From IMG/VR virus record IMGVR_UViG_3300025120_000273, positions 1 to 32,708 of that record: DNA of 32,708 nt; one strand, written 5' to 3'. This DNA comes from a virus. The notes beneath the pieces were generated by a model. That model had not been told where the DNA came from, did no database searches, and worked only from the letters and a program-made list of their open reading frames with translations. Positions 1 through 32,708 of the stretch are shown piece after piece. The translations under genes and the position numbers were made by a program. Within the stretch, counting starts at the first letter, position 1. Every line of letters starts with the position of its first letter.

Positions 1-35
1 TTCCAACAACAGCAAGATAGGAGTATAATTTCAAT

Positions 36-611
36 ATGTGGGCATTAGTAGAAAACAATTCAGTAACACAGGTCTATACAAGACCTAAAGCAATCACCAT
101 TGGGGATGTAAACTATCCGTCCAATATCTTTATGCTGTGGTCAAGCGAGGAGCTTGAAGCCATAGGTATTTATGAGGTTGTTGTCGATAACAGCAACTAT
201 AAAGATCCAAGTTATTACATCAACACGAATCAATCTTTTGACTTCGCTAATGATGTTGTCACCGCGTCTTATGGTACAGCCACAGCAAAACAACTAGACG
301 ATACAACAGACCCAGATACAGGCGTTGTAACTCCAGGACTTAAATCAAATGATATTACTGTTGTAGACCAACAGGCCTATGGTTACTTACAACCAAACGA
401 CTGGTATGTGGTTAGAAACCAAGAAGCTGGAACAGCGATTCCTGCTGATTGGACAACTTACAGAACCGATGTTAGATCTACCGCAACAGATATGGTTAGC
501 AAAATTAGTGCAGTAACAACAGTGGATGAATTAGCAGCTTTGTATACATACAATGATGCTGAACCACCTGTTAGACCATTGGGAGAATGGCCAATACCAC
601 CATCTAGTTAA
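36..611 (+). CDS. Hypothetical tail/fibre-associated protein
   Basis: A 191-residue protein starting MWALVENNSVTQVYTR. I recognise this opening as a type common near tail-fibre genes of marine phages, but I know no biochemical function. The C-terminus (about residues 145-191) has a helical stretch with the word VTTVDELAALYTYN followed by a Pro-rich end, reminiscent of the C-terminal helices of tail-fibre assembly proteins. There is no signal peptide or membrane segment. An AGGAG lies about 12 bases upstream of the ATG, a long spacing. It sits directly before the propeller gene and, in a circular or permuted genome, would follow the fibre gene at the right end. A role in fibre assembly or as a minor virion protein is inference from position. 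Confidence 0.72.
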   Translation: MWALVENNSVTQVYTRPKAITIGDVNYPSNIFMLWSSEELEAIGIYEVVVDNSNYKDPSYYINTNQSFDFANDVVTASYGTATAKQLDDTTDPDTGVVTPGLKSNDITVVDQQAYGYLQPNDWYVVRNQEAGTAIPADWTTYRTDVRSTATDMVSKISAVTTVDELAALYTYNDAEPPVRPLGEWPIPPSS

Positions 612-645
612 TGACTAATAAAGCGAGGTCTTATACAATAAGGCT

Positions 646-2154
646 ATGGCATTATTCCCAATAACACCCCCCGCAGGGATCGTAAAAAACGGCACAGACT
701 ACGCCAATAAAGGGCGTTGGGTCGATGGCGATTTAGTGCGTTTTGAAAACGGCTACCTCAAACCTATTGGTGGGTGGGATAAACTAAAAGCTGCCGCATT
801 AGACGGAGCTATCATTGGTCTTTATAGTTACAAAGATAATACTGGTGAAAATATACTAGCGGTTGGTACAAGAAAAAAAGTATATGTTTTGTATAAAAAT
901 GTTTGGGATGATATAACTCCATCAGGCTTTGTTAATGATGCCAGTGATGATCCATTAGGCTTTGGTGCTTATATTTATGGCGAAGAAGATTATGGTGATG
1001 CCAGGAGTCAATCAGGTTTAGTTCTACAAGCTGGTTATTTTTCTTTTGACAACTGGGGTGAGGATTTAGTCTTTACCTTTTCTAAAGATGGCAAGATCTA
1101 TAAATGGCAACCAAACTCAGGCGGCACAGCAGATACCATAGCAACTCCAGTAACCAACGCACCCGTAGGTAACTTATCAACCTTAGTCACCAATGAACGA
1201 CATTTAGTGGCTATAGGCTCGGCTAGTGACCCCAGAAAGGTTGCTTGGTCAAACAGAGAGGATCGTAACAACTGGACATCGAAGGCTACAAACACAGCAG
1301 GAGACTTGCAAATACCAACAGGCGGTAGAGCCTTGTTTGGTGTTAAATATAGATCTGATGTTATCATTTTTAGTGATACTGGTATTAACAGAATGTTCTA
1401 CGCAGGATCACCATTCGTTTATGGTATTGCCGATGCTGGTACTAACTGTAAATCAATCAGTTCCAGAACAGTTGTATCAACAGGTAACTTTTTAGCATGG
1501 ATGGGTGAAAACGCTTTTTATGTTTACGATGGTTCTGTAAGAGAGCTACCATGTGAAGTGCATGATTATGTGTTTGATAACATTAATGTACCAGGCAGAG
1601 GTGCTTGTTGGGGTGGACACAACTCTAACTTTAATGAGATATGGTGGGGATTCCCAAGCGGTGACTCACAATACACTTCCAACAAATATGTTATATGGAA
1701 TTACAACTCAAATGTTTGGTCTATAGGATCTATGGACAGAGGTGCTTGGGTTGACCAGGGTGCATTTACATATCCGATAGCAGGTGACTCTCAAGGTTTT
1801 GTGTATGAACATGAATCAACTACATTAGATAATTCACCTAATCTAAACTCACAAGTACCATTTTGTGAGACAGGCCCTATACAAATAGGCAATGGTGATA
1901 ACTATGTGCAATGCAATCAAATATTACCAGACGAAGAGGCTAACACACTTCCAGGTGTCACCCTTAGTTTCAAAGGTAAATTCACTCCACTAGGCCCTAC
2001 AACGGACTTTGGATCATTTACCTTTGAAAGTGATGGCTACACAGACGCGAGGTTTACAGCAAGACAAGTACAAATGACTGTAACAGGTAGCACAGACCAA
2101 GACTTCCAAGTGGGTAATATCCGCTTGGATGTTAAGAACAGAGGTAAAAGATAA
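646..2154 (+). CDS. P22 gp10-like tail hub / DNA stabilisation protein (beta-propeller type)
   Basis: A 502-residue protein with the N-terminal signature RWVDGDLVRFENGYLKPIGGW (residues 25-45), which I associate with the gp10-like head-closure/tail-accessory family of short-tailed phages. Known members form a beta-propeller ring that plugs the portal-adaptor tube and carries the fibres. Repeated blade-like stretches are visible: short hydrophobic strands with GxxxVIWNY, FVYEHE and similar turns. The length is close to P22 gp10. A short AAGG precedes the ATG. The stop overlaps the ATG of the next gene by one base (TAATG), so the two are probably translated together. The adaptor gene (29299) lies at the other end of the late region. 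Confidence 0.75.
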   Translation: MALFPITPPAGIVKNGTDYANKGRWVDGDLVRFENGYLKPIGGWDKLKAAALDGAIIGLYSYKDNTGENILAVGTRKKVYVLYKNVWDDITPSGFVNDASDDPLGFGAYIYGEEDYGDARSQSGLVLQAGYFSFDNWGEDLVFTFSKDGKIYKWQPNSGGTADTIATPVTNAPVGNLSTLVTNERHLVAIGSASDPRKVAWSNREDRNNWTSKATNTAGDLQIPTGGRALFGVKYRSDVIIFSDTGINRMFYAGSPFVYGIADAGTNCKSISSRTVVSTGNFLAWMGENAFYVYDGSVRELPCEVHDYVFDNINVPGRGACWGGHNSNFNEIWWGFPSGDSQYTSNKYVIWNYNSNVWSIGSMDRGAWVDQGAFTYPIAGDSQGFVYEHESTTLDNSPNLNSQVPFCETGPIQIGNGDNYVQCNQILPDEEANTLPGVTLSFKGKFTPLGPTTDFGSFTFESDGYTDARFTARQVQMTVTGSTDQDFQVGNIRLDVKNRGKR

Positions 2155-2516
2155 TGCATTTAGCATCAAAAGATCAGTACCTACAAAGAGCTGTTAATGC
2201 CAAGGTTAATGTAAGCACAACCAATCTTACAACTGTTTATACAGCACCCACAGGCGGTGATTTTGATTTTGCTATCATTGAGTCTATTTTGGTTTGCGAT
2301 CATGGTAATCAACAAACAAATGTTGATTTAACCATTGTTGATACTAGCTCTGCTTCTTTTTCAATTTTTAAACAACACAACATATCAGCACACGCAACCG
2401 ATGAGATGTTAGCAAAAGATTTAATTCTAACCGCAGGTGAAATACTTAAAATACAAGTATCACACGCAAACATTCATGTAACCGCAAGTATTGTAGAGTA
2501 TGGAAAAGGCGATTAA
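2154..2516 (+). CDS. Small beta-rich virion protein (unknown)
   Basis: A 120-residue protein with alternating hydrophobic strands (TNLTTVYTAP, FDFAIIESILVCDH, VDLTIVD, LKIQVS, VTASIVEYG), consistent with a jelly-roll or Ig-like beta sandwich. No cysteine cluster or membrane segment is present. It is coupled to the upstream propeller gene by a TAATG overlap and overlaps the next gene by 17 bases. Small all-beta proteins at this position in short-tailed marine phages are usually structural. That is inference from context, since I recognise no named family. Confidence 0.7.
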   Translation: MHLASKDQYLQRAVNAKVNVSTTNLTTVYTAPTGGDFDFAIIESILVCDHGNQQTNVDLTIVDTSSASFSIFKQHNISAHATDEMLAKDLILTAGEILKIQVSHANIHVTASIVEYGKGD

Positions 2517-2904
2517 TAAAGTCACACCAATAAAGAAAGAACCAGAAGACTGGGAAATTCAATGGGATAAGTGCAAACCTCTTGTCGAGAAAGCAATCAA
2601 ATATCAAGATTCCTATACAATTGACGATGTAGAGGCTAAAATAGAAAATGGAATCGCCCTATTATGGCCAGGAAAAGAAACAGCTATAGTTACAGAATTT
2701 GTAGTTTTTCCTAATAAGAAAGTATTACATATTCTCTGCATAGCTGGTAAATACGAAGAAGTGGAAGAGATTTATAAAAGCATAGAAAACCACGCAAGAG
2801 AAATAGGTATAGATAAAATTACTGGAAGTGGTCGTAAAGGTTGGTTAAGAAAAGTAAAACATCTTGGATTCAAGCAAGAATACATGATAAGCAAAGAATT
2901 ATAG
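2500..2904 (+). CDS. GNAT-like fold protein in the virion block
   Basis: A 134-residue protein. From about residue 65 the pattern TEFVVFPNKKVLHILCIAG, helix (YEEVEEIYKSIENHAREIG), then ITGSGRKGWLRKVKHLGFKQ matches the last strands and helices of an acetyltransferase (GNAT) fold, including the late GR-GW and LGF words. T7-group phages have a GNAT-like internal protein at the comparable place before the ejection proteins (T7 gp13). The full acetyl-CoA binding loop is not clear (GSGRKGW is the nearest), so catalytic activity is uncertain. The ATG is embedded in the end of the upstream gene (17-base overlap). Confidence 0.7.
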   Translation: MEKAINKVTPIKKEPEDWEIQWDKCKPLVEKAIKYQDSYTIDDVEAKIENGIALLWPGKETAIVTEFVVFPNKKVLHILCIAGKYEEVEEIYKSIENHAREIGIDKITGSGRKGWLRKVKHLGFKQEYMISKEL

Positions 2905-2913
2905 GATAAATAT

Positions 2914-3876
2914 ATGGCAGATCCAATGACAATCGCAGCAGTAGTTGGTGCAGGTGCAGCAGCTAAATCTGCATTTGATCCTGAAACAGGTAAGCAAACC
3001 ACACAAATGGATCCGGCTCAACAGGCCATGTATGAAGATCTTTATAGAAGATCTCAAGGCATAGCGGCACAACCATTTGTACCCTACACAGGTAAAAGGA
3101 TTGCTGGATTTTCTCCGGATCAACTCAGAGCATTTGAATCAACTCGTGGTATGTTTGAGGCTGGTCAACAATACGATCCGCTAGGAACATTAAGTCAGTT
3201 AGGCCAACAACCAACACCAGGTTTATTACAGGCAGATATTGGTGCATATCAATCACCTTATCAACAACAAGTGATCGATCAAACCATGGCTGATATTCAG
3301 AGACAATCTGATATTGCACAGCAACTAGCACAATCAAGAGCAATTAAAGCTGGTGCATTTGGTGGTTCTCGATCAGCTTTACTTGAAACTGAAGCAACCA
3401 GACCATACATAGAACAACAAGCAAGAACATCGTCCGCATTAAGACAAGCTGGTTTTGAACAGGCACAAAGAGCCGCAGAATCAGACATTGAAAGACAGAT
3501 GCGAGACAGACAGTTCCAGGCCGGTATCCAACAAAATTTACTTGGCGAACAATACAGAAGCCTTGGATTGCTTGGTGGTATCGGTGGCCAACAACAACTG
3601 TTCCAACAACGAGCATTAGATGTTCCTTATCAAGAATTTGGCAGAGCATTAGATTATCCAAAACAACAACTTGGTTTACTGGCACAAGGCCTTAGTGGTC
3701 AACCTCAATTTGGAAGCACACAAGGTTATCAACCATCTGGTTTAGAGGGCGTAACATCTGCAATGAATATCCTAGGCTCACCATTTATGCAGAGTGCTTA
3801 CACTGGATATCAACAAAATAGAGCTGGAGCAGAGTACGATAGATTAACAGATGGCGATACTTTATTTGACGTATAA
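2914..3876 (+). CDS. Internal virion / DNA ejection protein (Gln-rich)
   Basis: A 320-residue protein with a short hydrophobic N-terminus (MTIAAVVGAGAAAKSAF), a conserved-looking YTGKRIAGFSPDQLRAFE stretch (about residues 58-75), and a long Gln/Ala-rich helical middle (about residues 110-260), with many QQ pairs and a GAFGGSR word at about 147-153. This layout is typical of ejection proteins of P22-like and marine podoviruses, which sit inside the capsid and leave with the DNA. An AGGA lies ten bases upstream of the ATG. It is followed after two bases by the next gene, and then by the giant internal protein, so the three probably form one injection complex (inference). Confidence 0.78.
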   Translation: MADPMTIAAVVGAGAAAKSAFDPETGKQTTQMDPAQQAMYEDLYRRSQGIAAQPFVPYTGKRIAGFSPDQLRAFESTRGMFEAGQQYDPLGTLSQLGQQPTPGLLQADIGAYQSPYQQQVIDQTMADIQRQSDIAQQLAQSRAIKAGAFGGSRSALLETEATRPYIEQQARTSSALRQAGFEQAQRAAESDIERQMRDRQFQAGIQQNLLGEQYRSLGLLGGIGGQQQLFQQRALDVPYQEFGRALDYPKQQLGLLAQGLSGQPQFGSTQGYQPSGLEGVTSAMNILGSPFMQSAYTGYQQNRAGAEYDRLTDGDTLFDV

Positions 3877-3878
3877 TC

Positions 3879-4487
3879 ATGGCAAATTCATTTCAAAAAC
3901 TAGCAGACATTCTTAACATTGAAAATGCAAGGCTATCTGGTGATCCTAAAAGATTGCAGGTTGCATCGCAGATGCAAGAAACAAAAGAATTAAAACAAGC
4001 AAACGCACAGAGCGAGGCTGAAATTAACAAAGCGATTGATGAGTCTAACTTGCCTGAAAGTCAAAAGAGATTGTTAAAGGCTTTAAGTTTAAAAGAAAAG
4101 GCTGCTTTTTTCCTAGAAACGCAGAAGCCTAAAAAGGGATTAACCCCTAACGAAATGGTTAAAATGGAAGAGGCTAAAGTTTTACAAAAATTAAAAATGG
4201 CTGATGGTGATGTAGAGTTATTGTCTCCATACGAAAAAAATATTTATGACAACTATGTTAGAGGCGGAAGTATTAATCCGTTTATGGAGTTGTTAGCCAA
4301 AGAAATAGGTGGCAAAGGAGCAACTCCACCGCCTGTTGTCCCAAAGAAATATACTATAACAAACGATTTATATTCAGGACAATCAGCAAATGATGTCATT
4401 GTCAGTGCGGTTTCAGCAAACCCCAGCCTCTCTAGAGAAGAAGTTATTAAAAATTTAATATCTCAGGGTATTATAGCCGAGGGATAA
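3879..4487 (+). CDS. Hypothetical internal virion protein
   Basis: A 202-residue, Lys/Glu-rich, mostly helical protein (coiled-coil-like around residues 25-100). After a Pro-rich linker (TPPPVVPKK, near 150) comes a short C-terminal unit with YTITNDLYSGQSANDVIVSAVSANPSLSREEVI. No signal peptide or membrane segment is present. It lies between two ejection-type genes with two- and three-base gaps and has no Shine-Dalgarno of its own, so translation probably relies on the upstream gene. I recognise no named family. A second ejection protein or a scaffold for the injection complex is inference from position. Confidence 0.7.
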   Translation: MANSFQKLADILNIENARLSGDPKRLQVASQMQETKELKQANAQSEAEINKAIDESNLPESQKRLLKALSLKEKAAFFLETQKPKKGLTPNEMVKMEEAKVLQKLKMADGDVELLSPYEKNIYDNYVRGGSINPFMELLAKEIGGKGATPPPVVPKKYTITNDLYSGQSANDVIVSAVSANPSLSREEVIKNLISQGIIAEG

Positions 4488-4490
4488 AAC

Positions 4491-7400
4491 ATGGCCGAAT
4501 TTATAGTTCCGCCCCCGCCTAAAAAAGAACCATCAAATACAAATAACGAATTTGTATTGCCAGACCCAATACAGGCTAATACTTCGGCAAACTTTGTCTT
4601 ACCTCAAACAAGTAAAGAAAATCCATCTTTTTTTGGTGATATTCCGGAAGCAGAATTAAAACAAGATCCTGAATTTATTAGAGCCGCAAAAAATATTTAT
4701 AAATGGAATGAAGGCAGAACTTTTGGTTTTAAAAACAAAGAGCCTAAAAAATTAAACTCAGATGAACAGTATGCTGACTATGCTCTTAGATACATGGGTT
4801 GGTTTAATTACAACATACCTAAAATGGGCAAAGAGGTTTTAGATTTAAGGTCTGCCTCTGAAGATCAAAAAAATGATTTTGTTACTTTGATGGATAAGTA
4901 CGATCAAAAGAAAATTAGTCTTGCTGGTACCGGAAGATTCGCTGCTGGTGTTTTATCTGATCCAAGCACTTATGTTGGAATAGGAACTTTTGGTGCTGGA
5001 TTGGCCGCAAGAGAAACAGCAAAAGCTGCCGCTAAAAGATCTATAAGAGAAATGGTTAAGTCTGGATTAAAGGTTGGTGGAACCATTGGAGCCTTAGAGG
5101 GTGCAACTTATACAGTTGTTGATGATGCTTTAAGGCAGTCAGCAAGAATACAGGCTGGTCAACAAGAGGGTTATGATGTTGGCCAGGGTGCAAAAGCCGC
5201 AACACTAGGAACTGTATTGGGTGGAACTTTGGGCGGAACTGTTGGTGCTGTAGCTGGAAGGGTAAAAGGTAAGAAAGTTGTTGGGTTTGAAGATAACGTA
5301 GATAAACAGCTTGTTGAATTAGGTTTGGATCCGCAAAAAGCAAGACAAGCTGAAACATACGATCCCTGGGCAGATCCGATAGAAACAAAGGATCCAATTA
5401 AAAGATCAAAGCAAATAGAAAAAAACATAAAAGATCAAGAAAAGTATAAAACTGCAAAACTTCAAGATCCTGTGGTTGACACAAAAGAAATAAATATAAA
5501 ACCTGGAACTTTAGGAGATCTGGTTATAAATGATCCGCAAGGATATATAAAAGAAGTTTACAATGTTGATGCTCCAGATGTTTCTTACCCAAAATTTAAA
5601 ATAATTAAAATCGATGATGGTCAAACTGGTGAACCTAGATTTAACCTGATACAAAATCTTTCTTTAAAAGATGCATACGATGATCTAACTTTATCTAACA
5701 TAGCCAGGACAAATAGATTGTCCGATGAGGATCTTATCAATTTAAAAGAGGATGTAATTATTGAAAGAGATTTTACCAATCTTGATGATGCAAAAATGTT
5801 TGCAAGTGAGGCGGTTGCAGAAATTAAACTAAAACAACCGGAAATAGAAGCTCCAAAACCCAAACCTAAAAGCAAAGCATTTCCTGAAAGTTTAAAAATA
5901 CCACCTAAGCCAAAACTAAGAACAGCCAGACAATATCTTAAAAAAGCTATCGGCAAAGACTCTGGTGAGATGGGTGATTTCTTACAATCTATAGAGGGTA
6001 AAAGTGGTCAAATACCAGCAGCTTATAAAGCTCCAAAAGGATCAACAGGTATTGGTGCTGATGGTGTAATTAGTCGTATGCAAGATGATGGTTTTTACGA
6101 GGGGGCAACAATAAGAGGAGATCGGGGAACAACGGCCGGTGAAGCAGATTCTTTCTGGGATGATATTGCTGCCGATAAAACGCATCCAGATGACCAGTTG
6201 CAGTTAGATATTTACAATCAACAGATTGATGAAATACAGGCAAAAAAAGAACTTCTTAATGAGTACGACATAGATCCCAGGGGTATGAGTGATGAAGATG
6301 TTGCAAAGGTCTTGCAAGAAATAGAAGATCAACAAATACCACCGGCATATATAAAGGATCAAGCACCGATAGAAACTTATGAACAAGCTATTAGGCAAAC
6401 AGATGAACCTATACTTGGCACCACAGACTTCCAACAAGACACCACAGTTGCTTTGAACCAAAAGGTTATTGATGTTGGAACACAAATTATGGATGAGTTG
6501 GACATACCAAGAAATCCAAAAGTTTTAATATCAGACCAAATAAAGGAAGCGATTTTATTAGCAAACGAAAACAAAATTTATAGAGATAAGTTTGCTGAAG
6601 TTTTGTCAAGGAACAACTTAACTGTAAATCAACTAAGTGGTCTTTTTAAAGAAAGTATCAGTGATTCTGCTAGAAGGATGCAACAACTCTCTGTAATAAA
6701 ACAATCATTAAAAAAAGTTGGTCAAGATCTTGGTGATATTGAAAAGCAAGAGGGTTTTTATTCTAACTTTATTGATAACTACTCAGACACAATAAGAGCA
6801 CTTGATAATATCAGAAGGGGTTTATTGGTTAGTCAAATTGCTACAGCCATGCGTAATAACACCGCACAAATTGGCCGGGTAATGTTAAACACTTTGGTTC
6901 AAGCATTTGATGGAGCCTTAAATCAAACATTTAATCCTGTAAGAAGAGCATTTGGTTCAAAAGAACAAATAGTAGATCACACCAAATCTTTTAGATTGTT
7001 TATGAATTTAACTAAAAACAAATCTAAGGCAAAGGATTTAACTGAATTTTTGACCAAGTATTATGTCAATGAGGGTGATAAATTATTTACCAAGTATGCG
7101 TCTGAAGTTGCTGATTCATCTAAAGCAAAAGTATTCAAGGGTGCACAAAAAGCAGTAGATGGCCTTAACTATCTAAATAGATTACAAGAGTTTTATTTTC
7201 GAAGGGGTATGTTTGCAACATCAATACAAAACACTTTGGCAGAAAAAGGCATAGACATAAACAAAATTGGTATTGGAGACGATCTATTAGATTATATTTC
7301 TGCTGACGATATATCAAAAGCAGTAGATGATGCTTTGTATTTCACTTACGCTAAGACTCCAGATAATTCATTTCTCAAGAAGTTTGTTGAAATATCTAAC

Positions 7401-8540
7401 TCCATACCATTTATCACAACCGGAGTTTTGCCTTTTGCAAGATTCATGGCTAATGCGGTAGAGTTTCAGTTTAAACATAGTCCAATTGGTTTTGGTTTGC
7501 TTTTAAGACCAAAGGAAATTAAAAAAATTGCTTCTGGAGACACCTCTGCTATGAGTCAAGCAATCGTTGGAACCACATTACTTCTTGCAACGATTGAAGC
7601 AAAAAGGAGAGGGCCGGAAGATCAAAAATGGTATGAATTACAAACATCTAAAGGCAAGACGATTGATATGCGACCATACTTTCCTTTAACACCTTATATG
7701 TTTGTTGCAGACGTTATTGCTAGATTAGAATCAGGAAGAAATTGGGGTGATGCTAAAGACATATTACAGGCATTAACCGGAGCGCAATTCAGGGCGGGTG
7801 CGGCACTAGGTTTTGTAAACAACCTTTTAAATGGTCTAGCTGGATTAGATACCCAGGAAAAAATTAATAGATATATGTCCGATTTTGTGGCGGATGTGCT
7901 TGGTGGTTTTGCAACGCCTCTTAGAATGTTTAATGATTTTTTAGATCAAGAGCAAGAATTTAGAAGACCTGAAAGAGAGGGTGAGTTTTTCCCGGATCTT
8001 GGTAATAAACTTTTAATGAATATTCCTATCGCAAGAGAAAGGTTCCCGGAAGTGGAATCCCCAACAAGAAAAGCTACACCAGGAAGGCCTGATTTTGTAA
8101 CAGTACCTTTTACCGACCAAGAAATATATGGGCCTTTAACAAGACAGCTAACTGGTATAACAGTAAGAGAAGAAAAAAATGATGCTGAAAGAGAGTTTGA
8201 TAGGCTTGGTTTTAAAATGCGTGATATTTTGCCATATTCTGGAAACGAAAAAGTGGATCAAACCAGGGCAAAATATATCGGGCCATTCGTTGAATCTGGT
8301 ATTTCTCCACTTGTTAAAAGTGAGGGATATTTAAAGTTAAGTAATGCAAAAAAAGAGTTGGCACTTAGAACTGTTTTAAAAGAAATTAGAGGGGCGGCTA
8401 ACGATTACATAAAAGAAAATAGAATTAATGAAATTGAATTTCAAAAAGCATCTTTTAATAGACAGCCAAAATATATTAAAAAATTGCTTAATGAGGCTGG
8501 TGTTAAATGGGAAACAATCAGGACTGATTTACTAGAATAA
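4491..8540 (+). CDS. Giant internal virion / DNA ejection protein
   Basis: A 1349-residue protein, the largest gene here. The N-terminus is Pro-rich and disordered-looking (about residues 1-50). A segment near 70-145 has LNSDEQYADYALRYMGWFN. Then comes a Gly/Ala-rich hydrophobic region (about 150-260, with GIGTFGAGLAAR and several GGTxG words) that could insert in membrane. A Pro/Lys linker follows near 445-480, then long helices (about 650-1340). It resembles in size and place the T7 gp16 / P22 gp16-type proteins that build a conduit for DNA entry. I cannot find a lytic transglycosylase motif, so no enzyme role is claimed. A good GAGGGA Shine-Dalgarno precedes the ATG. Confidence 0.8.
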   Translation: MAEFIVPPPPKKEPSNTNNEFVLPDPIQANTSANFVLPQTSKENPSFFGDIPEAELKQDPEFIRAAKNIYKWNEGRTFGFKNKEPKKLNSDEQYADYALRYMGWFNYNIPKMGKEVLDLRSASEDQKNDFVTLMDKYDQKKISLAGTGRFAAGVLSDPSTYVGIGTFGAGLAARETAKAAAKRSIREMVKSGLKVGGTIGALEGATYTVVDDALRQSARIQAGQQEGYDVGQGAKAATLGTVLGGTLGGTVGAVAGRVKGKKVVGFEDNVDKQLVELGLDPQKARQAETYDPWADPIETKDPIKRSKQIEKNIKDQEKYKTAKLQDPVVDTKEINIKPGTLGDLVINDPQGYIKEVYNVDAPDVSYPKFKIIKIDDGQTGEPRFNLIQNLSLKDAYDDLTLSNIARTNRLSDEDLINLKEDVIIERDFTNLDDAKMFASEAVAEIKLKQPEIEAPKPKPKSKAFPESLKIPPKPKLRTARQYLKKAIGKDSGEMGDFLQSIEGKSGQIPAAYKAPKGSTGIGADGVISRMQDDGFYEGATIRGDRGTTAGEADSFWDDIAADKTHPDDQLQLDIYNQQIDEIQAKKELLNEYDIDPRGMSDEDVAKVLQEIEDQQIPPAYIKDQAPIETYEQAIRQTDEPILGTTDFQQDTTVALNQKVIDVGTQIMDELDIPRNPKVLISDQIKEAILLANENKIYRDKFAEVLSRNNLTVNQLSGLFKESISDSARRMQQLSVIKQSLKKVGQDLGDIEKQEGFYSNFIDNYSDTIRALDNIRRGLLVSQIATAMRNNTAQIGRVMLNTLVQAFDGALNQTFNPVRRAFGSKEQIVDHTKSFRLFMNLTKNKSKAKDLTEFLTKYYVNEGDKLFTKYASEVADSSKAKVFKGAQKAVDGLNYLNRLQEFYFRRGMFATSIQNTLAEKGIDINKIGIGDDLLDYISADDISKAVDDALYFTYAKTPDNSFLKKFVEISNSIPFITTGVLPFARFMANAVEFQFKHSPIGFGLLLRPKEIKKIASGDTSAMSQAIVGTTLLLATIEAKRRGPEDQKWYELQTSKGKTIDMRPYFPLTPYMFVADVIARLESGRNWGDAKDILQALTGAQFRAGAALGFVNNLLNGLAGLDTQEKINRYMSDFVADVLGGFATPLRMFNDFLDQEQEFRRPEREGEFFPDLGNKLLMNIPIARERFPEVESPTRKATPGRPDFVTVPFTDQEIYGPLTRQLTGITVREEKNDAEREFDRLGFKMRDILPYSGNEKVDQTRAKYIGPFVESGISPLVKSEGYLKLSNAKKELALRTVLKEIRGAANDYIKENRINEIEFQKASFNRQPKYIKKLLNEAGVKWETIRTDLLE

Positions 8541-8541
8541 A

Positions 8542-8940
8542 ATGCCCCAAGCAACAGAACGAGTTGGTCGTTTTGGTGAATACCTCGCAGCAGCAATCTT
8601 GTCTCAAGTCTCTGATACAGTAAGCATCGTTCCACACAACGCATCCGCAGACATTATCTTTGAACACAACCTAAAGCTATATAAGTGCCAGGTTAAAACT
8701 CAATCCAAAATAGAAAAGGCTAGAGGCAATTGGCGATTTGATATGCGTAAGGGTCAAAGACTAGCACACAGAAAGTACAAGAAAGGTGAGATAGATGTGT
8801 TTGCGTTTGTGGCAGTACCACACAGAAATGTGGTCTTTTCTAGGCCTTTAGAACAGGCTCAACTAACTATTGTGGATGAACACATGAAGAACAATGATGC
8901 TGTTAAAAACATCAAAGATATATTGAAAGATCTTAGCTAG
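8542..8940 (+). CDS. PD-(D/E)XK endonuclease, QxK variant
   Basis: A 132-residue protein with a compact nuclease core: GRFGEYLAA (Glu13), NASADIIF (Asp37) and YKCQVKT (Gln50, Lys52). The catalytic acid expected two residues before the Lys is Gln. From memory, the same E-D-Q-K arrangement and spacing occur in the group I intron homing endonuclease I-Ssp6803I and its relatives. Small nucleases of this class in phages act in homing, junction resolution or DNA turnover. Which applies here is unknown. The gene follows the giant ejection gene after one base, and its stop overlaps the convergent leftward gene by four bases. No intron is visible next to it. Confidence 0.75.
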   Translation: MPQATERVGRFGEYLAAAILSQVSDTVSIVPHNASADIIFEHNLKLYKCQVKTQSKIEKARGNWRFDMRKGQRLAHRKYKKGEIDVFAFVAVPHRNVVFSRPLEQAQLTIVDEHMKNNDAVKNIKDILKDLS

Positions 8941-9152
8941 ATATTTTCAATATCAAATTTAACTTTCTGATCCTTGTAATGTTTAACAGAGTTAATTCCT
9001 AACGAAAGAAAATACTCTGCTAACATTTGCGGATCTTTATGAGTTGACTCAGCAAAATCAATCAGAGAACGTGCGATGTGTTTATTAATATACAAAGCAC
9101 TGTTGTTGTTTCTCTCATTAACAATTGGATCATCAAAATCAGATAAGTTCAT
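8937..9152 (-). CDS. Hypothetical small early protein
   Basis: A 71-residue protein (MNLSDFDDPIVNERNNNSAL at its start), acidic at the N-terminus, with a helical middle (ARSLIDFAESTHKDPQMLAEYFLSLG). Two ATGs lie in frame, at 9158 and 9152. The AGGAG Shine-Dalgarno ends only one base before the 9158 ATG but seven before 9152, so I chose 9152. The gene is leftward, ten bases after the DUF3310 gene and probably in one transcript with it, starting in the 9470-9555 control region. Its 3' end overlaps the convergent nuclease gene by four bases. No family recognised. Confidence 0.68.
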   Translation of the reverse strand: MNLSDFDDPIVNERNNNSALYINKHIARSLIDFAESTHKDPQMLAEYFLSLGINSVKHYKDQKVKFDIENI

Positions 9153-9162
9153 TGCCATACTC

Positions 9163-9468
9163 CTATAAGGATTTCTTTAATAGCTCCTCTGGAATTTTAT
9201 TTCCATCACTATCTAACCCGTAAACTTTTTCAAGTTCCAGATCTATGTAATGCTTGGCCTTCATAAGATCTTCGACTGTATCGTGCTTATCTCTGGTCAC
9301 AAGTTTAATTACATTCCCCAAACACCAACCAATATTATTCGCAACAATATAGTCTATTGGCTCAATATTAGTTCCCTTATTGTAGTGATCTCCACCTACC
9401 TGGTTGTTGGAAGCCAAGCGATCTCTTGCTTGATCCCAATCCTGTGGCGTAGCTTTGTCTATTGACAT
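9163..9468 (-). CDS. DUF3310 (SaV-like) protein
   Basis: A 101-residue protein with the family signature: GGDHYNKG (about residues 25-32), IEPIDYIVANNIGWCLGNVI, then a TR word and DLMKAKHYIDLELE. DUF3310 proteins are common in phage early regions, often called nucleotide-kinase-like, but their reaction is not established to my knowledge. The AAGGAG Shine-Dalgarno seven bases before the ATG is excellent. It is the first leftward gene from the divergent control region at 9470-9555, so it is probably expressed early under the same switch as the HTH gene on the other strand. Confidence 0.88.
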   Translation of the reverse strand: MSIDKATPQDWDQARDRLASNNQVGGDHYNKGTNIEPIDYIVANNIGWCLGNVIKLVTRDKHDTVEDLMKAKHYIDLELEKVYGLDSDGNKIPEELLKKSL

Positions 9469-9494
9469 AAAAATACTCCTTACTTTTTTTTATA

Positions 9495-9518
9495 AATATT
9501 ACCATTATTAGTAATATT
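9495..9518. promoter_or_regulatory. Operator-like perfect dyad
   Basis: AATATTAC (9495-9502) and GTAATATT (9511-9518) are perfect inverted repeats separated by eight bases. The dyad lies in the 87-base gap between the leftward DUF3310 gene and the rightward HTH gene, where a two-way switch would be expected. The 24-base size and dyad symmetry fit a dimeric repressor. The adjacent HTH protein (9556) is the obvious candidate ligand, by inference only. In an AT-rich spacer chance dyads occur, but perfect 8-base arms at this spot are uncommon. Confidence 0.5.
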
Positions 9519-9529
9519 GAGGTATTATA
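9499..9529. promoter_or_regulatory. Candidate divergent early promoters
   Basis: Rightward: TATTAT (9523-9528) is a good -10, and TTACCA (9499-9504) a weak -35 with an 18-base spacer, so the -35 would sit inside the dyad. Leftward: the complement of 9524-9529 reads TATAAT, a perfect -10, but its -35 is poor. Both directions need a promoter here because the two gene blocks diverge. The boxes are matches by eye to the housekeeping consensus and were not tested. Confidence 0.4.
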
Positions 9530-9555
9530 GGTGAAATCTGAGAAAAGGGAAATGT

Positions 9556-9768
9556 ATGGAAATTAAAGACTTAAAACAATTTGACATTGGTAACACTATA
9601 GACGCTGACGAACTATCAAAGAGATGGGGCGTAAGCAAAAAAACTATAGACAACAGAAGATCAAAAAAGATGGGGCCTGGTTATTGGAAGATAACAGGAA
9701 CAATTCTTTACGATCTTGATGATGTTAAAAGAATAGAAGAAGAGTCTTACATTTCCAACAATGCCTAG
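9556..9768 (+). CDS. HTH regulator / excisionase-like protein
   Basis: A 70-residue protein with a MerR/excisionase-type helix-turn-helix: IDADELSKRWGVSKKTIDNRR (about residues 15-35), followed by a short wing with GPGYWKITGTILYDLDDVKRIEE. The family binds DNA as a regulator or recombination directionality factor. No integrase is in the window, so regulator is likelier. It is the first gene of the rightward early operon, faces the dyad at 9495-9518, and could control its own synthesis (inference). It overlaps the next gene by eight bases (ATGCCTAG). Confidence 0.78.
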   Translation: MEIKDLKQFDIGNTIDADELSKRWGVSKKTIDNRRSKKMGPGYWKITGTILYDLDDVKRIEEESYISNNA

Positions 9769-10498
9769 TAAACACGCACTATTATCACCCTCTGCCTCAG
9801 ACAAATGGACTGTCTGCCCTGGTATGCCTAAACTTGCATCACAGGTCGGGTATACAACAAGCATCCCGGCTGTCACTGGTACCTTGGTTCACCAGATGAG
9901 TGAGATCTTAATGAAAGGACACTTAGATGGAGACATATCTTTAGAAGATTATTGGCTTGGTAAAGTTGAAATGGTTGAAGATTTTGAGATAGAGATAGAT
10001 CAAGAAATGATTGATTGTGCTAGAACCTACACAGAGTATGTAGAAAAAAGAACAAAAGAATTGAATGGTAAGTTGCTTATTGAAGAGCAAGTCTCAATGG
10101 AAGAGATAAGTGAAAACATTTGGGGTACTGCTGATGCAATCATATTATCAGAAGGTCGTATCTGTGTAATAGATTTAAAGTCTGGTAGATGGCAAGTAGC
10201 ACCAGATCACAACAAACAGCTAATGATCTATGGCCTTGGTGCATTAACCAGGTACGGGAACGCTGAAACAATTATGGAACTAACGATAGTTCAACCCAGG
10301 GGAGTGAAGAAAGAACGGGCGGTTAAGACATGGGAAACCACCGGAGAGAATCTTGCTAACTGGGGATACGATTTTCTGAAACCACGGGCGGATGCCTGTA
10401 TGGAAGAAAACCCTAAATATGTATTTGGGGATCATTGCAAATTCTGTAATGGACGCAGTCTTTGTGAAACTTTTAAACTCAATAAGGGAGAAAAATAA
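9761..10498 (+). CDS. Cas4-like Fe-S PD-(D/E)XK nuclease (DUF2800 type)
   Basis: A 245-residue protein opening HALLSPSASDKWTVCPG, the typical start of phage DUF2800/RecB-like nucleases. Cys19 plus the C-terminal Cys226, Cys229 and Cys235 (DHCKFCNGRSLC) match the four ligands of a Cas4/AddB-type 4Fe-4S cluster. The catalytic core is His44 (GTLVHQMSE), Asp125 (GTADAII), Asp138 and Lys140 (VIDLKSG). The expected activity is ssDNA/dsDNA exonuclease that makes ends for recombination. Three genes downstream lie a Sak4-like ATPase and an SSB, so this is the resection step of a phage recombination module (inference). It is linked to its neighbours by 8-base and 1-base overlaps. No CRISPR genes are nearby. 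Confidence 0.88.
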   Translation: MPSKHALLSPSASDKWTVCPGMPKLASQVGYTTSIPAVTGTLVHQMSEILMKGHLDGDISLEDYWLGKVEMVEDFEIEIDQEMIDCARTYTEYVEKRTKELNGKLLIEEQVSMEEISENIWGTADAIILSEGRICVIDLKSGRWQVAPDHNKQLMIYGLGALTRYGNAETIMELTIVQPRGVKKERAVKTWETTGENLANWGYDFLKPRADACMEENPKYVFGDHCKFCNGRSLCETFKLNKGEK

Positions 10499-10716
10499 TG
10501 TCTAATGAACCAGTGATCGTCTTCGAGGAAGGCGGTAAGGAGTATAAGGAGTCTGACTTATCTGTCGAGGCTACTATTATATATAGTGAATGGAAAGCTG
10601 ATTTACAACAAAGAGATCGTCTTATAAAAGATATAAGAAGACTTAACATTTTGTTGGATTTTAATAAAAGCGAATTAAAAAACTTACTTGAAGGGGGTAA
10701 AAATGTCGTTAGCTGA
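10498..10716 (+). CDS. Hypothetical small helical protein
   Basis: A 72-residue protein. A short beta-like start (PVIVFEEGGKEYKESDL) is followed by a charged helix (SEWKADLQQRDRLIKDIRRL and on to the end) that could form a coiled coil. Small proteins with this layout are frequent between nuclease and ATPase genes of phage recombination modules, but I know no function. The start overlaps the upstream stop (TAATG) and the end overlaps the Sak4-like gene by 14 bases, so it is a fixed member of this operon. Confidence 0.72.
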   Translation: MSNEPVIVFEEGGKEYKESDLSVEATIIYSEWKADLQQRDRLIKDIRRLNILLDFNKSELKNLLEGGKNVVS

Positions 10717-11449
10717 TATAAGAACTAAATCTAAAAAGAAACCGCCAAGAATTGTTGCTTATGGTGGGGCCGGGGTAGGTAAAACTTACTTTGGTTCACA
10801 GATGCCAAATCCAATTTTTGTATTAACAGAAGATGGTATGGGTACGATTGATGCACCTCAATTTGATTTATGTAAATCTTTTGATGAAGTCATGGGTCAT
10901 TTACAAAGTCTTATTGATGAAGACCACGAATTTAAAACTGTGGTGATTGATTCATTGGATTGGTTAGAGCCATTGATATGGGATAAAGCCTGTCAAGACA
11001 ATGGATGGAAGTCTATTGAACAACCTGGATATGGTAAAGGATATGTAGAAGTGCTGAGATATTGGCGTCAATACATAGATCTTCTCAATATTTTGCGTGA
11101 AGACAAGGGCATGATTATTTTGCAGATTGCACACAATCAGATTAAAAGATTTGAGTCTCCAGAGATAGAGGCTTTTGATAGACATGAATTGAAACTGCAC
11201 CGCAAGGCCGCAGATTTGATTTTAGAACACAGCGATTGTTGTTTCTTTGCAAACTATAAACTTGGTACTGTTAAAGTCCAAGGGAAGGGTGGAACAATGA
11301 CAACAAAAGCGGTGGCCGGAGATGTGGTTGCTTACTGTCGTGAAAAACCTGCCTATCTTGCAAAAAATAGGTACGCATTACCGGATGTTCTTCCATTCTC
11401 ATGGCCTGAGATTAGAAAGGCTATGTTGGGGGAAGGCAAAAGTGAGTAA
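10703..11449 (+). CDS. Sak4-like RecA-fold ATPase (AAA_24)
   Basis: A 248-residue protein. Walker A is GGAGVGKT (residues 21-28) and Walker B is VVIDSLDW (80-87), followed by a conserved-looking helix block (EVLRYWRQYIDLLNILRE) and ILQIAHNQIKRFE, which resembles the sensor segment of RecA-fold proteins. This is the phage nucleotide-binding family that includes Sak4 single-strand annealing proteins. The role is pairing or annealing of ssDNA with the SSB encoded two genes downstream. I chose the ATG at 10703 over an upstream TTG because AAGGGGG stands at the right distance from it. Confidence 0.87.
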   Translation: MSLADIRTKSKKKPPRIVAYGGAGVGKTYFGSQMPNPIFVLTEDGMGTIDAPQFDLCKSFDEVMGHLQSLIDEDHEFKTVVIDSLDWLEPLIWDKACQDNGWKSIEQPGYGKGYVEVLRYWRQYIDLLNILREDKGMIILQIAHNQIKRFESPEIEAFDRHELKLHRKAADLILEHSDCCFFANYKLGTVKVQGKGGTMTTKAVAGDVVAYCREKPAYLAKNRYALPDVLPFSWPEIRKAMLGEGKSE

Positions 11450-11642
11450 GTTGAATGACATTGACAGAACAAAACGTATTGTTGGTAAGATTCAAAAGCT
11501 ATTAAATCCTTTGATTGAAAGCCTAGATCCTGACCATAACGATTTGCCTATCGATGGTTTACATCAACTTATTAGTATTAACCAAGACTGTGAAGAGTTC
11601 GTGGAATACATCTCGGACTATCACAGCTACGATCCAGTATAA
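11442..11642 (+). CDS. Hypothetical small protein (GTG start)
   Basis: A 66-residue, mostly helical, acidic protein (TKRIVGKIQKLLNPLIESLD; EEFVEYISDYHSYDPV at the end). The frame is open further upstream, but the GTG at 11442 has a strong GGGGGAAGG in front and overlaps the upstream stop by eight bases, as most junctions here do, so I place the start there. No motif is recognised. It lies between the Sak4-like ATPase and the SSB-like gene. A helper of either is possible but unsupported. Confidence 0.65.
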   Translation: MSKLNDIDRTKRIVGKIQKLLNPLIESLDPDHNDLPIDGLHQLISINQDCEEFVEYISDYHSYDPV

Positions 11643-11655
11643 GGAGTACATCATT

Positions 11656-12111
11656 ATGGATTTAAGTAAGTATAAGGCACAAGCCGAAAGTAGTATTTTG
11701 GAAGAACTCGAACCGGGAACATACGATTTTGAGTATGTTTCTGATGAGGAAATCCAGGGTAAAAATGGATGGGTAGCACTGAAGGTTCTTTTTAGAGTCG
11801 TTGATAAACCTAACTTTATGATTGGTCATGCTTTTACAGTAGACCACGATACAAGTGAGGGTGCTATTAATCTGGGTTTATCGTCATTGCATGGACTTGC
11901 ATTGACTTGTGGATTTCCAGGTGGTTTCCCAGACGATAGTTCTGCCCTGGTTGGTTCAAGGGTCAGAGCTCACGCAATCAAAGATGCAAAAGGATACATT
12001 GCTATCGATGATATGAAAGGTAAGGGGTGGTTAGCACCTCAGTCAACAAAAGAAGTAAAAGCGGATGAGCCTGTTTCCAACAGCGAAGCGGAAGACAACA
12101 TCCCATTTTAA
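11656..12111 (+). CDS. DUF669-type ssDNA-binding protein with SSB-like tip
   Basis: A 151-residue protein starting MDLSKYKAQAESSILEELEP. The middle (GWVALKVLFRVVD, AINLGLSSLHGLALTCGFPG) fits the phage DUF669 family, whose members serve as single-stranded DNA-binding proteins next to annealing ATPases. The C-terminus is acidic and ends EAEDNIPF, almost the same as the last residues of bacterial SSB (DDDIPF), which recruit host replication and repair enzymes. The ATG at 11656 has AAGGAG at good spacing, and an open stretch upstream lacks such a site. It overlaps the next gene by 47 bases. Confidence 0.85.
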   Translation: MDLSKYKAQAESSILEELEPGTYDFEYVSDEEIQGKNGWVALKVLFRVVDKPNFMIGHAFTVDHDTSEGAINLGLSSLHGLALTCGFPGGFPDDSSALVGSRVRAHAIKDAKGYIAIDDMKGKGWLAPQSTKEVKADEPVSNSEAEDNIPF

Positions 12112-12487
12112 CTTTTTAAAATCAGATAGGCCTTCACTATGCGGTTGCTGTGGCGATCCGGTGGGGCCTCTTCTGGTCGAAGTAGATGGTAAATGGTTTG
12201 GGGCCTGTAGTATGGAACATCAAGAAGAAATAAAGAAAGGTAATAGATCGCCAAAGGTGGCACAAGTATCTGTTGCTGGTGTTCTTCATGCAAAATCCAA
12301 GCTGAAAGAAAGATATAAAGAATTTTCTGTTAAAAATAAAAGCTGGTCGTTTCGTGATTGGAGTGAGGACGATAGGGTTAGTTTTTTTGAGAGTTATACC
12401 AGGGAATATTTAAAATATGCCAATGAAAGGGCAAGGAATGGGGTAGATGGATCTTACGAAATACAAGATAAAGCACGGACTGAATAA
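12065..12487 (+). CDS. Zinc-finger protein of the replication operon
   Basis: A 140-residue protein with one clear metal site near the N-terminus: Cys26, Cys28, Cys29 and then Cys48 and His52 (LCGCCGDPVG to GACSMEH), a C-x2-C-x18-C-x3-H finger of the MYM/TRASH style. The C-terminal half is helical and charged (SKLKERYKEFSVKNKSWSFRDW). No family is firmly recognised. It overlaps the SSB gene by 47 bases and the primase-helicase gene by 41, unusually deep overlaps. I see no better internal start. A DNA-binding or protein-bridging role at the fork is inference. Confidence 0.7.
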   Translation: MSLFPTAKRKTTSHFNFLKSDRPSLCGCCGDPVGPLLVEVDGKWFGACSMEHQEEIKKGNRSPKVAQVSVAGVLHAKSKLKERYKEFSVKNKSWSFRDWSEDDRVSFFESYTREYLKYANERARNGVDGSYEIQDKARTE

Positions 12488-14282
12488 AGATAAGAGTTAC
12501 TTAGAAAAAAACAAGGGCAATGAACAGGATCTTATTGCAGAAATGCAGACCATAGGATTGAATGTTGGCTTTTTAAATACAAGCGGTGATCTGGTAAGGA
12601 TCTCAGTACAAGCAACCCCCGGAGTGAGGCCGGATAAAGGTAATGAAAAATCAGGGTGGTATGTTATTAATGTTGTTCATAATCACATATTCGCAACTTA
12701 CGGAAATTGGAGAACGGGGGCGGAATACAAATGGAGTTCTGTCCAGATCAATACACTTAGTCCAAATGAAAGGCAAGACTTACAATTAAAGATGCAACAG
12801 GCCCAGGAAGAGGCTAAGAAACAAAAGCTGCAAAGGTATGAGGAAGTTGCAAAAGATTGTCAGGCAAGGTTTAACACTTATTCAGAGGTTATAAAGCATC
12901 CTTACCTGGAAGCTAAACAAATCAAAAGTTATTCTTTAAAACTACACAATAAATCTTTGGTCGTGCCTATCTACAATGTAGATGGTGAGATTAGATCATT
13001 GCAGTTTATCCAGGAAGATGGATCCAAAAGGTTTGTATCAGCCGGACAAGTTAAGGGAAACATCTTTCTAATAGGAACTGACTTTAATTCTCTGTCAAAA
13101 ATTGAATCTCTGGTCGTGGTTGAGGGCATGGCTACCGGTGTTAGTGTATGGGATGCAACGCAGATGCCCGTGGCTTGTGTTTTTTCGGCTAACTTTGGTA
13201 ATGATGCGGTAGAAAACATAAGGAAAAAGACAGATGCCAGGATTTATTTGGCCTTCGATAACGATAAAACAGACATTGGCCGGAAGAAAGCAGAAGAGAT
13301 TGCGACCAGATACTATAATTGCCTGGTAAGAATCCCATCTATTGAAGGTGATTTTAATGATTTGGCAGTTAAACAAGGCCTGGATGCGGTTAAGTTAGAG
13401 ATTAGCGATCAGGGTTTAGGCGTTAGAAGTTTCTCTATTAAACAATTAAAGGGAGATCCACCGCCCAGATCTTGGTTAGTAGAAGGATTGTTAGAGAAAT
13501 CTAAACCTAGTTTGTTGGCGGCAGTCGGTGGTGTTGGTAAAAGTATGTTGGCCCTGGATTTGGCTATCAAAGTTTCCCAGGGGCAAGGCACTTGGTTAGA
13601 TAAACCTATTAAAAATGCCGGTAATGTTCTTATGTTAATGGCAGAGGATGATAGAAACGAAGTCTTTAGGCGTGTTAAGGCCTTGGATATTGGTGATAAA
13701 AGGTATGACGCTGTGTATGACGTTTTTGCTTATACAGTTCCAGATGCACCTAAACCATTAATATTGTTAAAGGATGATGCCAGGGGTTTAGATCTAACGC
13801 CCGAGGCCCACGAACTTATCAATGAGATATCTACCATTCCAGATCTATCTCTGGTGGTGATCGATCCAATACAATCTTTTGTTGCGGCACCTATTACTAC
13901 CAGTCAAGAAGCGGCTCAGTTGTATTGTCAATTTTGTTCTTCTATCGCATCAAAATTTGAGTGTTCTGTTTTATCCATTCATCACATGAGCAAGGCCGGA
14001 TTGCAAACTCAGGAATCAAGTTTCGATTCCAGGGCAAGTATCAGAGGATCCGCGGCAATCGTTGATGGTCATAGAATGGCCGCCACAATTTCTATTACTG
14101 ATGAGAAAACTGCGGAAAATATTTGTGCGGATGAGGGGTTAGAGTTTGATAGAACCAGGGTTGTAAATTTCCAGGTGGTGAAAGCTAACTCAAATGAAAT
14201 GGATACAAATCCCATGACATTGTTAAGGCGTGAGGCAGTCCTGGAAGTGTATAAAAAAGACAAAATTAACTTTGATTTTTAG
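12447..14282 (+). CDS. Toprim primase fused to RepA/AAA helicase
   Basis: A 611-residue bifunctional replication protein. Residues about 1-110 have no clear zinc-binding domain, and a helical linker follows. The Toprim domain carries VVVEGMATG (Glu226) and AFDNDKTD (Asp271, Asp273). The C-terminal RecA-like domain of the RepA hexameric helicase type has Walker A AAVGGVGKS (358-366), Walker B LVVIDP (Asp473) and the SIHHMSK motif (His512-His513), followed by RGSAAIVDGHR. It would lay primers and unwind DNA. No phage DNA polymerase is present, so the host enzyme must extend. The start at 12447 lies inside the preceding gene. An in-frame stop is followed directly by the next ATG. Confidence 0.9.
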   Translation: MDLTKYKIKHGLNKDKSYLEKNKGNEQDLIAEMQTIGLNVGFLNTSGDLVRISVQATPGVRPDKGNEKSGWYVINVVHNHIFATYGNWRTGAEYKWSSVQINTLSPNERQDLQLKMQQAQEEAKKQKLQRYEEVAKDCQARFNTYSEVIKHPYLEAKQIKSYSLKLHNKSLVVPIYNVDGEIRSLQFIQEDGSKRFVSAGQVKGNIFLIGTDFNSLSKIESLVVVEGMATGVSVWDATQMPVACVFSANFGNDAVENIRKKTDARIYLAFDNDKTDIGRKKAEEIATRYYNCLVRIPSIEGDFNDLAVKQGLDAVKLEISDQGLGVRSFSIKQLKGDPPPRSWLVEGLLEKSKPSLLAAVGGVGKSMLALDLAIKVSQGQGTWLDKPIKNAGNVLMLMAEDDRNEVFRRVKALDIGDKRYDAVYDVFAYTVPDAPKPLILLKDDARGLDLTPEAHELINEISTIPDLSLVVIDPIQSFVAAPITTSQEAAQLYCQFCSSIASKFECSVLSIHHMSKAGLQTQESSFDSRASIRGSAAIVDGHRMAATISITDEKTAENICADEGLEFDRTRVVNFQVVKANSNEMDTNPMTLLRREAVLEVYKKDKINFDF

Positions 14283-14492
14283 ATGTATAACCAAATTACC
14301 AGAGAATCAAAAATGCCCGGAAACGTGATAACTTCGTTAAGGGCAAAGCATGGACCGGGTAAAGAAAATGCCTTAGAGGGCATCTCAGAGCCTCGTTTTT
14401 TTAATAAATGGGGTGGAAAAATGATTAACTACCCGAGTGGATGGTTTGACACTAAACAATTACCAGGAGGTAAAAATGCCAATGAAGTATAA
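14283..14492 (+). CDS. Hypothetical small protein after the primase-helicase
   Basis: A 69-residue basic protein with Gly/Pro/Asn-rich sequence (SLRAKHGPGKENALEGISEP, PSGWFDTKQLPGG) and little predicted helix. The ATG follows the primase-helicase stop with no gap (TAGATG), and there is no Shine-Dalgarno, so translation must come from re-initiation. The end overlaps the next gene by 17 bases. No family recognised. The reading frame could be real only in part. Confidence 0.5.
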   Translation: MYNQITRESKMPGNVITSLRAKHGPGKENALEGISEPRFFNKWGGKMINYPSGWFDTKQLPGGKNANEV

Positions 14493-14682
14493 GAAAAGCC
14501 AAAAGACCAGAGATAAGAATACTGGTAAAACCAGGACTGAACATTTTTATGTTAAGCAGTTAATGAATAGCCAGTTAAAAGATTTGTTGGTCTCGGCCTC
14601 TACCAAACCAAAAGTTAAACTTAAAATTCTCAATGAGATTGTTAAGCGAAAACTTAATGGTATTAATACGAGGGTGAACTAA
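14476..14682 (+). CDS. Conserved-type small basic phage protein
   Basis: A 68-residue, strongly basic protein beginning MPMKYKKSQKTRDKNTGKTR and continuing with EHFYVKQLMNSQLKDLL. I recognise the KYKKSQK-RDK-TGKT-EHFY pattern as recurring in phage early regions, but without a known function. The ATG at 14476 has CCAGGAGGT six bases upstream, the best ribosome-binding site of this stretch, and fixes the start over an earlier ATG. The stop overlaps the next start (TAATG). A nucleic-acid-binding role is suggested only by charge. Confidence 0.75.
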   Translation: MPMKYKKSQKTRDKNTGKTRTEHFYVKQLMNSQLKDLLVSASTKPKVKLKILNEIVKRKLNGINTRVN

Positions 14683-14816
14683 TGAGTGGAAAGGGAGATA
14701 AACCCAGAGATTTAATTTATAGCAAGGAATACCGAGATAACTTCGATAGGATATTTAACAAAAAGAAACCAACAAAGGATAAAAAAGATGTTAGTAAAGA
14801 TAAACGTAAGCGATAA
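14682..14816 (+). CDS. MSGKGDKPR-type conserved micro-protein
   Basis: A 44-residue, highly basic protein: MSGKGDKPRDLIYSKEY, then a FDRIFNKKK word and a Lys/Asp-rich tail ending KDKRKR. The MSGKGDxPR start and NFDxIFxKKK end form a pattern I know from many phages (often MSGKGDKPRP followed by F-NYD-IFGKK). No function has been assigned that I know of. It is coupled to the upstream gene by TAATG and overlaps the next small gene by 29 bases in another frame. Probably a nucleic-acid or host-protein binder (inference from charge). Confidence 0.75.
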   Translation: MSGKGDKPRDLIYSKEYRDNFDRIFNKKKPTKDKKDVSKDKRKR

Positions 14817-14958
14817 AGAAATGCAGCTTGTCATTAATTCCCTGGCAGAGATGGGTAAACCAATAATTAAAAAGGCCAAGCCAACAACTGAGGATAAGAA
14901 AACTCTTAAATCGATTGAGAATATTATCCATCAATTAGCCTTCGGGAATCATAAGTAA
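14788..14958 (+). CDS. Hypothetical 56-residue helical protein
   Basis: A 56-residue protein (MLVKINVSDKEMQLVINSLA at the start, SIENIIHQLAFGNHK at the end), with a beta-like N-terminus and two amphipathic helices. The sequence reads like a real small protein: regular hydrophobic spacing and Lys-rich surface. It is the last gene of the rightward early operon before the structured non-coding region. The start lies inside the preceding gene (29-base overlap) with AAAGGA upstream at an odd distance. No family recognised. Confidence 0.6.
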   Translation: MLVKINVSDKEMQLVINSLAEMGKPIIKKAKPTTEDKKTLKSIENIIHQLAFGNHK

Positions 14959-14963
14959 CAATG

Positions 14964-15084
14964 TTAAAATTAGATTGTGCAATCGGGTTTGTTCTCTCCT
15001 TAAAAATGAATGAGAAATACCCTAATTCTACCCCCAACGATCGGGTGTTTCCTTCGATCCTGGTTGCACAATCTTCCGTTTTAA
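14964..15084 (+). other. Structured non-coding element (possible three-way junction)
   Basis: The outer stem pairs TTAAAA (14964-14969) and GATTGTGCAA (14973-14982) with TTGCACAATC (15064-15073) and TTTTAA (15079-15084). It contains two internal hairpins: GGGT..TTCTC (14985-14996) with GAGAA..ACCC (15012-15022), and GATCG (15039-15043) with CGATC (15055-15059). Together they fold as a three-way junction of 121 bases with no open reading frame. It could be a structured RNA, an RNA switch, or a cruciform at a replication origin. The 10-base arm is perfect. The rest is pairing found by eye. It resembles no riboswitch or tRNA that I can name. Confidence 0.5.
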
Positions 15085-15144
15085 TGGCACTAGTAGTACC
15101 ATACTATGGCACTAGTAGTACCCTTCATAGGTACTAGATGTACC
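15085..15144. repeat. Three palindromic iterons, 22-bp period
   Basis: GGCACTAGTAGTACC occurs at 15086-15100 and 15108-15122, and a diverged copy GGTACTAGATGTACC at 15130-15144. The starts are exactly 22 bases apart, two helical turns, so all copies face the same side of the helix. Each unit is near-palindromic (GGyAC then GTACC). The first spacer is also palindromic (CCATAcTATGG). Such arrays are typical of plasmid replication-initiator binding sites or of co-operative operators. The adjacent winged-helix gene at 15212 is the natural partner (inference). They begin directly at the end of the structured element's right arm. Confidence 0.75.
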
Positions 15145-15168
15145 ACATATCCCAAACAAAACAAATAG

Positions 15169-15194
15169 AGAAAACCCCTTTGGGGGTTTCCTCA
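15169..15194 (+). terminator. GC-rich hairpin, possible terminator or attenuator
   Basis: AAACCCC (15172-15178) and GGGGTTT (15183-15189) form a seven-base-pair stem around a four-base loop (TTTG). The flanking GAGA/CCTC adds partial pairing. It stands 17 bases before the ATG of the winged-helix gene. The T run after the stem is short (TTT, then CCTCATATAT), so termination may be weak. It could end transcripts from the early operon or the structured element, or attenuate the gene downstream. Confidence 0.55.
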
Positions 15195-15211
15195 TATATA
15201 AAAGATTAAGA

Positions 15212-15655
15212 ATGAACGATCAGTTCTGGTGGATAGAAAATTCCATACCGCAAAAAGAGAACGAAAGCGGATGCGTCCGTGCGTCCGTGCTGAGTAAGTA
15301 TAAGAATTACTCGCAATTGAAATCGTGCGTGTGGAAGTGGTTTCGTTCCCGTGCGGGAGATACATCCTTACGTCCGGCCACGAAGTTAGTTCTCTGGGCG
15401 ATCTGCGAAAGACATAGGATCGATACCTTCAGTTCGCATGATGCCTATATTTATTACGGGAAAATGACCGGGTTAAATAGACGTACAGTCGGGCGTTGCG
15501 TGGATGAGTTGGTTGCGGCCGGGATCTTATGGATTGCGGTCGAAGGTGAGCGAAGGATCGTTAAACAAGCGAAACCGGGCGTTCGGAAGCATTTGCTCTT
15601 GGTCGGCCTGGGTGTCGTGATGATTGAGGAGTTACCGGAGTCGGGGGGTCGTTAA
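15212..15655 (+). CDS. Winged-helix protein, replication-initiator/HTH_36-like
   Basis: A 147-residue protein with a winged-helix domain: LRPATKLVLWAICERH, then YIYYGKMTGLNRRTVGRCVD and ELVAAGILWIAVEGERRIV as recognition helix and wing (about residues 52-120). This layout occurs in HTH_36 and plasmid RepA-like N-terminal domains. The DNA is clearly more GC-rich than the neighbours and contains the tandem word GCGTCCGT at 15273-15288, suggesting a separate origin. The gene stands right after the iterons and a hairpin, with no strong Shine-Dalgarno. Its stop overlaps the stop of the leftward gene (TTAA shared). It may bind the iterons; whether as replication initiator or repressor is open. Confidence 0.7.
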   Translation: MNDQFWWIENSIPQKENESGCVRASVLSKYKNYSQLKSCVWKWFRSRAGDTSLRPATKLVLWAICERHRIDTFSSHDAYIYYGKMTGLNRRTVGRCVDELVAAGILWIAVEGERRIVKQAKPGVRKHLLLVGLGVVMIEELPESGGR

Positions 15656-15870
15656 AAGCGGTTCATTATCCCGGCCGGGTAAAGAGTACGGGGAAAGCGT
15701 TTGGATTTTATTTCCCCGGGGTTTAGTCTGTAGTTCTCGGCTTGTTGTAGGATGGCCTGGTCGATTGGGAATTCATCGTAACCTTGGGCGGTCATGCAGT
15801 CGTGGGGATCTTCTTCCGTTCGTGCGTTGGCTCTGTCCATGCCGAGCGTTTGTCTGCTTTCGTATGTCAT
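15652..15870 (-). CDS. Hypothetical last gene of the leftward operon
   Basis: A 72-residue, polar protein (MTYESRQTLGMDRANARTEE at the start, QAILQQAENYRLNPGEIKS in the middle). The composition looks like a real protein, and better than the opposite-strand frame over the same bases, which is rich in Arg, Ser, Gly and Cys. There is no Shine-Dalgarno, only an AT-rich leader (TTTAATATTTAACT), and it is the one member of this operon separated by a sizeable gap (77 bases). Its stop overlaps that of the convergent winged-helix gene. No family recognised, so moderate confidence. Confidence 0.45.
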   Translation of the reverse strand: MTYESRQTLGMDRANARTEEDPHDCMTAQGYDEFPIDQAILQQAENYRLNPGEIKSKRFPRTLYPAGIMNRF

Positions 15871-15947
15871 AGTTAAATATTAAAGGTGGGGCGAGTTGCG
15901 TTCAAGGTCAATGGAAAAAAACCCTAAACATTCGCCCCGGGTATTGA

Positions 15948-16049
15948 TTATCTATCCATCCAATGCTTGGCTACCGCGTAAAGAGTGAGTGCGGCAGTCA
16001 GCCATATTAAAAAACCGATGCCGGAAATGAAACCGATTGTCTCAATCAT
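15948..16049 (-). CDS. 33-residue single-span membrane micro-protein
   Basis: A 33-residue protein: MIETIGFISGIGFLIWLTAA, followed by LTLYAVAKHWMDR. Residues about 4-26 form one continuous hydrophobic helix, with a basic/aromatic C-terminus likely in the cytoplasm. It overlaps the upstream zinc-ribbon gene by eight bases (ATGATTGA) with GGGG upstream, the coupling style of the whole operon, which is the main reason to believe it. Tiny membrane proteins of phage early regions often act on host membrane proteins or superinfection. No function can be read from sequence. Confidence 0.6.
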   Translation of the reverse strand: MIETIGFISGIGFLIWLTAALTLYAVAKHWMDR

Positions 16050-16161
16050 GGCCCGACCCCATGCAATCGGTACAATGTTCTCCGTCTGGTAAAGATCCAA
16101 CGCCTTTGCAGTTTGGACATAATCCCATAAATTGTTTAATGCGTTGTATTAGATTAAGCAT
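16042..16161 (-). CDS. 39-residue zinc-ribbon micro-protein
   Basis: A 39-residue protein with a basic helix (LNLIQRIKQF) followed by a four-cysteine site: CPNCKGVG (Cys15, Cys18) and CTDCMGSG (Cys30, Cys33). The CxxCxGxG words are those of the DnaJ zinc repeats and of small phage zinc ribbons. The protein is long enough for one zinc knuckle and nothing more. The start overlaps the upstream gene by eight bases and the end overlaps the membrane micro-protein by eight. An internal ATG at Met12 is possible. A DnaJ-mimic or nucleic-acid-binding role is inference. Confidence 0.7.
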   Translation of the reverse strand: MLNLIQRIKQFMGLCPNCKGVGSLPDGEHCTDCMGSGHD

Positions 16162-16357
16162 TATCTTCTTTCCCCTCAAAAACATTTATACAAAGACATT
16201 TAGGTTCTGATATTGCAGTATCGTCTAGCTCAACATCCCAGTAAGTCATTAAATCTTCATCAGAATCAAACACATCTATTTGAATATGAGAGTCTGGATT
16301 AAAACCTAACTCATCTATTGCATATTGTAGTTTGCTTATTAGTTCTTTAACTGTCAT
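16154..16357 (-). CDS. Hypothetical small acidic protein
   Basis: A 67-residue protein: MTVKELISKLQYAIDELGFN forms an N-terminal helix, followed by beta strands with a run of acids (IQIDVFDSDEDLMTYWDVELDD) and CLCINVFEGKEDNA. This sort of helix-plus-sheet small acidic protein is common in phage early operons (for example, next to DUF-type regulators), but I cannot name it. CAGGAG at good spacing marks the ATG at 16357. A longer frame reaching 16441 lacks such a site. It overlaps the upstream gene by 11 bases and the downstream one by eight. Confidence 0.68.
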   Translation of the reverse strand: MTVKELISKLQYAIDELGFNPDSHIQIDVFDSDEDLMTYWDVELDDTAISEPKCLCINVFEGKEDNA

Positions 16358-16493
16358 TTTCGTTCTCCTGTTGTTGATTCCATAGCCACATCCCAAAGTC
16401 ATAGCCTTGTTTATACATACTAGAGATTTTATTTTCATCAAATACGCCTAGCAATAAAGCATCTGACACGCCATCTTTAAAGTCTTTACTCAT
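16347..16493 (-). CDS. Hypothetical 48-residue protein
   Basis: A 48-residue protein: MSKDFKDGVSDALLLGVFDE, then NKISSMYKQGYDFGMWLWNQ and a polar tail (QENENDS). The YKQGYDFGMWLW word is a typical small-helix pattern (G-x3-G) seen in short phage proteins. CCAGGAG stands nine bases before the ATG, and the start overlaps the upstream stop by four bases (ATGA). Removing it would leave the only unexplained hole in an otherwise gap-free operon. No function can be assigned. Confidence 0.65.
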   Translation of the reverse strand: MSKDFKDGVSDALLLGVFDENKISSMYKQGYDFGMWLWNQQQENENDS

Positions 16494-16678
16494 AAATATG
16501 ACTCCTGGATGACTACATCGTTTTTGCGTTTATCCTGGTAGGTTTTAACAATCTTTCCGCATGGATAGGTTAAGAGCCAATAATCCTTTTTCATATCGTG
16601 CGTCATGCTTGGGATGTTTTGTTTTTTCGTGCTGAGTAACATCCTTGCCTCATCAATCATTTCTTTATGCTGTGTCAT
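16490..16678 (-). CDS. Hypothetical 62-residue protein
   Basis: A 62-residue basic protein: MTQHKEMIDEARMLLSTKKQ, then NIPSMTHDMKKDYWLLTYPC and GKIVKTYQDKRKNDVVIQESYL. An N-terminal helix is followed by a small beta unit. GAGGGA precedes the ATG, which lies inside the upstream gene (14-base overlap). The stop overlaps the next start (ATGA). No family recognised. It is a member of the leftward early operon. Confidence 0.65.
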   Translation of the reverse strand: MTQHKEMIDEARMLLSTKKQNIPSMTHDMKKDYWLLTYPCGKIVKTYQDKRKNDVVIQESYL

Positions 16679-16862
16679 GGTTTCCCTCGGTCAGTTGGAT
16701 AAGTTTATCCTGGTTAAAAATTAATACCTGGTGGATCTTGTTAATCTTTTCCAGGGCGGTTTCGATAGATGGTTCACCGGAAATTATATCTTCCTTTAGA
16801 TCCAGGGCGATATAACTAAGGTCGGCCAGGTCTTGGATTATTTGGTTTAGTTCTTTATTCAT
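16665..16862 (-). CDS. Hypothetical helical (coiled-coil-like) protein
   Basis: A 65-residue, almost wholly helical acidic protein: MNKELNQIIQDLADLSYIAL, then DLKEDIISGEPSIETALEKI and NKIHQVLIFNQDKLIQLTEG. The heptad-like spacing of Leu and Ile suggests a two-helix hairpin or dimer. GAGG precedes the ATG, which overlaps the upstream stop by eight bases. No family recognised. Similar short helical proteins in phage operons often bind host enzymes, but this is only a possibility here. Confidence 0.65.
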   Translation of the reverse strand: MNKELNQIIQDLADLSYIALDLKEDIISGEPSIETALEKINKIHQVLIFNQDKLIQLTEGNHDTA

Positions 16863-17055
16863 TATCGCCCTCTATGTTAAAAGCCTCATTGGTGTGATAT
16901 AAAATATCCGCAATTGCGTGTGCTTCTTGTATGTCTATTCCGCCATATTCAAACAAGTTAGATACTCCTCTCTTAGCTTTTGGGTAATATTTTTTAATCC
17001 ATTTAGCATTTCTTTCTGAAATTTTAATGGTTATCATTTTTTCTTTTATATTCAT
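16855..17055 (-). CDS. Hypothetical 66-residue protein
   Basis: A 66-residue protein. A beta strand with MITIKISERNAKWIKKYYPK is followed by KRGVSNLFEYGGIDIQEAHA and an acidic tail (EAFNIEGDNE). AAGGAG stands nine bases before the ATG at 17055. A second ATG at Met7 is less well placed. It follows the clamp-motif gene after a 16-base gap, the only non-overlapping junction in this half of the operon with its own strong ribosome site, so it may be translated independently. No family recognised. Confidence 0.66.
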   Translation of the reverse strand: MNIKEKMITIKISERNAKWIKKYYPKAKRGVSNLFEYGGIDIQEAHAIADILYHTNEAFNIEGDNE

Positions 17056-17071
17056 TATGTTTTTCTCCTTT

Positions 17072-17464
17072 TTAAAATAATGATGGTTGGTTTGCCTTCG
17101 CCCCTGGTTTTGTCAGAGGCTCAGAGTTAAAAGTTTTTACTTCCTGGTATGTTTCATCCTGTTTAATGCTTTCCGCTTTAACTGGATCACTTGGGACGCT
17201 AGAAAAGAAGTCATCTTGGAAAGTGTTGCGGTCTGTTTTCTTGTTCTCCTGGTAGAACCATTCCACGGCCTCGGCCATGGTGAAGTTTTCCCCAAAGTGG
17301 CAGAAGTGCGAATAGTAACCGGTTTCTGTCATGGGCAATGGGTGATCGTCCAGGGTTTCTATTTCGATATGGTCAACGCTTGTTGAATGAAAGTAATTCC
17401 AGGTGATAGTAATATCAACGGGAACGCCTCGGTAATTAATACGGGTTGTTTCTTCTTGTTTCAC
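17072..17464 (-). CDS. Hypothetical protein ending in a clamp-binding-like motif
   Basis: A 130-residue protein. The N-terminal half looks like a small folded domain (RINYRGVPVDITITWNYF, YYSHFCHFGENFTMAEAVEW). The second half is disordered and polar, ending KANQPSLF. The last five residues QPSLF fit the bacterial sliding-clamp (beta) binding consensus QxxLF, placed at the extreme C-terminus as in many clamp clients. The start is GTG, overlapping the upstream stop by four bases (GTGA). Recruiting or blocking the host replication clamp is a testable inference. No family is recognised for the N-terminal domain. Confidence 0.7.
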   Translation of the reverse strand: MKQEETTRINYRGVPVDITITWNYFHSTSVDHIEIETLDDHPLPMTETGYYSHFCHFGENFTMAEAVEWFYQENKKTDRNTFQDDFFSSVPSDPVKAESIKQDETYQEVKTFNSEPLTKPGAKANQPSLF

Positions 17465-17670
17465 GCGAACACCTTTCCCGTGTTTATGTCAATTGTTGCG
17501 ATTGATCTTCCGTCTTGATCTCTCAGCACATAAACAGAATCATCTTTTAGGTTTATAACCATGTTTATGATTGTTGATTTATCCCGGCTTGGTATTTCTA
17601 ACTCGCCAACTAACCCCAGGATATCCCGGGCATAACAGTTGTATTTATATTTGGCTTGTTCGAATGTCAT
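17461..17670 (-). CDS. Hypothetical 69-residue protein
   Basis: A 69-residue protein: MTFEQAKYKYNCYARDILGL with a helical start, then beta strands (KSTIINMVINLKDDSVYVLR, SIATIDINTGKVFA). The ATG at 17670 follows CAGGGGGAAAGC and overlaps the upstream stop by four bases (ATGA). A longer frame to 17739 exists but would lie inside the upstream 47-residue gene. No family recognised. The compact alpha-beta layout suggests a folded domain. Confidence 0.66.
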   Translation of the reverse strand: MTFEQAKYKYNCYARDILGLVGELEIPSRDKSTIINMVINLKDDSVYVLRDQDGRSIATIDINTGKVFA

Positions 17671-17810
17671 GCTTTCCCCCTGGTAATGTAGCAATCCAAA
17701 TGCCCGGCCTGGATTAATCGTTTTTGTTTGTCCAGGCATTGCCCTAGGTTATCGGATCGCATTACTGTAATAGTGCCAAGGTTCTCGTCCTCAATGATTA
17801 CTTGATACAT
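17667..17810 (-). CDS. Hypothetical 47-residue protein
   Basis: A 47-residue protein: MYQVIIEDENLGTITVMRSD, then NLGQCLDKQKRLIQAGHLDC and YITRGKA. A beta hairpin followed by a helix and strand is likely. An in-frame ATG five codons upstream (17825) is possible, but the one at 17810 starts two bases after the upstream stop. The stop overlaps the next gene (ATGA). Its place in an unbroken chain of coupled frames supports it. No family recognised. Confidence 0.62.
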   Translation of the reverse strand: MYQVIIEDENLGTITVMRSDNLGQCLDKQKRLIQAGHLDCYITRGKA

Positions 17811-17811
17811 A

Positions 17812-17898
17812 CTAAAGAACCCCATCAACGATTAAAAAATAAAAAGCTATCACCCATAAAATAAAGGCTAACTCTACTATCTTCCATAGCCAAAACAT
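17812..17898 (-). CDS. 28-residue membrane micro-protein
   Basis: A 28-residue protein: MFWLWKIVELAFILWVIAFY followed by FLIVDGVL. It is one continuous hydrophobic, Trp/Phe-rich span with no basic tail. The ATG overlaps the upstream stop (TAATG), and its TAG stop is followed one base later by the next ATG. This fill-the-gap position is strong support that the frame is translated. It is among the smallest membrane proteins one would expect in a phage. A role in superinfection control or modulation of a host membrane protein is inference. Confidence 0.58.
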   Translation of the reverse strand: MFWLWKIVELAFILWVIAFYFLIVDGVL

Positions 17899-18344
17899 TA
17901 AGACCACCTCTCACATTCTAGGAACTCATCGCAGACATTCCAGGATTCGGAATCTTTAGGAACCATGACACTTGCACCATCGAACCAATCCATGAACCAA
18001 TATTCGATAACATCAATATCTTTGTCCTGGTCTACATAGATTCGAAACTCATCACTCGGGCCGCCCCAAGATAATTGCAATCGATAATATCCGGCCTCTC
18101 TGCCCTCGCTATCTACATAATCCCAGGATAAAGCGGTTTGATTTATATAATCGAACATACCATCGTATTCATGGTAGTAAGTACCTTGATCCTTGGCCAA
18201 TACTTCCAGGGCAATTTTACCGCCCTCGGTTTGTTGGTCGTAATCTTCGAAGAATTCCCGGGCCGATCTATAATCGGCCTCGGTGTCGTTAAATTTGTCC
18301 TGGACTATGTCCGCACATTTTGGATCTTGTTTTGCATTTATCAT
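17898..18344 (-). CDS. Highly acidic hypothetical protein
   Basis: A 148-residue protein containing about 35 Asp/Glu against about 13 Lys/Arg, so a net charge near -22, spread over the whole length. Recognisable stretches are REFFEDYDQQTEGGKIALE, YYRLQLSWGGPSDEFRIYVD and IEYWFMDWFDGASVMV. I have a sense of having seen the LSWGGPSDEF pattern in many phages and plasmids, but no function comes with it. Strong acidity in an early operon is what DNA-mimic anti-restriction or anti-defence proteins show, so that is one possibility. GGGGTGA precedes the ATG. It overlaps the first operon gene by four bases. Confidence 0.75.
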   Translation of the reverse strand: MINAKQDPKCADIVQDKFNDTEADYRSAREFFEDYDQQTEGGKIALEVLAKDQGTYYHEYDGMFDYINQTALSWDYVDSEGREAGYYRLQLSWGGPSDEFRIYVDQDKDIDVIEYWFMDWFDGASVMVPKDSESWNVCDEFLECERWS

Positions 18345-18574
18345 TTGGTCACCCCAAATTTAACAATTTCCAGGCCGTACATATAAACATCCAATTTGAT
18401 TGCTATTTTTTCCGCAAGTTCATCTGATGAGTCAATGACAATTCTTTTGAATCCGTCATCCGCTAAACACTCATCAAAAATTAAACCACTTCTCTTTTCA
18501 AATATGGACGCTATGATGTCCAATTTATCGCCCTTGAATCCAGGACTATTATTTGTGTTGGTCAAGTTATTCAT
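18341..18574 (-). CDS. Hypothetical first gene of the leftward operon
   Basis: A 77-residue protein. After a polar start (MNNLTNTNNSPGFKGDKLDI) come helices and strands with FEKRSGLIFDECLADDGFKR and IVIDSSDELAEKIAIKLDVY. AAGGAG nine bases before the ATG is excellent. It is the most upstream of the fourteen leftward genes and is preceded by a TTGACA-type promoter candidate at 18621-18650. The stop overlaps the acidic-protein start (ATGA). No family recognised. Confidence 0.68.
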   Translation of the reverse strand: MNNLTNTNNSPGFKGDKLDIIASIFEKRSGLIFDECLADDGFKRIVIDSSDELAEKIAIKLDVYMYGLEIVKFGVTK

Positions 18575-18620
18575 TCTATCTATCTCCTTAAAATGCCCAG
18601 GTATTCCCCCGAGTTCCTAG

Positions 18621-18650
18621 ATCATCTCATAAGTAATATCACATTGTCAA
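18621..18650 (-). promoter_or_regulatory. Candidate promoter of the leftward operon, overlapping a divergent one
   Basis: On the minus strand TTGACA (18645-18650) is a perfect -35, and GATGAT (18621-18626) a moderate -10 with an 18-base spacer. On the plus strand TTGTCA (18644-18649) could serve as -35 for the terS gene, with GATTAT (18669-18674) as -10 at a long 19-base spacer. The two -35 boxes share the symmetrical word TTGTCAA, so the two polymerases would compete. The region lies between the diverging genes at 18574 and 18703, the right place for both. It is a consensus match by eye only. Confidence 0.45.
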
Positions 18651-18702
18651 CATATTTAATAAAAAGATGATTATCTTCCCCATTACTGCATTAAACTAGG
18701 CT

Positions 18703-19200
18703 ATGCAAAAGAAACAACCAGGCAGAAAAAAGATTAAATTAAATGATCCTGATACTCTTAATAAAATAATTGCTCTCGGATCCCAGGGTTTAACATCTGG
18801 CCAGATTGCCCGGTGTCTCGGTGTTTCCTGGTCAACGATTGATAGACGTAGAAAAGAGAATGCGGATATTGAGGAAGCTATAAAAAAAGGGGCAGCTCTT
18901 GGAGTAGAAAAAATCTCCAATGCTCTTATGACTTCCGCACGGGATGGCAACGTAACTGCTCAGATCTTCTACCTAAAGAACCGCGCCCCGGATCAATGGG
19001 CAGACCGACAAGAAATGAATCATAATCTCGACTTGGCCGGGATATTATCGAACGCTAACTCCCGGATCCTGGACGTACGCCCGGACGAACCGGCCGAACA
19101 ATTAAATCTCCAGGATGCACGGGAACGAACGAACGTTCGTACGAACTCCCAGGAAGGCCAGGACGAACATAACGAACAATCGGACGGGGTCACCTCTTAG
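18703..19200 (+). CDS. terS: Terminase small subunit
   Basis: A 165-residue protein with an N-terminal helix-turn-helix (SQGLTSGQIARCLGVSWSTI, about residues 28-47) and a central helical stretch ending ARDGNVTAQIFYLKNRAPDQW, the hallmark of many small terminases. After that the tail (about residues 120-165) is polar and disordered. The protein recognises the packaging site and delivers it to the large subunit encoded downstream. The DNA of the tail is GC-rich and full of CGAAC words, so the coding sequence may overlap the packaging site itself, as in many pac phages. The 173 bases to terL contain more of these words in inverse orientation. Confidence 0.9.
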   Translation: MQKKQPGRKKIKLNDPDTLNKIIALGSQGLTSGQIARCLGVSWSTIDRRRKENADIEEAIKKGAALGVEKISNALMTSARDGNVTAQIFYLKNRAPDQWADRQEMNHNLDLAGILSNANSRILDVRPDEPAEQLNLQDARERTNVRTNSQEGQDEHNEQSDGVTS

Positions 19201-19311
19201 TGTTTCCCTTATCTCCCCTATGACGCTGAGAGGAGCTCGGCCCCGTCCGTTCGTGATCGTTCGCCCGTTCGCATTTTCTAGGCAAAAAATAATATTGACC
19301 CCCCCCGTTCG
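19049..19311. repeat. CGAAC/GTTCG pentamer array, candidate packaging site
   Basis: CGAAC occurs at 19049, 19086, 19095, 19126, 19130, 19142, 19164 and 19173; GTTCG (its complement) at 19135, 19249, 19259, 19267 and 19307. Thirteen copies in 263 bases is far above chance (about 0.5 expected for random sequence on two strands). The orientation flips at about 19200: direct on the left within terS, inverse on the right in the terS-terL spacer. A packaging (pac or cos) recognition site is the most natural reading, since TerS of many phages binds repeated elements in or near its own gene. An RNA structure is the alternative. Confidence 0.6.
19181..19249 (+). repeat. Inverted repeat centred on the terS stop codon
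   Basis: CGGACGGGG (19181-19189) and CCCCGTCCG (19241-19249) are a perfect nine-base inverted repeat. Inside it CCTCT (19193-19197) pairs with AGAGG (19229-19233), leaving a 31-base loop that begins exactly with the TAG stop of terS. The stem would be very stable. It may be part of the packaging site or act on terS/terL expression as an mRNA hairpin. Confidence 0.6.
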
Positions 19312-19324
19312 TGCGTGGCGGGGG
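19299..19324 (+). other. GC hairpin before terL
   Basis: CCCCC (19299-19303) pairs with GGGGG (19320-19324). After one C-C mismatch, CC (19305-19306) pairs with GG (19317-19318), with a ten-base loop holding one GTTCG copy. The stem is GC-only but no T run follows (TGTATATACG), so an intrinsic terminator is unlikely. It stands 49 bases before terL and could belong to the packaging site. Confidence 0.45.
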
Positions 19325-19373
19325 TGTATATACGTATAAGTATTGAACTAAAATTTTTTAATTTTTTGAGAAT

Positions 19374-20906
19374 ATGAAATATCCAATAAAACAAGAAAAA
19401 GAACTAATGACCGCAATTTGGTCACTTAACATAAAAGATGATCCGTTAAACTTTGTTAAATTCGTCTTTCCCTGGGGTGAAAAGGATACCCCCCTAGAAC
19501 ATTTTACTGGCCCCCGTATTTGGCAAGAAAAAATTTTGCGAGATATTGGAAACCATATTAGAAAAAATGAAGTTATTGATTTACCAGAGATGTTTAGATT
19601 GGCGGTTGGTTCAGGTCGTGGCATTGGTAAGTCTGCATTAGTCTCCTGGATTATTTTATGGATGCTTTCTACCAGGTTAGGAGCAACCATTATTGTTACC
19701 GCCAATACCGAACAGCAGCTTAGAACTAGAACATGGGCCGAATTAGGTAAATGGCTAACGCTATCCATTAACTCTCACTGGTATAACAAGACCGCAACCT
19801 CAATTAAACCAGCACAATGGTTTGAAACTGCTCTAGTGGAAGATTTAAAGATAGATACCGGATACTATTACGCACAAGCACAACTCTGGTCAGAAGAAAA
19901 CCCGGATGCGTTCGCTGGTATTCACTCATCCTACGGAGTTTGTTTAATCATGGACGAAGCCTCGGGTATACCAGCACCGATATATTCCGTATCGGAAGGA
20001 TTCTTTTCCGAACCCACGAAAAATCGTTTTTGGTTTACCTTCTCTAACCCACGCAGGAACTCAGGCCCTTTTTACGATTCTTTTCACTCCAAACGCAAAT
20101 TCTGGAAGACCGAACAAATAGACTCCCGCACAGTCGAAGGCACGGACAAAGCACTCTTCCAACGCATGATCGAACAATACGGAGAAGATTCTACTGTTGC
20201 CAAGGTCGAAGTTATGGGCGAGTTTCCGTCCGCAGACGATGATACTGTTATACCAATGGAACTTGTACGCACGGCCATGGGAAGAGATGTATCTCTCACC
20301 GCATCCGAACCTATTTTATGGGGATTGGATGTTGCAAGGTTCGGTGGCGATAATTCTGCTTTGTGCGTACGCCAGGGAAATACTGTTTTTGAAATTAACA
20401 CTTTCCCGTCCATGGATTTAATGCAATTGTGCGGAGCAGTAAAAAATCGCTACGATGATGCAACTGTTATGGAGCGACCGCAAGAAATATTAATTGATGT
20501 AATTGGTTTAGGTTCCGGAGTGGTTGATAGGTTGCGTGAGCAAAACCTTCCCGTGCGTGGCGTAAATGTTGCTGAAGCACCGAGTACCAAAAAAAATTAT
20601 TTGAACCTTCGTGCGGAATTATGGTTTGCAGTTAAAGACTGGTTGGTCGCAAGAGATTGTCGTTTACCAGATGATGATGAATTGGCGTCCGAACTTGCAT
20701 CTCCGCAATACAAATACAACTCTAACGGAAAAATAAAAATAGAATCAAAAGATGAAATGCGTAAACGTGGCATTAAATCTCCAGACAAAGCAGATGCACT
20801 TGCATTAACCATGGCAAGTTCAGCCGCAAGTTTTAGTGGAAGCGAGAGTGTTTTCGGTTATAATTTCAAAAAACCTTTAAAATCTCGAATCATTCGAGTG
20901 GGATAA
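19374..20906 (+). CDS. terL: Terminase large subunit
   Basis: A 510-residue ATPase-nuclease that pumps DNA into the procapsid and cuts it. The N-terminal ATPase domain has Walker A GSGRGIGKS (79-87), Walker B CLIMDEAS (Asp194, Glu195) and a coupling motif FTFSNPRRNSGPF (221-233). The RNase-H-like nuclease domain has GLDVARFGGD (Asp319), LIDVIGLGSG (Asp375) and SPDKADALALT (Asp471, Asp474). All catalytic acids are present. The ATG at 19374 is preceded by TTGAG. The stop overlaps the next start (TAATG). The DNA is intermediate in GC between the terS end and the portal gene. It acts with TerS and the portal at 21280. Confidence 0.95.
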   Translation: MKYPIKQEKELMTAIWSLNIKDDPLNFVKFVFPWGEKDTPLEHFTGPRIWQEKILRDIGNHIRKNEVIDLPEMFRLAVGSGRGIGKSALVSWIILWMLSTRLGATIIVTANTEQQLRTRTWAELGKWLTLSINSHWYNKTATSIKPAQWFETALVEDLKIDTGYYYAQAQLWSEENPDAFAGIHSSYGVCLIMDEASGIPAPIYSVSEGFFSEPTKNRFWFTFSNPRRNSGPFYDSFHSKRKFWKTEQIDSRTVEGTDKALFQRMIEQYGEDSTVAKVEVMGEFPSADDDTVIPMELVRTAMGRDVSLTASEPILWGLDVARFGGDNSALCVRQGNTVFEINTFPSMDLMQLCGAVKNRYDDATVMERPQEILIDVIGLGSGVVDRLREQNLPVRGVNVAEAPSTKKNYLNLRAELWFAVKDWLVARDCRLPDDDELASELASPQYKYNSNGKIKIESKDEMRKRGIKSPDKADALALTMASSAASFSGSESVFGYNFKKPLKSRIIRVG

Positions 20907-21277
20907 TGAATAAAATAGAAAATTTGATGCAGCTATTAGGAGCCAATAAAGATATTCCTTTTGTTGATAGAATCTTGTCTCCGCAAAATTATGGAGTAAT
21001 AAAGAATCAAGATAATTCAATTAGCACTCATTTGATGTCTGCTGAGTATGATGAAAATGGAGATGCTTATGCTTTTCCTATGATAGTTAAAACCGAAAAT
21101 GGGTTGCGTAAATTTAATGATCCAAGAGAAGCATTAAATTATAATAAAAAAATTGGAAATGTAATGAAGTTCAACACAATCGAAGAGGCTGATATGTTTA
21201 CAAGAAATTACAAAACGCCTGAATTTGAAAAATATTATCAAAGCATAAAATCACCAAAGGGTTTATTACAGGAATAA
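20906..21277 (+). CDS. Hypothetical protein between terminase and portal
   Basis: A 123-residue protein: ILSPQNYGVIKNQDNSISTH, then MSAEYDENGDAYAFPMIVKT, DPREALNYNKKIGNVMKF and TIEEADMFTRNYKTPEFEKY. I recognise this module as one also found as a domain within large phage internal proteins (pattern NPDGS-ST, polar, FP-xx, EAL, G-V-F-T-EEAD). Here it stands alone. The stop-start overlap with terL (TAATG) and a two-base gap to the portal gene tie it to the packaging unit. A minor virion role is inference. Biochemical function unknown. Confidence 0.72.
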   Translation: MNKIENLMQLLGANKDIPFVDRILSPQNYGVIKNQDNSISTHLMSAEYDENGDAYAFPMIVKTENGLRKFNDPREALNYNKKIGNVMKFNTIEEADMFTRNYKTPEFEKYYQSIKSPKGLLQE

Positions 21278-21279
21278 AT

Positions 21280-23427
21280 ATGGCTAAAGATTACGAAAAC
21301 GAAATGAACAATATGGTCAGCGAAGAAACTGACATGGAGCATCTTGCGGGTATTATTAAATCCGAAATGGATGATGCTAAAGACTTCATTCATCAAGTAG
21401 GTGCAGAAAGAGCAGAGTCCACAGAATACTACTTAGGCGAACAACCTGCTGGTACTTCTAGTATGCAATCTGAATTTGTTTCAACCGATGTCAGAGATAG
21501 CATTTTATTTATGCTTCCGTCTATCATGCGTACATTTTTTGGTACTAAAAAAATTGTTGAGTTTGTTCCACACGGGCCGGAAGATATCCAGGTTGCAGAA
21601 CAACAAACCAACTATATCAACTACATCATTCAAGAAAAAAATCCTGGCTTCCAGGTTTTATATGACGCATTCAAAGATGCGTTGGTTAGAAAAAGTGGTT
21701 TTATAAAAGTTTTTTGGGATGATAGCATTACTGCGTCAACCAGCGAATACACAGACTTAGACCCACAATCCTATCAAGCTCTTACGCTTGATCCCAATGT
21801 AGAGATTGTTAAAGAATCTGCCACCATGGAAACCATTATACAAATGGATCCGTTGTCTGGAGAAGAAATTACACAAGAGATTCCAGTTAAGTATGATCTA
21901 ACCATTCGCAGAATAAAATCTAAGGATCAAGTCTGCATTGAGTCTATTCCACCCGAAGAAGTATTAATCTCACGCAACGCAAGAGATTTAGATTCCGCAT
22001 CTTATGTGGCTCACCGCATGATTAAATCTGTTTCTGATTTGGTTGCTATGGGATATGACCAAGAAGAAGTAGAACAATACGCAACCCAAAGCTCAAGTGC
22101 AGTTGACCCTGAAGCATTTGAAGAGGTTGAGGCAAGAAACCCATTTGACAACATGGTTTATCCAGATAGAAGTGATACTGGTGCAAAAGAAGTTTTATAT
22201 GTTGAACATTATCTTTTTTATGACTTCGATGGCGATGGCATAGACGAAAGAATTAGAGTTTGTACTGCTGGTGAAGGCGTAAATGTGTTGAATGTAGAGC
22301 AATGGGATGATCTTCCTATTACTATGTTCTGCCCTGATCCTGAACCACACACCGCAATTGGCTCATGCCCTGCGGATTACCTAAAGCCTATCCAAGCGGC
22401 TAAGTCTCAGATTATGCGAGACACCCTTGATTCTTTAGGTCACTCAATCTTTCCTCGGATGGCTGTTGTTGAAGGTCAAGTCAATATTGACGATGTACTC
22501 AATACTGATATTGGACAGCCAATTCGAGTTCGTGCCCCTGGGATGGTTCAGCCTTTTACAGTACCCTTTGCTGGTAAAGAGGCTTTCCCTGTTCTTGGAT
22601 ACTTAGATGAAGCAAAAGAGAATAGGACTGGCGTGTCAAAAGCCTCTGCCGGTTTAAATGCAGACGCATTGCAATCAAGCACCAGTGCAGCAGTATCCGC
22701 TACCATGTCAGGAGCACAGGGCCGAATAGAAATTATTTGCAGACATTTCGCAGAAGGCGGATTAAAACAAATGTATAAACTAACCAACAACCTCATCATC
22801 AAGCATCAAAACGCACAAGATGTGTTTAGGTTAGAAGGTAAATTTATTCCGGTAGATCCTAGGTACTGGGAATCAGACAAAGACATGGTTGTTAATGTTG
22901 CTATCTCCAAGTCTTCTGATCAAGAGAAGTTCGGCATACTTACACAGATGGCACAAAAACAAGAGCAAATATTACAAACGCTTGGCCCACAAAATCCATT
23001 GGTATCTTTACAGCAATACTCCAACACGCTTACTCGCATGATCGAGTTAGCCGGATTTAAAGATGCAAACGCATTTATTAACACTCAAGTTCCGCCTATG
23101 CCACCAGCACCGCCTGAATCACAACAACCTGATGCGGCTACTATGTTGGCACAAGCAGAGGCAATGAAAGCACAGAACCAGGCACAAAAAGCTATCATAG
23201 ATGCAGAGACAGCTCGAATGAAAATTATCATGGATGATGATAGAAATAGAGATGAGGCTGAAGCAAACATTAGACTTAAAGCCGCAGAATTAACCGCTAA
23301 GTACGGAGCACAAGTAAACATCGCAGAGATTAATGCTATTATGGAAAGAGATCGTGAAAATATCAGGCAAACTCAAAAAGATCAAGCTCAAGGACTATTT
23401 ACTGGCAATGGCAATCAAGCTATATAA
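21280..23427 (+). CDS. P22-type portal protein
   Basis: A 715-residue protein, close to the length of P22 gp1 (725), with a clip-wing-stem layout: early EYYLGEQPAGTSSMQSEFVS (about residues 49-68), a stretch LFYDFDGDGIDERIRVCTAG with the DGDG calcium-like loop (about 308-327), then CPADYLKPIQAAKSQIMRDT and the stem-like NRTGVSKASAGLNADALQSS. A long Ala/Gln-rich helix from about residue 620 to the end resembles the P22 barrel. Twelve copies would form the ring through which TerL pumps DNA. AGGAA precedes the ATG. The end overlaps the next small gene. Confidence 0.93.
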   Translation: MAKDYENEMNNMVSEETDMEHLAGIIKSEMDDAKDFIHQVGAERAESTEYYLGEQPAGTSSMQSEFVSTDVRDSILFMLPSIMRTFFGTKKIVEFVPHGPEDIQVAEQQTNYINYIIQEKNPGFQVLYDAFKDALVRKSGFIKVFWDDSITASTSEYTDLDPQSYQALTLDPNVEIVKESATMETIIQMDPLSGEEITQEIPVKYDLTIRRIKSKDQVCIESIPPEEVLISRNARDLDSASYVAHRMIKSVSDLVAMGYDQEEVEQYATQSSSAVDPEAFEEVEARNPFDNMVYPDRSDTGAKEVLYVEHYLFYDFDGDGIDERIRVCTAGEGVNVLNVEQWDDLPITMFCPDPEPHTAIGSCPADYLKPIQAAKSQIMRDTLDSLGHSIFPRMAVVEGQVNIDDVLNTDIGQPIRVRAPGMVQPFTVPFAGKEAFPVLGYLDEAKENRTGVSKASAGLNADALQSSTSAAVSATMSGAQGRIEIICRHFAEGGLKQMYKLTNNLIIKHQNAQDVFRLEGKFIPVDPRYWESDKDMVVNVAISKSSDQEKFGILTQMAQKQEQILQTLGPQNPLVSLQQYSNTLTRMIELAGFKDANAFINTQVPPMPPAPPESQQPDAATMLAQAEAMKAQNQAQKAIIDAETARMKIIMDDDRNRDEAEANIRLKAAELTAKYGAQVNIAEINAIMERDRENIRQTQKDQAQGLFTGNGNQAI

Positions 23428-23581
23428 TTTAGAAGTGTTGGTTGACGATCTAGTTTATGTCGGCTCTGAAATCAGAGCTAAAAGCCAAGAAGATGCAGTT
23501 CGCATCCTTGGTATTATTTCTAATGGTGAAGTTACCGAAAATTCAGAAGTTTTAAGTTGTGAGGAGAAAACTTTACACTAA
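23408..23581 (+). CDS. Hypothetical 57-residue protein
   Basis: A 57-residue protein: MAIKLYNLEVLVDDLVYVGS, then EIRAKSQEDAVRILGIISNG and a polar end. The word order strand-helix-strand fits a small alpha-beta domain. The start at 23408 lies inside the portal end, and a longer open stretch upstream lacks a start with good support. The stop overlaps the next gene (TAATG). No family recognised. Between the portal and basic-protein genes it may be a virion component (inference). Confidence 0.6.
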   Translation: MAIKLYNLEVLVDDLVYVGSEIRAKSQEDAVRILGIISNGEVTENSEVLSCEEKTLH

Positions 23582-23832
23582 TGGCAATTACATACAGGAG
23601 CGAAAGATTTGGTGGTTATAACAAACCTAAAAGAACGCCTGGTAAAAGAAAAAAATTTGCAGTCTTGGCCAAGGTCGGAGATACAATAAAACTTATTCGC
23701 TTTGGTGATCCCAACATGACAATCAAAAAAAGCAATCCAGCTAGAAGAAAATCTTTTCGTGCTAGGCATAGATGTGACACTCATCCGCCTAGTAAATTAA
23801 CCGCAAGATATTGGTCTTGCAAACAATGGTAA
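23581..23832 (+). CDS. Conserved-type basic Cys protein (DUF5872/DUF6321-like)
   Basis: An 83-residue, strongly basic protein. KRTPGKRKKFAVLAKVGDTI, KLIRFGDPNMTIKKSNPARR and KSFRARHRC lead to a C-terminal ARYWSCKQW. I recognise the KKFAVLAK-GD-IKLIRFGDPNM pattern and the ARRKSFRARHxC-ARYWSC end, present in phages and also in large eukaryotic algal viruses. The function is unknown. Two Cys plus His may bind metal. It overlaps the upstream stop (TAATG). The basic surface suggests binding to packaged DNA, as an inference only. Confidence 0.82.
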   Translation: MAITYRSERFGGYNKPKRTPGKRKKFAVLAKVGDTIKLIRFGDPNMTIKKSNPARRKSFRARHRCDTHPPSKLTARYWSCKQW

Positions 23833-23841
23833 GGAGATAAT

Positions 23842-23973
23842 ATGTCGCTATATGATAATATGAACAAACGGAAAAAAGCTGGAACAAGTAGGAGCAAAAG
23901 CAAATCTACAATTACATCAAAAGCATTTGCAGCTATGAAAGCTGGTTTTCCTAAAAAGAAAAAGAAAAAATAA
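23842..23973 (+). CDS. 43-residue Lys-rich micro-protein
   Basis: A 43-residue protein: MSLYDNMNKRKKAGTSRSKS, then KSTITSKAFAAMKAGFPKKK followed by KKK. I know the YDNxNKRKKAGTSRSK and the MKAGFPKKKKK end as a repeated micro-protein in marine and other phages, with no proven function. AAGGAGATAAT precedes the ATG. Together with the next two genes it makes a run of small basic proteins that could help DNA compaction, or bind host nucleic acid. Confidence 0.75.
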   Translation: MSLYDNMNKRKKAGTSRSKSKSTITSKAFAAMKAGFPKKKKKK

Positions 23974-23984
23974 CGGAGTAAATT

Positions 23985-24092
23985 ATGCCAAAAGTAGGAA
24001 AAAAAACATTCAGCTATACAACAGCTGGAATGAAAAAAGCTAAAGCTGCCGCCAAGAAAAGCGGTAAAAAAGTTTCTTATAAGAAAAAGTAA
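23985..24092 (+). CDS. 35-residue Lys-rich micro-protein
   Basis: A 35-residue protein: MPKVGKKTFSYTTAGMKKAK followed by an AAAKKSGKKVSYKKK tail, with fifteen Lys residues in all. CGGAG lies seven bases before the ATG. The MPKVGKK-F-YT-G-KKAK pattern recurs in phage genomes. It resembles histone-tail or protamine-like peptides by charge. The function is unknown. The next gene starts directly after its stop with GTG. Confidence 0.72.
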   Translation: MPKVGKKTFSYTTAGMKKAKAAAKKSGKKVSYKKK

Positions 24093-24470
24093 GTGCGACC
24101 ATCCTCGGCAAAAGCCAAGGGTCGTAAACTCCAGCAATGGGTTGTTGAGAAACTCGTTGCTTTACTTGGTTTTGATCCTGAAGATTTAGAATCAAGACCT
24201 ATGGGATCTTCTGGTGAAGATGTCATTATGGGTGTTCAATCCCGCAAACAATTCCCTTACTCTATTGAGTGCAAAAACCAAGAAGCAGTTAATGTGTGGA
24301 AGGCTATGGAGCAATGTCAAACAAACTGTAAAGATTATGAGCCTTTGGTTATAATAAAGAGAAATAAAAGCAAACCACTGGCATTAGTGGATGCTGAGTA
24401 TTTTATTAAACTGCATGAGGATCAAGATGGAACAAGAAACAAAGATAGAGATACATCAACATCAGAATAA
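24093..24470 (+). CDS. PD-(D/E)XK endonuclease (resolvase/HNH-independent type)
   Basis: A 125-residue protein with GEDVIMGV (Asp43), then YSIECKNQE (Glu59, Lys61), the D-x(n)-E-x-K centre of the PD-(D/E)XK superfamily. The N-terminus (KGRKLQQWVVEKLVALLGFD) is the usual helix before it. Similar short nucleases in phages process or resolve branched DNA before packaging. The GTG start follows the previous stop without a gap and has a weak ribosome site, so its level is probably low. It stands at the head of the lysis cassette, between the portal and scaffold genes. An HNH nuclease is usual near terminases, so this may replace that function. Confidence 0.78.
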   Translation: MRPSSAKAKGRKLQQWVVEKLVALLGFDPEDLESRPMGSSGEDVIMGVQSRKQFPYSIECKNQEAVNVWKAMEQCQTNCKDYEPLVIIKRNKSKPLALVDAEYFIKLHEDQDGTRNKDRDTSTSE

Positions 24471-24681
24471 AACTTGGTACAACTTAGCCGAGGGTTTTGA
24501 TAAGTGGCGAGTCTTTCCTAGATTGCTTATTACTTTATATGGGTATGCTTTCTATCAAACCACCCAATGGTTTATGACCTTACCTGATCCAACAAACGCA
24601 CAATCAGCATTTGTTTCTATTATTGTTGGTGCAGGTGCTGCATGGTTTGGTTTGTATGTTGGCGGCACACCAAGAAAATGA
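24427..24681 (+). CDS. Two-span membrane protein, putative holin
   Basis: An 84-residue protein. A polar N-terminus (MEQETKIEIHQHQNKTWYNL) is followed by two hydrophobic spans, FPRLLITLYGYAFYQTTQWF and AFVSIIVGAGAAWFGLYVGG, separated by a short DPTN turn. The size and two spans fit a class II-type holin or antiholin. GAGG before the ATG at 24427 fixes the start inside the nuclease gene (44-base overlap). The stop overlaps the next holin-like gene (ATGA). Having two holin-type genes in a row suggests a holin/antiholin pair (inference). Confidence 0.7.
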   Translation: MEQETKIEIHQHQNKTWYNLAEGFDKWRVFPRLLITLYGYAFYQTTQWFMTLPDPTNAQSAFVSIIVGAGAAWFGLYVGGTPRK

Positions 24682-25058
24682 TTGATAAACTGATTGATCC
24701 AGTAAGCAATATTTTAGATAAATTTATTGTTGATAAAGATTTAAAACAAAAATTAAATCATGAGATTGAGCTTGAGATACAAAAAGCAAATACCTCACAA
24801 ATAGAAGTTAATAAAGTTGAGGCTGGTCATAGATCTATTTTTGTTGCTGGTTGGAGGCCTTGTTGCGGATGGATTTGTGCTATAGCTCTTGGGTATCATT
24901 TTGTATTACAACCAATTATTTTATTTTTTTTATCTCTTAATAATATGCAATACGAACTACCAGTATTTGACATGGGTGCATTGCTGTATGTCTTAGGCGG
25001 TATGTTAGGTCTTGGTGGGTTAAGAAGTTATGAAAAGTCTAAAGGCTTAACCAAATGA
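24678..25058 (+). CDS. 3TM-type phage holin
   Basis: A 126-residue protein. A helical N-terminus (LIDPVSNILDKFIVDKDLKQ) is followed by the word FVAGWRPCCGWICAIALGYH, typical of the holin_3TM family, a second span (VLQPIILFFLSL) and a third (MGALLYVLGGMLGLGGLRSY). It would open the membrane and release the endolysin encoded next. The ATG overlaps the upstream stop by four bases (ATGA), and the stop overlaps the endolysin start likewise. Two Cys in the first span are unusual. Confidence 0.82.
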   Translation: MIDKLIDPVSNILDKFIVDKDLKQKLNHEIELEIQKANTSQIEVNKVEAGHRSIFVAGWRPCCGWICAIALGYHFVLQPIILFFLSLNNMQYELPVFDMGALLYVLGGMLGLGGLRSYEKSKGLTK

Positions 25059-25429
25059 GCGAATGGAAGAACTTTAGGTTAGACGAGTTTAATTGTAAGC
25101 ATTGTGGTGAAAATAGGATTGAACATGAGCTAGTAGATAAGTTACAATCGCTTAGAGAGGACTTAGGCTTTCCATTTATTGTTTCTTCTGGTTATCGATG
25201 TTCAGAACATCCAGTAGAAAAAAAGAAAAGTAAACCAGGTACTCACAACTTAGGGATTGCGGTTGATATAGCCTGTAGTCACAAACAAGCATTACAAATA
25301 GTATCCGCAGCCGAAGGTTATGGATTTACAGGATTAGGAGTTAATCAAAAAGGCAATGGAAGATTCATACACCTCGATATCGCAAAAGCTACGCATGATT
25401 ATCCAAGGCCTCATATCTGGAGCTATTGA
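25055..25429 (+). CDS. M15-type peptidase endolysin
   Basis: A 124-residue zinc peptidase of the D-Ala-D-Ala carboxypeptidase (M15A) family that cleaves peptidoglycan cross-links or stem peptides. The motifs are SSGYRCSEH (about 44-52), PGTHNLGIAVDI (His64, Asp71) and FIHLDI (His106), the metal triad. A short CKHCGEN word near the N-terminus (Cys14, Cys17) recalls the usual FxCxHCG start of phage M15 endolysins. There is no signal peptide, so it needs the holins upstream. The overlap with the holin gene (ATGA) shows joint translation. Confidence 0.9.
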   Translation: MSEWKNFRLDEFNCKHCGENRIEHELVDKLQSLREDLGFPFIVSSGYRCSEHPVEKKKSKPGTHNLGIAVDIACSHKQALQIVSAAEGYGFTGLGVNQKGNGRFIHLDIAKATHDYPRPHIWSY

Positions 25430-25435
25430 TTTCTA

Positions 25436-25675
25436 ATGGAACTTTCATTCTATGTGGTTTGGAATATCTTTGTAACTTTGGTCATCGCACCACTCTTTTA
25501 TTCCATACGCAAAAATGAGAATGAATCAAAAAGAATTGACATACTTGTTAACAAAACAAGAGAAGAAATAGCTAGAGACTATGTGACCAGACAAGCGCAC
25601 AATGTTGAATATTCAAGATTAATGGACAAAATAGACAAACTTGATGCTAAAATAGATAAACTAATTACAAATTAA
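25436..25675 (+). CDS. Membrane-anchored coiled coil, spanin-like
   Basis: A 79-residue protein with one N-terminal span (FYVVWNIFVTLVIAPLFYSI) followed by a charged coiled coil (NKTREEIARDYVTRQAHNVE and DKIDKLDAKIDKLITN). This is the layout of an inner-membrane spanin (Rz) or related lysis accessory. No separate lipoprotein partner (Rz1) is recognisable in any frame inside it, so the spanin label is tentative. It lies last in the lysis cassette, one base before the next gene. Confidence 0.6.
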   Translation: MELSFYVVWNIFVTLVIAPLFYSIRKNENESKRIDILVNKTREEIARDYVTRQAHNVEYSRLMDKIDKLDAKIDKLITN

Positions 25676-25676
25676 T

Positions 25677-26666
25677 ATGGCAACTGAAGTAGAACTAGAA
25701 GAACTGAGAAATATGATTCGTAGTGGCGGACTTAACCTTGCTGGTCAACAAGCACCTGACGGAACATACGGATACTACACTCCAGACTTTTCTTATGGAA
25801 GCTATAAAATTCCATACCAAGATCCAACCTATTCATCCGGATACGAATACGCACGAACATTAGCAGGTGGTATGCCATTTGAAGATGTAGTTGCACCTGG
25901 TATGAGCTTCTCTCCTGACAGACCAATGGGTTATACGCAAGAAGACTTAACACCAAGATTCGTTGGTGAAGGCCCTGTTCCTGTAATGCCTTCAGCACCA
26001 ACCCAAGGAACTCCATTAGAGGCATCTTATGAAACAATGCCTTATGCACCCGTTGGAACACCAATGCCAACTCCTTTTGTTCCAGGACAAACATCCTTTC
26101 CAGGAATACCAGACTTTTTAAAAGATTTAGATTTTAGCGGTTTGCCACCAGTTACAGAAGAAGTTGCTCGTGAACCTGGGTCTGTAACAGATTTTTTTAA
26201 AGTAGATCAAAACTTACTTAACTTTGAAGAGATTGCTGACAAGATTGATATGGAAGAAGTTGCAAAAATAGATATAGAAAAAATAAACATTCCAGAAACA
26301 GTAAGTGTATTTAGCGATATATTAAAAGATCCAATTGTTGATCTTGAGCAAATGCAACCACAAAAAACATTGCCATCTGTTTTTGATCGGGTTATGCCTG
26401 TTGCTCCTAAACCATCTACAGTAGAAAAATTGCCTCAATCTGTTTTTGAAAACATACCCGACCTATCAAACATACCTGGTTTATCAAACATACCAATGAA
26501 CTTTACTGGGTTACCAAATATGCCAGTTATGCCTCAGATACCGCAAACAACATACGTACCCCCAGCATCGTCTTTTATACAACCTAGGGTAGAAGAAATA
26601 GTTTCTCCTATTAGCAGGGGTAGAACAAGACAGCTACCACAAACAGGTTTATTTAACTTAGTATAA
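25677..26666 (+). CDS. Pro-rich hypothetical protein
   Basis: A 329-residue, Pro/Met/Phe-rich, low-helix protein. The N-terminus has LEELRNMIRSGGLNLAGQQA. The middle is full of PxxPVMPSAP, TPMPTPFVP and IPDLSNIPGLSNIPMN words, a repeated IPxL pattern near residues 262-290. No motif or family is recognised. It would be largely disordered. It is close-packed between the spanin-like and the next small gene. A virion-assembly, linker or decoration role is possible from position, with no direct support. Confidence 0.65.
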   Translation: MATEVELEELRNMIRSGGLNLAGQQAPDGTYGYYTPDFSYGSYKIPYQDPTYSSGYEYARTLAGGMPFEDVVAPGMSFSPDRPMGYTQEDLTPRFVGEGPVPVMPSAPTQGTPLEASYETMPYAPVGTPMPTPFVPGQTSFPGIPDFLKDLDFSGLPPVTEEVAREPGSVTDFFKVDQNLLNFEEIADKIDMEEVAKIDIEKINIPETVSVFSDILKDPIVDLEQMQPQKTLPSVFDRVMPVAPKPSTVEKLPQSVFENIPDLSNIPGLSNIPMNFTGLPNMPVMPQIPQTTYVPPASSFIQPRVEEIVSPISRGRTRQLPQTGLFNLV

Positions 26667-26933
26667 ATGTCAATCACACACGAAGAAGTAGTTAAAGCAG
26701 CAGAAGCCGAAAGAATTTTAAATTCTGATGTCTTTAAAGAAGCAATAGAAAATCTTAAAAACGAATATATAACTTACTGGTTAAACTCTCGTGGCATCGA
26801 TGATGTTGCGGTTAGAGAAGACTTCCACAGATCCTTATTACTTCTTCCTGAAGTAGAAAGACACCTACGCATCATGGCTGAAAAAGGAAAACTTACAAAA
26901 GCCAATATCAACAAAATTCGCAACATAGCCTAA
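26667..26933 (+). CDS. Hypothetical helical protein before the scaffold
   Basis: An 88-residue, mostly helical protein: HEEVVKAAEAERILNSDVFK, EAIENLKNEYITYWLNSRGI, DDVAVREDFHRSLLLLPEVE and a basic end. I have seen the ERILNSDxFKxAxE---Y-xxW pattern in phage head-gene clusters. It starts with no gap after the Pro-rich gene and is followed by 62 bases of AT-rich spacer before the scaffold. The function is unknown. A head-assembly factor is inference. Confidence 0.68.
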   Translation: MSITHEEVVKAAEAERILNSDVFKEAIENLKNEYITYWLNSRGIDDVAVREDFHRSLLLLPEVERHLRIMAEKGKLTKANINKIRNIA

Positions 26934-26995
26934 AACTTTCCCTTTTCTACATTATTGGTTTAAAATATCCCTAAATACAAAATAGGAGTATTTAT

Positions 26996-27994
26996 ATGAG
27001 CAATAACGGAAAACCGACTGCTTTACAAACAGATGGTGAATCAACCACCTCAGCGTTTGAAAGTTTCTTGGCCCCTGAAGAGGACACGCAAGAAGAAGCA
27101 GTCATAGAGGAAGTTGAAGAGGTCATTGAACCAGAAGTTGAAGACTTTGAAGAGCAAGACGAAGAGCTTGTCGATGAGGAAGAACTCGAATACGATGACG
27201 AAGAAGATGGTGAAGAAGAAACGGAAGTTGAAGAGTTAGAAGAGCAACCCGTCTACAGAGTCACAGTTGATGGCTCAGAGATAGAGGTCACGCAGGATGA
27301 ACTCATTAATGGTTATTCACGCCAACAAGATTATACGAGAAAGACGCAAGAACTTGCCAATCAAAGAAAAACGATTGAGCAACAAGCTGAAGAGCTTTCT
27401 CAAAGAGATGCGATTTACGCACAGTTGCTACCAAAGATGGAAGCTCAATTAAAGGGCGAATTGGTAGATGAACCGGATTGGAAGACTTTAGTAGATGAAG
27501 ATCCAGTTGCTTATGTCAGAGAACAACAAATCTGGAATGAGAAGAAGGAAAAGTTAAATGCTGCTCAAGCTGAAAGACAGAGACTCGAACAAGAGAATCA
27601 AGTCAAACAGCAAGAACAACTTGTACAATTTGTGCAAGAAGGTCAGCAAAAACTCCTTGAGATCGTACCGGAATGGAAAAATGCAGAAGTTGCTCAAAAA
27701 GAGAAACTAGCAATCCGAGACTATGGCATTAATGTTTTGGGGTATGCACCTCAAGAAATGGACGCAATCTATGACTATCGTGCTTTGCTTGGTTTAAGAA
27801 ACGCTTGGTTAAACTCTAAAACAGTTGAAGCCACGAAGAAAAGACCGACACAGAAAGCACCTGCAAGAGTGGCCCGACCTGGAACGACTACTAGAAAAAA
27901 ATCAGTAGCACCAGCGAAAAGAGCAAAACAGGTTTTAGCAAAAACTGGAAAAGTACAGGATGCTGCTAAAGTTTTTGAACAATTTTTAAAATAA
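26996..27994 (+). CDS. Scaffold protein
   Basis: A 332-residue protein. A highly acidic low-complexity region (about residues 25-85: Glu/Asp runs such as EEVEEVIEPEVEDFEEQDEE) is followed by a Gln-rich coiled coil (about 115-225: QQDYTRKTQELANQRKTIEQ), and then a basic C-terminus (about 280-332: KKRPTQKAPARVARPGTTTR). The acidic head, long helix and basic tail, directly before the capsid gene, is the classic scaffold layout. The basic tail would contact the coat protein. AGGAG seven bases before the ATG is a strong site. It has a 17-base gap to the capsid gene. Confidence 0.88.
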   Translation: MSNNGKPTALQTDGESTTSAFESFLAPEEDTQEEAVIEEVEEVIEPEVEDFEEQDEELVDEEELEYDDEEDGEEETEVEELEEQPVYRVTVDGSEIEVTQDELINGYSRQQDYTRKTQELANQRKTIEQQAEELSQRDAIYAQLLPKMEAQLKGELVDEPDWKTLVDEDPVAYVREQQIWNEKKEKLNAAQAERQRLEQENQVKQQEQLVQFVQEGQQKLLEIVPEWKNAEVAQKEKLAIRDYGINVLGYAPQEMDAIYDYRALLGLRNAWLNSKTVEATKKRPTQKAPARVARPGTTTRKKSVAPAKRAKQVLAKTGKVQDAAKVFEQFLK

Positions 27995-28011
27995 TTTTAT
28001 AGGTAAATATA

Positions 28012-28947
28012 ATGGCTAAAGTAACAAACGCATTTGATACATACAGTGCGAGTTCAGACAGAGAAGATTTAAGTAATATCATTTACAACATCTCTCCAAT
28101 GCAAACTCCGTTTATGTCTTCAATTGGAAAAAGAAGTATTAGGAATGTTGTCTTTGATTGGCAAACAGAAGATCTAGCATCTCCAGTTTCAACTGGTGAA
28201 TTAGAAGGTTTTGAACTTTCAAGATCTGCTGCTGTTGGCACAAGTCGTGTTAGCAATGTTGCTATGATCTCAAAAAGAGATGCAACTGTATCAGGCTCAC
28301 AAGAGTCTTCAGACCCTGCTGGTAAGAGATCAGAAATGGCTCACCAACTAGCTATCATGTCTAAAGCTCTTAAGAGAGATATGGAAGAAGCTCTTTGTCA
28401 AAAGAATGGAAAAACTACTGGTAATGCGACAACTGCTCGTAAGACTGGTGCTTTTGAATCTTGGATGAAATCTAATGTTAACAACGCAGCAGGATCAACT
28501 CCTACTGGCGGTGGAACAGCTCCAACAGACGGAACTCAAAGGGATCTTACAGAACCTTTATTGAAGTCTGTACTACAAGATTGCTTTGAAAGTGGTGGTG
28601 AACCATCATTAGCAATTTGTGGGCCACATAACAAACAAGTTATCTCTGGTTTCACAGGTAGATCTCAAGCAAGACAAATGATTGACGCTAATACTGTTGA
28701 AGCATCAGTATCTATCTACTCTTCTGACTTTGGTGAGCTAAAAATAGTTCCATCAAACAGATCAAGAGAAAGATCTTTATTGTTGGTTGATCCTGAAATG
28801 GCAAAAGTATCTTACTTGCGTGATTTCAAAACAGTTGACATTGCAACAATCGGTGACGCAGTCACTAAAATGATCGTAGTTGAGTATGGATTAGAAGTAT
28901 CCAACGAAGCTGCTCATGGTTTAGTTGCTGACCTTAACGTAAGTTAA
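28012..28947 (+). CDS. Major capsid protein, SU10/DUF5309 type
   Basis: A 311-residue HK97-fold coat protein. The start NAFDTYSASSDREDLSNIIY, with MQTPFMSSIGKRSIRNVVFD and WQTEDLASP (about residues 24-60), is the signature of the DUF5309 (SU10-like) family. In the middle lies a Gly/Thr/Pro-rich loop (GSTPTGGGTAPTDGT) and the conserved GPHNKQVISGFTG. The end, VVEYGLEVSNEAAHGLVADL, is typical of the family. It is the last gene before the strong intrinsic terminator, so the scaffold-capsid pair has its own transcript end, which sets a high coat-protein output (inference). Confidence 0.95.
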   Translation: MAKVTNAFDTYSASSDREDLSNIIYNISPMQTPFMSSIGKRSIRNVVFDWQTEDLASPVSTGELEGFELSRSAAVGTSRVSNVAMISKRDATVSGSQESSDPAGKRSEMAHQLAIMSKALKRDMEEALCQKNGKTTGNATTARKTGAFESWMKSNVNNAAGSTPTGGGTAPTDGTQRDLTEPLLKSVLQDCFESGGEPSLAICGPHNKQVISGFTGRSQARQMIDANTVEASVSIYSSDFGELKIVPSNRSRERSLLLVDPEMAKVSYLRDFKTVDIATIGDAVTKMIVVEYGLEVSNEAAHGLVADLNVS

Positions 28948-28966
28948 GTTCTCGGTTAATAACCTT

Positions 28967-28995
28967 AAAGGGATGTTTCGGCATCCCTTTTTTTT
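28967..28995 (+). terminator. Intrinsic terminator after the capsid gene
   Basis: AAAGGGATG (28967-28975) and CATCCCTTT (28982-28990) are a perfect nine-base stem with a six-base TTTCGG loop, followed by five more T. This is the strongest rho-independent terminator in the window, directly after the major capsid gene. Confidence 0.92.
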
Positions 28996-29011
28996 GTGTT
29001 AAAATTCTTGC

Positions 29012-29302
29012 ATGGCTAAAAGAACTGTTATTGATCATAAGATTGGGTTTACCAATGAGTTTATTACTGAAGATAATAAAGATATCTATCACACAACTCA
29101 GGATCTAAATCCTATAATAGAGCATTGCAAAATTCTTGCAGACAATAAGCCTGGAAAAGACATTCGCCATGTGGCAGAAGTACCATTGATCGTATATCAA
29201 AGAGCTTGTCGTGAAGGATGGGCCAATGATATGTCACAATGGAGAAGATGGTTAAACAATTCAGACAATAAAGTTTTTAGAACATGGCAAGGTAAACTAT
29301 GA
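29012..29302 (+). CDS. Hypothetical protein after the capsid
   Basis: A 96-residue protein: MAKRTVIDHKIGFTNEFITE, PIIEHCKILADNKPGKDIRH, VAEVPLIVYQRACREGWAND and a Trp-rich end (QWRRWLNNSD). I have seen the EVPLxVYxxAxREGWxxDxxxWxxWLND pattern between capsid and adaptor genes in short-tailed phages. Its function is unknown. Presumed small head-completion factor. There is no good Shine-Dalgarno (CTTGC before ATG). It overlaps the adaptor start (ATGA). Confidence 0.78.
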   Translation: MAKRTVIDHKIGFTNEFITEDNKDIYHTTQDLNPIIEHCKILADNKPGKDIRHVAEVPLIVYQRACREGWANDMSQWRRWLNNSDNKVFRTWQGKL

Positions 29303-29949
29303 CATACGCAGAATTAAAATCTAATATCGCAAGTTATCTGAATCGTTCAGATTTAACAGATGTGATTGATACATTTATTGATAGCACAGAAGCAGAATTT
29401 AACCGCAGACTAAGAGTTAAAGGCATGATTAAACGTGCTACTGCAACACTAGCAACACAATATCTTGCAGTACCAACTGATTGGGTAGAAGCAATTAACC
29501 TACAAATTGATGGCGATAATTTTTCACCACTATTTCAACAGTCTATTGAGTCCATGGATGTGTACAGAAAGTCTAATGACAACATAACAGGGCAACCTAT
29601 TTATTTTGCAATGGTTGATGATTCAATTGAATTTGCACCTACCCCAGACGGAAGTTATACAGTACAATTAACCTACTACGGAAAGATTGACTCATTGAGC
29701 GATTCTAATACTAGCAACTTTTTATCCACAGGATATCCAGATGCTTACCTTTACGGATCACTAAAACACGCTTCAATCTATTTAATGGAAGACGAACGAG
29801 TGCCATTATTTACAGCACAGTTCGAGAAGGCTCTGGAAGAAATGAGACTAGAGCAAGAAAAAGCCGAGTTTGGCAAAGGTTCTTTAATGCAAAGAAGAAG
29901 AACATACGGCAAACAACGCAAAAACAATTATTATTTTGGTAATAACTAG
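29299..29949 (+). CDS. Head-tail adaptor (P22 gp4 / SU10 adaptor-like)
   Basis: A 216-residue protein. The N-terminal MTYAELKSNIASYLNRSDLT, then FIDSTEAEFNRRLRVKGM (about residues 26-43) and later AVPTDWVEAINLQID and FAPTPDGSYTVQLTYYGKID, form the known pattern of the head-completion adaptor that lengthens the portal ring. The C-terminal helix is long and basic (EEMRLEQEKAEFGKGSLMQR), as in this family, where it packs on the portal. The start overlaps the previous stop (ATGA). Its partner is the gp10-like protein at 646. Confidence 0.87.
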   Translation: MTYAELKSNIASYLNRSDLTDVIDTFIDSTEAEFNRRLRVKGMIKRATATLATQYLAVPTDWVEAINLQIDGDNFSPLFQQSIESMDVYRKSNDNITGQPIYFAMVDDSIEFAPTPDGSYTVQLTYYGKIDSLSDSNTSNFLSTGYPDAYLYGSLKHASIYLMEDERVPLFTAQFEKALEEMRLEQEKAEFGKGSLMQRRRTYGKQRKNNYYFGNN

Positions 29950-29960
29950 GAGTATATGAA

Positions 29961-30350
29961 ATGGCTGGATTTAGTGATTATTTAGAAGACAAGGTACTTG
30001 ACCATGTATTTGGTGGAGTGGCTTATACAGCACCAACAAAACACGTTGCTTTGTATACAGTAGCACCTACTGATACTGGCGGTGGTACTGAAGTAACAGG
30101 TGGAGCTTATGCAAGACAAACCTCTACTTTTACTGTTTCAGGAACAAACCCTACTACAGCAACAAGTGCTGCGGCAGTTGAATATCCAACAGCTACAGCA
30201 AATTATGGAACTGTGGTTGCAGTTGGTATTTTAGATGCATCATCTGGTGGCAATTTACTTGCATACGCAAATTTAACAGCTTCAAAAGTTGTAAGCACAG
30301 GCGATGTATTTAGATTTGATGCTGGTGATATAGACATCACATTAGCTTAA
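29961..30350 (+). CDS. Beta-rich tail/fibre-base protein
   Basis: A 129-residue protein. The start GFSDYLEDKVLDHVFGGVAYT and the strand words HVALYTVAPTDTGGGTEVTG, AYARQTSTFTV and TVVAVGILDASSGGNLLAY match a small beta-sandwich found in many phage tail-fibre operons (pattern YLEDKVLDHVFG-TP--VALYT-AP--GGGTEV). AGGAG before the ATG. It is probably a spike or fibre network component. The exact place in the virion is unknown. Confidence 0.78.
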   Translation: MAGFSDYLEDKVLDHVFGGVAYTAPTKHVALYTVAPTDTGGGTEVTGGAYARQTSTFTVSGTNPTTATSAAAVEYPTATANYGTVVAVGILDASSGGNLLAYANLTASKVVSTGDVFRFDAGDIDITLA

Positions 30351-30354
30351 TACC

Positions 30355-30900
30355 ATGGCCTCAGTAGGCTATGGCTCATACAACTTCGGAATTGCCGCTT
30401 ATGGCACTCCGCAGTACCAGGAAGCATCCGCAACAATTGCACAAACATCAAGTGCATCTGCCATTGGTAGGCAGCTTGATCGTGGAGAAGCAGTCATTGC
30501 CCAAACATCTGGAATGTCCGCAACAGGAATTCAGGTAGACAAAGGATCAGCAACAATTGCACAAACCAGCAGTATGACTGCTGTTGGCATCCAGGTTGAT
30601 TTAGGATCAGCCACAATCTCTGCATCCTCTGGCATGACAGCCACAGGAACTCAAATAGACAAGGGCGTAGTAATTGGCCCAGCAACATCAGACATGACTG
30701 CTACTGGTAGATATACCATAGCGGCATCTTCTACAATTACAGCAGTTTCAGATCTTATAGCCATTGGAAGGCAGTTAGATCGAGGATCTGCCACCATATC
30801 ACAAACAAGTGGATTTTCTGCTGATGGTGGCTTAAAATGGGAAGTGATAACGAATCCCGATACTACATGGACTCAATTAACAAAAGAACAAGCGGCATAA
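30355..30900 (+). CDS. Tandem-repeat virion protein (seven 20-residue units)
   Basis: A 181-residue protein. The short head ([17 protein letters not shown]) looks like the start of many fibre proteins. Residues 24-163 are seven repeats of 20 residues, [20 protein letters not shown] being typical, with a Gly every 20 residues (38, 58, 78, 98, 118, 138, 158). The fifth is the most diverged. The tail has [20 protein letters not shown]. Each repeat could give two short beta strands of a solenoid or fibre. The repeats are Ala/Ser/Thr-rich as in adhesins. There is no gap problem: it sits four bases after the previous gene. Confidence 0.78.
30424..30843 (+). repeat. Seven 60-bp coding tandem repeats
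   Basis: DNA repeats of 60 bases (seven units) encode the 20-residue units of the gene at 30355. Words such as GGATCAGCAACAATTGCACA recur in changed form. The units are diverged at DNA level yet in step, so the copy number has probably been stable for some time, though it could vary between relatives. Confidence 0.75.
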
Positions 30901-30904
30901 CAAT

Positions 30905-31759
30905 ATGGCAGATACATTTACAACGAATTTAAACTTAACAAAACCTGAAGTCGGTGCATCCACCGATACCTGGGGTGGAAAATTAAACACTGACTTAGAT
31001 ACCTTGGATGCAATTTTTGCAACAGGTGGCCCAGCAGTAAGTTTTGGCAATGTAACAGTTGGCGGAACGCTTGGTGTAACAGGAGTTGTAACAGCCAATG
31101 CAGGAGTAGTGGTAGATACTATTACAATAGATGCAGGTCAAATTGACCAATCATCTGGAGACTTAACACTAGATGTAGCAGGGGATATCATTCTTGATGC
31201 TGATGGCTCTAATATTACTTTTAAAGATGGTGGAACTAGTCGTTTTGATTTTCTATTAGATTCATCACCGCAGATAAAAGCTTCAGGTGGAACTTTTGAT
31301 CTTGAAAATCTTACACAAGATGCACACATACGAATTAATGGTAATGATGGTGGTAGTTTGATAACAGCTTTTAGACTTGATATGTCCGATGCAGGTAAGG
31401 CTACATTTAATAGTTCCGTAGTAGCAGGAACATCGGCTAGAATAACACAAGTAGCACTAACATCTTCAAGTAACGCAGTAGCTTGGGATTCAACAGCAGC
31501 AGCAAATGCGTATCATGTAACCACAGAAAACACGACTTTTTCAGCACCAAGTAATGCTGTAGAAGGTGCAATTATTTCAGTAGAACTAGCACAAGGTGGT
31601 ACACCAAGAACGATAGCTTGGAACACAGTCTTTGAATTCGCTGCAAGTACAGCACCAACAGTTACAGCAACTGCAAACAAAACAGACATCTTCTCATTCA
31701 GATATAACGGCTCTGTATGGCAAGAGATAGGCAGAGTTCAAAACCTAGCACAAACATAA
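30905..31759 (+). CDS. Tail fibre protein
   Basis: A 284-residue, beta-rich protein. The N-terminal [20 protein letters not shown] with DLDTLDAIF (about residues 11-39) is the typical fibre attachment segment of marine phages. Then come Gly/Val/Thr strands ([40 protein letters not shown]), and a C-terminal domain ending with [15 protein letters not shown]. Such fibres are trimeric and bind receptors or link to a distal tip. A four-base gap follows the repeat gene. The LamG/SPRY gene follows directly. Confidence 0.87.
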
Positions 31760-31760
31760 T

Positions 31761-32708
31761 ATGGAAACGCTACAGCGTACAGCAAATAGAGGAAGCATAT
31801 CTACTGGGTCTTATGAGATTGATAACTCTTTGAAATTTGAAAGAGCTAATGGCGAACAAATAATTACATCAAACCAAGCAGTAGGAAATAAAAAAACTTG
31901 GACTTTTAGTGCTTGGCTTAAAAGAACTCAATTAGGTCAAGACTACTCGTGTGTGTTTGGTTCTGGATATACCAACATACAATTTATGGATAATGATAAA
32001 TTAAGAGTAGTCTTATATGATGGCAGTAATTCTCGTTATGCAGATACAGACCAAGTTTTTAGAGACACTTCAGCGTTTTATCACATAGTAATAGCTTTAG
32101 ATACAACACAAGGTACAGCATCAGACAGAGTAAAAATTTATATCAATGGTGTAAGAGTAACTAGTTTTAGCAATACTACCTATACCAATATGTCTCAAAA
32201 TGATGAGTTTGGTCTTGGGTATGCTGGTTCAGATGGTAGTGAAAGATGGTTGCGTTTAGGTGATTTTTTTGCTGGTAGTGAAGGTTTTAGTGGGTATATG
32301 TCTGATGTTTATTATCTAAATGGAACTGCTGAAGATGCAGATGCTTTTGGTGAGTTTGATGAAGATAGTGGTATATGGATTCCAAAAAAATATACAGGTA
32401 GTGGTTTTGGAACGCAGGGTTTTAAATATGAGTTTAAAGATTCTTCAGCATTAGGAACAGATACAAGTGGCGAAGGACATGATGCAAATAGTTTAAACAA
32501 CATCACAGCAGCCGACCAAGCTCAGGATTCGCCAACCAACAGCTTTTGTACGCTTAATCCAATTTTTCAGTCATACGGCACTTATGATGAGTTAACAATA
32601 AGCGAAGGGGCAACCAGAGCTGTTAATGCTGCAAGTGCATATAAATCTGCTACTTCAACTATAGGCGTATCAACTGGTAAGTGGTATTGGGAAGTCAATA
32701 TAACCGAT
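31761..32708 (+). CDS. LamG-SPRY domain fibre/adhesin, cut by the window edge
   Basis: An open frame of 316 codons that runs off the right edge with no stop. The start is ATG at 31761 (METLQRTANRGSISTGSYEI). Residues about 30-205 are a concanavalin/LamG-like domain: FERANGEQIITSNQAVGNK, TWTFSAWLKRTQ, HIVIALDTTQG, RVKIYINGVRVTSF, SGYMSDVYYLNG. From about 265 a second domain begins, ending with STGKWYWEVNITD, the start of a SPRY domain. Both folds bind carbohydrate or protein, fitting a receptor-binding tail tip. The remaining part of the SPRY fold (usually 100 or more residues) must lie outside the window. Confidence 0.85.
   Translation, partial: METLQRTANRGSISTGSYEIDNSLKFERANGEQIITSNQAVGNKKTWTFSAWLKRTQLGQDYSCVFGSGYTNIQFMDNDKLRVVLYDGSNSRYADTDQVFRDTSAFYHIVIALDTTQGTASDRVKIYINGVRVTSFSNTTYTNMSQNDEFGLGYAGSDGSERWLRLGDFFAGSEGFSGYMSDVYYLNGTAEDADAFGEFDEDSGIWIPKKYTGSGFGTQGFKYEFKDSSALGTDTSGEGHDANSLNNITAADQAQDSPTNSFCTLNPIFQSYGTYDELTISEGATRAVNAASAYKSATSTIGVSTGKWYWEVNITD

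Follow-up and report, generated by a model that had tools for sequence, protein, structure and literature searches.

Phased iterons beside a winged-helix gene: a probable replication origin and its initiator in a family of uncultured phages

The window, i.e. the whole 32.7-kb virus record that we analysed, carries three phased repeats at 15086-15144, upstream of a gene for a small winged-helix (WH) protein. We propose that this array probably represents the iterons of a replication origin, with the protein encoded from 15212 as its cognate initiator. The data strongly support the iteron-initiator pair and, fairly strongly, a replication origin at the array; the details of opening and helicase loading are proposed solely from the analogous systems of lambda (PMC7466680) and IncQ plasmids (PMC7557826). 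Few phages have a known replication start site, and in uncultured phages such sites are almost never annotated.

Results

Organization of the locus

To the left of the array lies a replication-type block (DUF2800/PD-(D/E)XK nuclease, Sak4-like ATPase, Toprim-AAA_25 primase-helicase), followed in order by a structured element, the iterons, ATATCC, an A/C-rich tract, a hairpin and the WH gene; to the right of this gene come small minus-strand genes, then the terminase-portal-capsid block. The features are:

12447-14282, plus strand: Toprim primase and AAA_25 helicase (IncQ/RSF1010 RepA-like) in one fused protein, candidate partner for the initiator
14973-15073, plus strand: structured element, probably RNA (covariation, covariance model, invariant G-U pairs)
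14973-14987 with 15059-15073: outer stem of the structured element
about 15012-15023 with 15042-15054: inner stem of the structured element
15027-15035: apical loop with the conserved TCTACCCCC
15086-15100, plus strand: iteron 1, GGCACTAGTAGTACC
15101-15107, no strand: spacer 1, ATACTAT, the same throughout clade A
15108-15122, plus strand: iteron 2, GGCACTAGTAGTACC
15123-15129, no strand: spacer 2, CTTCATA
15130-15144, plus strand: iteron 3, GGTACTAGATGTACC, with perfect 5-bp arms
15147-15152, plus strand: ATATCC, directly 3' of the array, invariant in 14/14 aligned sequences
15153-15167, plus strand: A/C-rich tract, CAAACAAAACAAATA, candidate unwinding element
15168-15193, no strand: imperfect hairpin, preceded by the A/C-rich tract and followed by the WH gene, predicted in all representatives
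15212-15655, plus strand: WH protein, 147 aa, proposed initiator

The three 15-mers lie exactly where the preliminary description of this DNA placed them, with starts spaced by exactly 22 bp. Their description as palindromes applies to copy 3, which is perfect (GGTAC/GTACC), and not to copies 1 and 2, in each of which a single pair of the 5-bp arms is mismatched. A tandem-period scan (19-25 bp) of the window detected this array alone, and four unrelated phage genomes (~145 kb altogether) gave none; the isolated phages HTVC106P, CRP-406, MJing1 and PB15, which have a similar capsid or primase, carry neither a comparable array nor an ATATCC tract. Besides, the iteron motif, with at most 3 mismatches, occurs 15 times in the window versus 5.8 expected, a number reached in 0/100 shuffles.

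Other signals were searched around the array. No sigma70-like promoter was found near it, and DnaA boxes (TTATNCACA, at most 1 mismatch) are rarer than chance in the window, with none at the array. The cumulative GC skew, suggested earlier as a check for an origin, gave no such signal: it tracks the gene strand, is positive on both sides and shows at 15.1 kb no switch other than that due to gene strand. The GC content reaches 0.48 at 15001-16000 versus ~0.38 elsewhere, mostly over the WH gene.

Spacer 2 exists in two orientations in clade A: among 26 contigs it reads CTTCATA in 20 and the exact reverse complement, TATGAAG, in 6 (L003, L008, L012, L015, L022 and L024), with GTACC/GGTAC arms on its two sides, and the two forms sit on backgrounds with different downstream hairpins. 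In single-stranded DNA these arms could pair into a hairpin; flipping of the loop is the simplest explanation of the inversion, the action of a recombinase being less likely.

Conservation of the array among relatives

The exact pair of iterons was found in 25 IMG/VR contigs. Relatives of the WH protein are encoded at 54 IMG/VR loci according to a single-sequence search and at 117 according to a profile search, 80 of the latter being kept. Fifty-five proteins were grouped at 75% identity into 13 clusters, which are related to one another and so do not represent 13 independent events. Twelve of the 13 have a significant upstream tandem array (level reached in 0/100 shuffles) with a period of 22 bp in seven, 21 bp in four and 23 bp in one; in the last cluster (L122/L123) three copies are visible by eye, the third being inverted. 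Wherever an array was found it stands upstream of the WH gene. Across clusters the repeats—GGCACTAGTAGTACC, CTACCGTAGATGTCC, TGCAAAGATACTTTGCA, GTGGAAGCTTTGTCC, GGCGATTCTAGGGTAC and GGTACACCCATATGTGCA among them—diverged almost completely, but the spacing did not. The residues with which the predicted recognition helix begins vary by clade, as the iterons do: NRR, SSK, TPK, NHK or DRK. Two expectations of the preliminary description are thus borne out: a winged-helix gene follows the array, the two being paired in nearly every relative, and the spacing is conserved, a period of 21-23 bp being kept in 12/13 clusters.

No WH homologue was found in GenBank phages (50,697 records) or plasmids (72,556), and no confirmed one in the bacterial and archaeal genomes of the GTDB set; GenBank phage DNA gave no relevant match. 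At L001 and L023 the array-WH module stands on an upstream gene background different from that of the other clade-A loci, which suggests that the module was exchanged between phages.

The conserved tract between array and gene

ATATCC is the only invariant block in the alignment of 14 origins, and it is present upstream of the gene in 12/13 WH clusters, the L137/L069 cluster being the one exception. This anchor was tested independently: the exact 19-mer ATATCCATAACATAACATA, searched among 2.9 million IMG/VR contigs, occurs in 15, and a WH homologue adjoins it in 15/15; four of these contigs belong to a further lineage, whose 22-bp array is a different one (ACTATAGTAAATATGTCCCA). The hairpin is predicted in each of the 16 representatives examined, usually with a single bulge or mismatch. 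The duplex stability of the A/C-rich tract is unremarkable in the window (24% of contig windows are weaker); it is weaker in most relatives, and clearly weak in some of them only.

The array, ATATCC, the tract and the hairpin form a stable unit. The distance from this unit to the WH gene varies, with a MarR-like gene or a small ORF lying between them at L104, L105, L137, L069, L053 and L114. As other genes can intervene, the unit is not simply the promoter region of the WH gene. At L053, L114, L115, L122 and L123 the gene inserted between array and WH gene is a second, MarR-like winged-helix gene.

The hairpin scores as terminator-like on the minus strand, i.e. for leftward transcription, with its T-run on that strand; such a terminator would insulate the array from the genes encoded on that strand to its right. 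We rejected it as a plus-strand terminator, no T-run following on this strand. The terminator reading also fails to explain the conserved tract, since relatives such as L056 and L116 have no evident T-run.

The winged-helix protein and its proposed partner

Twelve of the 14 WH proteins tested match phrog_270, “replication initiation protein” (best E 7.7e-6, a weak and only domain-level match), two match the O-like phrog_678, and ten match HTH_36, for which the score of the window protein itself is under the Pfam cut-off. At the level of sequence the family resembles phage replication-initiation families, weakly but consistently. The AlphaFold model is a winged helix with a mean pLDDT of 70, its first ~30 residues being unreliable; its structural neighbours are generic winged helices (Z <= 7.3), and Foldseek returned no significant fold match. 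These neighbours include primosomal DnaB, RctB domain 1 and the RepA_N plasmid initiators (4pt7, Z 5.9); TubR also appears among the fold matches, and MarR-type folds are among the closest of them. No obvious helicase-recruiting domain is present in the 147 residues.

Upstream, the primase half of the fused protein matches Toprim_3, and the helicase half matches IncQ RepA (PDB 1g8y, E 4e-10). By BLASTP the latter shares 28% identity with IncQ1 RepA over 247 columns (E 2e-14), and 27-28% with IncQ plasmids. The AAA_25 helicase was found in 18/18 records searched. The earlier statement that the phage lacks its own polymerase agrees with the count of family A and B DNA polymerases (PolA, PolB), 0/18 in records that are all probably incomplete. 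A tyrosine integrase is encoded in 10/18 relative records (G001, G002, G004, G007, G008, G012, G013, G015, G016 and G017), which makes a temperate lifestyle probable for many of these phages; in four clade-A records (G000, G003, G005 and G011), which may be fragments, no integrase was found.

The structured element

The structured element announced upstream of the iterons is real: the RNA fold z-score is -5.9 for 14955-15211, and in clade A six pairs are altered on both sides (0/500 shuffles; slid controls 0-2). A covariance model trained on clade A only gave hits in clades B and G at the equivalent site, immediately before the iterons (E 1e-11 to 1e-7), and no convincing hit in other clades; a TCTACCC motif of the apical loop is common to the three. 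Besides that of the window, the stem-loop loci are L046-L050 and L100-L102. Two G-U pairs of the outer stem are invariant in 16/16 clade-A sequences and would be A-C mismatches on the complementary strand, which favours RNA over a DNA cruciform: the element is probably a plus-strand RNA. Its internal loop contains a UCCUU-like stretch (CUCUCCUUAA in clade A) resembling the 16S anti-Shine-Dalgarno sequence. Rfam gave no match at gathering thresholds. The structure thus stands, but not its role as a constituent of the origin at large: it is confined to three close clades and cannot be a required part of a general origin.

Discussion

A proposed origin-initiator reading of the locus

The initiator/origin proposed in the preliminary description holds as regards a phased array paired with a WH gene and weak matches of its product to initiation families; the binding, the opening, the helicase loading and the start of replication are inferred. 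The WH protein would bind the three phased sites, which face the same side of the helix. Once occupied, the array may bend or strain the adjoining ATATCC/A-C-rich tract until it opens, and the phage's own Toprim-RepA-type primase-helicase would enter the opened DNA, perhaps aided by the hairpin. The genome would then be copied by the host DNA polymerase, proposed here because no phage polymerase was found. What counts for an origin is the absence of a second iteron array in the window, the period kept among relatives, the invariance of ATATCC and a partner helicase in every record; what counts against it is the weakness of the WH matches, the generic fold, the size of 147 aa only, the unremarkable stability of the tract and the lack of a GC-skew signal.

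The best reading is an origin working like those of lambda (O) or IncQ while being a member of neither. In lambda the smallest fragment competent for unwinding consists of two iterons and the A+T-rich region (PMC7466680). The present locus shares with lambda O/ori-lambda an initiator of winged-helix type encoded by the phage, few phased iterons and a flanking tract, A+T-rich in lambda. However, the lambda iterons lie inside gene O, whereas here the array precedes the WH gene, sometimes with other genes in between; and in lambda P delivers the host DnaB, whereas this phage brings its own RepA-type helicase.

With the oriV of IncQ/RSF1010 it has in common three iterons, a short conserved block, hairpins, a RepA-family helicase and a dedicated primase; in IncQ-3 plasmids too the number and sequence of iterons vary (PMC7557826). 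The A/C-rich tract is a candidate counterpart of the A+T-rich tract of this oriV. At the opposite, the primase is here of Toprim type and fused to the helicase, when IncQ RepB matches RepB_primase, the conserved block is ATATCC and not CTGCGCCTAGTGGAG, and we rejected homology between the WH protein and RepC, since hhalign with IncQ1 RepC gave a probability of 0.2% over 15 columns.

The RepA_N initiator of PLE, a phage satellite of Vibrio cholerae, applies a WH DNA-binding domain to semi-palindromic direct-repeat iterons (PMC7145576). The association of a WH domain with repeated iterons is likewise found in the RepA_N initiators of PLE and of staphylococcal plasmids, and 4pt7 is among the fold matches; but the profile searches run gave no sequence similarity, and our protein has no extra C-terminal domain. 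Lastly, mycobacterial prophages have RNA-based origins, with a non-coding RNA near the origin (PMC7157519). The candidate RNA stem-loop at 14973-15073 recalls them, except that these origins have no initiator protein, when the WH initiator is universal here and the RNA element present in three clades only.

An action of this RNA in initiation is one possibility. We advance only tentatively that the lineage of the window has a composite origin of protein and RNA, in which the transcribed stem-loop would act in initiation together with the WH initiator, as a primer, through an R-loop or as a copy-number brake.

Other readings of the array

A DNA-binding protein encoded beside repeats fits a self-regulator also. 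That the array be only an autoregulatory operator, from which the WH protein controls its own operon while replication starts elsewhere, seems unlikely to us. Phased palindromes are indeed bound by many winged-helix repressors, MarR-type folds are among the closest fold matches of the model, and the roles of initiator and self-repressor can coexist, so that an operator could be true in addition. But no sigma70-like promoter was recognized near the array, the invariant ATATCC would be left without explanation, the window has no further iteron arrays, and the gene moves away from the array, or is cut off from it by others, when array, ATATCC, tract and hairpin remain joined.

A site for recombination or partition is a much weaker candidate, and we consider it very improbable. 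Inverted arms around 7-bp spacers do resemble the core of a tyrosine recombinase, spacer 2 is found in both exact orientations, an integrase accompanies ten of the 18 relatives, and in clade A the strongest inverted repeat of the array is centred on spacer 1 and not on an iteron. Such spacer-centred palindromes were, however, not seen in the other clades tested, and no integrase was found in the available sequence of the four clade-A records searched. A centromere of TubR/ParR type could be evoked from the presence of TubR among the fold matches, but no partition motor appeared among the ORFs scanned. The primase-helicase is found in all records, versus an integrase in about half. Hardly any weight, finally, can be given to an RNA-level element, in which the repeats would form tandem hairpins in a transcript continuous with the upstream stem-loop (a leader or a non-coding RNA). 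The covarying stem-loop is directly upstream, and repeats 1 and 2 are able to pair in RNA; but the iterons of most clades give no significant hairpins, all clades besides A, B and G have the array without the RNA element, and a fixed period of 21-23 bp with a changing sequence is expected from DNA-protein binding and not from RNA hairpins.

Significance of the family

Read as origin and initiator, the WH family would provide 13 or more naturally occurring pairs of initiator and iterons, built on one scaffold but differing in DNA specificity. With so many pairs, a code between recognition helix and iteron is directly testable, and the family might possibly yield a set of mutually compatible minireplicons. 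The succession of a 21-23 bp array, ATATCC, an A/C-rich tract, a hairpin and a WH gene also makes a search rule for origins, usable for their annotation in metagenomic phages without a polymerase. Were the composite origin true for the lineage of the window, the wider family would represent a type of origin whose recognition sequences change freely while the spacing stays fixed and ATATCC serves as the anchor.
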